Assembly: GCA_026018925.1 (NCBI GenBank)
Contig: JAKSZU010000020.1
Location: forward strand, 43,493,102 to 43,557,101
Origin: Tupaia tana
Taxonomy: Eukaryota > Chordata > Mammalia > Scandentia > Tupaiidae
Length of the DNA: 64,000 nt
Direction of reading: 5' to 3'
The position numbers and the translations under genes were made by a program. Of the stretch, positions 1 through 64,000 are shown in pieces (within the stretch, counting starts at the first letter, position 1; every line of letters starts with the position of its first letter). Below the pieces are notes generated by a model, which had not been told where the DNA came from, did not search any database, and saw only the letters and a list, made by a program, of their open reading frames with translations.

Positions 1-132
1 TGACCACAGTTCGAGTCCCAGACCTGGTGACTTGCTGTCTCAATTTCCCTCTCTCACTCTGTGTCTCTCTCTGGTCAAAATAAAATAAATGAGTAAATAA
101 ATAAAATTTAAATAAATAATCCTTTAAAAAAA
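1..132 (+). mobile_element. SINE-B, cut by window start
   Basis: The window opens inside the tRNA-like head: the B box GTTCGAGTCCC is at about 10-20, followed by the CT-rich body, TGGTCAAAATAAAATAAATG and the AT-rich tail. The 5' end lies outside the window. Confidence 0.85.
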
Positions 133-177
133 GAGTTGTTGTAATATAAAAACCCTATCGCTGACCTAGGCAGCACA

Positions 178-440
178 GGCCAGCAGGTGGCTTAGTGGTT
201 AGGGCCGCTGGATCCCACATGGTCATTTGCATAATCCAAGTTCGGGCCCAGGGACTTGAGAAACACACATCCTTGCATGTCTGTATGTACCCAAAATCCC
301 TAAAGGAGAAAGAAATGGAAGAAAAGGGGTTGCAATGTGACCATTCCCCGGGGGTGCTTTCTCACTCCACACCCTTCCTTACCCCTCTCCCCACCCCATC
401 TCTCTCTGATGAGCTAATGAGCCCTCTGGCAAATTAGAAC
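178..440 (+). mobile_element. SINE-P, interrupted at its 3' end
   Basis: Starts GGCCAGCAGGTGGCTTAGTG with an A-box-like segment; the body carries the AAAATCCCTAAAGGAGAAAG and CCCCGGGGG landmarks and ends near GAGCCCTCTGGCAAATTA. A younger SINE-A inserted at its 3' end, and a short A-rich remainder follows at 711-720. Confidence 0.8.
431..440. repeat. Target-site duplication, left copy
   Basis: AAATTAGAAC here is repeated exactly at 701-710, flanking the SINE-A between them. This identifies a LINE-type retroposition event. Confidence 0.95.
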
Positions 441-700
441 TTTTTTTTTTGGAGAGGTTTTTTCGCTATAGGGCTCTTGCGCTCGCCAGACAGAGAGAGA
501 CAGAGAGACAGAAAGTGAGAAATCACCCCCCAGGGGGGATGGCCACGCCTCAATCTCGTCTCCTCCATTCTCCTCTCGGGATCTTGGGCACGCACGCACA
601 CATGCCCGGTGTGAGGTTTAAGCCACCGGGTCCGGGACGCGAACCGCAGTCGAATACATGGGAGTCCAGCGACACAGCCATTACGCTAACTGCTGGTCCC
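441..700 (-). mobile_element. SINE-A, full length
   Basis: The element reads from CCAGCAGTTAGCGTAATGGC (complement, right end) to a T-run at 441-450 that is its poly-A tail. The CCCCCCAGGGGGG palindrome and the tail motif CTATAGGG are intact. A perfect 10-bp TSD proves insertion into the older SINE-P. Confidence 0.95.
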
Positions 701-899
701 AAATTAGAACATTTTTAAAACCTCAGCTGATACATGAAAATTATTTCCTCTGGGGAGGAAGACCTGGGAAAAAGGAGATAGAGAACGACTGCTTTTTGTC
801 ATAAATCTTGTGGGGCCCGTTTTATTCTTTAGACCATAGCCATATATAATTTTGGTACAAAAATAAAAGCAAAGAACTAAGAATTTGAAAAAGGAGTGG

Positions 900-1049
900 A
901 GGGGCTGGCTTTCCCAGCTGCTCATATTTGGGTTGGAATCCTACAGTAACAACCTAGATCTGACCTTGCACAACTTCCTTAACCTCCGGGCAGTGGTTTC
1001 CACCTGTAAGACTGGAACAGTGGTGGTTGCGAGGTTAAAAGAGGTGCGC
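900..1049 (+). mobile_element. MIR fragment
   Basis: GACCTTGCACAACTTCCTTAACCTC followed by CACCTGTAAGACTGGAAC tracks the MIR core (gtgaccttgggcaa..., cctcatctgtaaaatgg). It is heavily decayed, as expected for an ancient mammalian SINE. Confidence 0.6.
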
Positions 1050-1124
1050 TATTAGGTCATTGGTAGAGGCGTGACATATTTTCCTATGCAAAAAATGTGC
1101 CATGACTTTCCAGACGACCCAATA
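1050..1124. mobile_element. Palindromic mariner-type MITE, intact copy
   Basis: The left arm TATTAGGTCATTGGTAGAGG and the complement of the right arm, TATTGGGTCGTCTGGAAAGT, form imperfect terminal inverted repeats around a short loop. Ends of TTAGG/TTGGG within TA and a size near 75-80 bp resemble MADE1-like mariner derivatives. Two more copies, at about 30683 and 61259, support a family. Confidence 0.65.
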
Positions 1125-1412
1125 GATAAGACCCTTTGCCCGTCTTGGGTAACTCATGTCAGCTCCCACTTCAAATAGCCATGGCTCTCACCCTCTCACT
1201 TGTCTGTCGTCGGAGACAAGCAGCAAAAGTCCCTGCTGCCAAAGCGCAGTGCATTATACCAGTGCCCAGTTATTTGAGGAGGAAGACTCACATCACTCTG
1301 TCTCCATCTTGGGCAAGGTACTGACTTCTCTCAAAGGAGAAACAAAATTTTTCGAAGTTAAGTGTTGATTTAGACAATTTTATTACAATGTCATTTAAAT
1401 AAGTATTAACTC

Positions 1413-1735
1413 GGGACCAGCAGATGGCATAATGTTATGTCACATAGTCGACTGTGGTTCGAGTCCTGGACCCAGCAGCTTAAAACTCAGTCGGGGAGCA
1501 TGTGCGTGTGTACCCAAGATCCCAAGAGGAGAGTGGAGAAGGGACTGTAGTGTGACCATCCCTCCGGGGGTAGGGGGGAGTTCTCACTGTCTGTCTCTCT
1601 GTGCCTCTGTAGCGTGGCTATCCCCCCTGGGGGTGGTTTCTCGTTTTCTGTCTCTCTGTCTCTCTGGCAAGTGCATGTATCCTATAGCAAAAATCTCTCT
1701 CTAAAAAAAAATTTTTTTAAATAAATAAATGAATA
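1413..1735 (+). mobile_element. SINE-A with internal duplication
   Basis: GGGACCAGCAGATGGCATAA head. The block with the C-rich/G-rich palindrome and GTCTGTCTCTCTG occurs twice (about 1548-1612 and 1613-1665), making it longer than its relatives. An imperfect TSD (GTATTAACTC at 1403, GTATTAATTC at 1737) flanks it. Confidence 0.85.
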
Positions 1736-1746
1736 TGTATTAATTC

Positions 1747-2158
1747 CTTACATATACAGAATTCAGGCAAAGTCTAAATAAATTTAATAAGTGAAGTCAA
1801 AATAAAATTATATGCAAACCAAATCACAAAACCAGTGGAATTCAACTGAACAGTGACGGCGTGTGACAGTGACGTTGTGTGGAAACCCAATCAGAGCTCT
1901 TCGCGAGCACATGCGATAGCAGGTTCTCAGGGGTCTCCACACCCAGGCGAGCAGGTGCTGGCTAATGGCCCAGCTTCTCCCCGCCGCTCCGTGAATCCCC
2001 CCACAGGCAGGCAGGCAGCTCCTTGGCCTCTGCACGGTGCCAGGCATCCCCTGTGTCAGGTCTACCAATGATTTCACTGTTAGCCCCGTAGGACGAAAAT
2101 AACACAACTCGGCACCATCTCAGAAACAGAAAGCTGGGCTTAAAAATTGAGAAGACGT
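1747..2158. other. Unique sequence, no gene seen
   Basis: No recognised repeat or conserved reading frame. The open frames in both directions here lack any familiar motif. Confidence 0.5.
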
Positions 2159-2418
2159 GGGACCAGCAGTTGGCGTAATAGCTATGTCGCTAGACTCCCA
2201 CGTAGTCGACCGTAGTTCAAGTCCCGGACCTGGTGGCTTAAACTCACACTGGGCACGTGTGTGTGCGTGTCCAAGATCCCGAGAGGAGAATGGAGGAGAA
2301 GGGATTGCAGCGTGGCATCCCCCCTGGGGGGTGATTTCTCACTTTTTGTCTCTCTGTCTCTCTCTTTCTGGCCAGCACACACGCCCTGTAGCAAAAACTT
2401 CTCAAAAAAAAAAAAAAA
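2159..2418 (+). mobile_element. SINE-A abutting the 27-bp array
   Basis: GGGACCAGCAGTTGGCGTAA head, B box AGTTCAAGTCC, intact palindrome, and a 15-base poly-A tail ending just before the tandem array. No clear TSD was found. Confidence 0.9.
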
Positions 2419-2421
2419 TCG

Positions 2422-2691
2422 AAAGGAGGGGCCACGTGGTGTAATGATAAAGGAGGGGCCACGTGGTGTAATGATAAAGGAGGGGCCACGTGGTGTAATG
2501 ATAAAGGAGGGGCCACGTGGTGTAATGATAAAGGAGGGGCCACGTGGTGTAATGATAAAGGAGGGGCCACGTGGTGTAATGATAAAGGAGGGGCCACGTG
2601 GTGTAATGATAAAGGAGGGGCCACGTGGTGTAATGATAAAGGAGGGGCCACGTGGTGTAATGATAAAGGAGGGGCCACGTGGTGTAATGAT
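2422..2691. repeat. Perfect 10 x 27-bp tandem array derived from a SINE head
   Basis: The unit (GGGGCCACGTGGTGTAATGA plus TAAAGGA) is repeated ten times without a mismatch and runs straight into the SINE-C body at 2692. Each unit holds the A-box-like TGGTGTAATGA and one CACGTG E-box. Because 27 is a multiple of three, long spurious open frames result on both strands. Confidence 0.95.
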
Positions 2692-2862
2692 AAAGGTGAT
2701 ATTTTACAAGGCAATCCCACATGGAAAGGTTCCCAGTTCAAGCCTGGAGACCTCGCTGAGCACCCTGGGCAAACTGAAGGCCTGGGTGGATCAGTGTCAG
2801 GGCCTTGTCGGGGTACTGTCTGTCTTTCTCTGTGTGTGTGTCTCTCTCTTGTTCATGGGATA
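2665..2862 (+). mobile_element. SINE-C whose 5' head is the last array unit
   Basis: Body matches the copy at 40423: AATCCCACATGGAAAGGTTC, then AGTTCAAGCCTGG (B box), then GATCAGTGTCAGGGCCTTGT and CGGGGTACTGTCTGTC. It is the source of the tandem unit on its left. Confidence 0.75.
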
Positions 2863-2869
2863 CATACAT

Positions 2870-2872
<3 letters not shown>

Positions 2873-2908
<36 letters not shown>
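2873..2908. repeat. (TG)n microsatellite
   Basis: About 18 TG dinucleotides, lying between SINE-C and the 7SL-derived element. Confidence 0.95.
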
Positions 2909-2909
<1 letters not shown>

Positions 2910-2914
2910 CAGAA

Positions 2915-3004
2915 GGCCGGGCATGGTGGTGTGTGGCTATAGTTTCAGCTACTTTAGAGGCTGAAGCAGGAGGATCATGACAGAGAGACGGTTCTTTAAA
3001 AAAA
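2915..3004 (+). mobile_element. Short 7SL-derived (Alu-like) element
   Basis: GGCCGGGCATGGTGGTGTGT, then TTTCAGCTACTTTAGAGGCT and GAAGCAGGAGGATCA match the 5' domain of Alu/7SL RNA. It then jumps to GACAGAGAGACGGTTCTTTA, matching the Alu 3' end, followed by an A-rich tail. An internal deletion leaves about 90 bp. Confidence 0.75.
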
Positions 3005-3009
3005 TGTAA

Positions 3010-3227
3010 TTAAACTTTGCCAGACAGCACGTGACTCAGCAGACGGAGAAGGGAAGTGAGAGAGCACCGGCCTGGGGGCATGGCCACACAGCAGTCCCTT
3101 CTCCATGCCAGGCCTTCGGGTTTTAGTCTCGCACACTCACGAGCCAGCCGTGTCTCTCAGAACCCGGACCGCGGTGGGCCGGGTGGGATCCAGCACCTTC
3201 ACCACCACGACACAGGCTGGCCCCCCA
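3010..3227 (-). mobile_element. SINE-P
   Basis: Complement of a diverged long SINE: the tail TTTGCCAGACAGCACGTG is at left, and the head GGATCCAGCACCTTCACCAC...GGCTGGCCCC is at right. Confidence 0.7.
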
Positions 3228-3266
3228 AATTTTTCTTGAGAAAAATACCAAAGTAAACATCACATA

Positions 3267-3533
3267 GGGCGGCCATTAGGAAGCGTGGTAGTTAAGGTGC
3301 CGGACTCCCACGTGGCCAACCGCAGTTTGAGTCCCAGACCCGGTGGTTTAAAAACACGCTGAGCACGTGTGTGTGAGTGCCCAAAGTCCTGGAAGGAGAA
3401 CCGAAGAGAAGGAATGGCGACATGGCCATCCCCGGGGGCCGGGGGGGGGGCGATTTCTCACTTTCCCTCTCTGTCTCTCTCTAGCGAGTGCACACACCCT
3501 GTGGCAAAAATCTTAATTAAAAAAAAATAAATA
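3267..3533 (+). mobile_element. SINE-P with poly-G tract
   Basis: GCGTGGTAGTTAAGGTGCCG head, AGTTTGAGTCCC B box, and a C/G palindrome expanded into a 10-base G run at about 3438. Tail CACCCTGTGGCAAAAATC. Approximate TSD TCACATAGGG/TCACATGGGG. Confidence 0.85.
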
Positions 3534-3542
3534 AAGTCACAT

Positions 3543-3765
3543 GGGGGCTGCCTCCATAGCCTGGTGGCTAAGGTAAAGCCCTGATGTTAGGGTGCCAGTT
3601 CCGGTTTGGCACGTGTGCGTGTGTGCCCCAGATGCTCAGGATAGAGCGATGGAGGAGAAGGGGCTGCAGAGCGACCAAGCCCCACGGAGAGGCTTCCTTC
3701 CTCTGCCTCCCTCCCTCTCCCTCTGTCTGTCTTTCTGCTGAATGCACATGTCCTCTGCAGTTAAG
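3543..3765 (+). mobile_element. SINE-P, diverged
   Basis: GGGGGCTGCCTCCATAGCCT head with GTGGCTAAGG, GGCACGTGTGCGTGTGTGCC mid-section and GAATGCACATGTCCTCTGCA tail. Confidence 0.7.
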
Positions 3766-3969
3766 GAGAAGTTGCCATGGAAAACAGCAGAAGCCCTGGA
3801 CAGCACTGCCTGGAGGCTGGCGAAGGCCCAGGAGAGCCTAACTCACAGGCGGGCCGGGACCCTTCCAGTCACATGTGCCATCTCCCCAACCCTCTCCCCG
3901 TCCCCCCACAAATGTGAGAACTACGTCCAGCCAAAATCGCTTATTTCATTCTGCTTTTCTTTACTTTTC

Positions 3970-4020
3970 CTTTTTTTTTGCTATAGGGCATGTGTACTTG
4001 GCAGAGAGAGAGGAAAAGGA
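3970..4020 (-). mobile_element. Fragment of long-SINE 3' end, inverted
   Basis: TTTTTGCTATAGGGCATGTG and GGCAGAGAGAGAGG are the complement of the SINE-A/P tail. It is joined directly to a plus-strand SINE-B tail, forming a chimera. Confidence 0.65.
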
Positions 4021-4026
4021 GACTTG

Positions 4027-4132
4027 TTTTCTCACTTTCCTTCTCACTTTCCTTCTTTGTCTCTCTGTCTCTTTCTGGTCAAATTAATAATAATAATAAT
4101 AAATAAAATTGAATAAATATAATTTTTTAAGG
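4027..4132 (+). mobile_element. SINE-B 3' fragment
   Basis: TTCTCACTTTCC (present twice), CT-rich body, TGGTCAAATTAATAATAATA and an AT-rich tail; the tRNA head is missing. Confidence 0.75.
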
Positions 4133-4140
4133 AACAAAAC

Positions 4141-4333
4141 AAGGCACCAGCAGGTTGCATGGTGGTTAAAGGCAGTGGATTCCCACATGGCCGACCACGG
4201 TTCGAGTTCTGGACCTGGTGGCTTGGTTTCTTACTTTCCCTTTCTCTCTCTCTCTCTCTCTCTCTGTGGTCAAATTAAAAATAATAATAATAACAATAAC
4301 AAATAGAATTAAATAAATAAATAATTCTTTAGT
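4141..4333 (+). mobile_element. SINE-B, full length
   Basis: GGCACCAGCAGGTTGCATGG head, B box GGTTCGAGTTC, (CT)n body, TGGTCAAATTAAAAATAATA and tail ATAATTCTTTAGTAAAAAA. Confidence 0.9.
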
Positions 4334-4346
4334 AAAAAAGTGACTG

Positions 4347-4621
4347 GGGGAACCAGCAATCAGCGTAATGGCTATGTCGCTGGACTCCCACGTAGTCGAC
4401 CGCGGTTCACGTCCTGGACCCGGTGGCTTAAAACTCACGCTGGGCGCGTGTGCGTGCGTGCCCAAGATCCCGAGAGGAGAATGGAGGAGAAGGGATTGCG
4501 GCGTGACCATCCCCCCTGGGGGGTGATTTCTTGCTTTCTGTCTCTATGTCTCTGTCTGTCTGGTGAGCGCACGCGCCCTATAGCGAAAACCTCTCAAAAA
4601 AAAAAAAAAGAAAGAAAAAGA
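4347..4621 (+). mobile_element. SINE-A, full length with 13-bp TSD
   Basis: GGGGAACCAGCAATCAGCGT head and TTAAAACTCACG body variant; tail AGCGAAAACCTCTC plus A-rich run. AAAAAAGTGACTG at 4334-4346 recurs at 4622-4634. It landed in the tail of the preceding SINE-B. Confidence 0.95.
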
Positions 4622-4699
4622 AAAAAAGTGACTGAAAAGCCTAGTTACTCCAGCTTGCCTAGAGTCTTGGAGTTGATCTTCTGACTGAGTTAGAGTTTC

Positions 4700-4893
4700 C
4701 CAATTTATTTATTTATTTATTTTTAAGGTTCATTTTATCTTATTTTATTTATTATTATTCAATTTGACCAGAGAGAGACACACAGAGAGAGTAGGGGGAA
4801 AGTGAGAAGGCTAGCCACCAGGTCCGGGATTCAAACCACAGTCAGCCGTGTGGGAGTCTAGCACCGTAACCACTATGCCACCTACCGGCGCCC
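4700..4893 (-). mobile_element. SINE-B
   Basis: (TTTA)n tail at left, CAATTTGACCAGAGAGAGAC, B box complement GGGATTCAAACC and head GCCACCTACCGGCGCC at right. Confidence 0.9.
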
Positions 4894-5230
4894 AGAGTTC
4901 CTCAGTTTAACAAGTGGTAGGTGGAGGAAAGTCCAGGCAGAGGACGTGCCTCTCACAGTACCCCACGCCAGAGCAAGCTGGCCCTGAACCACTGCCCCGC
5001 TCCTGCCTGTGGGCTGCTGGCACTGAAGTGGGCTGCACAGTGTGGGGGGGGGGGGGAGGGGAAGGAAAAAAGAAAAAAGAAACCAGGAAAGAGTTGTCAG
5101 GATAGATGGTGAACTTTGCATTTGCCACTAGTTTGGGTTTGGGGTGTGTGTGCACGTCTCTGTGTGTAAAGCTCTGTTCCAGAGGGTGGGAGCACAGAGA
5201 TAATTTTTGCTTTTCAAAATGAAGACTTTG

Positions 5231-5491
5231 GGGACCAGCAGTTGGCGTAATGGCTATGTCACTGGACTCCCATGTAGTCGACCACAGTTCGAGTCCCGGA
5301 CCCAGTGGCTTAAACTCATGCCGGGCACATGTGCGTGCGTGCCCAAGATCCCGAGAGGAGAATGGAGGAGAAGGGATTGTGGTGTGGCCATCGTCCCTGG
5401 GGGGTGATTTCTCGCTCTCTGTCTCTCTGTCTCTTCCTTCTGGCGAGCACATGGGCCCTGTAGCTAAAACCTCTCCAGAAAAAAAAAAAAA
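5231..5491 (+). mobile_element. SINE-A nested in SINE-P
   Basis: GGGACCAGCAGTTGGCGTAA head to a poly-A tail at about 5478-5491. The flanks AGACTTTG and AGATTTG suggest a short TSD. Confidence 0.9.
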
Positions 5492-5494
5492 AGA

Positions 5495-5722
5495 TTTGTA
5501 ATAGGGCATGTGCACTCGCCAGAAAGAGAAGGTGAGAAGGGGTCCCCCCGGAGGATAGCCATTCCAGAATCCCTTCTCCATTCTCCTCTCAGGATTTTGG
5601 GCACACACACACACACACACACACACACCTGGTATGTTTCTCAAGTCGCTGGATCTGGGACTTGAACAGTGCACTTAGCCATGTAGAATCCAGCACCTTA
5701 ACCAACACACCACTGCTGGCCT
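5495..5722 (-). mobile_element. SINE-P carrying a CA microsatellite
   Basis: ATAGGGCATGTGCACTCGCC tail complement at left, (CA)13-14 at about 5602-5628 replacing the usual alternating purine-pyrimidine block, and head ACACCACTGCTGGCC at right. Confidence 0.8.
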
Positions 5723-5759
5723 CCTTAATTCTTTTTATTTAATTTACTTTTGTTTTAAA

Positions 5760-5993
5760 ATACACTAGAAGGCATGGATGCTCACTATAGAAAGAGACAC
5801 AGAGTGAGAACGCACCCTCAGAGGGGATGACCATGCTGCAATCCCTTCTTTTCCATTCTCCCCACTCTTGGGACTCGGGGCACACACACACACCCGCGTG
5901 GCGTGTTTATCCAGCCGTTGGGTCGGGTACTCTAACCCTGCGCTTGGCTATGTGGGATCCAGTCACCTTAACTGCCACACCACTGGCTGGTCC
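5760..5993 (-). mobile_element. SINE-P
   Basis: GGATGACCATGCTGCAATCC, CTTTTCCATTCTCC, GGCACACACACACACCCGCG and head complement CACACCACTGGCTGGTCC. Confidence 0.75.
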
Positions 5994-6159
5994 GCAAACA
6001 CTTGATCCTAATGTTGATTCTGAGAGCAATTGGCAGTCATGGGAGGCTTGTAATCGATGAGCTGATATCATTATATATAATTAGTATATATTAATTTTAG
6101 AGTGAGTTGAAAGAAGAACATGGAGACCAACAAGGCGTTTATTACTTATTACACTGTCT

Positions 6160-6265
6160 GAGATGGCTACAGGGCACATGCACTCTCCATAGAGAGAGAA
6201 AGAGAAAGTGAGGAAGCAACCCTCCCCACAGGGGAATGGCCATGCCTCAAACCCTTCTCCTCCAC
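6160..6265 (-). mobile_element. SINE-P 3' half only
   Basis: GGCTACAGGGCACATGCACT, GAGAAAGTGAGGAAGC and GGGGAATGGCCATGCC match the 3' half; the tRNA head is absent. Confidence 0.65.
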
Positions 6266-6514
6266 AGAGAAAATAAAACAAAACAAAAAACAAGGTAGAA
6301 CGGAATTAGGTAGTGATGACAGACATGCAGAAGGCTATAGACACTCAGGTGGTCCAATCGTTAAGGTTTATGACCTTAGCAGGTAGTTCTGGGAGGCAGG
6401 ACATAAGAGGAATCTTAGGAGTTGCCCCGACTTCTGGTTTGAGTTTCTGAGCTTTAGTTTCCTTAACTAGAACAGTGAGGAACAGACTGGAACCCAGAAC
6501 CGGTGTCATGGGCA

Positions 6515-6735
6515 GTGGGGCACCACTATGCAGTCCTGGAGCCCTGTAGGCGGCTCTGGGTTCGAAGCCCAGGTCCACCAAACCACCAGGCACTCCCACA
6601 CATGATTCTGGCTGGCCGGAAGGCATGCTTGGGAACGGAGTCGTGGCCTTACACCATGGTGAGACCCCGTCAAGGGTATTTATCTTTCTGTCTCTCTCCT
6701 TCCTGCCCTCCTCTCTCTCACTAAATAAATAAGGT
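6515..6735 (+). mobile_element. SINE-C-like element, diverged
   Basis: GGGTTCGAAGCCC B box, ACTCCCACACATGATTCTGG, GAGACCCCGTCAAGGGTATT, CT-rich body and ACTAAATAAATAAGG tail follow the order seen at 2665 and 40423, although similarity is modest. Confidence 0.5.
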
Positions 6736-6879
6736 AAAAAAAGTAAACAAATAGCAGAGTAAGAGAGGCAGGCTATGACTAGGAGTTCTCACAAAACTTG
6801 GTATTAGCGTGTGATGAGATATTGGTACACCCAGTAAGTCACACACCTATCTTTTATGTATGTTTTCTTTATTCATAAT

Positions 6880-7113
6880 AGAATGTGTGTGCACACATGT
6901 GAGAGAAAGACAGAGAGAGGTGAGGACCCTCCACAGGGTCTGATCATGCTGCAATACCCTTCCTCCAGTCCCCCCCACCCATCAGATCGTGAGCGTTCAC
7001 TCGCACGTGCCAGAGGGTTTCCGGCTAACAAGGCTGGGGATCCGAACCACGGCTGCCACGTGGAATCCAGTTTCTCTTGAGCAGTGCGTTACCACTGCAC
7101 CTCAGCCAGCTCT
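6880..7113 (-). mobile_element. SINE-P
   Basis: AATGTGTGTGCACACATGTG, GAGAGAAAGACAGAGAG, GATCATGCTGCAATACCC and head complement CCGAACCACGGCTGCCACGT. Confidence 0.7.
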
Positions 7114-7321
7114 AACTTCTTCATATGAGAAGAACAAGCATTAGCGACACAGCGAGGGCACCATTCATTGGTACAGACACTGCGGGGGCAACGTAGCAGA
7201 ATCTAGCCCTTTAGACCCATCAATTCCAGCTCTCAGAACTGACATCAGAAAATGCACATGCACTGGGAAGAATGTATAAGGATGCAGACTACAGCATTTT
7301 TTTGTGATCTGAAAAGTTCAG

Positions 7322-7530
7322 ACTACTGGACAAGCTCCATCGCCCCATGGTTAAGGGAGTTAGATTCCACATGGTTGGAAACTCAGCTGTTGCTGGCTCA
7401 AAATACACTAGGCATGTATGCATGCATACCTCAAATCCTGGCAGGATGGAAAAATGGAGAAGGGATTGAAGTGTGATTGTACCCCACTGGGGAGTGCGTT
7501 CTCCCACTCCCCCCACCCCCATCTCTCTCT

Positions 7531-7569
<39 letters not shown>

Positions 7570-7598
7570 GCACGCCGCCCTTTAATAAACTACCTACT
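7322..7598 (+). mobile_element. SINE-P with long (CT)n
   Basis: CATGGTTAAGGGAGTTAGAT head, GGCATGTATGCATGCATACC, GGAGAAGGGATTGAAGTGTG, then (CT)n at about 7522-7564 and CATATGCACGCCGCCCTTTA. Confidence 0.7.
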
Positions 7599-7600
7599 TA

Positions 7601-8210
7601 AATGACCTTTGATATGAAAATGGTTAAGTAAGCCATGCCAGTGTTTGCAGCCTTCATGAATAACGAAAACCACCTGGGATGTTGGTTGCACTAATTTCTC
7701 CAGTCTTCTCAGTCCTGTGACCCCAGGCTCTCTTGGAGGTAAGAGTTGAATATTGCTTGGTGGTGCATAACATTAGCAGAGTTTCAGAAAGTTATTTCAA
7801 ATGTTTTCAAAACTATTTCAACAAACAAATACTAATTAGGAATTGAAAAGAATGAGAGCAGATCTGCAGGAAGCAACTGAGAATGAGCTCCAAGATATTC
7901 TGAGTGATCAGCGGAGACTGTGAAACGAACACGCTGTTCCATGCTGTTATGTAACACAGACCCACACACAGGCCCGTGCATTTCTAGAGATAAATAGGGG
8001 TGGAACGGAGATTTCAAAGTGAACTGTTACACCCATAATGCCTGATCTCATTTCAGCCGAAATGTATTCATGTATTAATTATCTAATTAAAAACAAATAT
8101 TTACTTACTGTAGGTGTGGTTGGGGAGACAGATAAAGGTAGTTTAGGCAAAACAGATGATTTGTCCCAGATCCCATTCGCCCTGAGGCATGTCCTGGTTA
8201 AATTTTATCT
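7601..8210. other. Unique sequence, no gene seen
   Basis: Mixed composition with no repeat or convincing exon recognised. It separates SINE-P from a SINE-B pair. Confidence 0.5.
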
Positions 8211-8222
8211 ATGCAATACTTA

Positions 8223-8544
8223 TTTTTTTTAATAATTATTTTATTTAACTTTATTTATTTATTTTAATTTGACCTGAGAGGGACAGAGAGAGAGAGAGGG
8301 AATAAGTGAGAAAGCAAACTGTCGGGTCCAGGACTTGAACCGTAGTTGGCCATGTGGGAGTCCAGCACCCTCAACCACCAAACCACCTACCGGCCCCTCT
8401 TTATTTTTATTTAACCAGAGCGGAACAGAGTGAGAGAGAGATAGAGAGAGAGAGAAAGCAAGCCCTGCCTGGTCTGGGACTCGAACCACGGTCAGCCACG
8501 TGGGAGCCCAGCACCCTTAACCACCACACCACCTGCCAGCCCCA
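8223..8544 (-). mobile_element. SINE-B tandem dimer in one TSD
   Basis: Two minus-strand SINE-B units are joined head to tail at about 8397/8398. Each has its own head (CACCTACCGGCCCC; CACCTGCCAGCCCC) and (TTTA)n or TTTTTATTT tail. The pair is enclosed by ATGCAATACTTA (8211-8222) and ATGCAATTCTTA (8545-8556), with no TSD at the inner joint. Confidence 0.85.
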
Positions 8545-8556
8545 ATGCAATTCTTA

Positions 8557-9246
8557 TTCACGACATATTTGGTGGTGTTCTCCACACACAATGAAGCAGG
8601 TTTACTGCTTTGGAGAGGTGGTAAAGATGGGGACGGGGCTAAGAAACGCCACTCCACTTCCAAGAGCTAATTCAAACACGCCCTCAGAGGCCCCGTTCCC
8701 ACAGGTGACCTCGAGTCTCCGTCTTCTCCACCTGGCCACTTCCTCATCTACCACGTATTTGTGCACGGGTCTCACCCCTCTTCACACCATCTCCCCTCCA
8801 GCCCACTGTGTCGCTCCGAAGCCTGGCAGTGCCCTGCACACTCGGCTCTCAGTACTAAGTGGCTGCTCCCGAGGTCCGAGAACAGTCTTCGACGCTCCGC
8901 TGAGATGGTGGCTCAGTGGAAGTCACTGAGTCCTCTCCCCTCGCGGCCTCACCCCCTCTCCCCTCCTCACTGCTGTCTCAAACCCGCAGAACAAGAGACA
9001 TTAAAACCGAGGCTCGGAGTCCAACCCCCCGGAGAGAACTGGGAAGTGACAGGCCGGCCGCCTCCCCAGACGCAGGCAGGACCGGATGGGAGGAGAGCGA
9101 GCGCCCAGTCCTACCTGGTGAGGTGAGGGCAGGGCTGGGCCCGAGGAGCTCTGCCGGCTTCTGGGAAAGGGCAACAGGTGCAGGGCAGAGAGAGGCAGGG
9201 AGCAGGGGCTTCTCTTCGGAGCCTGGCCCATCAGCCACTCGCGCCT
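8557..9246. other. GC-rich unique sequence left of the minisatellite
   Basis: CpG content rises towards 9000-9240 (several CCGG and GCGC sites). Open frames continue into the tandem repeat but show no known domain. I cannot tell whether this is a CpG island of a gene outside the window. Confidence 0.4.
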
Positions 9247-10187
9247 CCGCCCTCCTCTCCCCCGGCCTCCTCTCCCCTCCGCCCTCCTCTCCCCTGCGGC
9301 CTCCTCTCTGCGGCCTCCTCTCCCCTGCGGCCTCCTCTCCCCTGCCCTCTCGCCCTCCGCCCTCCTCTCCCCTCCGCCCTCCTCTCCCCTGCGGCCTCTC
9401 TCCCCTCCGCCCTCCTCTCCCCTGCCCTCCTCTCCCCTGCGGCCTCCTCTCCCTCCGCCCTCCTCTCCCCTCCGCCCTCCTCTCCCCTCCGCCCTCCTCT
9501 CCCCTCCTCTCCCCTGCGGCCTCCTCTCCCCTCCGCCCTCCTCTCCCCTGCGGCCTCCTCTCCCCTGCGGCCTCCTCTCCCCTGCGGCCTCCTCTCCCCT
9601 GCGGCCTCCTCTCCCCTCCGCCCTCCTCTCCCCTCCGCCCTCCTCTCCCCTCCGCCCTCCTCTCCCCTGCGGCCTCCTCTCCCCTGCGGCCTCCTCTCCC
9701 CTCCGCCCTCCTCTCCCCTCCGCCCTCCTCTCCCCTGCGGCCTCCTCTCCCCTCCGCCCTCCTCTCCCCTGCGGCCTCCTCTCCCCTGCGGCCTCCTCTC
9801 CCCTCCGCCCTCCTCTCCCCTGCGGCCTCCTCTCCCCTCCGCCCTCCTCTCCCCTCCGCCCTCCTCTCCCCTCCGCCCTCCTCTCCCCTGCGGCCTCCTC
9901 TCCCCTCCGCCCTCCTCTCCCCTCCGCCCTCCTCTCCCCTCCGCCCTCCTCTCCCCTCCGCCCTCCTCTCCCCTGCGGCCTCCTCTCCCCTCCGCCCTCC
10001 TCTCCCCTCCGCCCTCCTCTCCCCTCCGCCCTCCTCTCCCCTCCGCCCTCCTCTCCCCTCCGCCCTCCTCTCCCCTCCGCCCTCCTCTCCCCTCCGCCCT
10101 CCTCTCCCCTCCACCCTCCTCTCCCCTGCGGCCTCCTCTCCCCTCCGCCCTCCTCTCCCCTCCGCCCTCCTCTCCCCTCCGCCCTGC
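9247..10187. repeat. 17-bp GC-rich minisatellite, about 55 copies
   Basis: Two interchangeable 17-mers, CCTCCTCTCCCCTCCGC and CCTCCTCTCCCCTGCGG, alternate in an irregular order. The left end (9247-9520) has shortened units; from about 9520 rightwards the array is essentially perfect. One strand is almost all C/T, the other G/A, and each unit carries one CpG. The 17-bp period keeps several frames open on both strands, yielding artefactual Pro/Leu/Ser-rich or Arg/Gly/Glu-rich proteins. Confidence 0.97.
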
Positions 10188-10402
10188 CTAATGAGAACTA
10201 CCTTGTCACGAGGCAGCTTCTCCCAGCCCTGCTAGTGAGGGCAGTCTGCCCACAGAGGAGGGAACACGTTCCAGTGTCACCTCTCGATGACATCATGAGT
10301 GACTTACTCAGAGACAAAGCCGAGGACACGCTCCAGGAAGTCGCGCCGTGCCTCCAGGAGATGCCAGGCCAGCCGCAACAAAGGAAGAGAAAAACCACCA
10401 TT
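10188..10402. other. Unique flank of the minisatellite with AP-1/CRE-like sites
   Basis: TGACATCATGAGTGACTTAC at about 10288-10307 holds closely spaced TGACATCA and TGAGTGAC motifs. An open frame here is not recognisable as a protein family. Confidence 0.35.
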
Positions 10403-10651
10403 CTTCTTCTTCTTTTTCAGAGAGATATTTTTGGTATAGTGTGTGTACTCGCCAGAGAGACAGAAAGCGAGAAATCACCCCCCAGGGGGGATGGCCACAC
10501 CGCAATCCCTTCTCCTCCATTCTCCTCTCGGGATCTTGGGCATGCACACACACGCGCCTGGCGTGAGTTTAAGCCACCGGGTCCGGGACACGAACCACGG
10601 TCGGCTACATGGGAGTCCAGTGACATAGCCATTACGCTAACTGCTGGTCCC
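10403..10651 (-). mobile_element. SINE-A
   Basis: Degenerate TTC-rich tail at left, GAAATCACCCCCCAGGGGGG and head complement GCTAACTGCTGGTCCC at right. Confidence 0.9.
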
Positions 10652-10819
10652 TTAAGTGCCTTTTCTAAACAGAATCATCAGAAAAAAAAGATTTCCGTAG
10701 AAGGATGTGGGATCAGTCTTGCTCCTAGAAATTTTTTTCTTGGACTGAAAAACAATGTCAGGAAGGTCTAAGTAACATGGACATGGACGGGAGGGCAGAA
10801 AGAAAAAGACGGGGGCTTT

Positions 10820-10989
10820 ATTATTTCTTTTCATTTAACTTGATTTCTTTATTTATTTAAGTTTGACCAGAGAGGGACAGAATGAGAGAGAGGGACAGTG
10901 AGAAAGCAAGCTCCCGGGTCTGGGACTTGGACCATGGTTGGCAATGTGGAAATCCAGCACCCTTAACGACCACACCACCTGCCAGCCCC
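10820..10989 (-). mobile_element. SINE-B
   Basis: TTTATTTATTTAAGTTTGAC, GAGAAAGCAAGCTCCCGGGT and head complement CACACCACCTGCCAGCCCC. Confidence 0.9.
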
Positions 10990-10997
10990 AAGAGAAG

Positions 10998-11154
10998 GGT
11001 TTTTTTTATTATTTTATTTAACTTTATTATTTAATTTGACCAGAGAGGGACACAGAGCGAGAGAGAGAAAGCAAACTGCCAGGTCTGGGACTCGAACCAC
11101 CGTTGACCATGTGGGAGCCCAGTGCCCTTAACCACCACGCCATCTGCCGGTCCC
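10998..11154 (-). mobile_element. SINE-B, second adjacent copy
   Basis: TTTAATTTGACCAGAGAGGG, B-box complement GGGACTCGAACC and head complement CACGCCATCTGCCGGTCCC. A 9-bp spacer separates it from the previous copy. Confidence 0.9.
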
Positions 11155-11189
11155 AAGATTAGATTTTTTTAAACTAATCTGTTATTAAT

Positions 11190-11370
11190 AGCTATCATAT
11201 ATTGAGTCCTTATTGTGTGGTCAAGTGTGCTTGGTGCTGTACATGAATTATTGTTGGTTTTTAGCAGCCCTGAGAGGTAGGTCTTACTACCTCCATTTAA
11301 CCAGTGAGCCCGGCTAGCCCTAGGCCTTCCAAACACACCTACTATCTGACTTTGAAGTCTGTGCCTAAAT
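11190..11370 (-). mobile_element. MIR
   Basis: ATATTGAGTCCTTATTGTGT, GCTTGGTGCTGTACATGAAT and CCCTGAGAGGTAGGTCTTAC follow the reverse complement of the MIR 3' half and core. Confidence 0.75.
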
Positions 11371-11569
11371 TTCCATGGCTCTACCTGAAGGAAGCAAATT
11401 CAATACCATGGGCTACGACAGAGCCAACTTCACCTTGAAACAACCTCTAGAATCTTTGGAAATTCTATGGCTAACTGAGATAATTCTGATAATCAAATAT
11501 AATTGTCAAACACGAGTCTTAGAATCCTAAAATAACATTTGTCTTTACTTAATTACCTCATTTGAACCT
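11371..11569. other. Unique sequence
   Basis: Nothing recognised. Confidence 0.4.
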
Positions 11570-11682
11570 TTCCATTATATCTTTGTAAAATAAGAGCAAT
11601 GCAATGATCCCATTTATGTACCAGGAGGTTAAAGCTTAGGGAAACGAAGCAACAGGCAACAATGGTGTTCAAACCCACATTT
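11570..11682 (-). mobile_element. MIR fragment
   Basis: CCCATTTATGTACCAGGAGGTTAAAG and CAACAGGCAACAATGGTGTTCAAACCCA resemble the MIR core and tRNA head in reverse complement. Confidence 0.5.
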
Positions 11683-11687
11683 TTTTA

Positions 11688-11977
11688 AGAGAGACTTTTG
11701 CTGTAAGGCGCTGTGCTCTCTGGTGAGACAGAGAGAGACAGAGAGCGAGAAATCACCCCCCAGGGGGGATGACCATGCCGCAGTCCTTTCTTATCCATCC
11801 TCCTCTCGGGGTCTTGAGCATGCACGCACTGGGACCCGCGGTCCCATGTAGCCGACCGCGACGACCGCGATTCGAGTCCCGGACCCGGTGGCTTAAACTC
11901 ACACCGGTCCAGGACTTGAACTGCAGTCGACTACGTGGGAGTCCAGTGACATAACCATTACATCATCTGCTGGTCCC
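11688..11977 (-). mobile_element. SINE-A with an inverted internal segment
   Basis: Normal minus-strand SINE-A at 11688-11829 and 11908-11977, but 11830-11907 runs in the plus direction and contains the B box ATTCGAGTCCCGG and GGCTTAAACTCACACCGG. The B-box region is thus present in both orientations, giving a fold-back. Confidence 0.85.
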
Positions 11978-12087
11978 CAAACCTAGAACTTTTTAAGTGG
12001 ACTCTAGACAAGTTAAATGGAAATTCATTTTTGTGAAATTTTGAACTTGAAAAGCTGAAAGTCTGCCATATACACAAGTGCTTGGGC

Positions 12088-12270
12088 CAGCTCATGACAA
12101 AGTGGTAAGGAGCTGCTCAGGAGAAGCCAGATCCCACCAGCTCGTCACCGCAGGGCAGTCAGGTTCACAGTCCTGACCTGTCAGCCTGAAACACACCAGG
12201 CAAGGATGTGGCCGCCCCAAACCCGGCAGGCTTAGGTAGTCACACCTCTGAGGGAGAACCGAAGAAGGGA
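12088..12270 (+). mobile_element. SINE-P, diverged
   Basis: GGGCCAGCTCATGACAAAGT head, CCAGGCAAGGATGTGGCCGC mid-section and GGGAGAACCGAAGAAGGGAT before the joint with a SINE-B. Confidence 0.6.
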
Positions 12271-12278
12271 TTGCGAGA

Positions 12279-12374
12279 CCAGATCGAGTCCTGGACCTGG
12301 CGGCTTGCTATTTCACTGTCTCTCTCTCACTCTGTGTGTGTGTGTGTCTGGTCAAATTAAAAAAATAAATGAAT
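12279..12374 (+). mobile_element. SINE-B lacking most of its head
   Basis: Begins inside the B box (GATCGAGTCCTGGACCTGGC), then CT/TG body and TGGTCAAATTAAAAAAATAA. Confidence 0.8.
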
Positions 12375-12376
12375 GG

Positions 12377-12582
12377 GAGCCAGCAGGCGGCATGGTGATT
12401 AAGGATGCTGGACTCCCACATGGCTGAGTGCGGTTTGAGTCCTGGGCCTGGCACCTTGCTTTCATACTTTCCCTTGTTCTCACTCTCACTTTGTACCTCT
12501 CTGCTCAAATTAAAATAGATAAATAGATAAATAAGGTTAAAATTTTTAAAAAATCTTTAATTAATTAATTCTTTAAAAAAAA
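12377..12582 (+). mobile_element. SINE-B, full length
   Basis: GGAGCCAGCAGGCGGCATGG head, TTTGAGTCCTGGGCCTGG B-box region, CTGCTCAAATTAAAATAGAT and long A/T tail. Directly follows the previous copy. Confidence 0.9.
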
Positions 12583-12611
12583 GAACTTTAAGAAAAATAA
12601 CAAATTTTTAT

Positions 12612-12791
12612 GAGCCAGCAGGCAGCAGGTAATGTGAAGGTTAAGGCAGTAGATCCCACATGGCCAACTATATGGTCCGAGTCCCAGACCCAGTGGCTTG
12701 AAAATCACACCGAGTGCTTGTGCCAACATGTCCAAAATCCCAAAAGAAGACAGAGAAGAGATTGCAGCATGGCCATCCTCCCGGGCTGATT

Positions 12792-12822
<31 letters not shown>

Positions 12823-12877
12823 TTCTCTTTCTCTCTCTGGCCCACACATGCACCCTATAGTAAAAACTAAAAAATAG
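12612..12877 (+). mobile_element. SINE-P with long (CT)n
   Basis: GAGCCAGCAGGCAGCAGGTA head (extra GCAG), GGTCCGAGTCCCAGACCCAG B-box region, about 40 nt of CT repeat and tail CACCCTATAGTAAAAACT. Confidence 0.8.
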
Positions 12878-12926
12878 GCATCAGCAGATGGTGCAATGGT
12901 TATGCACACACACACACACACACACA
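12878..12926 (+). mobile_element. Bare SINE-A head fused to (CA)n
   Basis: GCATCAGCAGATGGTGCAAT plus GGTTATG is a 5' SINE fragment of under 30 nt, immediately followed by (CA)12 at 12903-12926 and AT-rich sequence. Confidence 0.6.
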
Positions 12927-12960
12927 AATTAATATTAAATAAATAAATAATAAATAAATA

Positions 12961-13202
12961 TTTTTTGAGAGGTTTTTGCTATAGGGTGCGTGCGTTCGCC
13001 AGACAGACAGAGAGAGACAGAAAGTGAGAAATCACCCCCCAGGGGGGATGGCCATGCCGCAATCCCTTCTTCTCCATTCTCCTCTCGGGATCTTGGGCAC
13101 GCACGCACACGCGCCCTGCGTGAGTTTAAACCACCAGGTCCAGGACTCAAACCGCAGTCCACTACATGGGAGTCCAGCAACATAGCCATTATGCTAACTG
13201 CT
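12961..13202 (-). mobile_element. SINE-A, left arm of an inverted pair
   Basis: Complete minus-strand SINE-A except for the terminal GGTCCC; joins at 13203 to a plus-strand, 5'-truncated SINE-A. Confidence 0.9.
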
Positions 13203-13365
13203 GCGTGCGTGCCCAAGATCCAAGAGGAGAATGGAGGAGAAGGGATTGCAGCATAGCCATCGCCCTGGGGGGGGGGGGGGGGTGATTTCTCGCTTTCTGT
13301 CTCTCTGTCTGTCTCTGGCGAGCGCACATGCCCTGTAGCAAAAACCTCTCCAAACAAATAAATAG
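13203..13365 (+). mobile_element. SINE-A, 5'-truncated right arm
   Basis: Starts at GCGTGCGTGCCCAAGATCC, lacks the tRNA head, has a G16 run at about 13267-13282 and tail TGTAGCAAAAACCTCTCC. Confidence 0.9.
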
Positions 13366-13556
13366 GAGCAACATTGACCAAAATGCTGACTGTGGTTCTC
13401 TCTCAGGGGAGAAATTACAAGTGATGTCTATGTTCTTTATTCACTTTTGAATTTTCTGGGTCTTCTATAATGAAAAAATAATATGTTTGTAATAAGAATG
13501 AAAAATAATAGTAGTGTTTAATGGTATGTAACATTCATCTAATGAAAACAGCTTAT
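13366..13556. other. Unique sequence
   Basis: AT-rich, no repeat or gene recognised. Confidence 0.4.
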
Positions 13557-13570
13557 AAAAGTTAGAGCTG

Positions 13571-14037
13571 GGGAACCAGCAGTTAGCGTAATGGCTATGT
13601 CGCTGGACTCCCACGTAGTCGACCGTGGTTCGAGTCCCGGACCTGGTGGCTTAAACTCACGCCGGGCGCGTGTGCGTGCATGCCCAAGATCCCGAGAGGA
13701 GAATGGAGGAGAAGGGATTGCGGCGTGGTCATCCCCCCTGGGAGGTGATTTCCTGCTTTCTATCTCTCTGTCTCTCTCTGTCTGTCTGGCGAGCGCACGT
13801 GCCCTATAGCAAAAACCTCTCCAAAAAAAGAAAAAAAAAAAAAAAAAATTCATGCCGGGCACGTGTGCGTGCGTGCCCAAGATCCCAAGAGGAGAATGGA
13901 GGAGAAGGGATTGCGGCATGACCATGCCCCCTGGGGGGTGATTTCTCGCTTTCTGTCTCTATGTCTCTTTCTGTCTGTCTGGCGAGTGCACACGCCCTAT
14001 AGCGAAAAACTCTCAAAAAAAAAAAAAAAAAAAAAAA
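13571..14037 (+). mobile_element. SINE-A head-to-tail dimer in one 14-bp TSD
   Basis: A full SINE-A (13571-13847, with A-rich tail) is followed by a second that starts at TTCATGCCGGGCACGTGTGC and lacks the tRNA head; it ends in about 28 A. AAAAGTTAGAGCTG lies at 13557-13570 and again at 14038-14051, with no TSD at the joint. Confidence 0.93.
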
Positions 14038-14051
14038 AAAAGTTAGAGCTG

Positions 14052-15719
14052 TAAGGACAGTACATAGTCCTTGCTACTGGTGGGACAGTCACCCTCTCCC
14101 GTCCCTCAGAAAGCCTAGAACCCAGGAGGTCTAAGTTCTGTCCTAGCTCTCTTTCTAACATAACATCTGCTGAATAGCGTCTGCTTCCTCTTTTTTTTTT
14201 TTTTTTTTTTTTTTTCCCTGCTAAACTTGGAAAGATAGTTACTAAATCATTTGTCCACAGAGAAGATTTGATTCTAAGAACGTGTTACGGATTTTCTGTA
14301 GCACGGTCCAATATCACTCAGTAGAGAATAACACCCATAGAAATGTGTGGGAGCTTTGCTGGAAGCCCTGTAGTGCTTTAATAAAGGAACATGTCATTTT
14401 TCTCCAGCTAAATTTCAGCCAGAAATAATACATGAGTTTTCATTGCTGTTCGTTCCATAGCTTTTCTGCAATTTGCACAACTTAATGATTTCATGCAAAA
14501 TTCACTGTCTGAAGAGTCTTGGTGGCTTCTGTGTGATCCTGATTTCCCCTTTGATGTGGATTACTTACGTACACCATCATGGCAGAGACAGCGGAGTTTG
14601 GGCAACACTGCTCTCTCAGACCCCGCTCCCTTTCAGGCCTGGAGACCCTTCATCTAACCCAGCTCCATTCTTGTGCTCTCCCCGCTGGCTTCCCCGGTGC
14701 CATTTTTATTAAAGCCCCAGCTCATCCCACATTCAGCCGCATGACTTCTTACAGGCTTCAGAATAAATCACCACATTGCTCCGATCTTGGCTTCTCTGCC
14801 CTCGGCTTTCAATTAAATTTAGAATTGACTTTAAAGGTACAACCTCAATGTACATGGTGGAAAATGACCTTGTTTCCCCTCTCCCACCACCTGCGACTTC
14901 CCGCACGCGGCTCTTACACTCCAGCTCCTGGTTCAAAACGGAGAAGCAGGAATTTGCTACGTGTTCCTGGGGCAAACTGTAAGTCTCAAGCTGTTCAAAG
15001 GCTTTAAAGTCCCATCCAAAAGGTAAAGTACACTCTGCAGAAAGAAATCTGGGGGCCGAATGTCTGCTGCTGTGTTCAGGGAGAGACACAGAAGGAGAGG
15101 AAGAAGGAGGAGAAGAAGAGAAGAAGCAGGAGAAGAAGGAAAAAACCTTTGAGCGAAGCACTTTTAATTCCTTCAATTTCTACAGGTTTCATTCAGGATC
15201 AATTTATAATCTAATATCTATAATATGCACGCTGTGAGAGTCATTATATCACATTAATATAAGTGATCTGTAACGAGATCGGGGGCACCAGTGCAGACTT
15301 CCCCATAACAAACTGACTCTTATCGTCTGTCTTGTCATTTGGTTTCACTCTGAGTAAGGGATGTGGCATGAAAGGCAGCAGGTTGGGCTACTCAGAACCG
15401 GCCCACTTCAGCCAATTTCTGCCCCCTCTCCTTGGAAGGCTTTGCCAATCAGGACACCTGAACTGGAAAACACTTCTTCCTCTGTTCCAAAACCATTAAT
15501 ATTTTAAGGCACGTAGTGTTATCTAAGAGCAAGAAGGTCCTTTCCAGTTTGGAAGAGAAAAAAGAAAGAATGATTTGTTTGTGTGAAGAAAAGATCAAAC
15601 AAGATCTAGTATGTAAAAACAGTGTAGTGTGAAAGTGTAATTTGAAAGTGATTTACAACTGTAACCGACCAATTTACTCACTCTACCGCAGATCAGTTAT
15701 TACTGACCATGTATCTGGT
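14052..15719. other. SINE-free stretch, unique, possibly regulatory
   Basis: Contains a T-run of about 28 at 14191 and a GAA/GGA purine tract at about 15078-15146. Segments such as TTTCAATTAAATTTAGAATT (about 14807) and TTTTAATTCCTTCAATTTCT (about 15164) are rich in TAATT cores. No gene recognised. Confidence 0.4.
15078..15146. repeat. Purine-rich (GAA/GGA) low-complexity tract
   Basis: Nearly uninterrupted A/G on the plus strand, with GAAGGAGAGGAAGAAGGAGG as its core. Confidence 0.9.
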
Positions 15720-15868
15720 TGCAGGGAAGTCGTGCATGTTTACAAACTTACGCCTTGGTCCTGTCCCCTCTGAAATGGTATGAATAGCGACTCTATTTTA
15801 CTGCAAGAATTAACTAAAAGGACAACTTAAACCACTTAAAGGCAGTTCTTGGCACATAATAAATACAG
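15720..15868 (+). mobile_element. MIR 3' part
   Basis: CTGCAAGAATTAACTAAAAG and CAGTTCTTGGCACATAATAA align with the MIR 3' end (ggattaaatga..., gtgcctggcacatagtaa). Confidence 0.55.
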
Positions 15869-15899
15869 ATAAAATAAGTTTATACAAATACAAGAAAGA

Positions 15900-16128
15900 G
15901 GGGCCAGCAGGTGGCATGGAATCAACCGTGGTTCGAGTCCCGGACCCGGTGGCTTAAACTCAAGCCGGGCGCGTGTGCGTGCGTGCCCAGGATCCCAAGA
16001 GGAGAATGGAGGAGAAGGGATTGCGGCGTGGCCCTCCCCCTCGGGGGGTGATTTCTCGCTTTCTATCTCTCTGTCTCTGTCTTCCTGGCAAGCTCACACG
16101 CCCTATAGCAAAAACCCCTCAAAAAAAA
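15900..16128 (+). mobile_element. SINE-A body with SINE-B-like head and deletion
   Basis: Starts GGGGCCAGCAGGTGGCATGG (SINE-B/P type), then jumps straight to ATCAACCGTGGTTCGAGTCC, removing about 25-30 nt between the boxes; the rest is SINE-A, with GCGCGTGTGCGTGCGTGC. Confidence 0.85.
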
Positions 16129-16150
16129 AGTTACTTAAGAACACGTGAGT

Positions 16151-16400
16151 GGGCCAGCCCGATAGTCCAGTGATTAAGGGAGCCACCACCACATGGCTAA
16201 CCGCAGTTCGAATCCCAGCCCACATGACTTGAAAAACATGGCAAGTACTTGTATGTCTGTGCCTCGAATCCTGACAGGACAGAGAAAAGGAGGAGAAGGG
16301 ATTGCAGCGTGACCACGCCCCATGGGGGATGTCTTCTCTCCCTCCTGTCCCTGTTTCTTTCTGGTGTGCACATGCAACCTCTGGCAACAGATTAACAAAA
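16151..16400 (+). mobile_element. SINE-P
   Basis: GGGCCAGCCCGATAGTCCAG head, GCAGTTCGAATCCCAG B box, GGAGAAGGGATTGCAGCGTG and CATGCAACCTCTGGCAACAG tail. Confidence 0.85.
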
Positions 16401-16560
16401 CAAAACATGTGAACGTTTTACCAAATAAGAAAGAAAAGAAGAGAAAGAAAAGAAATGAACACAGTAACTCAACTAAGTGTGAGATCTTAATGATTTTGTA
16501 TCCTTTGCCCCATTGGAATCTTGTTAAATCCTAATTAATAGGATAGTATAATGTTTTCTT

Positions 16561-16819
16561 GGGACCAGCAGATGGCATAATAGCTGCGTCACTGGACTCC
16601 CATGTAGTTAACTGCAGTTCAAATCCCAGACCCGGTGGCTTAAATTCACACCTGGCACGTGTGCGTGCGTGACCAAGAAACTGAGAGGAGAATGGAGGAG
16701 AAGGGACTGTGGCGTGGCCATCCCCCCTGGGGGGTGATTTCTCTCTGTCTCTCTGTCTCTCTCTGTCGTTCTGGTGACCACACGCGCCCTTTAGCAAAAA
16801 CCTCTCAAAAAATAAAAAG
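16561..16819 (+). mobile_element. SINE-A
   Basis: GGGACCAGCAGATGGCATAA head, intact palindrome, tail CGCCCTTTAGCAAAAACCTC. The flanks share GTAT. Confidence 0.9.
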
Positions 16820-17041
16820 TATTGTCTTGTGCTAGAGGGGGGTACTGAGACTCCAGCAGAGTCAGTGACCTCCCATGGCCGTAGACATGGGAGGTGGAGA
16901 CGGAATGCAAAGCAGCTGGCGTCTTTCCATGGCTCACGCCCTTTCCAGAAGCAGCAGCTCCCTCCAACCTGTCGGGTCCCATCAGGAGAAATCGTGACTC
17001 CTCGTAAAACAGAGATGTTCGGAATCTTCACATAGAAAGGG

Positions 17042-17282
17042 AGGGCTGGCTCCATGGCGTAGCGGTTAAGAAAGCCAAATCTCACATGGCCGACGATGGA
17101 TTTGAGTCCTGGTGCCGAGAGCTTGATAGAAACGTGCCAGGTACATGTGCGTGCACGCCAGAATCCCTGCAGGATGGAGAAATGGAGACGGGATTGCAGG
17201 ACGGCCACGCCCCGTCGGGTTTCTCTCTCTGTCTTTCTCTGGTAAGTGCACATACCCTGTGGCAATAAAAGAAATAGAAATG
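17042..17282 (+). mobile_element. SINE-P
   Basis: AGGGCTGGCTCCATGGCGTA head with A box GGCGTAGCGG, GGTACATGTGCGTGCACGCC and ACATACCCTGTGGCAATAAA tail. Confidence 0.85.
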
Positions 17283-17844
17283 TTCAAGAAGAATGTCCAA
17301 TAATTAATTTCTCACGGAATCTTGTGACTAGCAGCGTTACAGTGAGATTCCTTCCTTTCCACTTAAACTCTCCTAGGTAGGACCTCTCATCAGTTGGAAA
17401 AGGTTGCTGTTGACGGGGACGTTTCTGATGACTTTGATTCTTCTTCCCTTTCTTTCCATAGCATTTATGCTTTTCTTGGGAAGGAAACTATCTAAGAGTT
17501 TAAAACTGTGAAATGAAAAGTTAGGAAAGGTGACACCGTCTGACCCTGTTTTGAAAGGCTACAGCCACCCCCGAGGTTAACTGCCTCGCCACAGTTTCTG
17601 CATTTCGCAGCGTTCCTGGAAAGTCTCTCAGTTCAGCCTCCCTCCCTGGACTGCAGAACAATGATGACCAACATGGAAGCTCAGCCCAGGAGCCCAAGTG
17701 CCTGCTGAGGCACAGACTTCAGCTGGGCAGGCTCAAAAACAGCTCCGAGCCATTTTCACGGTGGTAAGGAGAATTCGGTGCCCTGACATTTTCTGCCAAG
17801 GACTCTGCCATCCGGAACCCAGCTGAGCAGTTTTCTTTTCTCCT
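17283..17844. other. Unique sequence, no gene seen
   Basis: No interspersed repeat or known protein motif recognised. Confidence 0.45.
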
Positions 17845-18246
17845 TTTTAAATTTGCCAGAGAATGCATATACTCACCAGAGAGAGAGAGAGAGAGAGAAA
17901 GCAGGGGCCGGCAGGTGGCATGGTGGTTAAGACGCTGGACTCCCACATGGCTGACCACGTTTGAGTCCCGGACCTGGTGGCTTGTTTTCCCTCTCCCTTT
18001 CTGTGCCTCTCTCTGATCAACTTAAAATAAACGAATGAATAAATAATTCTTAAAAAAAGAGAGAGAGAGCACCCGCGACAGGACAGGTCACGTTGTAATC
18101 TCTCCATTTCTCCACCCGGTTGGAATTTAGGGCATATAAGCACATGCAGTCAGCGTGCTTTTCAACCCACCTGGACCAGGATTTGAACCGCATGATTGAA
18201 AATATAAAATCTAGTTCCCCTAAACACTAGGCCATGGGGCCAGCCC
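17845..18246 (-). mobile_element. SINE-P split by SINE-B
   Basis: The left part (17845-17903, AAATTTGCCAGAGAATGCAT) and right part (18059-18246, ending ACACTAGGCCATGGGGCCAG) form one minus-strand SINE-P. A GAGA-rich TSD brackets the inserted SINE-B. Confidence 0.85.
17904..18058 (+). mobile_element. SINE-B nested in SINE-P
   Basis: GGGGCCGGCAGGTGGCATGG head, B box GTTTGAGTCCCGG, CTGATCAACTTAAAATAAAC and AATAATTCTTAAAAAAA tail. Confidence 0.92.
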
Positions 18247-18369
18247 CGTTTGAGTCCTTCTGTCCAGCGCCCACCATTTCATGATAGCATAGCTAGACTA
18301 CAATGGACCAAACCCAACTGATTAAGACTAAGTCACTTCAGAAGGCCAAGTGACCGGCATGGACAGATT

Positions 18370-18552
18370 CTTTGCCAGAGAGAGAAAGAAGCAGCACCCC
18401 CACACACACCACCCCATGGGGCATGGTCATGCCACAACCTCTTTTCCTCCATTTTTCCATCCTGTCAGGATTTGGGGTTCACATGTTTTTCAAGCCTCCA
18501 CAGTGGAAGTCAAATTATAGTCAGCTTTGTGGGATCTGTCTAGCCACGGCAT
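18370..18552 (-). mobile_element. SINE-P, diverged
   Basis: TTTGCCAGAGAGAGAAAG, CATGGTCATGCCACAACC and GTCAGCTTTGTGGGATCTGT; the head end is decayed. Confidence 0.65.
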
Positions 18553-18586
18553 TTAAAAGCTGGACCCTTAAATAGAACTGTTTTCT

Positions 18587-18754
18587 TTTATAATTATTTT
18601 ATTTAACTTTATTTATTTATTTATCTTTAATTTGACCGGAGAAGAACAAAGTGAAAGAGAAAGTGAGAAAGCAAGCCGCCATGTCTGGGACTCCAATCAC
18701 GGCCAGCCATGTGAGAGTCCAGCACCCTTAACCACCATGCCACCTGCCGGCCCC
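18587..18754 (-). mobile_element. SINE-B with TSD
   Basis: (TTTA)n tail, AATTTGACCGGAGAAGAAC and head complement ATGCCACCTGCCGGCCCC. AGAACTGTTTTCT at about 18574 and AGAACTTTTTCT at 18755 form the TSD. Confidence 0.92.
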
Positions 18755-18809
18755 AGAACTTTTTCTTACCCTCCATTCGTCCTTCCTTCCTTTCATCCTC
18801 TCTGCCTCT

Positions 18810-19045
18810 TATCTATTTATTTTTTATTTGCCAGAGGGTATGCATGCTCTCCAGAGAGACAGAGAGACCTAGAGAGGGAGGAAGCACCCGCCATGCTGCG
18901 TGGTCACCAGTCTCTTCTCCATTCCCCATCCCGTGGAGACTGGGTTCCCCGGACACACGCCAGCCGCTTCTCAGCTCCGGGGCGTGAGACTAATCACAGC
19001 CTGTGCGACTCGGCTCCCCTCAACTGCAAGGCTGGCTCGTCTCGG
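18810..19045 (-). mobile_element. SINE-P, diverged
   Basis: TTTGCCAGAGGGTATGCATG, GAGAGGGAGGAAGCACCCGC and head complement CTGCAAGGCTGGCTCG. Confidence 0.6.
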
Positions 19046-19055
19046 CCCCATTTTT

Positions 19056-19328
19056 GTTTTTGTTTTTGTTTTTTTTTTTTGGAGAGGTTTTCGCTATAGG
19101 GCGCGTGCGCTCGTCAGACAGACAGAGAGAGACATAGAGACAGAAAGCGAGAAATCACCCCCAGGGGGGATGGCCACGCCGCAATCCCTTCTCCTTCTTT
19201 CTCCTCTCGGGATCTTGGGCACACACACACGTGCCCGGCGTGAGTTTTAAGCCACCGGGTCCGGGAGGCGAACTGCAGTCGACTACGTGGGAGTGCAGCA
19301 ACATAGCCATTACGGTAACTGCTGGTTC
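19056..19328 (-). mobile_element. SINE-A with TSD
   Basis: T-rich tail, TTCGCTATAGGGCGCGTGCG, head complement GTAACTGCTGGTTCCC. CCCCATTTTT occurs on both sides. Confidence 0.92.
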
Positions 19329-19511
19329 CCCCATTTTTAATTCTAGAAACTATTCTTTTTCTAGTGACTGAAACAGGGTACCCACAGTTTGTCTCACCTG
19401 GCAATAACCGAACCAGTTTCGTATTCTCTGAGGATGGTTTTTAAAGTTCAAGGATGAGAAAGACTACAGGATGAAAATATCCAATTTGGCTAACAGAAGT
19501 TTACCATTGTT

Positions 19512-19605
19512 GGGACCAGCAGGTGGTGTGGTGTTTAAAGCGCTGGACACTCCCACATGGCTGACCACGGTTCAAGTCCTGGACCTGGTGGCTTGCTCTC
19601 TCACT

Positions 19606-19636
<31 letters not shown>

Positions 19637-19696
19637 CTCTCTATGGTCAAATTAAAATAAATTAATGAATAAATAAAATTAAGTCTTAAAAAAAAA
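19512..19696 (+). mobile_element. SINE-B with 17-bp perfect TSD
   Basis: GGGACCAGCAGGTGGTGTGG head, (CT)n body, TGGTCAAATTAAAATAAATT. AGAAGTTTACCATTGTT at 19495-19511 is repeated at 19697-19713. Confidence 0.96.
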
Positions 19697-19752
19697 AGAA
19701 GTTTACCATTGTTTATCACTCCAACAGCTGTGTATGTTCTACTACTATAAGC

Positions 19753-19903
19753 CTCGGCCGGCAAGTGGCATGGTGATTGGGATGCTGGATTTCCACAGGG
19801 CCAACCACGGTTTGGGTCCTGGACCTGGTGGTTTGCTTTCTCACACCCCCCACACACCGGTGTCTCTCTCAGATAAAATCTTAATATAATAAATAAATAA
19901 TTC
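19753..19903 (+). mobile_element. SINE-B, diverged
   Basis: CGGCCGGCAAGTGGCATGGT head, B box GGTTTGGGTCCTGG, CACACACCGGTGTCTC body, ATAATAAATAAATAATTCT tail. Confidence 0.85.
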
Positions 19904-19906
19904 TAG

Positions 19907-20137
19907 GGACCAGCAGTTGGCGTCATGGCTATGTCGCTGGACTCCCATGTAGTTGACCGTGGTTCGAATCCTGGACCCGGTGGCTTAAACTCATGCCGGT
20001 TGCATGTGCATGCATGCCCAAACTCCCGAGAGGAAAATTGAGGAGAAGGGATCGCGGCATGGCCATCCCCCCCGGGGGTGATTTCTCGCTTTCTGTCTCT
20101 CCGTCTCTGTTTTTCTGGTGAGTGCATGTGCCCTATA

Positions 20138-20168
<31 letters not shown>
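19907..20168 (+). mobile_element. SINE-A with 31-A tail
   Basis: GGGACCAGCAGTTGGCGTCA head, GGTTCGAATCCTGG B box; the tail is shortened to CCCTATAC followed by about 31 A. Confidence 0.92.
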
Positions 20169-20173
<5 letters not shown>

Positions 20174-20430
20174 TTAATTAAGTGCTTTCAGGCCTTTTCA
20201 TCACAGGGTGTCTGTCATCGCCTTGGTGCCGTAGGCCACACTAACTAGGCTATGCCGACGGTGTACTCGGCCTGCACGTCGATGGCACTGCAAGGCACAA
20301 TTGTACACTAGCACATTTGTTTCCCATGAAGAACTCTCGAAGACTAAGATGCAAACCTGCAAATGGTGTAGTACCGGAACAACACCCCCACAAAAACCCA
20401 ACAGCTTACATTAAAAGTAAGAGAGGCAGG
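20169..20430. other. Unique, CpG-bearing sequence of unknown origin
   Basis: Between 20215 and 20290 there are several CpGs (GCCGTAGG, GCCGACGG, TACTCGGCC, GTCGATGG), unlike the surrounding DNA. It may be a decayed processed transcript or an unknown repeat; no family recognised. Confidence 0.35.
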
Positions 20431-20431
20431 A

Positions 20432-20572
20432 GGTGCCAGCAGGTGGGGTAGAGGTTAGGGCGCTAAGCTCCCAAATGGGCAACCACAGTTCGAGTCCTGG
20501 ACCCAGTGGTTTGAAACACTGGAAGTGTGTGCGTGCATGTCCAAAATCCAGAGAAGGAAATGGAGAAGGGAC
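20432..20572 (+). mobile_element. SINE-P 5' half
   Basis: GGTGCCAGCAGGTGGGGTAG head, CAGTTCGAGTCCTGGACC B box, then ends at GGAGAAGGGACTGC. Confidence 0.8.
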
Positions 20573-20573
20573 T

Positions 20574-20631
20574 GCTGTCGGCCACGTGGGAATCCAGTGC
20601 CCTTAACCAGCGTGCCATCTGCCAGTCCCAC
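20574..20631 (-). mobile_element. SINE head, inverted against the preceding SINE-P
   Basis: GTCGGCCACGTGGGAATCCA and GTGCCATCTGCCAGTCCC are the complement of a SINE-B/P head only; no body follows. Confidence 0.75.
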
Positions 20632-20647
20632 GCCCCCACAGGATCTT

Positions 20648-20909
20648 TTTTTTTTTTCAGAGTGGTTTTTGCTATAGGGCGCGTGCGCTCGCCAGACAGA
20701 CAGAGACAGAGAGATAGAAAGTGAGAAATCACCCCCCAGGGGGGATGGCCACGCTGCAATCCCTTCTCCTCCATTCTCCTCTCAGGATCTTAGGCACGCA
20801 CGCACACGTGCCCGGCGTGAGTTTAAGCCACTGGGTCCGGGACGCGAACCGCGGTCGACTATGTGAGAGTCCAGCGACATAGCCATTACGCTAACTGCTG
20901 GCCCCCCCA
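20648..20909 (-). mobile_element. SINE-A with TSD
   Basis: T-rich tail, CGCTATAGGG-type landmarks, head complement CTAACTGCTGGCCCCC. ACAGGATCTT at 20638-20647 and 20910-20919. Confidence 0.95.
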
Positions 20910-21084
20910 ACAGGATCTTAATGCTACGATCCACTCCCTGCCTTCAGCCAGCTCTGGATCAGGGGCAAGTGTGTGCCCAGCATATCCAGGGGGTCTCTGG
21001 TCTTGAACTAACAACCTTGTCATGTGGGATTGCCTTCCACATCATGTTTTACTGCTGTCTGACTCTTTAAGCTTTTCTCTCTTT

Positions 21085-21300
21085 GTTTGTTTGTTTATAA
21101 CCCAAAGGGCACAGAGAGATTAAAGGGCCAACTTCCCACACACACACAATGGGGAAGGAACGTGACACCACAACCCCTCCTCCTCCGTTTCTTCATTCTG
21201 TTGGATTTGGAGCATGCATACCCATGCACCCGGCATGTTTTCAACCCACCAGGGCCAGGATTTGAAGCATGTGGTCGGCCACATGGGATCCACTGGCCCC
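21085..21300 (-). mobile_element. SINE-P
   Basis: AACCCAAAGGGCACAGAGAG, CACAACCCCTCCTCCTCCGT, GGCATGTTTTCAACCCACCA and GGCCACATGGGATCCACTGG. Confidence 0.75.
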
Positions 21301-21379
21301 CACCCCTTGCCTTGAATGTATTTTTTTCCATAATACTAATCAACACCTGAAATTATATTACACGTTTCTTTGCTTTCTA

Positions 21380-21505
21380 TCTCTTTCACTGGAATGTAAG
21401 CTCCATAAAGACAGGGGTCTTGTCTGCCTTGCCCTGTTTTCCAGTACCGAGAGGAATGAATGGAAAACACTACCTGCTTAATGAGCAAATAGCGAATCAG
21501 TGAAC
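21380..21505 (+). mobile_element. LINE-2 3' end
   Basis: GGAATGTAAGCTCCATAAAGACAGGGGTCTTGTCTG (first 20 nt GGAATGTAAGCTCCATAAAG) is the familiar L2 3'-UTR motif, and TGAGCAAATAGCGAATCAGTGAA corresponds to the terminal ataaatatttgttgaatgaa. Confidence 0.75.
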
Positions 21506-21624
21506 GTTGATATTGTTGTATAAATGAAACGAGTTATTTTAGGACCAGTAATTAGCATTGTAGATTCCTCAGCCTCCTGCCTTTATATCTGATTTTAATT
21601 GCTCAGTGTGTTTTCTTTCTTTAT

Positions 21625-21730
21625 AAGAAGTTTTTGCTGTAGGGCACGTGCACTCACCAGAGAGACAGAGAGAGACAGAGAGACAGAGAGAGGATTTGGG
21701 CACATGCCCACATGCACCCAACGTGTTTTT
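21625..21730 (-). mobile_element. SINE-A/P, internally deleted
   Basis: AAGTTTTTGCTGTAGGGCAC tail complement, (GACAGA)n, GATTTGGGCACATGCCCACA and CCAACGTGTTTTTC; the head is missing. Confidence 0.65.
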
Positions 21731-21815
21731 CTTTTTAAATAATTATTTATTTTATTTTTTATGTATTATTATCATTATTCTTCTAATAATAAATAAAATT
21801 GAATTAAATAATACT
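21731..21815. repeat. AT-rich inverted SINE tails
   Basis: TTTTTAAATAATTATTTATT looks like a minus-strand SINE-B tail, and AATAAATAAAATTGAATTAA like a plus-strand tail, facing each other. Confidence 0.5.
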
Positions 21816-22028
21816 TAAACACACACACAGATCTGATCTTGTCACCAGTCTGTCTCATTCTTCAACACTGCTGTCGTCCGGGCGATGCCCAAACAGCTTC
21901 ACCCTGAAGCCCCCCCCCACCACCCCGTTTCTCTTCGGAGCCCCTGTGTGGCCCCAGCACCTTGCTGTAGAGATCGCTCCCCTAGGTGCTACGTACTCAC
22001 ATTCTCTTACTCTCCCCAGGTGTCCTCG

Positions 22029-22349
22029 GGCCAGCCCTTGGCATTGTGGATAAGGTTTGAGTCCCTGAGAAGGTGGCTTGAAAAACATGCCAGGCTTGGG
22101 ACCAGCAGTTAGCGTAATGGCTATGTCGCTGGACTCCCACGTAGTCGACCGCGGTTCGAGTCCCGGACCCGGCGGCTTAAACTCACGCCGGGCGCATGTG
22201 CGTGCGTGCCCAAGATCCCGAGAGGAGAATGGAGGAGAAGGGATTGTGGCGTGGCCATCCCCCCTGGGGGGTGATTTCCTGCTTTCTATCTCTCTGTCTC
22301 TCTCTGTCTGTCTGGCGAGCGCACGCGCCCTATAGCAAAAACCTCTCCA

Positions 22350-22380
<31 letters not shown>

Positions 22381-22571
22381 AAAAAAAAAAACATGCCAGG
22401 CATATGTGTGTGTGCATGCACCCAAAACCCAGAGAGGAGAATGGAGGAGAAAAGATTTAGGTGTGGCCATCCCCTGCCCCTGGGGGAGAGGGGTGACTTC
22501 TGATTTTGCTCACTGTTTCTGGCAAGTGCATATGCCCTATGGCAATTAAAAAAAAAGGAAAAAAGAAAAAA
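22029..22571 (+). mobile_element. SINE-P split by SINE-A
   Basis: The head GGCCAGCCCTTGGCATTGTG (22029-22095) continues after the insertion at 22402 with ATATGTGTGTGTGCATGCAC and tail ATATGCCCTATGGCAATTAA. The host sequence is colinear across the insert. Confidence 0.9.
22096..22386 (+). mobile_element. SINE-A nested in SINE-P, 15-bp TSD
   Basis: Near-consensus copy; shares the diagnostic GATTTCCTGCTTTCTATC with the copy at 13571. AAAAACATGCCAGGC at 22081-22095 and 22387-22401. Confidence 0.97.
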
Positions 22572-22619
22572 GGCCTGGCTTGGGACATGACGTATATGGT
22601 TATCTTACCCCTTTTCTGC

Positions 22620-22958
22620 AAGACTCTTCTAGGCCGACCCTGTGTGTGCTGGCAGCCTTCCGAGCAGGAAAGGCTCGCTTATACCTTCCTCTGAGCAGTT
22701 CTCCCCCCGGGATACCCTTGCTCACCCAGACTCCAGTCTAATATCCGATCCTCTAGAAAGGCCTTCCCAGAACTCCCCTTAGGTCTGATTTAGACTAGGT
22801 AAATGCCCCAGGGCTACTTTGGAATTGCCTAAGGGTATCTCAAAACTACAGATTCCCGGACCCCTCCACCCACCTCTTCAGATCGGAAACGTTTGCTCTT
22901 CCTAATTGTCCCCACAGCACCGGCCACACACTTCCACAGAGATCTTACATCCAACTTC
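22620..22958 (+). mobile_element. Possible LINE-2 remnant
   Basis: AGAAAGGCCTTCCCAGAACT is reminiscent of the L2 phrase aggaaggccttccctgacc, and sequence after the inserted SINE (GGACTCCTGAGGGCAGCACC, 23250) matches the next L2 landmark. Weak. Confidence 0.35.
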
Positions 22959-22966
22959 CCCACCTG

Positions 22967-23234
22967 ACTTCTTTTTTTCTTTTTGGAGAGGTTTTTGCTA
23001 TAGGGCGCGTGCTCTCTTCAGAAAGACAGAGAGAGACAGAGAGACAGAAAGTGAGAAATCACCTCCCAGGGGGGATGGTCACACCGCAGTCCCTTCTCCT
23101 CCATTCTCCTCTCGGGATCTTGGGCACGCACGCACACGCGCCCGGCATGAGTTTAAGCCACCGGGTCCAGGACACAAACCGCAGTCGACTACATGGGAGT
23201 CCAGCGACATAGCCATTATGCCGACTGCTGGTCC
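22967..23234 (-). mobile_element. SINE-A with short TSD
   Basis: TTTTGGAGAGGTTTTTGCTA tail, head complement GCCGACTGCTGGTCCC. CCCACCTG at 22959-22966 and 23235-23242. Confidence 0.9.
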
Positions 23235-23242
23235 CCCACCTG

Positions 23243-23569
23243 TTTTCTTCAGGAGACTGGACTCCTGAGGGCAGCACCCTGACCCACCTCGGTGTCTTCA
23301 GTGACTCGCAGGGAGCTCGGAAGATCCAGGGTGAAAGGTTAGTAATGGTGACCTCTGTGGGGCCCTGCTGGGCGTGGTGTGACTCATTTCAGAAACAGCC
23401 GACATCACAGCCTAAGAGACAAGGTATCAGGGGCATCATGGTGAGGGAGACATTTGCTCTGGATAGTACTACATGTAACACCTAAGTTCCTTTTATTTTA
23501 TTTTTGTTTTTGTTTTTATTTATTTCTTCCATGAGCAAGGGGGGGGGGGAGACAGAGGACAGCAGCCCT
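23243..23569. other. Unique sequence, part perhaps LINE-2
   Basis: The first about 90 bp may continue the L2 remnant. The rest is unique apart from a T-rich stretch and a G11 run near 23540. Confidence 0.4.
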
Positions 23570-23580
23570 GGCAGGGTCTT

Positions 23581-23813
23581 TTTTTTTTTTTTTTTTTGGA
23601 GAGGTTTTTTTGTTATAGGGCATGTGCACTAGCCAGACAGACAGAGAGAGACAGAGAGACAGAAAGTGAGAAATCACCCCCCAGAGGGAATGGCCACGCC
23701 GCAATCCCTTCTCCATTCTCCTCTTGGGATAAGCCAGCAGGACTGGGACTCGAACTGCGGTCGACTACATGGGAGTCCAGCGATGCAGCCATTACACCAA
23801 CTGCTGGTCCCCC
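23581..23813 (-). mobile_element. SINE-A with internal deletion, 11-bp TSD
   Basis: Lacks the alternating GCGTGCGTGC block between CTCTTGGGAT and AAGCCAGCAGGA. GGCAGGGTCTT at 23570-23580 and 23814-23824. Confidence 0.93.
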
Positions 23814-23875
23814 GGCAGGGTCTTGATTAGCCAGCGCGATCACGAGTGCATGCTGCATGTACTCCGTGAGGTCCT

Positions 23876-24128
23876 GGGAGACAGCAGGCGGCAGAGCGTT
23901 ACATCACTGGACTCCCACGTAGCGGACTGCGGTTCAAGTCCCAGGCCAGAAACGCACACCTGGCGCGTGTGCCTGCGTACCCAGGATCCCTGGAGGAGAG
24001 TGGAGGAGAAGAGATCGCTGCGTGCGTGACCGTACCCCGGGGGATGATTTCTCACTCTCTCACTGCCTCCGTTCCTTCCCCACCTCGCAGCGAGCACACG
24101 TGCCCCAAGACAGAAACCTCTAAAACAC
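23876..24128 (+). mobile_element. SINE-A, diverged
   Basis: GGGAGACAGCAGGCGGCAGA head, GGTTCAAGTCCCAGG B box, GGCGCGTGTGCCTGCGTACC, CACACGTGCCCCAAGACAGA tail. Confidence 0.8.
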
Positions 24129-24190
24129 ACTGGAGGCCTGACACCTCCCACATGGCTCTCACAGGGCATCTCATTTTACTGCTGTCCAGC

Positions 24191-24205
24191 CCCATAAGTT
24201 TATTT
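24191..24205. repeat. TSD, left copy, of a four-SINE composite
   Basis: CCCATAAGTTTATTT occurs here and, without mismatch, at 25169-25183, enclosing 963 bp of SINE sequence. Confidence 0.95.
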
Positions 24206-24664
24206 ACTTACTTTTTGTTTTTGTTTTTTGTTTTGCCATAGGGCCCATGGTTTCGCCAGAGAGAGACAGAGAGAAGAAAAATGAGAAATCAGGACCAGCA
24301 CGTGGTGTGGTGGCTAAGGCTGCTGGACTCCCACATGGCCTACCACGGTTCGAGTCCCAGATCTGGTGGCTTGCTTTCTTGCTTTCTCTCTCTCGCTCGC
24401 TCTGTCCCTCTCTCGTCAAATTTAAAAAAATAAATAAATAAACTTAAATAAAATAATAAAATTAGGAAAAAAAAGAAAAATGAAAAATCACCCAACGGGG
24501 GGGTGGCCACTCTGCAATCCCTCCTCCTCCATCCTCCTCTTGGGATCTTGGGCACGAATGCACACATGCCCGATGTGATTTTCAAGCCACCAGATCCGGG
24601 ACTCCGACTGTGGTCAGCCACGTGGGAGCCCAGTACCTTAACCACCACGCCGCCTGCGGGCTCC
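24206..24664 (-). mobile_element. SINE-P split by SINE-B
   Basis: Left part (24206-24291) has TTTTGCCATAGGGCCCATGG; right part (24491-24664) has CACCCAACGGGGGGGTGGCC and head complement CACGCCGCCTGCGGGC. Confidence 0.9.
24292..24474 (+). mobile_element. SINE-B nested in SINE-P, 16-bp TSD
   Basis: GGACCAGCACGTGGTGTGGT head to an AATAAATAAATAAACTTAAA tail. GAAAAATGAGAAATCA (24276-24291) versus GAAAAATGAAAAATCA (24475-24490). Confidence 0.95.
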
Positions 24665-24924
24665 TTTATATTATTTTATTTTTTTTAGAGGTTTTTGCCT
24701 TAAAATGTGTTCTCGCCAGACAGTGAGACAGACACGGTGAGAAGGAAAGTGAGAAGCCACCTTCAGGGGGCATGGCTGTGCCACAATCCCTTCTCCATTC
24801 TCTTGGGATTTTGGGCACGCACGCGCACACGTGTCACCCATGATTTTCAAGCCGTCAGGTCTAGGACTTGAACTATGGTCAGCCATGTGGGAGTCCAACA
24901 CCTTAACCACCACGCCACCAGCTG
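24665..24924 (-). mobile_element. SINE-P, middle unit of composite
   Basis: TTTTTTTTAGAGGTTTTTGC tail, CATGGCTGTGCCACAATCCC, head complement ACGCCACCAGCTGG. Confidence 0.88.
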
Positions 24925-25168
24925 GTTTCTTTCTTTCTTTCTTTCTTTATAGAGAGGTTTTTGCTATACACCCAGAAAGACAGAGACAGAAAGCAAGAAT
25001 CATCCCCGGGAAGGATGGCCACGCCGCGGCCCTTCTCCACTCTCCTCTCAGGATTTTGGACACGCACACACACGTGCCTGGCGTGTTTTAGGCTGCCAGG
25101 TCTGGGGCTCAAACCTTGCTCAACTACGTGGGAGACCAGTAGCATAACCATTACGCCATCTGCTGGTT
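24925..25168 (-). mobile_element. SINE-A/P, right unit of composite
   Basis: (TTTC)n tail at 24926-24947, AGAGAGGTTTTTGCTATACA, head complement CCATTACGCCATCTGCTGGT, adjoining the right TSD. Confidence 0.88.
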
Positions 25169-25198
25169 CCCATAAGTTTATTTTTAAACAGTACAAGT

Positions 25199-25430
25199 TG
25201 GGCCACCCAAGGACCTGGGGGTTAAGGCAACTGGATCCCACATGACCAACTGTACGTCTTGTGTCCTGGACCGGGCAGCCTGAGGAATGTTGGCTCCACG
25301 TGTGCAGGTGCCCCAGGTCCCAAAGGCAGGGAAAGGTGGGGGAAAAGGGATTGTGACCTGTCTCTCAAAGGAGGTGTTTTCTCACTTTGTCTTTCTCCAG
25401 AGCATGCTCCTCCTAGCAACATTACAACCA
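25199..25430 (+). mobile_element. SINE-P, diverged
   Basis: GGGCCACCCAAGGACCTGGG head with GGTTAAGGCAACTGG, GGAAAAGGGATTGTGACCTG and AGAGCATGCTCCTCCTAGCA tail. Confidence 0.7.
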
Positions 25431-25869
25431 AAAACAAAGGTTAATGTACAGACAGAATGCCGACTGACACTCCCCCCAGCCTCCTGCAGGCTAATGATCA
25501 CTGCCCCCCTAGGATGCCCTGCCCGGGAGCTCTGGAAGGCCCAGGTCCTCAGATGCCCTGCCCGGGAGCTCTGGAAGGCCCAGGTCCTCAGATGCCCTGC
25601 CCGGGAGCTCTGGAAGGCCCTCTGGGTGTGTGTATGCTTCCATCCCCACTTTCTGACTGCTCTGTGCTTGGTCATCACATTGCAACTTCCAGTGTTTTAC
25701 CTTTCATCTCAGACCTCGTCAACAAAATAGTTTCCATGGTGCCTGGGGAAGAGAACAGAATAGAATTGTTTCACTCTTTTAACCTATACTCCAAAATGCA
25801 GTGCTCTCTGTGGCCTTGCTGTAAAATTAAGAAGAATATATGAAAAGGCTTGTGGGCCACAAAAAGAAG
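25431..25869. other. Unique sequence around a 39-bp repeat
   Basis: No gene recognised. The 39-bp tandem repeat sits at 25514-25619. Confidence 0.4.
25514..25619. repeat. 39-bp tandem repeat, 2.7 copies
   Basis: The unit begins ATGCCCTGCCCGGGAGCTCT and ends CCCAGGTCCTCAG; copies start at 25514, 25553 and 25592 and are identical. CCCGGG and GAGCTC palindromes recur in each. Confidence 0.97.
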
Positions 25870-25870
25870 G

Positions 25871-25902
<32 letters not shown>

Positions 25903-26125
25903 CCCTGATTGCTATAGAGTACATGGGTTCTTCAGGGAGGGGGGGGGGAGTGAGAAATCATCCCCCGGGGAGAATGGCCACGCTGCAGTTCCTTCTCCTC
26001 TCCGGATTTTGGGCCTGCACATGCATACCTGGCCTGTCTTTCAAGCCACCTGGCTTGGGACTCAGACCATGAGGTCAGCCACGTGGGGTCCAGCCACCTT
26101 CACCACCACGCCACCTGACCGGCCC
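25871..26125 (-). mobile_element. SINE-P with 32-T tail
   Basis: A long T-run (about 25871-25902) is the poly-A complement; TGATTGCTATAGAGTACATG, a G10 run near 25941, and head complement CGCCACCTGACCGGCCC. Confidence 0.85.
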
Positions 26126-26142
26126 AATACGTTTTGAAAATT

Positions 26143-26301
26143 AATTTTAGTTTTTATTATTATTATTTTAATTTGCTATAGGGCACGTGAGCTCACCAGA
26201 GAAAGAGAGGGTGAGAGAGTGAGAACGCAAGCTGCTGGGTCCAGGACTAGAATCGTGGTTGCCACGTGGGAGTTCAGAGCCTCAGCCCCCTGCCGACCCC
26301 T
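26143..26301 (-). mobile_element. SINE-B body with SINE-A-type tail
   Basis: TTTGCTATAGGGCACGTGAG is the long-SINE tail, but the body (GTGAGAACGCAAGCTGCTGG) is of SINE-B length and type. Head complement CCCCCTGCCGACCCC. Confidence 0.75.
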
Positions 26302-26639
26302 GGCCGAAGCACTTTAAACATGCAATTCTGGTATGGTGTCACGTTATGGATTCCAAATGGCAGCGCAATCATGATTTAGAACAGATGGTCAAACCTCAGG
26401 CAACAGAGTCAACAAAAATTTTCTCCGTCCCAGGAGGCAAGCCGAATCCAAGAGAAGTGTCTGACGGTGCCTGAATTGGTGGGCAGTTCAAGACGGTCTT
26501 AATTAAGTTTGCTGGGCACTGAACGACGGAAAGCAGGCCTGGCACAAACTGGTACTCAGGCAGCTCTCATGTTATTAACCAAATAAGATGGTTTAATGCC
26601 CTGGAAAAAATGGTCAAAATTAGGAAATGACGTTTTTGT

Positions 26640-26740
26640 CCAAGCTCTGACTCGGGTGGCCTTTGGCAGTCATTTGAACTCTGAACCTATCTCCTAGTTT
26701 CTAAGATAACGTTTAACTTACCTTCTTTGAGTTCTAAATG
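26640..26740 (+). mobile_element. Possible MIR fragment
   Basis: GGCCTTTGGCAGTCATTTGAACTCTGAACCTATCTCC (landmark GGCCTTTGGCAGTCATTTGA) follows the MIR core order but is decayed. Confidence 0.4.
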
Positions 26741-28120
26741 TGTATCAGATTCAAGAAGGAGGATCCTTAACCACAAATGATCAAACAGTTCGGGATATAC
26801 AGAAGTAAGTAAAATGCCTCTTTCAATATTTAACGAGAGGTTCAGTAAATAAAAGTGACTGACTTGCTTATTTTGTCACTGGAGTTACTGTGGTAGGTGA
26901 TTTTTTTACTAGAAATATTAATGCTTACAATACAGCAAAGCTATGGTGCCTATGGTAAAGAGCCCTTCCTAAATCTGCAAAAACAATGGAACATTGTGAG
27001 TTAAGGAACCCCGAGCTGTTTTCACATGGCCATCTTCGGTCCTCAGTGTTCTGAGCTTCTGGAATGGCCTTGGCTTACCCTCCAGTGCGGGAAACTTCAG
27101 CAAACGCGCCTCGGAAAGGCAGCTGAAATGCAGGCCCAGGGGTTTCCGCCCGAAATAACCCAGAACTATTTACGCCTGGTGGCAGCAGATACCTCCACTC
27201 TGTGCTTTTTTGCAGACTCTCCATGTTTCTTTAGTCCAATTTCTGTAAGGAACTCTGTTCAACTTTGCACGAGAAGGTGCGGTCTGTGTGTGTTTCATGG
27301 AAGTGCTGAGGGGAGGGGGTGCAGAGAAGGGCCGGGAGGGCGGAATTAAGCTCCCGGGAAAGAAGCCCACTGCTTCTCAAGTTACCATTTGTAAACCCTT
27401 TACCCGGTTCTGTTTGGGCTTTTGTCCCGGGTAAATCATCCATTGAAAATCAAGCTCTTCAGCTCATTATATATTCTTCATTTGAGGGGACCAGAACTAT
27501 TTCCTGAAACCTGGTTTGGGTGCTAATTACCTGCTCAAACTCCTAGTAAATACCTCCATGGATTTGTCAGAGGAAAATTTCACTTTTTTATATTTCTTAA
27601 ATTGAGCACACTTATTGCAAGTTCCCCTTTCAACTTCCAAACCATGACAAGAAAAGTTAGCTCAGCAGAAGAGCCCTCTGCTCCTCTGGTCACGGCGAGG
27701 CCTCGTCCCTCCTCTGTCACCCCAAGGCGTAGCTGGCAGTTCTGGCTCCTCTGCAGAGAGACGCTTACAAAGTAAGCCGCACCCTTCGGCCCGGAGAAGT
27801 GGCGACTCTTTCTTCCCCGGGCACTGTGCGCTCTGTCACTCCCCAGCGAGGCAGGGGCCCGTTTTGACAAATACCCTAAGAAATGTGTACCAAAGAGAAC
27901 ATGCACCATCGGAGAGACCTTTCGATTCAAATTTTAAAATAGCTGTTTCTGTTAGCTTGCTTTCTGTCCTGACTTCAGATGAAATCACCTCAGACTCAGA
28001 GCGTCTGTCCTGCCACACTGACAGGATGACATTCCTACCCCTCTTGAAAGTGAAAAAAGTGACTGTACTGGAGAAATACATATGCAGACATACATATCCC
28101 CAGCTGATTTAAATACAAAG

Positions 28121-28243
28121 AAAACCTCAAAGGCAGAAAAGACTAAGAACAAAACCTTCTAAATAAGTCCACAAGAGTAAGTGGAGATGTCATCTTTGGG
28201 GAAAAAAAAACTCAAAGGCAGAAAGGACTAAGAACAGAACCAC
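28121..28243. repeat. Spaced direct repeat
   Basis: CTCAAAGGCAGAAAAGACTA (28126) and CTCAAAGGCAGAAAGGACTA (28210), each followed by AGAACAAAACC or AGAACAGAACC, are separated by about 84 bp start to start. Confidence 0.85.
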
Positions 28244-28999
28244 ACCCGTCAACTAATTTAAATCGCTATTTAAATCCGCAGCACTTCGACTCGTATCCCC
28301 CAGGAACTGGCAGACTGGAAACTCCCCAGTTTCCGTCTGTGCCCGCATCCTTGACTGGGCAGCACTGTCCGCCTTTCCTTAAGAAAGCTGAGGGTGAAGA
28401 CTGTCTCTATGTGGCACTGTGGTATAAGTGACCGCTGTTGTGGAGGAGAAAAGCCCAGGAAGCTTAAAAATTTTGCAAAGAGAAAACAATCCCCCTGCAG
28501 ACCACAGTAAATAAAATAACAGCAGTGGGGTGATTTGCAACCATGTAACGGGCTTTTGTCTGGGTCTATTTCTCTGTGCCTCGAGGGTTTCTGTGTTCTT
28601 TCTCTGCAGGATCTCAGTGTTTCGCCCCTCCATTACAAAGGCCCAGGGCCTGAGCCCCTCCTCCGGCTGTTCACCCCCAATCTTGCCCATGCTGAGGCTT
28701 ACTTACAGCAGGCTGAAGAGTTCCAGTGGGGTGCAGGGCACTGCAATTTAGGATTTCTCAGTACAGGGTGAATTTTCAAGAGTGGATCGGAGAGGGGAGC
28801 CAGACTTAAAAATAGCCTTTACTCATCCTATTAACCCTCTCCTGGCGGAGCTAGCTAGAAGGCCCGGCCAGCAGGCTTTCTCCCTCTAGCAAACTCCAGA
28901 ATCGCTACAGCTGCCTCTGACAGCACCGTCAGGCGAGCATTCCTGATGTCTTGGCTAGCAGCTGAATAAATGTTATGATTCACTAAGAAAGAACTATTA

Positions 29000-29560
29000 A
29001 AAAAATTACTGTGTTCGTCTATTCACCAGGCTTACGAGCAGAAGGAAGGGAAGGGATTAGAGAAGTAGAGGGAGAGGGAAAGTGGGAGAGAGAAGGAAAA
29101 CCAGTCTCGGTGAATAGGGTCGGGAAGAAGCCTCTTGTTCCGGTTCGTATTGATCTGATTTCGCATGGAAGAACTGACGAGCCTGTGATTACTTTAATGA
29201 CCATGAAACCTTTGCATTGAGAGGGGTAAATGAAGCTGTGTAATCACCTTCTGAGTGATACCGAAGAGCGATAAAAAGGGCGGGGGGAGGAGTCATTGTA
29301 TCCGGCATTTACATCACACAGGCCCCGCAGGCTAAGGTAAACCCGGGGTTGCAGTGTCTCCGGGGGAGAAGAGCCAGAACCTCCAGACGGGGCTGGGACC
29401 TAGCTAAGGCCGCGGAAGGCAAGGCCTGGGCCCAGGGATTGCACGCCGATCTTTGGCGAGGAAGACCCTGATGTTAGAGGTTTCTGATCGCGGATAAAGC
29501 CCGTGACACTTGGGCCACACGAGGGGGGCGTAGACCATGGGCAAACGCCATGGGAGGCTG
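29000..29560. other. Conserved-looking, promoter-like region
   Basis: GATTACTTTAATGACCATGA (about 29189) and CCTTTGCATTGAGAGG are reminiscent of homeodomain/POU sites; GCGATAAAAAGGGCGGGGGG (about 29270) pairs a TATA-like motif with a GC box; 29320-29520 holds many CpGs. No transcript can be defined. Confidence 0.3.
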
Positions 29561-29835
29561 GTTCCGATCTGTTTAGAGTTTTCAGTAATAATGAAGGCAG
29601 CCTAGGTTCAGTCGAAAGACAGACTTCCGATTATCCTAAATAAGGTGACATCAGTTTAAAGTGACATTGTAGACGAGTGTGACTGCGTTTTGGAAGGGAA
29701 GATGCCAAGAAATACCAGACGCTGACACTGCCCTCCAGACTAACAGGAAAGACAAGACAGGTACTCGCAGAAAGACGACTGGTGATAGGGCGGCTTAATT
29801 TGAGCTCTGGTAGCTGTGGGCAACCATCTGCCATT

Positions 29836-30064
29836 GTTTTGTTTTGCTTAGCCATGAGGCATGTGTGCTCCAGGGAAAGAGACAGAGAGAGGGAAAGTGA
29901 GAAATCATCACCACCCCCGCCCCCCCCAACGGCCTTCTTCTCCATCCTCCTCCTGGGGTTTTGGGCAGCATGAGCACGAGCCCGGAGTGATTTCTCAAGC
30001 CTCAGGGTCCAGGACTCAAAACCACAGTGCCCTGGGGAATCCAGCGCCGTAGCCACCACACCAG
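29836..30064 (-). mobile_element. SINE-P
   Basis: GAGGGAAAGTGAGAAATCAT, C-rich block at 29910-29928, GGGTTTTGGGCAGCATGAGC and head complement CGTAGCCACCACACCAGTGA. Confidence 0.8.
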
Positions 30065-30209
30065 TGACGTTAACGACGTCTGTATTTATGATGGGCCGGA
30101 GCAGCTGAGAAGAGCGAGCTCCAGATCCAGACTGTAAGCTAGGGCTGGTTCCCTGGTCCCGGTTCTTCTTGCTTGTTAGTTTCTAACCCACTAAAAACTG
30201 CTGATGTCG

Positions 30210-30479
30210 GGACCAGCAGTTAGCGTAATGGCTATGTCGCTGGACTCCCACGTAGTCGACCGCGGTTCGAGTCCCCGATCCAGTGGCTTAAACTCACGCC
30301 GGGCGCGTGTGCGTGCGTGCCCAAGATCCCAAGAGGATAATGGAGGAGAAGGGATTGTGGCGTGGCCATCCCCCCTGGGGGGTGATTTCTCACTTTCTGT
30401 CTTTATGTCTCTCTCTGTCTGACTGGCGAGCGCACGCGCCCTATAGCAAAAACCTCTCCAAAATAAGAAAAAAAAAAAA
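30210..30479 (+). mobile_element. SINE-A, near consensus, 16-bp TSD
   Basis: All landmarks intact, including GGGCGCGTGTGCGTGCGTGC. AAAAACTGCTGATGTC at 30194-30209 and 30480-30495. Confidence 0.97.
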
Positions 30480-30682
30480 AAAAACTGCTGATGTCTCAGT
30501 TTCCTCACCCGTAATGGCTGGAGCGTCATCTGCCTTCTCAAGTTGCCATAGTGATCAACTAAGGTCGTAAATGGCAAGCAGACGGTATTGGGCCAGGTAG
30601 CCAATCAGAATATTATCACTGGTCTCATTACTCTAAAAGATAACCAAAATTCTTCATGAAGTCCTTTATGAACCCAGAAAAA

Positions 30683-31050
30683 TATTAGTTCGTTGGGAAA
30701 GTCATGACATATTTTCTGATTTTTGTTTTTTTTAGAGGTTTTTGCTATAGGGCGCGTGCGCTCGCCAGAAAGACAGAGAGAGACAGAGAGACAGAAAGCG
30801 AGAAATCACCCCCAAGGGGGGATGGCAACGCCGCAATCCCTTCTCCTCCATTCTCCTCTCGGGATCTTGGGCACGCACGCACACACACACACGCCCGGCA
30901 TGAGGCATGAGTTTAAGCCACCGGGTCCGGGACTCGAACCGCGGTCGACTACGTGGGAGTCCAGCGACATAGCCATTATGCCAACTGCTGGTCCCTGTTT
31001 TCTGTTTTTCTATGAAAAAAATGCATCACGACTTTCCCAACAACCCAATA
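30683..31050. mobile_element. Palindromic mariner-type MITE split by SINE-A
   Basis: Left arm TATTAGTTCGTTGGGAAAGT...CATGACATATTTTCTG (30683-30725) and right arm TGCATCACGACTTTCCCAAC...AACCCAATA (to 31050) are complementary; with the SINE removed the element is about 84 bp. Confidence 0.75.
30726..30995 (-). mobile_element. SINE-A inside the MITE loop
   Basis: TTTAGAGGTTTTTGCTATAG tail, a short internal repeat GGCATGAGGCATGAG at 30897-30911, head complement CCAACTGCTGGTCCC. Flanks TTTTCTGATTTTTG and TTTTCTGTTTTTC form an imperfect TSD. Confidence 0.93.
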
Positions 31051-31129
31051 AAGCCTAATAAAAAAAAGTAAGCCTTTCAAATCATAAAGCCTCCGCCGAC
31101 TGATGTGTTATTTCAAACTCTGCTACAAA

Positions 31130-31316
31130 TAGAGTTGCCAGATAAAAAACCGAGCACGCAGTTAAATCTGAATGTCAGAAAAACAACAAATATTCTTCAG
31201 TATAATTATGTCCTACACTAGTATACTAAAAAATAGTTTGTTGCTTATCTGAAATTCAAATTTAACTGGTCATCCTGTTTTTTAAATTGGTAAATTGGAC
31301 AACCTAACTGCAAACA
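31130..31316. mobile_element. Palindromic DNA-transposon fossil
   Basis: GAGTTGCCAGATAAAAAACC and GCAGTTAAATCTGAATGTCA on the left are complementary to AAATTCAAATTTAACTGGTC and AAATTGGACAACCTA on the right, across about 185 bp. This is a known kind of short palindromic mammalian transposon; I do not assign a family name. Confidence 0.7.
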
Positions 31317-31495
31317 GTCGAGACCTGAGTATATTTAACTCCTGCCACCTTTAGTCCAAGTATCTTGCGGTATCAGGAAAGGAATACTTATCTCAGAAAA
31401 TTAAAAAATAACAAATAACTGAGATTAATATTATTATTATTTTAATATCAAGAATATAACTCATCAATATAAGAGGGAAAAAAAACTGTGATTTG

Positions 31496-31587
31496 GGGGG
31501 CCAGCAGGTGGCGTGGTAGCTCAGGGCACTGGACTCCCACGTAGCTGACCACAGTTCGAGTCCTGGACCTGGTGGCTTGCTTTCTCA

Positions 31588-31630
<43 letters not shown>

Positions 31631-31972
31631 CTTCTCGGTTAAAAATTAAATAAATATATAAGTAAATAAAGGTAATAAAATAATTTTTTTTTTGAGAGGT
31701 TTTTCGCTATAGGGCGCGTGCGCTCGCCAGACAGACAGAGAGAGACAGAGAGACAGAAAGCTAGAAATCACCCCCCAGGGGGGATGGTCACGCCGCAATC
31801 CCTTCTCCTCCATTCTCCTCTCGGGATCTTGGGCACGCACGCACACGCGCCCGGCGTGAGTTGTAAGCCACCGGGTCCGAGACGCGAACCGCGGTCGACT
31901 ACGTGGGAGTCCAGCGACATAGCCATTACGCTAACTGCTGGTTCCCATAAAATAATTTTTAAAAATTAAAAA
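31496..31972 (+). mobile_element. SINE-B with SINE-A in its tail
   Basis: GGGGCCAGCAGGTGGCGTGG head, (CT)n of about 48 nt at 31584-31630, AATTAAATAAATATATAAGT tail; after the insertion the tail resumes as ATAAAATAATTTTTAAAAAT. Confidence 0.92.
31689..31946 (-). mobile_element. SINE-A, near consensus, 14-bp TSD
   Basis: CGCTATAGGGCGCGTGCGCT, AGTTGTAAGCCACCGGGTCC variant, head complement GCTAACTGCTGGTTCCC. ATAAAATAATTTTT at 31675-31688 and 31947-31960. Confidence 0.97.
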
Positions 31973-32771
31973 GATGATATCCTTTGTAAAAGTACCTTTA
32001 ATTTTTTTTTTTAATTTTACAGTTTAAAAAGTGACTTAAAAAAAAAATCTTTCGCCTAACCACAGAGATACGTGATTTCTAGGTTTGTTTGCTCAATTCT
32101 AAATCTACCACCAGACCTGAAATTAAGTTTATTTTGTTTTGCCTTTTCTCTTTCTCCAGGACAGAGCTCTGTGGAAACTCGATTACATAGACGAACCTGT
32201 GGGGCTGATATTACACTGATGAATATACCCAAATCGAGATGCTTCATCAAAAGGAAACGTCCTTTCCAGTAAGGGGAACTATGTGGGGAAGGGAACATGT
32301 CTGCCCAAGAAACGTTTAGATCAATGGGGTAAATGCAAACTGGTATTATAAACATGTCTGTGACATCTTGCATTTGTTTAACACCCAGCATTTGTTTGTT
32401 ATTTTACGTCTTCCCCAAAAGGTAATATAAGATGAAGTCCTTATCACTTCAAAATTAAGAGTGGAGAAATGGCAGTACAGTAAGTTAGAGACCTACATCA
32501 CTAATAAAGGCAATACTTGAAGCAGGACGTTGTCCTTTCAGTCCCATGAGACACTGTATACAAAGAACGTTCATGAGGATTTCTGATCTAACCTGATCAA
32601 CAGACGGCACGTCCTAAGGTCTGCTTTCATGTTTTCTTGGCTTTGGAGTGACAGAGTTGATAATGCACAATACTTAAATACAAATTCGTGAATATCATTA
32701 ACTGATAAGGGGAAAAATTAAGTGGGGATTTTATTTTAGTTTTTAAAAATGTTAAGAAGTTTAAAAGTGGT
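31973..32771. other. Unique sequence with a possible exon
   Basis: AT-rich, SINE-free; holds the exon-like block at 32160-32268. Confidence 0.4.
32160..32268 (+). other. Candidate exon bounded by splice signals
   Basis: A 31-nt T/C-rich run ending in TTTCTCCAG (to 32159) is followed by 109 nt and then GTAAGG (32269). One frame is open through the block (36 residues, basic C-terminal part KSRCFIKRKRPFQ), but I recognise no protein. It could be a non-coding RNA exon or chance. Confidence 0.25.
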
Positions 32772-32920
32772 AAATAGAGTGGTGGTTAAGATGCTGGACT
32801 GCCACATGGCCGACTGTAGTTCGAGTCCTGGACCTGGCGGCTTGCTTTTTCACTTTCCCTCTCTCTCGTTCTCTCTGTCTCTAGTAAGTGTATGTGCCTT
32901 ATAACAAATTTTTAAAATAA
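32772..32920 (+). mobile_element. SINE-B, 5'-truncated, with long-SINE tail
   Basis: Starts AGAGTGGTGGTTAAGATGCT, B box AGTTCGAGTCCTGG, then TCTCTAGTAAGTGTATGTGC, which is the A/P-type tail rather than TGGTCAAATT. Confidence 0.8.
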
Positions 32921-33782
32921 CAATAGTAAAGAAAATTAAATACATGCTTCTTTTTAAAAGTTTCAAAGTCATGATTTTTGCTTCTATTAGTACTTTATTA
33001 AGTTTCTTTATTCATCACCGACACAGATGTGTTCTCTTAATTTTTTAAGGACTATGATATTCCAATATTGATTTAAATGCCACAAATATTTTTTAACCAT
33101 TTCTAAATAAATTTTAAGAACTGGATGGTTTTGATGTAGACCTTAAAACAATGTAACCAAAAAAAAAAAAATCATGAAAGCAAACAAAAAGCCAGAAGAA
33201 CATTAGAACAATGCATTTTCCTTTGAAGGACAGAGAAAAATCATGGGTAATTCAGGCCAGTTGATTTCTGGAGAATTCCAGCTATCAGAATGACTTTGTT
33301 GGGAGCAGCCACCCAAAGGTCCTGGCTGTTCCATGTCAATCTGTCAAACTAACAAAAACACCACAGGCTTCAGCACAAATGGCATATGACAAATGCAGAT
33401 GTGGCTCTGAAAAGAATCCTTTGCTTTTAAAACACCTGCAAGAATTCCAAAACAACTGGCATGCCTTCCACTTTGCCATAGCCACTCTCCTGACCCTGAG
33501 TTCGGAGTGGTGACAAAAAATGCCCAGAATGTACCGTATTCCATCCCGTTTGGAAGGGCAGTGGGGGCTGCCGCCGAGCGAGTGCAGTGTGGACTCCACA
33601 ATGGCACGCACCTGCTTGGGACGCAGCAAGAGAGTTTACTATGGAAACTGCGGCGTGTTCAGCTTCATTAAGTAGTCCTGAGCAAGTTCAAGTATGTCGC
33701 CTTTCTCTGAGGCTAACCCATCCTGAATTGAAAGGGACTGTGGAGAGGGATTTTTGTCCTCCCTCTCCCCACAGGTACATTG

Positions 33783-33819
<37 letters not shown>

Positions 33820-35228
33820 AGTAATAATCAGTTCCCACATTTTGGTTTAGGCAGATGAGTCATTTGTAGTACTCTTGCAGGGTAGGTATTAGACCAGAGA
33901 AACCCACAGTTTGTTGTCTTTTTTCAATTTTAAAAAGGCAACTATCCCCAAAATTCAGTGACCAATTTGATGTTTGAAAAACAGATGATGGAAGAGACGT
34001 CACTGCCCACTAGGGAATAGTTCCACTGTGTGCGTTTTAGCGGGCGTCTTCTGAAGTGTCATCCTCATTCGGCCGGTACCGGGGCAGTGACTAACCACTT
34101 TGTGAAAGGTTACCAGCTGGGAGAGGAAATGTCCCTTTCATCCCACAGTTTTGCATGCCAGACTCTGCTGTAAAACATTCTGTTAGAGTGTACATAAATA
34201 GTGGCAAAGTAGGCTCTCTGGGCTTTGCGGTGGAACTGTCCCTCCAGATAGGGCACTACCACGTCTCAGGAAGCACGTTCGGGGGCGCAGGCTGCCCAGT
34301 GGCGGAGCTCGAAGTTGGCTCCCAAGAATGAGATGCGTTGTTTGCTCTCGCACATTGCAGCTGCTCCCGCCCCCTCCTCTTTTGGTGGTTTATTACACAC
34401 ACGCTACTGATGAATGGGGGCCGCTGTTCCACAGTCCACCACACTCACAGGCCTGCCTACCACAGATCTGCCTGATCAACAGCAGGGCACCGCCATCATA
34501 ATTCTTCCTAGAAACAGGAGTATAAAAAGGGGTTTGTTGGAGGTTGGCTGGGCCTGCAGAGAATCCTGCCGCAGGGCTTGCCGATGCCATCGCTGGCTGT
34601 TATGGTCTCTGGCCCTAATAAGGTACAGAAACAAAGATTGTTCACTTATTCAAGGAGACTACAGCACCAGAGTGACGGAAAGTTGAGGCAGTAGGGCACG
34701 CATCCAAGTGGGATTAAGGCCACAGGCACAGTCTTACGGGGCTGTCTGGGTGGCAGAATGAGAAGCTCCAGCTGAAAATCCAGTTCAAACATAATTCATT
34801 ACATGTCATTCACAGTTAGCGGGGCTGTCACCGGGAGTTAAGTTGTTACATGGTGTCCGACTGATTTCGATAAGTATTTCTGTAAGCTTCTTACATGTTA
34901 TCATAATTCAGAACAGAAGGAAAACAACAGGCTGATAAATAAGATGACTTGGTGATAGCGACAAAGTACCCACAGAAAGAGCCCTGGTACACCCTGTTTT
35001 GTGTCCTCTGCTGTCATGCTTCGAAACTTTAGCATTTCTCTCACTGTAGTAAAATATTACAATTAGCATCTTCTAGGCATTTGCAAATGTTCAAATACAC
35101 ATCAACTGAATAAATCTACCAATTTTCTAACAAAGCGAACGTACTAACATGTTTTGTGTGAGGAAATTTCCACTTGGAGGTGTCATTTACCTCAGTCCTA
35201 AAGTCACTGAATGATCTAGAATAAAATT
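32921..35228. other. SINE-free stretch, no gene identified
   Basis: AT-rich to 33300, then mixed. A T-run of about 31 lies at 33787-33817. GGCATATGACAAATGCAGAT (about 33380) has three overlapping CANNTG-type sites. TATAAAAAGG at 34521 follows a GC-rich segment. Frames on either strand are unrecognised. Confidence 0.4.
34521..34530 (+). promoter_or_regulatory. TATA-box-like motif
   Basis: TATAAAAAGG is a textbook TATA sequence; the nearby upstream region has CCGCCCCCTCC (about 34367). No transcript or initiator can be shown. Confidence 0.2.
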
Positions 35229-35243
35229 CCGAAGTTCAATCTT

Positions 35244-35512
35244 TTTTTTTTAAGAGGTTTTTGCTATAGGGCGCGTGCACTCACCAGACAGACAGAGAGA
35301 AACAGAGAGACAGAAAGCGAGAAATCACCCCCCAGGGGGGATGGTCACGCCGCAATCCCTTCTCCTCCATTCTCCTCTCGGGATCTTGGGCACGCACGCA
35401 CACGCGCCCGGCGTGAGTTTTAAGCCACTGTGTCCGGGACGCGAACCGTGGTCCACTACATGGGAGTCCAGCGACATAGCCATTACGCCAACTGCTGGTC
35501 CCCCGAAGTTCA
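35244..35512 (-). mobile_element. SINE-A with 15-bp TSD
   Basis: TTAAGAGGTTTTTGCTATAG tail, head complement GCCAACTGCTGGTCCC. CCGAAGTTCAATCTT at 35229-35243 and 35513-35527. Confidence 0.97.
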
Positions 35513-35527
35513 ATCTTCTAGTCGTTT

Positions 35528-36250
35528 TGCTTTACTTTGCAAAAGATGGAAGTATAGCAAGAACAGCGATACAAATACATGTATATATGTGTGTATGTAT
35601 GATAATTTTTAAAAAATGGTTTCCTCTGTTCTTGGATTCCAAACACTGCTGTAATTAGAAACATAACTTATTAAGAGTATTCCCACAGTGAGCCCTGAGT
35701 GTTCTGAAGTCATTATCCTAGTAGTCTCTCCTGAGGGGGCTGTACCTGTCTGAGGCACTCTCGTGCTATGAATGGACTCTATGTTCGGAGAGCACGGTAA
35801 CTGAAGGCTAATATAATTGGCTTTTACATGCATTTGTAGCTAATAAAGTTTTGAGTGTTTGAAATTATTTAACAAGGACGATAGAGTCATCAAGTCTGGG
35901 TAGAGAATACAGGTATCAGTCTTAATGAAGCCGGGTCAGACTTCATCAGGGCCCACCACCTGTGAAGGTCAGCAGTCATGTGTGGTGGATTTCCAGACAG
36001 CATTGTCCCCCAAATAGTCAACAGCGAGTCATCCCCTCTACCTCTCTCCCATACCATTTTTAATTTATCCTCACGTCCAGCTACTTAAGCATTTACACTG
36101 CTGTCGTCATTTTAATACTGTCTTTAGCACTTCAGGCACTGTCAGGCTTACTGTATTCCGTCTTCCTGTGCTCATGCCTCTCTACCCGCCCCGGCAGCAC
36201 ACTGACCTGCTGCTGGTGCCTCCCTCGGAGAGCACCGCACGGCGCTGCAT
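35528..36250. other. Unique sequence, no gene seen
   Basis: No repeat apart from a TGTATATATGTGTGTATGTA stretch at 35580. No exon recognised. Confidence 0.4.
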
Positions 36251-36487
36251 AGGGCCAGCGTGGTCCTGTGGTGTCTCAAGGCGGCTGGATCCCACGTGGC
36301 CAACTGCGTGTTCAAATTCCGCAGCAGTTTGGAAAACGCTCTGGATGTGTGTGTGCCCAAACTCCGGAGAGGAGGACAAAGAAGGGTGACAGCATGGTCC
36401 TGGCCCAGGCAGGAAGAGAGTGGGGGTGCTTTCTTACTTTTGCTCTCTGGTGAGCGCATGCACCCTGTAGCAAATTAAAAATAAAAA
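36251..36487 (+). mobile_element. SINE-P, diverged
   Basis: GGGCCAGCGTGGTCCTGTGG head, GTGTTCAAATTCC B box, GATGTGTGTGTGCCCAAACT and GCATGCACCCTGTAGCAAAT tail. Confidence 0.8.
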
Positions 36488-36489
36488 TT

Positions 36490-36734
36490 AGGGCCGGCAG
36501 GTGGCGTGGTGGTTAAGCCACTGGACCCCACAAGACTGACTCCACAAGTCAAGTCCCAGACCCAGTGGCCTGAAAGACATGCCAGACATAGGTGTGTGTA
36601 TATCCAAACTCCTAAGAGGAGAATGGTGGACAGGGATTGTGGTGTGATCACTCCCTCTTGGGGACGATTTCTCACTTCCTCCTGCAATCACATGTGCCCT
36701 ATGTTAAAAACCTAAAAAAATTTAAAATTAAAAA
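36490..36734 (+). mobile_element. SINE-P
   Basis: GGGCCGGCAGGTGGCGTGGT head, GTCAAGTCCCAGACCCAG B-box region, CCTAAGAGGAGAATGG and ATGTGCCCTATGTTAAAAAC tail. Confidence 0.9.
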
Positions 36735-36875
36735 GAGAAACACAATGTCTTATTGGGATAGAGGGCCACTATATACATGTTTTTGTTTAATAGGACCACT
36801 GTTTTGTGAAACTATCCTACATCAAATGAGAAAATTTGAGGTGAGACAATGAGGAACTAACCATGTTAATCTTGT
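36735..36875. other. Unique sequence
   Basis: Nothing recognised. Confidence 0.4.
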
Positions 36876-37015
36876 CTTCTGAACTCTGTTACTTACTAGC
36901 TATATGACCGTAGGCAATTTACGCAACTTCTCTGAGCCTCACTGGGATCATTTACAAAATGGGATTATATCATACATATGCCCCTTCTGCATCCCTTATT
37001 TATATTCAAGGACAA
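36876..37015 (+). mobile_element. MIR
   Basis: CTTACTAGCTATATGACCGTAGGCAATTTACG (landmark AGCTATATGACCGTAGGCAA), CTTCTCTGAGCCTCACTGGG and TTTACAAAATGGGATTATAT match the MIR core closely. Confidence 0.9.
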
Positions 37016-37118
37016 GATAAAGCATTAGCAGTTGCTCTGGAGCAGAAACACCTGGAAACAACCTAAACAATCATCATGAGAATAAATTCAATAAATTTTT
37101 TAATCCTATTGTGGGTTC

Positions 37119-37291
37119 TTTTTTAAAAAAATTATTTTATTATTTATTTATTTATTCATTTAAATTTGACAGAGAGGGACAGACTGAGAGAGAGAGAGAA
37201 AGTGAGAAAGTAAGCTGCCAGATCTGGGACTCGAACCGCAGTCGGCCATGTGGGAGTCCAGCACCCTTCATTACCATGCCACCTGCCGGCC
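37119..37291 (-). mobile_element. SINE-B
   Basis: (TTTA)n, AAATTTGACAGAGAGGGACA, B-box complement GGGACTCGAACC, head complement GCCACCTGCCGGCCCC. Confidence 0.92.
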
Positions 37292-37454
37292 CCTCTCCCG
37301 TGGGATATTATGTAACCTTGCAAGGAGTCAAATAGATCTATTTCTATCAGTGAGAACGTACATTGCGAAGTGAGAACGTACACATCGTAGACTCCCGTTT
37401 GTCTAAGACCCTCAGCATGTATGTGTGTTTATAATAGTAAGAGTAGTTAGCCTC

Positions 37455-37625
37455 ACACAATGCTTACTCAGTGCCGAATACCACTCATACTTAACCCTCA
37501 CAATGACACCGGCAGAGCACTGGTGTCAGTCCTACTTTTACAGATGAGAAGCTGAAATCGCTCCTACAGAAGTAGGAGAGCTGACTCAACCCTTGGCTAG
37601 CTCCAGAGTCTGTGCTCTTAACAAT
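37455..37625 (-). mobile_element. MIR
   Basis: TGCTTACTCAGTGCCGAATACC, TTAACCCTCACAATGACACC, TACTTTTACAGATGAGAAGC and CCAGAGTCTGTGCTCTTAAC are successive MIR landmarks in reverse complement. Confidence 0.88.
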
Positions 37626-37636
37626 GGCTTATCTGC

Positions 37637-37906
37637 AGGAACTAGCAGTTAGCGTAATGGCTATGTCGCTGGACTCCCACGTAGTCAACCGCAGTTCGCG
37701 TCCCGGACCCGGTGGCTTAAAACTCACGACGGGCGCTTGTGCGTGCGTGCCCAAGATCCCGAGAGGAGAATGGAGGAGAAGGGATTGCGGCGTGGCCATC
37801 CCCCCTGGGGGGTGATTTCTCGCTTTCTGTCTCTATGTCTCTCTCTGTCTGTCTGGCGAGCGCACGCGCCCTATAGCGAAAACCTCTCAAAAAAAAAAAA
37901 AAACAA
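37637..37906 (+). mobile_element. SINE-A, near consensus
   Basis: GAACTAGCAGTTAGCGTAAT head, TTAAAACTCACG and AGCGAAAACCTCTC subfamily marks. AACAATGGCTTATCTG (about 37620) and AACAGTGGTCGATCTG (about 37907) are an imperfect TSD. Confidence 0.93.
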
Positions 37907-38159
37907 AAACAGTGGTCGATCTGATCCATCTCCACCCATTCACTCATTGATCCATCCGCTACCTGTCCTCACTCACCCCTCTTTCTTCTTGGGGGTGACA
38001 AAGGGCACTTCCACTCTTTATTCATTACTTTCACTTCTGCTTCTATAAACTTTGGTATTGTTTGAAACGCCTTAGTCAAGTTTAGAATTATGGTACTGGG
38101 ACAGTCTGATATACTGCTGTAGTGATTACAAAGGAAAACAAGTATTTTCCTTTTGTTTT

Positions 38160-38402
38160 TCAGATTTTTGCTTTACAACACATGTGCTCACCAAAGAGAA
38201 ATAGAGAGAAGGAAAAGGGAATAATTACTGCCAGCAGAGGATGGCTAGGCTACTGCCCCTTCTCTTCCTTTCTCTTCTTGGCATTTTGGGCATTCATGCA
38301 CACACACCCAGCATGAATTTCAAACTACCAGGTTCAAGACTCGAACTGCAGTCAGCCATGTGAGAGCCCAGTGCCTTAACCATTATGCCACCTGCTGAGC
38401 CC
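38160..38402 (-). mobile_element. SINE-P
   Basis: CAGATTTTTGCTTTACAACA tail, GGCATTTTGGGCATTCATGC, head complement TATGCCACCTGCTGAGCCCC. Confidence 0.85.
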
Positions 38403-38496
38403 CCAAGCATGGTTTTTAATCCGCTGGGTCTGGTACTAGAAATGGAGTCAGCAATGTGGGATCCAGCGCCTTAACCACCACGCTACCTGCTGGCCC
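38403..38496 (-). mobile_element. SINE-P head unit in tandem with preceding copy
   Basis: TTTTTAATCCGCTGGGTCTG, GCAATGTGGGATCCAGCGCC and CACGCTACCTGCTGGCCC are only the 5' third of a SINE, abutting 38402. Confidence 0.8.
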
Positions 38497-38590
38497 AGAA
38501 CCGGCTGTAACGGGGTACTGAAGGCAATGTCCGTAGTTCACTCCGAGTGGAGTCTTAGGTGTGCATATTGCCTGTTATCTGTTTTGCTTG

Positions 38591-38688
38591 TTTTTATTGA
38601 GACAGGTCCTGTTATTTTGCCCGGGCTGGCCTTGAACTTGTGATCCTCCTGCCTTGGCTTCCCAAGTAGCTGAGATTACAGGTGTCCT
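38591..38688 (-). mobile_element. 7SL-derived (Alu-like) monomer
   Basis: TATTGAGACAGGTCCTGTTA, GCCCGGGCTGGCCTTGAACT, GATCCTCCTGCCTTGGCTTC and AAGTAGCTGAGATTACAGGT are the reverse complement of Alu left-monomer landmarks. The terminal GGCCGGGCGCGGTGG is missing. Confidence 0.8.
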
Positions 38689-38903
38689 AAGCAACACCTT
38701 TTCTTGTTTACTGTAATATGTTTGTCTCTTCAAAAAAACCTACTTAGGACCCTGATCCCTATGAGTACTCAAAAATTTTGCTTAATGATTTTAAAAGCCT
38801 ATAAGTGAAAGACTTCTGTTTGGACAGGGCTGTAGTCTGAGGTTACAAAGAGACCAAAGTTAAATTGAAATATTTCTAATATTAACTGTTCTAAATATTA
38901 ACT
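38689..38903. other. Unique sequence
   Basis: Nothing recognised. Confidence 0.4.
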
Positions 38904-39183
38904 AGGAGCCTGTCTGTGGCTTGGTGGTTAAGGTGGTTAGATTACATGGCCAATTAATTACACAGTTCAAGTCCTGGACCCGGCAGCTTGAAAAAACACG
39001 CCAGGTGTGTGCATGTGAGCACATACAACCGCAGGAGGACAGTGGAGGAGACGGGACTGCACGTGGCGTGGCCGCTGCCTTGGGAGGTGCTTTTTCACTT
39101 TTCTTCTCTCTTGCTCTCTCGTTCTCTCTCTCTGTCTCCCTCCAGTGAGTGGATGTGCCCTATAGCACAATTCTTAAAAAGAA
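38904..39183 (+). mobile_element. SINE-P
   Basis: GGAGCCTGTCTGTGGCTTGG head, CAGTTCAAGTCCTGGACC B box, GGAGACGGGACTGCACGTGG and GGATGTGCCCTATAGCACAA tail. Confidence 0.85.
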
Positions 39184-39200
39184 AGAAAGATGATGATGCT

Positions 39201-39408
39201 AGGGGGCCAGCGGGTGGCATGGTGGTTAAAGGTGCTGGGTTACCACATGGCCGACCACGGTTCGAGTCCTGGACCTGGGGGCTTGCTCTCTCACTTTTCC
39301 CTTTCTCTCTCTGTCTGTCTCTGCCTGGTCCAAATAATAATAATAATAATAATAACAAATGGAAATAAATAATTTTTAGAAGAATCCTTTAAAAAATTTT
39401 AAAAAAGA
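39201..39408 (+). mobile_element. SINE-B
   Basis: GGGGGCCAGCGGGTGGCATG head, GGTTCGAGTCCTGG B box, TGGTCCAAATAATAATAATA body end, long A/T tail. Confidence 0.93.
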
Positions 39409-39486
39409 AATATGATTCTAGACAAATAGCCAGTGCTTTTTCCAACTTCATTAACCAGTCACAGATTAAAAAATAAATTCATGTTT

Positions 39487-39748
39487 CTTTTTTTTTGGGA
39501 GAGGTTTTCGCTATAGGGCGCGTGCGCTCGCCAGACAGACAGAGAGAGACATAGAGACAGAAAGCGAGAAATCACCCCCCAGGGGGGATGGCCACGCCGC
39601 AATCCCTTCTCCTCCATTCTCCTCTTGGGATCTTGGGCACGCACGCACACGCACCCAGCATAAGTTTAAGCCGCTGGGTCCGGGACGCGAACTGCGGTCG
39701 ACTACGTGGGAGTCCAGCGACATAGCCATTACGCTAACTGCTGGTCCC
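39487..39748 (-). mobile_element. SINE-A, near consensus
   Basis: TTCGCTATAGGGCGCGTGCG, all CpGs of the tail retained, head complement GCTAACTGCTGGTCCC. CATGTTT on both sides. Confidence 0.95.
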
Positions 39749-40014
39749 AAAGCATGTTTTTTTTACCCTCCCAAATCCTTGGTTTCAGCCACATTATTGG
39801 CCTCAAATTTCATTCTCATTTGGTGTTCTATATATTTCAGCTCATTTCCCCTATCAAATATTAGTTAGGCCTGGATTTCCGAGCTTTAAGCCAAGGATTT
39901 AGTTTCCACATAAGATATTATGTTAAGCAGACTGACATTTATAACAACACCCTACTCCTAAACACCTGTACATCATACCACCAAAAACATTTCTAGTTTA
40001 CTTTCCTATTGTTA

Positions 40015-40255
40015 TTAATTTGCTGTAAGATACATGCACTCTGCAGAGAGCCAGTGAGAGAAAGTGAGAAAGCATGCCCGGCAGCAGGGGGTGGGGGATG
40101 GCCACGGGGCATGCAATTCCTTCTCCGTTATCTTCCTGGGATTTTGGACATACCTGAACATATACCCAGTGCGCTTTCAGTCTGCTGGGTCTGAGATGGT
40201 ATAGTCGGCCATGAGGGATCCAGCCACCTCAACCTCCACACCACTGGCTGGCCCA
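40015..40255 (-). mobile_element. SINE-P
   Basis: TAATTTGCTGTAAGATACAT tail, GGCATGCAATTCCTTCTCCG, head complement ACACCACTGGCTGGCCC. Confidence 0.82.
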
Positions 40256-40422
40256 ACTTTTAGAATCTTTTTATCCAAGATTCTGAGGTTGTTTCTACAA
40301 TTGGCTGATACCTCCTGTTACAAGTTATTCTCTGGGCTTTGACGTGTTGACCTGCTTTTCTAAGCTTCTTGTTCACTTGTGAAAGCACAAATGTAGGGCT
40401 TCTCAATGAAGTTCCACAATAT

Positions 40423-40622
40423 TGGGGGCCAGATGGCGGCTGAGCAGTAGAACACAATGCTCTACAAGGTAACCCCACATGGGAAGGTTCCGGTTCAAGT
40501 TTGGTAGACCTCCTAAACCAGGCCGGCAGAGGGTTGTGGGTGAATCATGGCATCACGCCCTGTTGGGGATATTCTCCTCTCTCTCTCTTTTTCTCCCTCA
40601 TGGAAGAAATAAATAAACTTTT
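40423..40622 (+). mobile_element. SINE-C
   Basis: GGGGGCCAGATGGCGGCTGA head, GTAACCCCACATGGGAAGGT, GGTTCAAGTTTGG B box, CATCACGCCCTGTTGGGGAT, CT body and AATAAATAAACTTTTT tail. Best-preserved SINE-C in the window. Confidence 0.75.
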
Positions 40623-40649
40623 TTTTTTTCTTTTATATAACTCAACCTT

Positions 40650-40730
40650 GGAGCCAGCAGGTGGCATGGTGGTTATGGTGCTGAACTCCTACATGGCCGA
40701 CCGTGGTTTGAGTCCCGGACCTGGTGGCTT

Positions 40731-40769
<39 letters not shown>

Positions 40770-40820
40770 GGCTGGGCAAATTAAATATATATATATATAA
40801 CATAAAATAATTCTTAAGAA
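40650..40820 (+). mobile_element. SINE-B with (CT)n and (TA)n
   Basis: GGAGCCAGCAGGTGGCATGG head, GGTTTGAGTCCCGGACC B box, (CT)n, GGCAAATTAAATATATATAT. Confidence 0.92.
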
Positions 40821-40894
40821 AAAATAAGACCTTTTCTTAAGAGGGGGAAGGTACGGTTTTGTTCCTGGTTTTGGTTGGTTGGTTCGTTTTTGTT

Positions 40895-41083
40895 TTAATT
40901 TGCCAGAGGGCTCTTGCGCTTCCTGGAAAAAGACTCAGAGAGAGGGAGTAAGAAGGATGGCCACAGACAACCCCTCCTCCTCGGCTCTCAGCATTCTGGG
41001 CATGCAAAATCTGGGTGGGGCTCCAGTCACAACGTCGGCCCTGTGAGGTCCAGTCACTTTAACTTCTAAGCCTCTGACTGGCC
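40895..41083 (-). mobile_element. SINE-P, diverged
   Basis: AATTTGCCAGAGGGCTCTTG tail, GATGGCCACAGACAACCCCT, head complement CTAAGCCTCTGACTGGCC. Confidence 0.7.
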
Positions 41084-41097
41084 TGGAACGTACTTTC

Positions 41098-41335
41098 TTA
41101 TGTTTTGCTAAAGAGCACATGAGCTTGCTGGAGAGGACACAGAGAGAAAGGGAGAGAGCACACCTGCATGGGTAATGACCACACCGCGACCCCTTCTCCG
41201 GCTCTCCTTTTGGGATTTTTGGGTACGCGTTCATGCACACTTGCAGGGCATATTTTTCAAACACTAGGTCTGAGACTTGAAACAGTCAGCCACATGGGAT
41301 CCAGCTGCCTCAACCAGTATGCCACTGGCTGGCCC
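41098..41335 (-). mobile_element. SINE-P
   Basis: TTTTGCTAAAGAGCACATGA, GTAATGACCACACCGCGACC, head complement TATGCCACTGGCTGGCCCC. Confidence 0.82.
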
Positions 41336-41353
41336 CACAAAGTACATTTTTAA

Positions 41354-41520
41354 GATGGAGCATTAGGTGGTGTGGTGGTTGTGATGCTGGACTCCCACAT
41401 GACCGGCCACGGTTCAGGTCTCGGACCTGGTGGCTTGCTTTCTCACTTTTCATTTGTCTCTCTCCTGTCAAATTAAAACAAATATAAATAACAAATAAAG
41501 TTAAATAAATTTTTAAAAAG
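41354..41520 (+). mobile_element. SINE-B
   Basis: GATGGAGCATTAGGTGGTGT head, GGTTCAGGTCTCGGACC B box, CTGTCAAATTAAAACAAATA, tail to AAAAAG. Confidence 0.9.
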
Positions 41521-41531
41521 AATGGTGTTTA

Positions 41532-41664
41532 CGAGCTAGCAGGTGATGTGGTGGCTCCCACATGGCCAATTGCAGCTTGAGTACTGGACCTGGAGGCTTG
41601 TTTTCTCACTTTTCCTTTCTTTCTCTCTGTCTTTGGTCAAATTAAAAAAATAATAATAATAATT
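41532..41664 (+). mobile_element. SINE-B with head deletion
   Basis: GAGCTAGCAGGTGATGTGGT is followed directly by GGCTCCCACATGGCC, losing about 16 nt, then TGGTCAAATTAAAAAAATAA. Confidence 0.88.
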
Positions 41665-42140
41665 GGGGCCGACAGGTGGCTTGGTGGTTAAAGGTGTTGG
41701 ACTCCGACATGGCCGACCCTGACTTGTGTCCTGGACCTGGCCACTTGCTTTCTCACTTTCCCTCTCGCTCTTTCTCTCTGTCTCTCTTTGGTCAAATTAA
41801 AAAATAATAATAATAAATGAAGTTAAATAAAATAAATCTTTGGGAACCAGCAGTTAGCGTAATGGCTATGTCGCTGGACTCCCACGTAGTCGATCGCGGT
41901 TCGCGTCCCGGACCCGGTGGCTTAGAACTCACGCCGGGCGCGTGTGCGTGCGTGCCCAAGATCCCGAGAGGAGAATGGAGGAGAAGGGATTGCGGCGTGA
42001 CCATCCCCTCTGGGGGGTGATTTCTCGCTTTCTGTCTCTATGTCTCTCTCTGTCTGTCTGGCGAGCGCACGCGCCCTATAGCGAAAAACCTCTCAAAAAA
42101 AAAAAATTAAATAAATAAATCTTTAAAAATATATATTAAA
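41665..42140 (+). mobile_element. SINE-B with SINE-A in its tail
   Basis: GGGGCCGACAGGTGGCTTGG head and TGGTCAAATTAAAAAATAAT; third SINE-B of a plus-strand series. Its tail is split at 41841 by a SINE-A and continues at 42107. Confidence 0.9.
41842..42106 (+). mobile_element. SINE-A, near consensus, nested
   Basis: GGGAACCAGCAGTTAGCGTA head, AGCGAAAAACCTCTC tail. TAAATAAAATAAATCTTT before and TAAATAAATAAATCTTT after form the TSD. Confidence 0.95.
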
Positions 42141-42149
42141 AAAAAAAAC

Positions 42150-42227
42150 TATGCACATGTGCCCAGAGTGATTTTCAAAAAAATAAATAAATAAAGTGAA
42201 ATAAAGAATTCCTTTTTTAAAAAAAAA
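42150..42227. mobile_element. Mosaic of SINE-P middle and SINE-B tail
   Basis: GCACATGTGCCCAGAGTGATTTTC (landmark TGTGCCCAGAGTGATTTTC, minus-strand P) joins AATAAATAAATAAAGTGAAA (plus-strand B tail). Confidence 0.5.
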
Positions 42228-42242
42228 AAGATGCAGTGTTTA

Positions 42243-42440
42243 GGCGCCAGTAGGTGGCCTGGTGGTTAAGGTGCCGGACTCCCACATGATCAACTACAGT
42301 TTGAGTCCTGGGCCTGGAGGCTTGCTATTTCACTCTTTCTCCCTCTCTCTGTCTTTCTCTGGTAAGCACATGAGCTCTATAGTAAAACAATAATAATAAT
42401 AATAATAATAATAAATAATATGAAATAAATAATTCTAGAA
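42243..42440 (+). mobile_element. SINE-B with long-SINE-type tail and TSD
   Basis: GGCGCCAGTAGGTGGCCTGG head, CTGGTAAGCACATGAGCTCT tail of A/P type, then (AAT)n. AAAGATGCAGTGTTT and AAAGATGCAGTATTT flank it. Confidence 0.9.
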
Positions 42441-42455
42441 AAAGATGCAGTATTT

Positions 42456-43016
42456 GGTACTCTTTAAGAAGACTTTGGAGGTATATGGCATATAAGTGAC
42501 TCATGAAATATCTTTGAAAAAGAGTGATTGCTTTTCTGTAACAGAAAAGTGCTATTAATATTTAATATTTATTTAAAAATGCGATTAATATTTCAAGTGC
42601 TACTTTGCATATATGAGAAATAAACCAATGAGGGCATGGGGGCACTTGGATCCAGGACTAAAATGCTAGACTTTTAACCCTTACTCCTCTTCACTGAATT
42701 TTAATGATCTTTCAAAGAAATGCTTTTATTACTATTAATAGTAAAGTGTTTGCATCACACGTATGATGATAGTATTTGCTGAATGAAAAATAGCTATAAA
42801 ATGATGTTAAAATATATCATATTCAGTTTCATTTTATCCTAGACATTTTATTTAAGTCCGTTAAATACTTTTCCGTGAAGCACTTAGTAGGATCTCAGCT
42901 CCACCCTTCTCCTCCCCCTGGAATATGTAACACCACGCTGCCTACCGTGGTCTTACGCATTGCCTAAGCCTCGGTCTCTCCCAGTCTTCCTGCCAGGTTG
43001 CTCCAGGATTTCTGCT
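42456..43016. other. AT-rich unique sequence
   Basis: Repeated short phrases (ATTAATATTT, CTATTAATA) but no recognised element or gene. Confidence 0.4.
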
Positions 43017-43260
43017 TTTGTTTTGTTTCTGCTATAAGGCACATGCACTTGCCAGACAGAGACAGAGAGCGGGAAAGTGAGCAGTCACCTCGGGGCGGGG
43101 GGTGACCACCCCCCAATCCCTTCTCCTCCAGTCTCCCTTCATAATTGTGCACCTACACGCATGTGCCCAGAGTGATTTTCAAGCTGTCAGATCTGGGACT
43201 TGAACCACAAGCCATTCATGTAGGATCCAGCGCCTTCACCTTCATGCCACCTGCCGGTCC
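43017..43260 (-). mobile_element. SINE-P
   Basis: GTTTCTGCTATAAGGCACAT tail, CCCCCCAATCCCTTCTCCTC, head complement ATGCCACCTGCCGGTCC. Confidence 0.88.
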
Positions 43261-43368
43261 TGTTCCAAATTTTTATAGCTACTAGTTCATGCCTTTACCA
43301 TAGCTTATTCTGAAGAAACATTTGTATACATCCCAAATTTTCTTTTTAGAGAGCTGATACCAAATCTT

Positions 43369-43622
43369 TTTTTTTTCTTTTGGAGAGGTTTTTTTGTTAT
43401 AGGGCACGTATATTCACCAGAAAGTCAGACAGAGACAGAAAGCTAGAAATCACCCCCCAGGGGATGGCTATGCCGCAATCTCTTCTCCACTTTCCTCTCA
43501 GGATCTTGGACACGCACGCACATGTGCCCAGTGTGAGTTTAAGCCACCAGGTCCGGGACTCGAACCACAGTCAGCTACATGGGAGTCCAGCGACATAGCC
43601 ATTACACCAACTGCTGGTCCCC
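43369..43622 (-). mobile_element. SINE-A with TSD
   Basis: TTTGGAGAGGTTTTTTTGTT tail, head complement ACACCAACTGCTGGTCCC. ACCAAATCTT at 43359-43368 and 43626-43635. Confidence 0.94.
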
Positions 43623-43639
43623 TGGACCAAATCTTAAGT

Positions 43640-43876
43640 GTTTTCGTTTTTAATTGCTATAGAGAGCGTGTATTTGCCAGAGAGAGAGAGAGTACCCTGC
43701 CATGGGTCATCGTCATGCCGCAGGCCCTTCTCCTCTATTTCTCCATCTCACTGGAACTTGGGCACCCACACACATGCTCCCAGCCATGTTTTTTAAGTTG
43801 TTAGGTCTAGAATTGCAGCTGCAGTTGGTCATGTGGGATCTGACTACCTTAACCACTGGGTTATGGGGCTGGCCCA
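43640..43876 (-). mobile_element. SINE-P
   Basis: TTAATTGCTATAGAGAGCGT tail, CATCGTCATGCCGCAGGCCC, head complement ACTGGGTTATGGGGCTGGCC. Confidence 0.8.
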
Positions 43877-43944
43877 AAACTCTTACCATTTTACATAAAA
43901 ACCCTACTTTGCTAAAATTCCATTCATTTTTGCAAATTGATAAC

Positions 43945-44006
43945 AGAGAGAGGGGAGAGAGAGAGAACGAAAGGAAAGAAAAGAGGGAGGGAGAGCGAGA
44001 AAGAAC
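43945..44006. repeat. GA-rich low-complexity tract
   Basis: GAGAGAGGGGAGAGAGAGAG to AGCGAGAAAGAACC, purines on the plus strand. Confidence 0.9.
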
Positions 44007-44255
44007 CTGTTGCAGACCACAGTGAATTAGGCAAGGGAGATGAGAGGAAGGGAGGGGTCTCTGCGTTGACCGTGTCCCCTGCTAGCAGACTCGGTGATCT
44101 ACCAAAACACACATTACAGGGAGGAATTTCACCAAATCTCTTCTCAAATTCCTAAGAATGCTCTTATTTTTTATTTCTTTTTTTTTTTTTTTTTCAACAT
44201 GAGAAGCAAGCATGAAAATGAGCACTAGTTTAGATGACTTAGGAAAACTATAAGA

Positions 44256-44500
44256 AGGGCTGGCTCCGCGGTGCAGGAGCAAAGCACTGCTTAGGAGAAA
44301 CTGGATCCCCGCAGCAGCCAAGGTTCAAATTCCAGCCCAGTCCGCCTGGGACATGCTGGCTGCCTGACTGCCCAGGGTCTGAGAGGGGACTCAGGGAGGC
44401 CGGACCCAGGAAGGCGCTCTTCTTGGCTGCCCTCTTACTTTCACTTGTGTACGCATGCAGCCTACCATGAGAAAAAGGAAGAAAAAAAAAGAAATAAGAA
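44256..44500 (+). mobile_element. SINE-P variant
   Basis: AGGGCTGGCTCCGCGGTGCA head, GGTTCAAATTCCAGCCC B box, GTACGCATGCAGCCTACCAT tail and A/G-rich end; the body is diverged. Confidence 0.65.
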
Positions 44501-44519
44501 AAAAAAAAAAAAAACAGTG

Positions 44520-44536
44520 AGGGCTAGCAGGTGGCT
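44520..44536 (+). mobile_element. 17-nt SINE head stub
   Basis: GGGCTAGCAGGTGGCTT is a SINE 5' end cut off by the following minus-strand SINE-A. Confidence 0.5.
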
Positions 44537-44539
44537 TTC

Positions 44540-44794
44540 TTTCTTTTTTTTTTTTTTTAAGAGATTTTTGCTATAGGGCGCATGTGCTCACTGGAAAGAC
44601 AGAGACAGAAAGCGAGAAATCACCCCCCAGGGGGGATGGCCACGCCGCAATCCCTTCTCCTCCATTCTCCTCTCGGGATCCTGGGCACACACACACACGC
44701 GCCCGGCGTGAATTTAAGCCACCGGTCCGGGACTCGAACCACGGTTGACTACGTGGGAGTCCAGCGACATAGCCATTACGCTAACTGCTGGTCC
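44540..44794 (-). mobile_element. SINE-A
   Basis: TTTTAAGAGATTTTTGCTAT tail, CACCCCCCAGGGGGG, head complement GCTAACTGCTGGTCC. Confidence 0.94.
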
Positions 44795-44810
44795 TAAATA
44801 ATAGTGACTA

Positions 44811-45044
44811 TTTCTTTTTTTGGAGAGGTTTTTGCTATAGGGAGTGCGCGCACCAGAAAGACAGAAACAGAGAGACAGAAAGCAAGAAATCACCCCCTGG
44901 GGGATGGCCACGCTGCAATCCCTTCTTCTTCTTCTCAGGATCTTGGGCACGCATACACACTCAGTGTGAGTTTAAGCCACTGGGCCTGGGATTCGAACCA
45001 CAGTGGACTACATGGGAGTCCAGCCACATAGCCATTATGGTCCC
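44811..45044 (-). mobile_element. SINE-A, head joined to inverted SINE-P
   Basis: TTTTTGGAGAGGTTTTTGCT tail, GGAGTGCGCGCACCAG, TAGCCATTATGGTCCC at right: the CTAACTGCT segment is lost at the joint. Confidence 0.9.
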
Positions 45045-45285
45045 AGTGGCGTGGTATTTAAGATGCTGGATTCCCACATAACTGACCATGGTTCAAGTTC
45101 CAGACCTGGCGGCTTAAAAATCATGCATGGGCACCTAGAATCCCAAGAGAAGAATGGAGGAAAGGGATGGCAGAGTGGCTGCCCCCTTGGGGAGTGACTT
45201 CTCACTTTCCCTCTCTCTATCTTTCTATCTCTTCTCTGGCAAGCACTAGCACCCTATGTCAAAAATCTAAAAAATAAATGAACAA
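45045..45285 (+). mobile_element. SINE-P, head-to-head with the preceding SINE-A
   Basis: Begins AGTGGCGTGGTATTTAAGAT without the GGGCCAGCAGG start, then GGTTCAAGTTCCAG, GGGCACCTAGAATCCC and GCACCCTATGTCAAAAATC. Confidence 0.88.
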
Positions 45286-45339
45286 ATAAAAATAAGAAAT
45301 AGCTTTTTTTAAAAAAAAAAAAAGAAAAGGGGGGGGGGA

Positions 45340-45585
45340 GGGGGACCAGCCTGTGGCATGGTGGTTAGGTGGCTGGATCCCACGTGGTCAACAGCGTGGT
45401 TCAAGTCCTGGAGCTAGTGGCTTGAAAACACTCCAGGTGCTTATGAGTGCATGCCCAAATCCCGAGAAGAGAATGGAGGAGAAAGGACTGCAGCATGGCC
45501 ATCCCTCCTGCGGGTGCCTTTTCACTTTCCCTCTTTCTGTCTCCCTCCAATGAGTGGACGTGCCTTGTAGAGGGGAAAAAAAAAA
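45340..45585 (+). mobile_element. SINE-P
   Basis: GGGGACCAGCCTGTGGCATG head after a G9 run, GGTTCAAGTCCTGG B box, GGACGTGCCTTGTAGAGGGG tail. Confidence 0.88.
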
Positions 45586-46158
45586 GACTATAACAATAAC
45601 AAGAGGAAAATTGTGGGATTGGATTTTAGTTGTCAGAGAAATCCTGATGCTACACTTGAAGGTCCCCTGACTTGTGATGGATTTAAACTGAAGGGTGAGG
45701 TTTTTTGTTCTGTTTTGTTTACAATGAGTCAGTGAGCTGCTGTTATTTTTATTATTTTTTTCTTTTTAAAGAAACAAGTTGAAATATATAGGTAGAAAAA
45801 ATTTTTATAAAAGATAATAGTAGCCATTTGAGGCGGGAAAACAAGCGAGCTTTGCTGTGCGGCATCTCAGGGCAACACAATGTGGTGCACTAGGTAAGCC
45901 CTCTAACTCAAGTTGCCCTACATTTTAAAACAAAAATACCTAGAAATCAATGAGTAGCACAGAAAGGAGGGAGAGCAGGAAAGGAAAGGAGGAAGGACAG
46001 GCAGGAAAAAAAGAAGCAAAAGAAAGAAAAAGAGAGGAAAGAAAGGAAGGGAGGGAGGAGAGATGGAAGAAAGAAGAAAGAAAATCTATTTGGAACAGCG
46101 AGAGCCTTAAAAGAAACGTGAAAAAATGAACAAGAGTGGTAATATAATAAGAAACTTA
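45586..46158. other. Unique sequence with purine tract
   Basis: 45960-46085 is an A/G-rich run (GGAAAGGAAAGGAGGAAGGA and similar). The rest is unrecognised. Confidence 0.45.
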
Positions 46159-46400
46159 GGGGCTAGAGATGGTGTAGTGGTTATGTTGCTGGATTTCCAC
46201 ACGGCTGACCAAGGTTCAAGTCCTGGCCTGGTGGCTTGACATGTGCGTGCCCAAGATCCCCAGGAGAGAAGGGAGGAGAAGGGCTGACGCTGTGGTCAGA
46301 CACCGAGGGTGATTTCACGCTTTCCCTCTCACTGTCTCTGTCTCTTCCCCCTCCCTCTCACCCCACCACCCTACAAGCGCATGTGCCCTAAGGCAAAAAC

Positions 46401-46431
<31 letters not shown>

Positions 46432-46432
46432 C
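46159..46432 (+). mobile_element. SINE-A/P intermediate
   Basis: GGGGCTAGAGATGGTGTAGT head, GGTTCAAGTCCTGGCC B box, GGCTTGACATGTGCGTGCCC and CATGTGCCCTAAGGCAAAAA with about 25 A. Confidence 0.85.
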
Positions 46433-46449
46433 GAAAAGCTTTCATTGAG

Positions 46450-46670
46450 TGGGCCAGCCCAAGGCCGGTGGTTAAGGGGACCAGATCCCACGTGGCCAGC
46501 CGCACAGGCTGAGCCCAGATCTTGGGAGCACACCTAGTGTGTGTGTGCCCCAAACCCTGACCGGGTGGAGAAAGGAAGGGAGAGCGTGAGTGAGTACTGG
46601 GAGGAACTTTCTCCCTCTCCCTCTTTGTCTCTCTGTGGCAAGTGCATGAACCTTCTGGTAAATTAAAAAA
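46450..46670 (+). mobile_element. SINE-P
   Basis: GGGCCAGCCCAAGGCCGGTG head, GATCCCACGTGGCCAGCC, GTGTGTGTGCCCCAAACC, GCATGAACCTTCTGGTAAAT tail. Confidence 0.82.
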
Positions 46671-46910
46671 CCTTTTTTACAAAGAGCGTCTAAACAAACA
46701 TACCTGTTAATATGAGGGGCCGTAGTCCCCAGTTTGCACAGCAGCAGAGATGACAGCAGGTGTGTGGGCTGGGGGCTCACCTACGGCCACAGCAAAGTGA
46801 ACAGTCCTCAGTCTGTCCTGTTCTCAGAGGAAAACCTAAGCGTAAGAAAAGTTGTTCATGTGAAAAAAACCTAAGGAGAATAATAAACAAATAAAAATTC
46901 TTAAAAAAGG

Positions 46911-47072
46911 GCAGGGGGGCAGGTGGCGTGGTGGGCAAGGCGCTGGGTTCCCACACGGCGGACAGCTGTTTCAGTCCCGGACCTGGCGGCTTTCTCACTC
47001 TCCCTCTCTCTTTCTCTGGTAAAACTCGTATTAAAAAAATAACAATAACTAAATAAATAATTCTTTAAAAAC
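46911..47072 (+). mobile_element. SINE-B
   Basis: GCAGGGGGGCAGGTGGCGTG head, GTTTCAGTCCCGGACC B box, TCTGGTAAAACTCGTATTAA, AATAATTCTTTAAAAA tail. Confidence 0.88.
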
Positions 47073-47366
47073 GCAAAAGTTGTTACATCATTATTGATAC
47101 AACCCACATTACATGTTTAAAACAATACAATTAAAAACCTAAAAAGAATCAAATGGTATCATCCTTTTGTATTTCTTGAGTTCGGTACGATTAGATAGGT
47201 TACATTAATATCAGGTTAAATCAATCTCGTATTTCTCATTCCTAAAGTATTTGCCAAACTTGGCAAGTAAAAACCCAGGAAAAGTAAAAGTAATCCTATA
47301 CCATTTTATTTATTCAGACTTGCAGAGATGTAAAAAGATAGAAGTCTTCAAAAAAAACAGAAGGAA
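47073..47366. other. Unique AT-rich sequence
   Basis: Nothing recognised. Confidence 0.4.
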
Positions 47367-47548
47367 GGGGCCGGCAGGTGGAGTGGGGGTTGAGGCGCTG
47401 CACTCCCACGTGGCTGACCACGGTTCAAGCCCCGGACCTGGAGGCTTGCTTTCTCACTCTCCCTTTCTCTCAGTCTGTCTCTCTCTGGTCAAAATTGAAG
47501 AATAATGATAATAAATATAATTAAAAATAAATAAATCTTAAAAAAAGG
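47367..47548 (+). mobile_element. SINE-B
   Basis: GGGGCCGGCAGGTGGAGTGG head, GGTTCAAGCCCCGGACC B box, TGGTCAAAATTGAAGAATAA tail. Confidence 0.93.
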
Positions 47549-47751
47549 AAAATCTCATCTGTAATACCCATGATCTTTATCAATGACATGCTCTCAAATA
47601 ATTACGTAATATGCAGAACCTGCTTCTGAAGTCTTATTTATCATTTTTGTTACATTGTATTTTGAAACACAGAAACTATCATGTAGTGTTTTATACACAG
47701 CTGCCCAATTTTGACTCTGGGAAAGTAAGGCTTTCAGTTCTGAAAGATGTT

Positions 47752-47864
47752 GGGTTTTTGTGGGTTTTTTTGTTTTTGTTTTTTCTTTTGAGAAGTTTTT
47801 GCTATAGGGCATGTGCGCTTGCCAGAAAGAGAGAGACAGAGTAACAGGAAGCGAGAAATCACCT

Positions 47865-47900
<36 letters not shown>

Positions 47901-48062
47901 GGCCACGCCGCAATCCCTTCTCCTCCATTCTTCTCTCGGGATCTTGGGCACGCACGCACGCACACGCACCTGGCGTGAGTTTAAGCCACCGGGTCTAGGA
48001 CTTGAACCACAGTGGGCTACATGGGAGTCCAGCGACATAGCCATTACTCCATCTGCTGGTCC
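47752..48062 (-). mobile_element. SINE-A carrying a 34-nt G run
   Basis: Tail CTTTTGAGAAGTTTTTGCTA; the palindrome is replaced by CACCTC followed by G34 at 47866-47899; head complement TCCATCTGCTGGTCCC. CTGAAAGATGTT (47740) and CTGAAAGACGTT (48063) form the TSD. Confidence 0.95.
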
Positions 48063-48074
48063 CTGAAAGACGTT

Positions 48075-48327
48075 TTTTTAGAGCGAGATTTTTTCTGTAG
48101 GGCACGTGTGCTTGTCAGAGAGACAAAGAAAGAGAGACAGAGAGAAAAAAGGCAAGAAATCACACACACTCACCCCTGGGGCGTGGGGGCGGCCACGCCA
48201 CAATCCCTTCTCCACCCTCGCGTACACACACACCCAGCAGGAGTTTCAAGCCACCGGGTCCAGAACTCAGACCGCACTCGGCTGTATAGGAGTCCAAGAC
48301 CTCAACTGCCACGCTACTTGTTGGCCC
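48075..48327 (-). mobile_element. SINE-P/A sharing the same target site
   Basis: TTTTTTCTGTAGGGCACGTG tail, GGCCACGCCACAATCCCTTC, head complement CTACTTGTTGGCCCC, then a third CTGAAAGA at 48328. Confidence 0.88.
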
Positions 48328-48357
48328 CCTGAAAGATCACTTTAAAAATAGGTACAG

Positions 48358-48633
48358 GGGGCCAGCAGTTAGCGTAATGGCTATGTTGCGGGACTCCCAT
48401 GTAGTCGACTGCAGTTCGAGTCCCAGACCTGGCAGCTTAAACTCACACCGGGCATGTGTGTGTGTACCCAAGATCCCAAGAGGAGAATGGAGGAGAAGGG
48501 ATTGTAGCGTGGCCGTCCCCCCCTGGGGAGTGATTTCTCTCTTTCTGTCTCTCTGTCTCTCTCTGTCTTTCTGGTGAGCACACATGCCCTATAGCAAAAC
48601 CCTCTCCAAAAAAAAAAAAAAAAAAAAAAAAAA
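48358..48633 (+). mobile_element. SINE-A
   Basis: GGGGGCCAGCAGTTAGCGTA head, GCAGTTCGAGTCCCAG B box, tail CTATAGCAAAACCCTCTCC with about 25 A. Confidence 0.94.
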
Positions 48634-48645
48634 AATGTACGAAGG

Positions 48646-48899
48646 GGGACCAGCAGACGGCATAATGGCTATGTTACTGGATTCCCACACAGTCAACCGT
48701 GGCTCAAGTCCTGGACCCAGCAACTTAAAAGTCATGCCAGGCATGTGTGCGTGCGTGCCCAAGATCCCAAGAGGAGAATGGAAGAGAAGGGATTGCGGTG
48801 TGGCCATCCCCCCAGGAGGTGATTTCTCACTTTCTGTCTATCTGTCTCTCTGGTGAGTGCATACACCCCACAGCAAACAGCTTTCTTAAAAAAAAAAAA
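48646..48899 (+). mobile_element. SINE-A, diverged, next in series
   Basis: GGGGACCAGCAGACGGCATA head, GGCTCAAGTCCTGGACCC B box, tail CACCCCACAGCAAACAGC plus A-run. Confidence 0.92.
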
Positions 48900-48913
48900 A
48901 AAAGTATATAGAG

Positions 48914-49094
48914 GGGACCAGCAGGTGGCGTGGTGGTTAAGGCGCCGGACACTCCCACATGGCCGACTGCGGTTTGAATACCGGACCTGGTGGCTTGCTT
49001 TCTCACTTTCCCTCTCTTTCTCTCTGTGTATCTCTCTCTGGTCAAATTAAAAAAGTAAATGAATGACTAAATAAAATTAAATAAATATTTTTTT
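48914..49094 (+). mobile_element. SINE-B with TSD
   Basis: GGGGACCAGCAGGTGGCGTG head, GGTTTGAATACCGGACC B box, TGGTCAAATTAAAAAAGTAA. AAAAGTATATAGA on both sides. Confidence 0.95.
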
Positions 49095-49100
49095 AAAAAG

Positions 49101-49127
49101 TATATAGATAGATAGATAGATAAATAC
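49101..49127. repeat. (TAGA)n microsatellite
   Basis: TATATAGATAGATAGATAGA, about five units, grown from the TSD sequence of the neighbouring SINE-B. Confidence 0.92.
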
Positions 49128-49448
49128 ACACAAAGGAAAATAATAATGGCAAGGTTCACTTTTAAATAAAGCAATTTTTTTCAGTCATTTGTCTTTTAAC
49201 TTTTACATCTGTAACATATAAAAACATTCTCTGACCAAAAAAAATTCTTAATGTTAAGGGATACAGAACACAAAAATAGTTGGAAAGCCTGTTACCGTGA
49301 GTTAGTACTCGGAAGCTATAACATCCAGGTTTGGGATCTAGCTCCTTCAATGTACTAGCCCCTCGTAGCAGTCACAATACAGGGTCCACGATGTTTGTTA
49401 TCTCATAGATTTATTTTAAGGACCAAAGTTACCAAGTGGAAAGTGCTG
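49128..49448. other. Unique sequence
   Basis: Nothing recognised. Confidence 0.4.
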
Positions 49449-49700
49449 GGCCAGCCTGCGGCATGGTGGTTGCGGCATGGTAGTTGCGGCATGGCATCTG
49501 AGGCTGGGTTCCCGCAGGGCCAACAGTGCAGCTCAAGTTCTGACCCAGCACCCTGAGGAACGCCACCATCGGGTATGTGCCCGAAGTCCCAGAAGGGGAA
49601 CAGAGGAGCAGGGATTGCATCATGACTGACCCTACGGGGGCCGCAGTGCTTCCTGGTCTCTCTCCAGAGAGCACAAACACCTGCTGGCAATTTTTCAAAA
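49449..49700 (+). mobile_element. SINE-P with triplicated A-box segment
   Basis: TGCGGCATGGTGGT (49457), TGCGGCATGGTAGT (49471) and TGCGGCATGGCATC (49485) are three 14-bp repeats in the tRNA head. GCAGCTCAAGTTCTGACCC is the B-box region; tail CACCTGCTGGCAATTTTTC. Confidence 0.85.
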
Positions 49701-49712
49701 ATTAAAAGGAAG

Positions 49713-49900
49713 GGGGCCGGCAGGTGGCATGGTGGGTAAGGGTGCTGGACTCCCACATGGCAGACTATGGTTTGAGTCCCGGACCTGGTGGTTTGCTTTC
49801 TCACTTTTTCTCCCTCTCACTCTGTCCCTCTCTGGTCAAATTAAAATAAATAAATAAAGTGAAATAAATAATTCTTTAAAAAATAAAATAAATAAAAAAT
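49713..49900 (+). mobile_element. SINE-B with TSD
   Basis: GGGGCCGGCAGGTGGCATGG head, GGTTTGAGTCCCGGACC B box, TGGTCAAATTAAAATAAATA. AAAAGGAAG at 49704-49712 and 49901-49909. Confidence 0.95.
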
Positions 49901-49952
49901 AAAAGGAAGAAAGAAAAGGTCTTTGTAAGCTGCAGGATTTAAAAAATAAAAT

Positions 49953-50133
49953 ATTTTTAAAGAATTATTTTATTCAACTTTATTTATTTATTTGTTTATT
50001 TTAATTTGACCAGAGAGGGACAGAGCGAGAGAGAGAGTAAGTGAGAAAGCAAGCCACCAGGTCCAGGACTTGAACCGTAGTTAGCCATGTGGGAGTCCAG
50101 CATCCTTAAACCACCGTGCCACCTGCTGGCCCC
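49953..50133 (-). mobile_element. SINE-B
   Basis: (TTTA)n, AATTTGACCAGAGAGGGACA, B-box complement GGACTTGAACCG, head complement GTGCCACCTGCTGGCCCC. Confidence 0.94.
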
Positions 50134-52975
50134 TGAAAATTTAAACATCTTTAAATACTAACTTTATCAAATTGAGAAATTATTATGTATGCAAAATACC
50201 ACCTTTACACTGAATTTCCTATCTAATCATAAGCACTATTTTGAAACCACAGACTCAACCAATAGGAAATGGAATATCTTTCTGATCAGCTCTCTGATGG
50301 GCCAACAACCTGGAAGAAAGTGATCTACAGTTAGAACATGCTATATCAGGACAGCGTAATCACTAGACAAGTCTTAAAACACAGAAAGTGGAAACATGAG
50401 TGAAGAGAGGAACTATCAAAGGTACTCAAGAGTGAAAGTTTGAAATCCATCTATTTAAGATTAATCACTATTCTTTTAGTTAAGCTGTTGTCATCTCTAA
50501 CTTTCCCTGAGTAGAAAATAATCTACACTTCCAACTAAGTTATTCATGGTCCAATTTGTTCTCAGAATACTATAATAGGCTTTGTGAAGATAAGTTTTAT
50601 AATAGGGATTTAGCATAGTGAGAAGCCGAGACGGAGAGGCCTTCAAATACAAAGAGTATACATGTACATATATAAACCCCTCAGCCCCCTCCTTTCCTTC
50701 CACCCTCCCTAGGCTCTCCCCCAAAAGAATATTCACCCCTGCTTGAAACCCAGTTTTTTATGAAGGGTCCAGATGAAATGGCACCCCTACGGCCCCACAG
50801 CACAGTTGGTTAGCTGTACAGAGTTGCTTTCAGAGACGTTTTCCACAGAGCTGGAAAAGGGAAAACTGAGTTAAGTACCATTGAAGAAGGGACGCTGTGA
50901 AAAGTTTTACGGGGAGAAGCATTCATGGACTTCCCTCTGGGCAGCTCTGTCTCGCTTGGTGACCACATTTGCATACTGAGTTCACAGGCTAGAACCCTCA
51001 CAGAGAACTCTGCTTTCCTAGAGAAAATAAAACCCACAGACCTATAGGGTGGCAGTCAGGAAAAACATAAACAAACAAAAAATCACTGATGATTTTTATA
51101 TCATTTGTATTTATTTATATTATGTATCATTTTTTCCCAAGCTTTTGATATGTCAAACTGCTGAAGATATATAGTTTATTCAGAGATACTGTTTTTATTT
51201 TTTCTTTATCTCTATAAGAAGTAACTTTCCATATTTATATTTTTCTCCCATTTGTATTAAAATGAATGCATTCGCTATTTGTTTTACAGAGTAGCAAGGT
51301 ACTTGGAGAGCAACCAGTTTATCTTCATTCCAGACTGTTGGGTTTTTTAAGGTTCCTTATTTTCTGATTTGAAACATTTCATAACATGTGCACACAATTT
51401 TAGTGTTTAAAATACTTTACTATGTAAAGAGCCAATAACTAGCTCCCCTCTTCTGTACATAGTACACCCTGCAGTACCTTATTCTGTTGCAAGCTAGTCT
51501 TATTTGTTATTTGTAACAAAGTGGATAAAAGGATAAAAATGTGTAACTTATTCAAAACTTCGATTTAAAAACCCTACAAATCGTATAGGAATTCTGTAAC
51601 AGCACATCTTTAACTTTTTAAAACAAACCTTTCTTGAATTGTTTTTTAATGTGCTCTTAGTGATCTCTGGTACTCACACCTCCTCCCTCGCTTTCCGCAC
51701 TGTTTATACTGTCCCCAGTAACACTCGGCGGAAAGCTGTCATTCCTGGCTAAACCCTTACTTAGGTGGATGCTATGCCTCCGCGAGACAGGGTCAGGGGG
51801 TCAGAATCGATTTGGGAGGCCACCTGGAGAGTCCAGGCCATGAACTGACTCAAAAAATTTATATCAGAGCTGGGATGGTCCACCTCCCAGGGTCAGACCG
51901 GGCCTGGCACCCCAACCGCAGGCTGGGGCATGCTAGACCGAGCCCAGAGAGAGGCCAGGGTTGTTGACCCTGCTAGCTGACCTCTTCAAACTTCAGGAGA
52001 ATTTTTTTGGCAGTTACCACGGTGACTGGGTACTCTAAAAGCTTATCCTTCTTACTGAATGGAGGGGAAAAAATTAGGAAAAAAATATGTTAAAACCTAC
52101 CTTGCAGAGATGCCTATCATGGTTAAAGTGAAAAAGGAGGGGGCGAGGGCCCGAAGTTGTTTATGCCTTTGATATTAATTTCTACTTCTGTAGTAAAAGA
52201 AATAAAATCTGTGAGGTATTTCAGATCACACGATTTGGCCATTGGTGCAGATACTACTTTTTAACATTTTTTTCTTTCTGGCCGCTAGCTGACATCAATA
52301 TGAACAATGCGTTAAAATACTTTTTAAACAATGTAATTTATTTGGAAATTCTATTTTTCTGCTTTGAGAATAATCAGCTTTGAAATAAGTTCAGTGGGAA
52401 TTGACAAAAATAAAAATAAAAAAGAAATATGATCCTTCATATACGATAGACTATTGGAGGAAAATACTGTAAATAATCATTTTTGCTTCATAAACACACT
52501 CAAGATTTTTTCCCCCACTGGGAGAAAAGTCTCCACTTTGCTTGGCTTGAACAATAGAATTAGAAGACAAGCAAGAAGCTGTTAATATTGTGTATTTTAC
52601 ATTTTAACAAGTGACTTACAAGTGTATACATTACAATAAAGAGCCTAAAATTATTCTACATGGAACAAAGAATACTGGGAAAGAAAAAAAATACAACATT
52701 ACACTTTATTTTAGAGCAGTGAACATAAAGCTAAAAAAAACTATAGAATATTCTTCCACATAATACCATATGCTTCTTGTCCTTAACTCCCACAATAATA
52801 AAATATTTCAAATTAAAATTTCATTCTCCATGGGCTAAACCTCTGCACATTGTAAAACTCTAGTAGTTGATTGTAAGCAAAAAAAAATAATTGATGTATA
52901 AAAAAAGTGAAAAAAAAAACTCTACTAGTTGATTGTTTTTAAGATTATAATATAAAATACTTTCTTTTTCTTTTT
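50134..52975. other. SINE-free AT-rich stretch, no gene identified
   Basis: 2.8 kb without SINEs. Mostly AT-rich, with a GC-richer island at about 51640-52060. Several AATAAA signals (for example ACAATAAAGAG at about 52632) would suit a 3' UTR, but no coding exon is attached. The minus-strand frame at 50810-51037 is unrecognised. Confidence 0.4.
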
Positions 52976-52979
52976 AAAA

Positions 52980-53020
52980 TTTTGTCAGAGGGTACATGTG
53001 CTTGCCAGACAGAGAGAGAA
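52980..53020 (-). mobile_element. SINE-P tail, inverted at the 5' side
   Basis: TTTGTCAGAGGGTACATGTG and CTTGCCAGACAGAGAGAG are the complement of a SINE-P 3' region, joined to the next, plus-strand piece. Confidence 0.75.
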
Positions 53021-53190
53021 ACACACCGGGCACGTGTATGCCCACCCAGATCCCAACAGGGTGGAGGCCGGAGGAGAGGGGACTGCAGCAGGGCCGCACG
53101 CCACTGACCCTGAGCTCTCTCCCTCGCGCTCCCTCTGTCTCTCCGTTTCTTTCTGGCAAGCGCATGCAGCCTCTGGCAATTAAGAAAAAA
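53021..53190 (+). mobile_element. SINE-P, 5'-truncated
   Basis: Starts ACACCGGGCACGTGTATGCC, without tRNA head; GGTGGAGGCCGGAGGAGAGG, then GCATGCAGCCTCTGGCAATT tail. Confidence 0.82.
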
Positions 53191-53989
53191 GTTTTATTTT
53201 AAAAAGCAGTGTCCTTGGTCTAAATATCATTTCTCGCCTTGACTCTAGGCCAAGGAAAAGCATGATGAATTATAGAACTAGAGTGAGAGACATGCCGAAC
53301 CTGGATACTGAAATTTCAGAAGCACGTTCTAACCCAATCTGGAATGTTCATTTTGCTGTAACCTACATTTCTCGTTTCATAATCCCTGCTAAATTCTTAG
53401 AATGCAATGGACCCCAAATCAAGTATTTGTTCATTAATTTTAACTTTAAAAAATCAAGACACCACAGAGGAATCATTTTCTTTCTTATCTTGTGTTCAAA
53501 ACAGCCACTGAAAGGGAAGGTCAGAGACCAGGTCTGGGAGGACCTTCCATGTGACCCACTCGCACTTTGCTAAAACGCAGGTCTTTCAATTAGAGAGTGT
53601 AGCTCATCACATTCCAGAGTGGACAAGCAGTTGGTGAGTCACTAAAACGCTGGTGTCGGCCCATTGTCCATGGTGAACTTGGACTGTCCTTCCCCGCCGG
53701 ACTCAAGCTGGCAAAGCACTAGGGACCATCAAACAGGAAATGAGGTCCTCCTTGGGTTTTGAAACAGACGATAGAGGTCTTAGCATGAAGCAAGCCCGGC
53801 CAGAATCTCCTAAACCTCAAGCCTTAACTTGAGGGAAACATTATTTCTAAGTTGGATCTGAAAAGGAAAAGAGGTTGAGGTATAAGGCAATGGAGCATCT
53901 GTGTAAAACAAAACAATGCCAGGCCTTTGCGTGGTTTCCTCCAGTCAAATTTAGGGCCTCTCTCCCACAAGACACCAAAAACGATTTTT
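53191..53989. other. Unique sequence, no gene seen
   Basis: The 103-codon frame at 53262 has no recognised motif. Confidence 0.4.
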
Positions 53990-54137
53990 CTTAAAGAAAG
54001 AATTACTTTACTTAACTTTATTTATTTATTTTAATTTGACCAGGGAGGGATAGAGAGAGAGAGGGAAAGTGAGAAAGCAAGTCGCCAGGTCCAAGATTCA
54101 AACCGCAGTAGGCCATATGGGAGTCCGGCGCCCTTAA
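53990..54137 (-). mobile_element. SINE-B, head incomplete
   Basis: TTTATTTATTTTAATTTGAC, GAGAAAGCAAGTCGCCAGGT, then stops at CGCCCTTAACTAC, losing about 25 nt of head. Confidence 0.9.
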
Positions 54138-54169
54138 CTACTTGCAAGTCCTGAAGTTAGCATATTTTT

Positions 54170-54421
54170 AAGAGAGATTTTTAGCAGAGGGCTGGTGCGC
54201 TCAGCAGAGAGACAGAGGGAAACAGAGAGACGGAAAGTGAGAAATCACCGCCCAGGCGGATGGCCACTCCAAAATCCCTTCTCCTCCATTTTCCTCTTGG
54301 GATTTTGGGCACACACGCACACGCACCCAGTGTGAGTTTTAAGCGGCTGGGTTCAGAATTCGAACCACAGTCCACTACATGGGAGTTCAGCAATGAATCA
54401 TTACACCAACTGCTGGTCCCC
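54170..54421 (-). mobile_element. SINE-A
   Basis: AAGAGAGATTTTTAGCAGAG tail, head complement ACACCAACTGCTGGTCCCC. GTTAGCATATTTT and ATTAGCATTTTG flank it. Confidence 0.9.
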
Positions 54422-54514
54422 AAATTAGCATTTTGTTCTGTAACTTACAGACTAGATATTCTCTTGGATTGAAAATTCACGAATCCCTTGTAGAACTATA
54501 GAACTGGGGAGTGA

Positions 54515-54690
54515 GAGGAACCTAAGAGATGATCTAGTTCTATGTTTTTACTTTGCATATGCAAAATCTGAAGCCCAGAGGCATGGATTGCCTATGTAGA
54601 CACTATTAGTTAGATGCCTCAACTAGAGCCTAGACTGTGCTTAGCATTTCTAGCATAGTATATGTTCTCCACTAAATTATGCAGCCTCTT
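54515..54690 (-). mobile_element. Possible MIR-related fragment
   Basis: CTTTGCATATGCAAAATCTGAAGCCCAGAGGC (landmark AAAATCTGAAGCCCAGAGGC) and ACACTATTAGTTAGATGCCT resemble the acagatgaggaaactgaggc... and cacagctagtaagtg order. Confidence 0.45.
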
Positions 54691-54742
54691 TACTGGGGTA
54701 GAGAATATTAAACGCCCATGCCAGTAAACCTAGTCAAAGCCT

Positions 54743-55037
54743 GGGACCAGCAGTTGACGTAATGGCTATGTCACTGGACTCCCATAAGGTCGACCGCGGT
54801 TTGAGTCCTGGACCCGGTGGCTTAAACTCACATCAGGCCTGTGTGCGTGCGTGCCCAAGATCCCGAGAGGAGAATGGAGGAGAAGGGATTGTGGTGTGGC
54901 CATGCCCCCTGGGGGGTGATTTCTCACTTTCTGTCTCTCTGTCTCTCTCTGCCTTTCTGGCGAGCGCATGTACCCTATAGCAAAAACCTCTCAAAACAAA
55001 ACAGAACAAAACAAAACACACAAAGAAACAACAAAAA
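54743..55037 (+). mobile_element. SINE-A with 17-bp perfect TSD
   Basis: GGGACCAGCAGTTGACGTAA head; the tail has degenerated to AACAAAACAGAACAAAACAA. AAACCTAGTCAAAGCCT at 54726-54742 and 55038-55054. Confidence 0.97.
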
Positions 55038-55054
55038 AAACCTAGTCAAAGCCT

Positions 55055-55462
55055 AAGAGACAGAGTCATTTAGGGACCATGATATAAAATTATTATGAAA
55101 CCACTTCGAGTTCTATTTCCTGGAAGTAAGTGTAGGTACCACACAAGCAGAAGTTCTACAAAATCAGGTAGTGAGACAACAGAAGAATACGTGTGATAGG
55201 GAGCATCAGAATGCTCAGAAACTTAGGTCTTACGGTAACAAAGCGTGTGGCTCTAATTTCTCCAGCTGATTGTTTTTATCGATTTGTTATGGCTAATAAA
55301 CACTGATTGATTTTCCTTTAGTAGGTACAGGCTCCCACTCTGCCAGATTTGCAGGGCTTTTCGTATCAGTCTATTTCCACCTTTGGAGGTATGAGTCCAT
55401 CCAAACCACCAGAAGCTACGTACAACTGGCTAGCCACCAGTCCAGAAAGAGCTTAATACTGT
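55055..55462. other. Unique sequence
   Basis: Nothing recognised. Confidence 0.4.
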
Positions 55463-55721
55463 TATTTATTTATTTATTAATTTATGTTTGCTCTAAGGCA
55501 CGCACACTCACAAAAGACGGAGAGAGAAAGAGGGAAAGTGATAAATCAGCCCCCGGGGGTGGGGGAGATGGCCACACGGCAATGTCTTCTCCCCCGTTCT
55601 CCTGTTGGAATCTGAGGCGATCTTGAACTGGCCCATTTTCCAAGCCCGGGTCTGGGACTCAAACAGCACACTCTGCCATTTGGGATCCAGCTGCCTTAAC
55701 CACTGTGCCACCAGTTGATCC
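55463..55721 (-). mobile_element. SINE-P
   Basis: TTATGTTTGCTCTAAGGCAC tail, GGGGGAGATGGCCACACGGC, head complement CTGTGCCACCAGTTGATCCC. Confidence 0.85.
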
Positions 55722-56036
55722 CAATCTTGTTTTTCTTTGAAATTGCTCTAATTTACATCAGGTTTAACTTGTATTTATTGGGATCAGTCATCTCGAAGAC
55801 GAAGGAAAAGAAATCTCTAGTGAAATGTGCAATTAATTGCTGGAGCCCCCAAATGCCACTTGTCAACTCCGTCCAACCATACCACTTAATCTCTATCCTG
55901 TTGTACGTTTTCAGAGCTTTCCAGAATTTCCTCTTCTAACTTATCAAGGCACTGGGAAAAAAAATCATGATTTAACTCTGAAATTTTGCCTCTGGACCCC
56001 AGGGGAGAAAAGAGTAAGGGTGAGAACAGAAAGGAT
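55722..56036. other. Unique sequence
   Basis: Nothing recognised. Confidence 0.4.
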
Positions 56037-56120
56037 AGCCGGTGGCATGGTGGTTAAGGTGCTAAACTCCCACATGGCCAACAGCGTTCGAGTCCCAAAC
56101 CCAGCAGCTTGACAACCATG

Positions 56121-56152
<32 letters not shown>

Positions 56153-56325
56153 CCCAAATCCTGGTAGGACAATAGAGGAAAATGGATTGAGGCATGGCCA
56201 TCCCCCCACCCCCGGGGGGAGAATAATTTCTCACCTTCCCTCTCACTGTCTCTCTCTGTCTCTCTCCAGTGAGCACAGGTACCTATGGCAGAAACCTTAA
56301 AAGTAAATAATTAATTAATTAGAAT
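56037..56325 (+). mobile_element. SINE-P with (TG)n
   Basis: GCCGGTGGCATGGTGGTTAA head, GCGTTCGAGTCCCAAACC B box, (TG)15 at about 56121-56151 in place of the alternating block, and GCACAGGTACCTATGGCAGA tail. Confidence 0.88.
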
Positions 56326-56561
56326 TGTAAAAAAGAACTTAAGGGAAAAAAAAAAAAGAAATAGTAGGTATGCTTAGGGGCTAAGGAAATTCCAGGGAAG
56401 AAGGCTGGTGTTTAGAAAGATCACTTATGATTGGAGGTGAAGGCAATAGTGGTCAGATAGTCTTAATCCCCATATAAAATTTCAAAGAAGCACTATATCT
56501 TTGCATAGATTCAAGTGGATGCTACTTAAGGGAGATATTCTTTGATACTAATCACATGCTA

Positions 56562-56791
56562 TTTTTTTAACTTGATAGAGGGAGGGTGTGCTCACCAGAG
56601 AGAGAGAGAGTAAAACAGAGAGAAAAAACATAAAGTGAGAAAGCACCCTCCTTGTGTTGGGATTTTGGGTATACACACACACACACACACACGCCTGGTG
56701 TGATTTTCAGGCTGCCAGGTTCAGGACTTGAACTGCACAGCTGGCCACGTGGGATCCAGCTGCCTTCACCACCACACCACCAGTGGCCCCT
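56562..56791 (-). mobile_element. SINE-P with (CA)n
   Basis: ACTTGATAGAGGGAGGGTGT tail, (CA)11 at about 56671-56692, head complement CACCACACCACCAGTGGCCC. Confidence 0.85.
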
Positions 56792-56899
56792 TTGCAGTAG
56801 AGGACAAAAATTACTCAGAGGTTGGGTCTGAAGAACATTTGCTTGGCAACACTTAGTCAAGTCTACCTAGCTTGTCTATGTGTACAGCTTTCCACTTTT

Positions 56900-57152
56900 C
56901 TTTTTTTAGCTTTTTGCCATAGGGCATGTGCACTTGCTGGAGAGGAGAGAGACAGAGAGAGAGGGAAAGTAGTAAGTCACCCGCAGTGGGGATGGCCATG
57001 CCACAATCCCTCTCCTCCATTCTGCTCTCTGGATGTTGGGCATGCACATACACGTGCCTAGTATGAGTCCCAAGCCACTGGGTTCTGGACTGGAACTGCG
57101 GTCAGCCAGTGAGAATCCGTCGCCCTAACCACCACGCCACTGGCTGACTCCT
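56900..57152 (-). mobile_element. SINE-P with TSD
   Basis: TAGCTTTTTGCCATAGGGCA tail, GGGGATGGCCATGCCACAAT, head complement CGCCACTGGCTGACTCC. GCTTTCCACTTTT and GCTTTCCATTTC flank it. Confidence 0.9.
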
Positions 57153-57339
57153 GCTTTCCATTTCTCGAGACACTTCAGCGTTCTCTCCTTGGTCCAGTGG
57201 CAGACTTCTCCATCTAAAGGAAAGCTTCCAGATAAAAAGGAACTTTCAGATATGGAATTTTCCTTTGTAGAGTCAAGAATGAGGCCAGTGGGCTGAGCAG
57301 AAAGTGAGTGAGGAACCGTGAGGTTAAAGAAAGACCGTC

Positions 57340-57615
57340 GGGAACCAGCAGTTAGCGTAATGGCTATGTCGCTGGACTCCCACGTAGTCGACCACGGTTC
57401 ACTTCCCGGATCCGGTGGCTTAAAACTCACGCCAGGCGCGTGTGCGTGCGTGCCCAAGATCCCAAGAGGAGAATGGAGGAGAAGGGATTGCAGCGTGGCC
57501 ATCCCCCCTGGGGGGTGATTTCTCGCTTTCTGTCTCTATGTCTCTCTCTGTCTGTCTGGCGAGCGCACGCACCCTATAGCAAAAAAGCCTCTCCAAAAAA
57601 AAAAAAAAAAAGAAA
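57340..57615 (+). mobile_element. SINE-A, near consensus, TSD
   Basis: GGGAACCAGCAGTTAGCGTA head, TTAAAACTCACG subfamily mark. AAAGAAAGACCGTC (57326) and AAAGAAAGACTGTC (57617). Confidence 0.95.
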
Positions 57616-57630
57616 AAAAGAAAGACTGTC

Positions 57631-58077
57631 CCCTCAGCTTTGCCCTTGAGTTCCACCCCAGGTCTGCTGGTGTCATGGCCACTTCTTGGCCTTGGTCTGC
57701 CTTCAGACTTCTCCAGAGACGACCGTTCAAGCCAGGGGCACGAGGACTCCATTCTAGACACTACCCACTGGTCTGAGAAGGATACGGCCTGGGACAACCT
57801 GACCAGTGTCTGCCTGCTGCCGAAACACTGCCACTTGAAAAGAGGCCCGCTCTTTTGGCATCCTTCACAGGCCCCTTAGGAAATTGTTAAAGACAGAAAT
57901 TTTGAAATTGAATTTTAATGACGGTCAGAAAGGAATGGCGAGGCCGAGCAGCTGCTCCAGACCAGCTGCCCCAGCTGCCTCTGCAAAGGACTGGCCTGCC
58001 TCTCGGCCACCGTAGCCTGGCCTGAGGAGAGGCAGGGAGGGTGAGGGACCAAGAGGGAAAGTTTCTTTTCCTTTCTT
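57631..58077. other. Unique sequence, no gene seen
   Basis: An 79-codon frame at 57640 has no recognised motif. Confidence 0.4.
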
Positions 58078-58262
58078 TTTTAATTTTAAAAAAGAATTAC
58101 TTATTTATTTAATTGTGTTTGTTATTATTATTATTTTTTAAATTTGACCAGAGAAAGACAGAGAAAGGGAACGTGAGAAAGCAGGTCACCAGGTTGGGGA
58201 CTTGAACCACAGTCGACCATGTGGGAGTTCAGTGCCTTAACCACCACGCCATTTGCCAGCCC
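58078..58262 (-). mobile_element. SINE-B
   Basis: TTTTTTAAATTTGACCAGAG, B-box complement GGGACTTGAACC, head complement ACGCCATTTGCCAGCCCC. Confidence 0.93.
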
Positions 58263-58324
58263 CAAAAAGGTAAGGGGCCGTGGTCCTGGACATTTGAGAG
58301 CATCATGTCTGCAAACAACAAACA

Positions 58325-58545
58325 AACAGCACAGTCAGCTCTGTGGGCTGCGGGTCCAGGGAGCAGGACTCCACACGGGTCAGCACCTGGCTCGGAAAAA
58401 CGCGCCAGGCGCATGTCGGTCCCCAGCTCCCGGAGGGGTGCAGCGGAAGAGAGGGCTCTGTGGCACGGCCAACGCCTGGGGGGCCGCTTTCCCTCTCTCT
58501 TCCTGGTGGGTGCTCATGCCTTCTAGCAAATTAAAACAAAAGAAA
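58325..58545 (+). mobile_element. SINE-P, diverged, with (CAAA)n
   Basis: GGGCTGCGGGTCCAGGGAGC head, CGCGCCAGGCGCATGTCGGT mid-section, GGGTGCTCATGCCTTCTAGC tail; (CAAA)n follows to about 58582. Confidence 0.65.
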
Positions 58546-58785
58546 GAAAAAACAAACAAACAAACAAACAAAACAAAACAAAAGATGACTTCTGAGTCTC
58601 ACTCTCAGGGTCCTCGGGTGAACTGTGGACCCAAGCATGCAAACTTGCGTGAACAATGAGTGACGTGCAGTCAGTGGGTGGAATATCGTGAACCCCCAGT
58701 TCCTTAGCCATGATCATTGTTCAGGGATAACACCGCGACTCTGGGCAGTGAGGCGGTGAAGGGCCCCAGTGAGTAGAGAATGTTA

Positions 58786-58995
58786 GGCCAGCAGGCGGCA
58801 GGGGGTTCATTTAGGTCCCTGATCCCACACGGCCCACTGTGTGGTTCCCCAGACGGTCAGCTGAAAAACCACAGCGGATAGAGTGACTGCAGAGTGGCCA
58901 GCCATCGGCCCTAGGCAGTGATCTCTCGCTCTCTCTCTGGTGAGCGCATACGCCCTACAGATAAACGAAAACTAATAATATAAATAAATAATGTC
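58786..58995 (+). mobile_element. SINE-P with internal deletion
   Basis: AGGCCAGCAGGCGGCAGGGG head, GATCCCACACGGCCCACTG, then directly GAAAAACCACAGCGGATAGA; tail GAGCGCATACGCCCTACAGA. Confidence 0.8.
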
Positions 58996-61258
58996 TTTTA
59001 AAAAGACAGAGAATTTCGTATGGGAGGAACCAGTTTCCCTTCTGGACCCGCAGGCGTGTGCACTGGACTGCAGTTGGGCCTGCTCCTCTCCCTCCTGCCT
59101 GCCTGGGCCACGTCTACAGGGAGGGGACCCCGGGATCGTGCTCCCGCACAGGCTCCTAACCCTGACACTCAAGGGCCTGAGAGTGCGACTTCAGAACAAG
59201 TCACTGCCAGTAACACATTCGGATTGACAGACTGTCGGTAATCGTGCCTTCAACGTGCTAGATGGCTTTCAAGCAATAAAGAAGCAGATGCAAGAAGCGG
59301 TGCCGGCAGGGTGGGCAGCGTGGGCAGGGTGGCGGCCACCCCAGGCTGCGGTTTTCCGGCTGGGCCTCCCTTCCGACAAGGCGACACACTGGACACGGGC
59401 CTGCAGGGCGGGCCTGCCCACTCCGCTCTCCTTCCGTTCTTCCGCGCCCACACGAACTGCTTGGAGCAGCGTCCGGCCTCCCTCTCCAATTAACCCTTCT
59501 GGGGTGCGCGCCTATGGTCTTGAGAGCCCTTGATTTACAATCTCGTTTCCCAGGTTTTCTTTTGTTTGAAATCCTGGGCCCTTGGGATGTATTGAACAGA
59601 TAGTTACTTCTGTCTGTCTGTATCCCGCCACAGAGAACATTGTTAGAAATGAACATTTAAGGTAAAAATGATATATTTTCACCTGTGGATACTTTCAGAG
59701 AATATGTGTACAGTGAAACAATTAGTAACTTAAGATAATCTGAAAAAGATCTTTCAAGGTATCTGCAAACTATTCCCCACTCACATGCATTCAGAAGAGA
59801 GGCCTTTCCCATTTCTAGACACATTCTATTTTAAATTTCAGAGTCATCTTAAACACAGACATCAATCTAAACATACATTGACTATGTAAGCTATGATCTC
59901 TTGCATGGTTTACAAACCAGCTGCCCGATCATAAGACTTCAAATTCAGTTGTCAACAACTCTCCTAAGAGGTTGACTTAACTATGAAAGTTTGGGTTATA
60001 AATAAATTTACTCTTCCACATTCTCCAACTTGAATTTTGCTTTCGGCATTTAAATGCAACATAACACTTGAATTAAGGGTCATCTTGTTAAATTGAAGGC
60101 TCTTCTCATTTCTCTGAACTCTATAAATGAACTGCATTGTCACATAATCGATAGGAAAAACTCAGCTGTCACAGATCCTAAGCAAGCCCTTGCCACAGAA
60201 ATAACACGATCTGGCATCTCTGAGTTTGAAAATGCCTGTTTGGATGACATGAGACCAGAACACTCAGACAGCTTCAAATATCATGGACTCTCTGAATCGT
60301 TGAGGACTGACCTGCTGAAAATGACCAAGACATCGAGAACAGGTTTTCCTCCTGGTCAGAGACCAGGGGTTCTGTTTTTCCTTCTATAAACAGGTAGTTA
60401 GAAGAGTCAGTGTACTCGGATCTGGGATTCAAAGTTATTTCTAAGCTTATCTAAGTTTGTTTGCTGTCATAGAGTTTATAATAGAATTTCAATTAAGGTG
60501 TTTTCTTCCTCAAATCAATGAGCAATTCAGGTTTGGATTTCAGAGCTGAAATCTGAAACTAAATGCCCAACGATATCAAAACCCTATCCTTTGAAGCTCT
60601 AGATCATCCTCGTCAACACGATCAGGATTTCTGCAGTATATAAATCCTTCGGCTCAGGAGTAACTGAATGGCATCTAATCTTAATAAGGCAAACCCACAA
60701 AGCGATAGCAAGCCGGTCCCCAGTCTCGGTGCCACTGCTGTGTGCTGCCCTCAGTCCTGGCTACGACCTGCCGCATGGGAGTGCGGCCAGGTTTACAGTA
60801 GCCCTCGGCCGTGCCCTCCCCACCTTGATCACGCTGTACGGCCCTACCCCCTACCGTTCCGACCACTCGTTTTGTGGAGGGCATTTCTCTGAGATCTGCC
60901 CCAGCTGGTAGATTAGACGATGTAAGGAACATGTTCGTTTACCCCTGCTAAGGAGGTTGGGGCCCTTGACGTACTACTAACCATTTACACACCAAAGGTA
61001 ACAATGGTCTGGATTCATGAACTTGCTGTTCGGGGGAAGCTGCATTAGATGTAGTCACACTGCCCACACGGACCCATCTACACAAAGAAAAGTGCTAGAG
61101 GGGCATGAGTAGCAAGCTGGGTGAAAAACTCAGTTAATAAATTCAAAGCACGGATGTGTAACACTATTTTTCCTAAAACGAAAGCTGTTAGAGCCTGCAT
61201 TTCCCTTGTCGATCATCCCTGAGCTCTTGGGGCTGAGCTAAGAAACACTGTCTCTAAG
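58996..61258. other. SINE-free stretch, no gene identified
   Basis: GC-rich to about 59500, AT-rich afterwards. A 98-codon plus-strand frame at 60093-60389 shows protein-like variety but no known family, no splice context and no flanking exons. Confidence 0.4.
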
Positions 61259-61598
61259 GACTGGGTCATTGTGAAAGTCAGGACGTGCTTTTCTTTTTTT
61301 TGAGGGAGAGATTTTTGCTATAGGGCCAGTACGTGTGCCGAAGAGACAGAGAGACAGAAAGCGAGGGATCACCCCTCGGGGGGGGGGATGGCCACACTGC
61401 AGTCCCTTCTCCTCCATTCTCCTCTCGGGATCTTGGGCATGCACGCATGTACATGGCGTGAGTTTTAAGCTGCTGGATCCAGGACTCGAACTGCAGTCAA
61501 CTACGTGGGAGTCCAGCGATGTAACCATTTCACCGTCTGCCGGTCCCATGGCACGTTTTTCTTTGAAAAACCATCATGACTTTCCCTGCCACCCAATA
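61259..61598. mobile_element. Mariner-type MITE split by SINE-A
   Basis: Left arm GACTGGGTCATTGTGAAAGT and right arm ATCATGACTTTCCCTGCC...ACCCAATA are complementary and match the copies at 1050 and 30683. Confidence 0.7.
61289..61547 (-). mobile_element. SINE-A inside the MITE loop, with poly-G
   Basis: GAGAGATTTTTGCTATAGGG tail, G11 run at about 61379, head complement CACCGTCTGCCGGTCCC. Confidence 0.92.
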
Positions 61599-62065
61599 AT
61601 TCAGTAGTCACCTGGGAACCAGAGCATCAAGCCAGTTATTTTACTCCTATTCAACTCTGGAAGAAAATGGGATGACATATGGGTGGGTAAAAAGCTAACA
61701 TGCAGACTGGCCTCATTTCAAGAGCTCTTAGGAGCCCCCAACTCACTCACGAAATCTCGAGGCTCTAGTCCCAAACAAGACTGCTGACACAGTAGTCTAC
61801 CCATTATTACAGTTCACAGGCTTCCCCATCGCCGCGTGCTGCCATTCGGAGTCGGTGTCCCGCAGAAGGGGCCCAAGCCCCCGCAGGGACCGAGTCGCTT
61901 GCTTCAGAAGCACTGTCACCCGTGAGGTGGGAGAGGCTAGCAGTGACGAGCTCTGCTGGCCATCAGGGACAGAGAGCGGATGGAGAGAGTTCTCTTCCTG
62001 GATACTTGATCAGTGTGTGAATTGGCCTTGCTTATGGGAAATGACTGAATCCTTAAAGAGTCTTT
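61599..62065. other. Unique sequence
   Basis: Nothing recognised. Confidence 0.4.
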
Positions 62066-62299
62066 TTTTTTAGATTTTTGCCATAGGGTGCATACGCTTA
62101 CCAGAGAGAGAAAGAGACAGGCAGAGAGAGGGAAAGTATGGCCACATGGCAATCCCATCTCTTCCATTCTCCTCCTGGAACTCTGGGCAGGCACGCACAC
62201 CTGGTGTGATTTTTCAGGTCAACCAGCCTTGCTCTGGAACCTCCTAGTTGATCATGTAGCACCCATCACTCTTAACTACCATGCTACCTGCTGACCTAG
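62066..62299 (-). mobile_element. SINE-P
   Basis: AGATTTTTGCCATAGGGTGC tail, GGCAGGCACGCACACCTGGT, head complement ACCATGCTACCTGCTGACC. Confidence 0.82.
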
Positions 62300-62390
62300 G
62301 AGTATTTTTTTTTAAATGGTGTCTTGTCTTTGATTCCAAGATATAAATCATACAAAGTCAATATTACAACTTTGAGTATTTACATGATTT

Positions 62391-62789
62391 CTTTTTTTTT
62401 TTTTAGTTTATTTATTTTTATTTATTTATTTTTTAAAATGTATTTCATGAGACTTTGGACCAGCAGTTGGTGTAATGGCTATGTCACTGGACTCCCATGT
62501 AGTTGATGGTGGTTCGAGTCCCAGACCCGGTGGCTTAAACTCACACCAGGCGCGTGTGCGTGCGTGCCCAAGATCCCTAGAGGAGAATGGAGGAGAAGGG
62601 ATTACAGCGTGGGCATCCCCCCGGGGGGTGATTTCTTGCTTTCTCTCTCTCTGTCTCTCGCTGTCTTTCTGGTGAGCGCACGCGCCCTATAGCAAAAACC
62701 TCTCCAAAAAAAAATATTTCTTGAGACTTGAAGCACTGTCAGCCCTGTGAGAGTCCAGTGCCTTAACCACCACACCACCTGCTGGCCCC
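62391..62789 (-). mobile_element. SINE-B split by SINE-A
   Basis: The T/TTTA-rich tail (62391-62455) resumes at 62730 as GAAGCACTGTCAGCCCTGTG and ends CACCACCTGCTGGCCCC; part of the CT-rich body is deleted. Confidence 0.82.
62456..62714 (+). mobile_element. SINE-A nested, TSD
   Basis: GGACCAGCAGTTGGTGTAAT head, GGTTCGAGTCCCAGACCC B box, tail CTATAGCAAAAACCTCTCC. TATTTCATGAGACTT and TATTTCTTGAGACTT flank it. Confidence 0.95.
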
Positions 62790-64000
62790 AGTTTATTTCT
62801 TCACCAAGTGAGAAAAGTAGAAAGAGAAACAAAGACGGCGCCCTCACAGGGTCCCAGCATCACCTGCCTTCCATGGGCCCAGCTCGCAGGCATGCACATG
62901 CCCAGTACACCCTGGGAGGTCTCCAGGTGCAAACGCAGATCCTCCCTGTGGGCCAGCCTCACGGGACAGGACGTTGCGTTCTAGCACTGCATCCTAACCA
63001 CGCAGGGCAGGGACATGACGCAGGGCCTAGATGTACTGGGAGAGCACCCGGAAGTTGTTCACTTCACTATACGCTTGCACACCTCTCCCAGCCCCCAGGA
63101 AATAGTTCTTTTTCTTACTCTCTGTGATCTAAACTGAACAGTGCAGAAACTGCGAGCTTGTCTGCACTACCATCTCTCTTTTCTTTCCCTACGCATTTAC
63201 CCCAAGGGGTGATACTCTAGTCTGTTATTCAGCCGGGTCTGAGAGAAAAGAAGGTTGCAAGAGCACCTTACCCCTTGCAAAATCTGGCTGTTAGCATGTG
63301 CGTTCCTATCCAGTTTCCTAAGCTCACTCTCAACTTTATTTGATAAATATGTCTAGGTCTCCATTTATCTATTTAAATGGCCCAGTGTTTGCCAGGAGTA
63401 TTATGCTACCAATCCTGCTGCATTTGTCTCTTCTACCTAATGTCTGTCATTACACAAAGCATTATAAAAAGCTCATTTCCAACCATGAAAATATACTCTT
63501 ACTACAGAAGTCATTACATTAGCATAACAAGCACAAAGTTCCAAGGTGGTAATTTGGTTATAGATCTGAAATCCTCCCGGGTTTCATCAGATTGGTGTGT
63601 GGAGGTACAGTTTTGCCTGACTGCCAGAGATCGGGGCCAGTGGATCCCTCGCATGAGGGAAGTTCTGGTGGAATAAATTGTTTGGGGACTCAGGGAAACG
63701 TTTCAAGTGTCACTTGGGAAAGTTGACATTCTTTAAAGAATCAAGACATCTCCACCTCTTTTTTATTTTTAAACTCTGTCTTTCTATAGCCCTCACTCCT
63801 TGACCACCACAAAACTATGTCTTAAAAGATATTCTTTCACAGGTGTCTCATTAGACATGGACAGAGGGCAGGCCTCTCACAGGCAATACAAGCACTTCTG
63901 GTCTTTGTGGTGGGGGTGGAGTTTGGGAAATTCGACCTCTGTCTGCCCTGCCAGTTGTGAAGGTGCAGATTAGCTGCGACTCCGTTCAGGCCCGGATGGT
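62790..64000. other. Unique sequence to window end
   Basis: 62800-62980 may be a very old minus-strand SINE-P (GGCATGCACATGCCCAGTAC), not firmly. The rest has no recognised repeat or gene. Confidence 0.4.

Follow-up and report, generated by a model that had tools for sequence, protein, structure and literature searches.

A perfect ten-copy minisatellite of probable SINE-head origin in Tupaia tana

Organization of the locus

Within a 64-kb window of the Tupaia tana genome (the whole stretch of DNA analysed, 64,000 nucleotides, contig positions 43493102-43557101), a minisatellite array occupies positions 2422..2696 of the plus strand, approximately 1.37 Mb from an end of its contig (44,869,466 bases). 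The array is a maximal perfect run of period 27, spanning 275 bp (10 x 27 + 5) and consisting of ten units of AAAGGAGGGGCCACGTGGTGTAATGAT followed by AAAGG, with 100% identity and no indels. TRF on the window returned the same repeat (27 bp, 10.2 copies, 100%), and it was recovered once more in the junction search reported below. Each unit is composed of AAAGGA joined to GGGGCCACGTGGTGTAATGAT, with 14 of 27 bases being G or C (counted by eye). All ten units carry one CACGTG, starting at 2433, 2460 and so on to 2676 in steps of 27 (2433..2681 in all), and each of these sites sits within the palindrome CCACGTGG. Both claims of a preliminary description, ten exact copies of 27 bp and one CACGTG in every unit, thus hold without exception. 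The AAAGG at the right edge (2692..2696, plus strand) pairs with the AAAGG at 2422 as a 5-bp direct repeat. At the level of the unit, AAAGG stands at both edges, 27 bp apart, once at the 5' edge of the SINE described next and once inside its head.

Short interspersed elements flank the array. Directly upstream lies a copy of an abundant tRNA-type SINE, SINE-A, with its A-tail (2158..2418, plus strand, ends approximate), for which dozens of relatives in the window were among the BLAST matches listed. Counting this copy, SINE-A covers 91 merged intervals of the window, or 15,399 bp (~24%); tRNA-derived Tu SINEs are given as 21% of the tree shrew genome in PMC4408798. Elsewhere in the window (13653-14041), most of a SINE-A copy forms a 193-bp tandem duplication of 2.0 copies that are 88% identical. 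Downstream, the last array unit continues into the body of a second element, SINE-C, a label of the preliminary description that we retain. This body (2697..2873, plus strand) is present once, as had been claimed there, with the promoter head alone amplified tenfold; judged from a 29-locus alignment and a hand-read consensus, it has lost about 24 bp relative to its family. It is followed by a (GT)n stretch at the 3' end of the element (2874..2908, plus strand, TRF) and by a putative 7SL-derived SINE fragment (2914..2996, plus strand) matching the Rfam models mir-1268 at 32.5 bits and Metazoa_SRP at 21.4 bits, both below the gathering score. A 7SL-like SINE was also recognised by eye at locus L086, discussed below. 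Local alignment of the flanks revealed no target-site duplication for SINE-C.

No tRNA genes were found in the 64-kb window, and a Pfam scan of 10 of its 468 stop-to-stop open reading frames (at least 60 aa) gave no hits, a scan that short exons would escape. Positions 4921-5042 resemble an H/ACA snoRNA of the SNORA42/SNORA80 family (E = 1.6e-11; 66.4 bits, with the gathering score at 70), either a gene or a decayed copy. Other simple repeats of the window are a C/T-rich minisatellite of 942 bp at 9244-10185 (17 bp x 56.6, 90% identical), a perfect tandem repeat at 25513-25620 (39 bp x 2.8) and an uninterrupted run of 34 G at 47866-47899.

Source of the unit and age of the expansion

A similarity search with the last unit and the body returned at least 47 matches; of its 793 candidates, 40 were scored. 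The body core was common to all 29 other loci aligned, which had been picked by body similarity, and the head was absent or unrecognisable by eye in several of them (L002, L008, L029, L031). On the alignments, the body from 2697 onward is clearly SINE-C. The family head GTGGTGCAGTGGTAAAATG occurs at 1,120 places of the genome at no more than one mismatch, against 2 for the reversed control; the first 30 places listed carry one exact head each and the majority of them start with GGGGCCAGAYR. With the SINE starting at GGGGCC, the array unit comprises 21-26 nt of SINE head preceded by 1-6 nt of upstream sequence. The unit had been described as the first 27 nt of SINE-C; derivation from the 5' head of a tRNA-type SINE stands, while 1-6 nt of it lie outside the element's start.

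Assignment of the head itself to SINE-C is less certain than that of the body. Alignment of the window head gives 15.0 with a typed majority head of SINE-C and a slightly higher 17.5 with the head of a related SINE-A/B group (L084, L075 type). When individual copies were compared, the top score for 71 SINE-C heads was 13.5, while five of 252 SINE-A/B places scored at least 14; the two at 20.0 (L052, L053) had been fetched by that same head, those at 17.5, 15.5 and 15.5 had not. The comparison set consisted of places found via body words in 67 other loci and in the array-masked window, and a different A-box word had been used to select thirty of the SINE-C loci, so that these are biased away from the array unit. 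Since the head scores higher against SINE-A/B than against SINE-C, the exact source of the unit is uncertain: it is possible that it represents a diverged SINE-C head, or that a head from a related SINE was joined to the SINE-C body in a chimeric element. The choice between the two leaves the mechanism proposed below unchanged. We also considered whether the A box had been damaged by a 3-bp loss. A gap falls inside the A box in one alignment, and against the TGGTGCAGTGG variant a gap placed upstream scores higher (228.5 vs 225), so no broken A box is claimed.

An unrelated satellite as the source of the unit, which the preliminary description had named as grounds for discarding its reading, was rejected. 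At up to 3 mismatches the 25-bp head has 13 places in the genome, of which the array accounts for 10; no satellite was found and none of the 3 others is arrayed. By eye, two of these three resemble SINE-A heads and the third is no SINE.

Expansion or homogenisation appears recent, in line with the earlier suggestion of recent expansion or gene conversion. Compared with the hand-read SINE-C consensus, the window copy shows 19 differences in 142 aligned columns (13.4%), so that around 36 differences would be expected across 270 bp of array at the age of the copy, a rough figure given a consensus read by eye; none was seen. The SINE insertion therefore long predates the expansion or homogenisation of the array. 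A search of the 2.948-Gb genome (1,198 contigs) with the 39-bp tandem junction, allowing up to 3 mismatches, returned nine matches, all nine of them inside this array, which makes it a single-locus repeat. For comparison, we examined 62 other loci, mostly chosen for SINE-C content and totalling 188,967 bases with 1,163 N, and found eight tandem repeats at period 10-100 and entropy of at least 1.5, none exceeding 2.2 copies. A perfect ten-copy array is thus not commonplace among them.

Proposed origin and alternative readings

In our view the array is, with a probability of roughly 0.85, a single-locus minisatellite that grew out of an old tRNA-type SINE copy, one whose body is SINE-C and whose 5' head supplied the unit. 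We propose that slippage during replication, or unequal exchange, between the two AAAGG words produced the first duplication, along the lines of the Haber and Louis model, in which initiation takes place at short direct repeats (as presented in PMC3389668 and PMC6947457). The AAAGG at the right edge may be no more than an incomplete final unit of the array, which leaves this seed for slippage unproven. Later slippage or gene conversion would then have recently expanded and homogenised the array. The CCACGTGG palindrome possibly helped, as neighbouring units can pair through it on a single strand: predicted folding of single-stranded DNA pairs neighbouring units in this way on both strands, at -43 and -41 kcal/mol, with z scores of -8.2 and -11.2 for the two strands relative to shuffles. 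Such hairpins between neighbouring units could favour slippage. Ten perfect copies that include a promoter head may be explained simply by the edge repeats having happened to lie there. The array was probably not selected for any function and carries its E-boxes and A boxes as passengers.

A broader reading would have A-box heads recurrently seeding tandem arrays in this genome, some of them candidate binding platforms (ten bHLH sites in this array, and in a second one four exact A boxes that TFIIIC could bind). We took up the proposal of the preliminary description to look for other SINE-C head arrays and found one. The census retrieved places in the genome with two exact copies of CAGTGGTAAAA within 6-36 bp; resting on one exact pattern, which leaves tandem GGGGCCAGA starts uncovered and would miss the window's own array, it gives a lower bound. 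Three of its five matches belong to one array (L086-L088, C420:149148985-149149097, minus strand) with 4.0 copies of a 34-bp unit, 93% identical, after which a SINE body follows. This array holds four A boxes, all exact to the consensus, and no B box within 2 mismatches. The remaining two matches are a short AT-rich repeat (L084) and a 25-bp repeat of 2.1 copies with no visible SINE-C (L085). The unit of L086-L088 is unlike that of the window, pointing to an independent amplification event. As a general account of both arrays, recurrent seeding of binding platforms is nevertheless unlikely.

The ten CACGTG sites raise a second possibility, namely that the array recruits bHLH factors of the MYC/MAX and USF type and acts as an enhancer or a sink. 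Ten canonical sites within 275 bp, each set in the same palindrome, are what such an array might look like, and there is a precedent in the human hTERT gene, where many repeats of the intron 2 minisatellite VNTR2-1st likewise contain CACGTG (PMC2915984). The hTERT repeat, however, lies in a gene with a MYC-responsive promoter, whereas the array at 2422-2696 has neither a gene nor a function associated with it (no gene was identified among the ten open reading frames scanned), and the reporter work described in PMC2915984 concerns another VNTR. Within the SINE-C sample the site is private to the window copy: at the head position it is absent from the 29 aligned loci (by eye) and from 30 exact-head loci, and in the 50 nt preceding the body word it is found at none of the 71 SINE-C places, with CACGTG occurring elsewhere nearby in 3 of 59 loci (L028, L031, L069). 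Two SINE-A/B heads, judged by eye from the four of 252 places containing the word, carry a single CACGTG at the matching head position with no array (L052 at 1501-1525, and one in the window at ~24.3 kb), showing that the site can recur at this position. CACGTG is moreover frequent locally, with 34 further occurrences in the 64-kb window, 21 of them in SINE-A, against ~5.6 expected in all under a dinucleotide model. The sites in the array would have been copied passively along with the unit, and every one contains a CpG that may be methylated. A role in bHLH binding, which the preliminary description had also raised, is very unlikely.

An assembly artefact, in which collapse or polishing generated the copy number or the identity, is likewise very unlikely. 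N runs occur in 7 of the 62 other loci and may be gaps. Arrays exceeding short-read length are often mis-sized, and this one may be among them. The window, by contrast, is free of N, at least two units are needed for any array to assemble, and head, body and flanks are coherent. Perfect identity of the units could still be in part a product of assembly.

Finally, we considered the promoter motifs. Ten A-box-like sequences TGGTGTAATGA and a single downstream match to the B box, AGTTCAAGCCT (2735..2745, plus strand), were found as previously described, each with one mismatch to the respective consensus given in PMC10137851 (TRGYNNARBGG and GGTTCRANYCY). Only the last A box (2680..2690, plus strand) has a customary spacing to the B box, 44 bp, and the other nine lie 71-287 bp away; PMC10137851 gives spacings of 32-34 or 41-43 bp for human tRNA genes and 52 bp for 7SL. 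A-box-like sites with at most one mismatch are common, with 127 on the plus strand of the window including those of the array. TATTTT (2700..2705, plus strand), a Pol III terminator-like sequence, separates the last A box from the B box. In the B2 tests reported in PMC8466645, TTTT stopped 65% and TATTT 42% of transcription, and TMT>3 (M = C or A) is termed a strong terminator there. Four T are found at the same position in L010 and L019 (by eye), so the feature is not unique to the window copy. A transcript directed by the last A box is predicted to begin at ~2669, within the last unit, and would then run into TATTTT. The element accordingly departs from the arrangement of a type 2 Pol III promoter, with boxes ~30-52 bp apart and no terminator between them; it is unlikely that the array provides extra Pol III starts, and doubtful that this copy yields a complete SINE transcript. 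The earlier suggestion of an altered Pol III start choice, and with it the idea that the extra heads shift or strengthen the SINE's Pol III starts, can scarcely be upheld with nine of ten A boxes so distant from the B box and a terminator-like sequence before it.

Relation to known SINE-derived repeats

A minisatellite originating from a SINE has ample precedent. In the human genome, 7,276 of 31,472 minisatellites are reported as derived from transposable elements, 2,663 of them from Alu, which is the most numerous source once LTR12 and L1PA are set aside (PMC3389668). In the same survey, 300 of the 7,276 are flanked by direct repeats of 5-20 bp. The array in Tupaia tana falls within the size limits used there (two or more copies of a unit longer than 20 bp, with identity no lower than 95% and GC no lower than 40%), and its unit aligns with tRNA-type SINE heads and is followed by a SINE-C body. 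It shares with the human cases a SINE-derived unit and a single locus; the AAAGG at its edges may be a short direct repeat of the kind flanking those 300, or may come from the array's partial unit. It differs in that the Alu minisatellites of PMC3389668 average ~2.3-2.4 copies, against ten perfect copies here, and in that its source is a tRNA-type SINE and its unit takes in the 5' edge and the A box. Similarly, the minisatellites from human Alu and mouse B1 listed in PMC6947457 expanded within a SINE, in their case from other SINEs and other units.

Squamate satellites built from SINE segments offer a further parallel (PMC10702118, whose authors had made no specific check of mammals). As in those satellites, the terminal unit runs on into the remainder of the SINE, in this case the SINE-C body. 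The major squamate satellites, in contrast, are found at many loci with up to 1000 units, while the array described here has ten units and a junction confined, at up to 3 mismatches, to one mammalian locus. Genomes in which such loci are few and short are likewise on record in PMC10702118. Our literature search for SINEs with a duplicated A box found nothing closer.

SINE-derived minisatellites are already well described, and this array looks like an additional example rather than a new regulatory device. Within that class, ten perfect copies and the inclusion of a promoter head are striking. The source copy, its single-head relatives, the edge repeats and a second case can all be seen in one genome, providing a clean example of the passage from SINE to minisatellite. 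If polymorphic, the array would be a handy marker, and if bHLH factors bind it, it would offer a natural copy-number series for E-box dosage.
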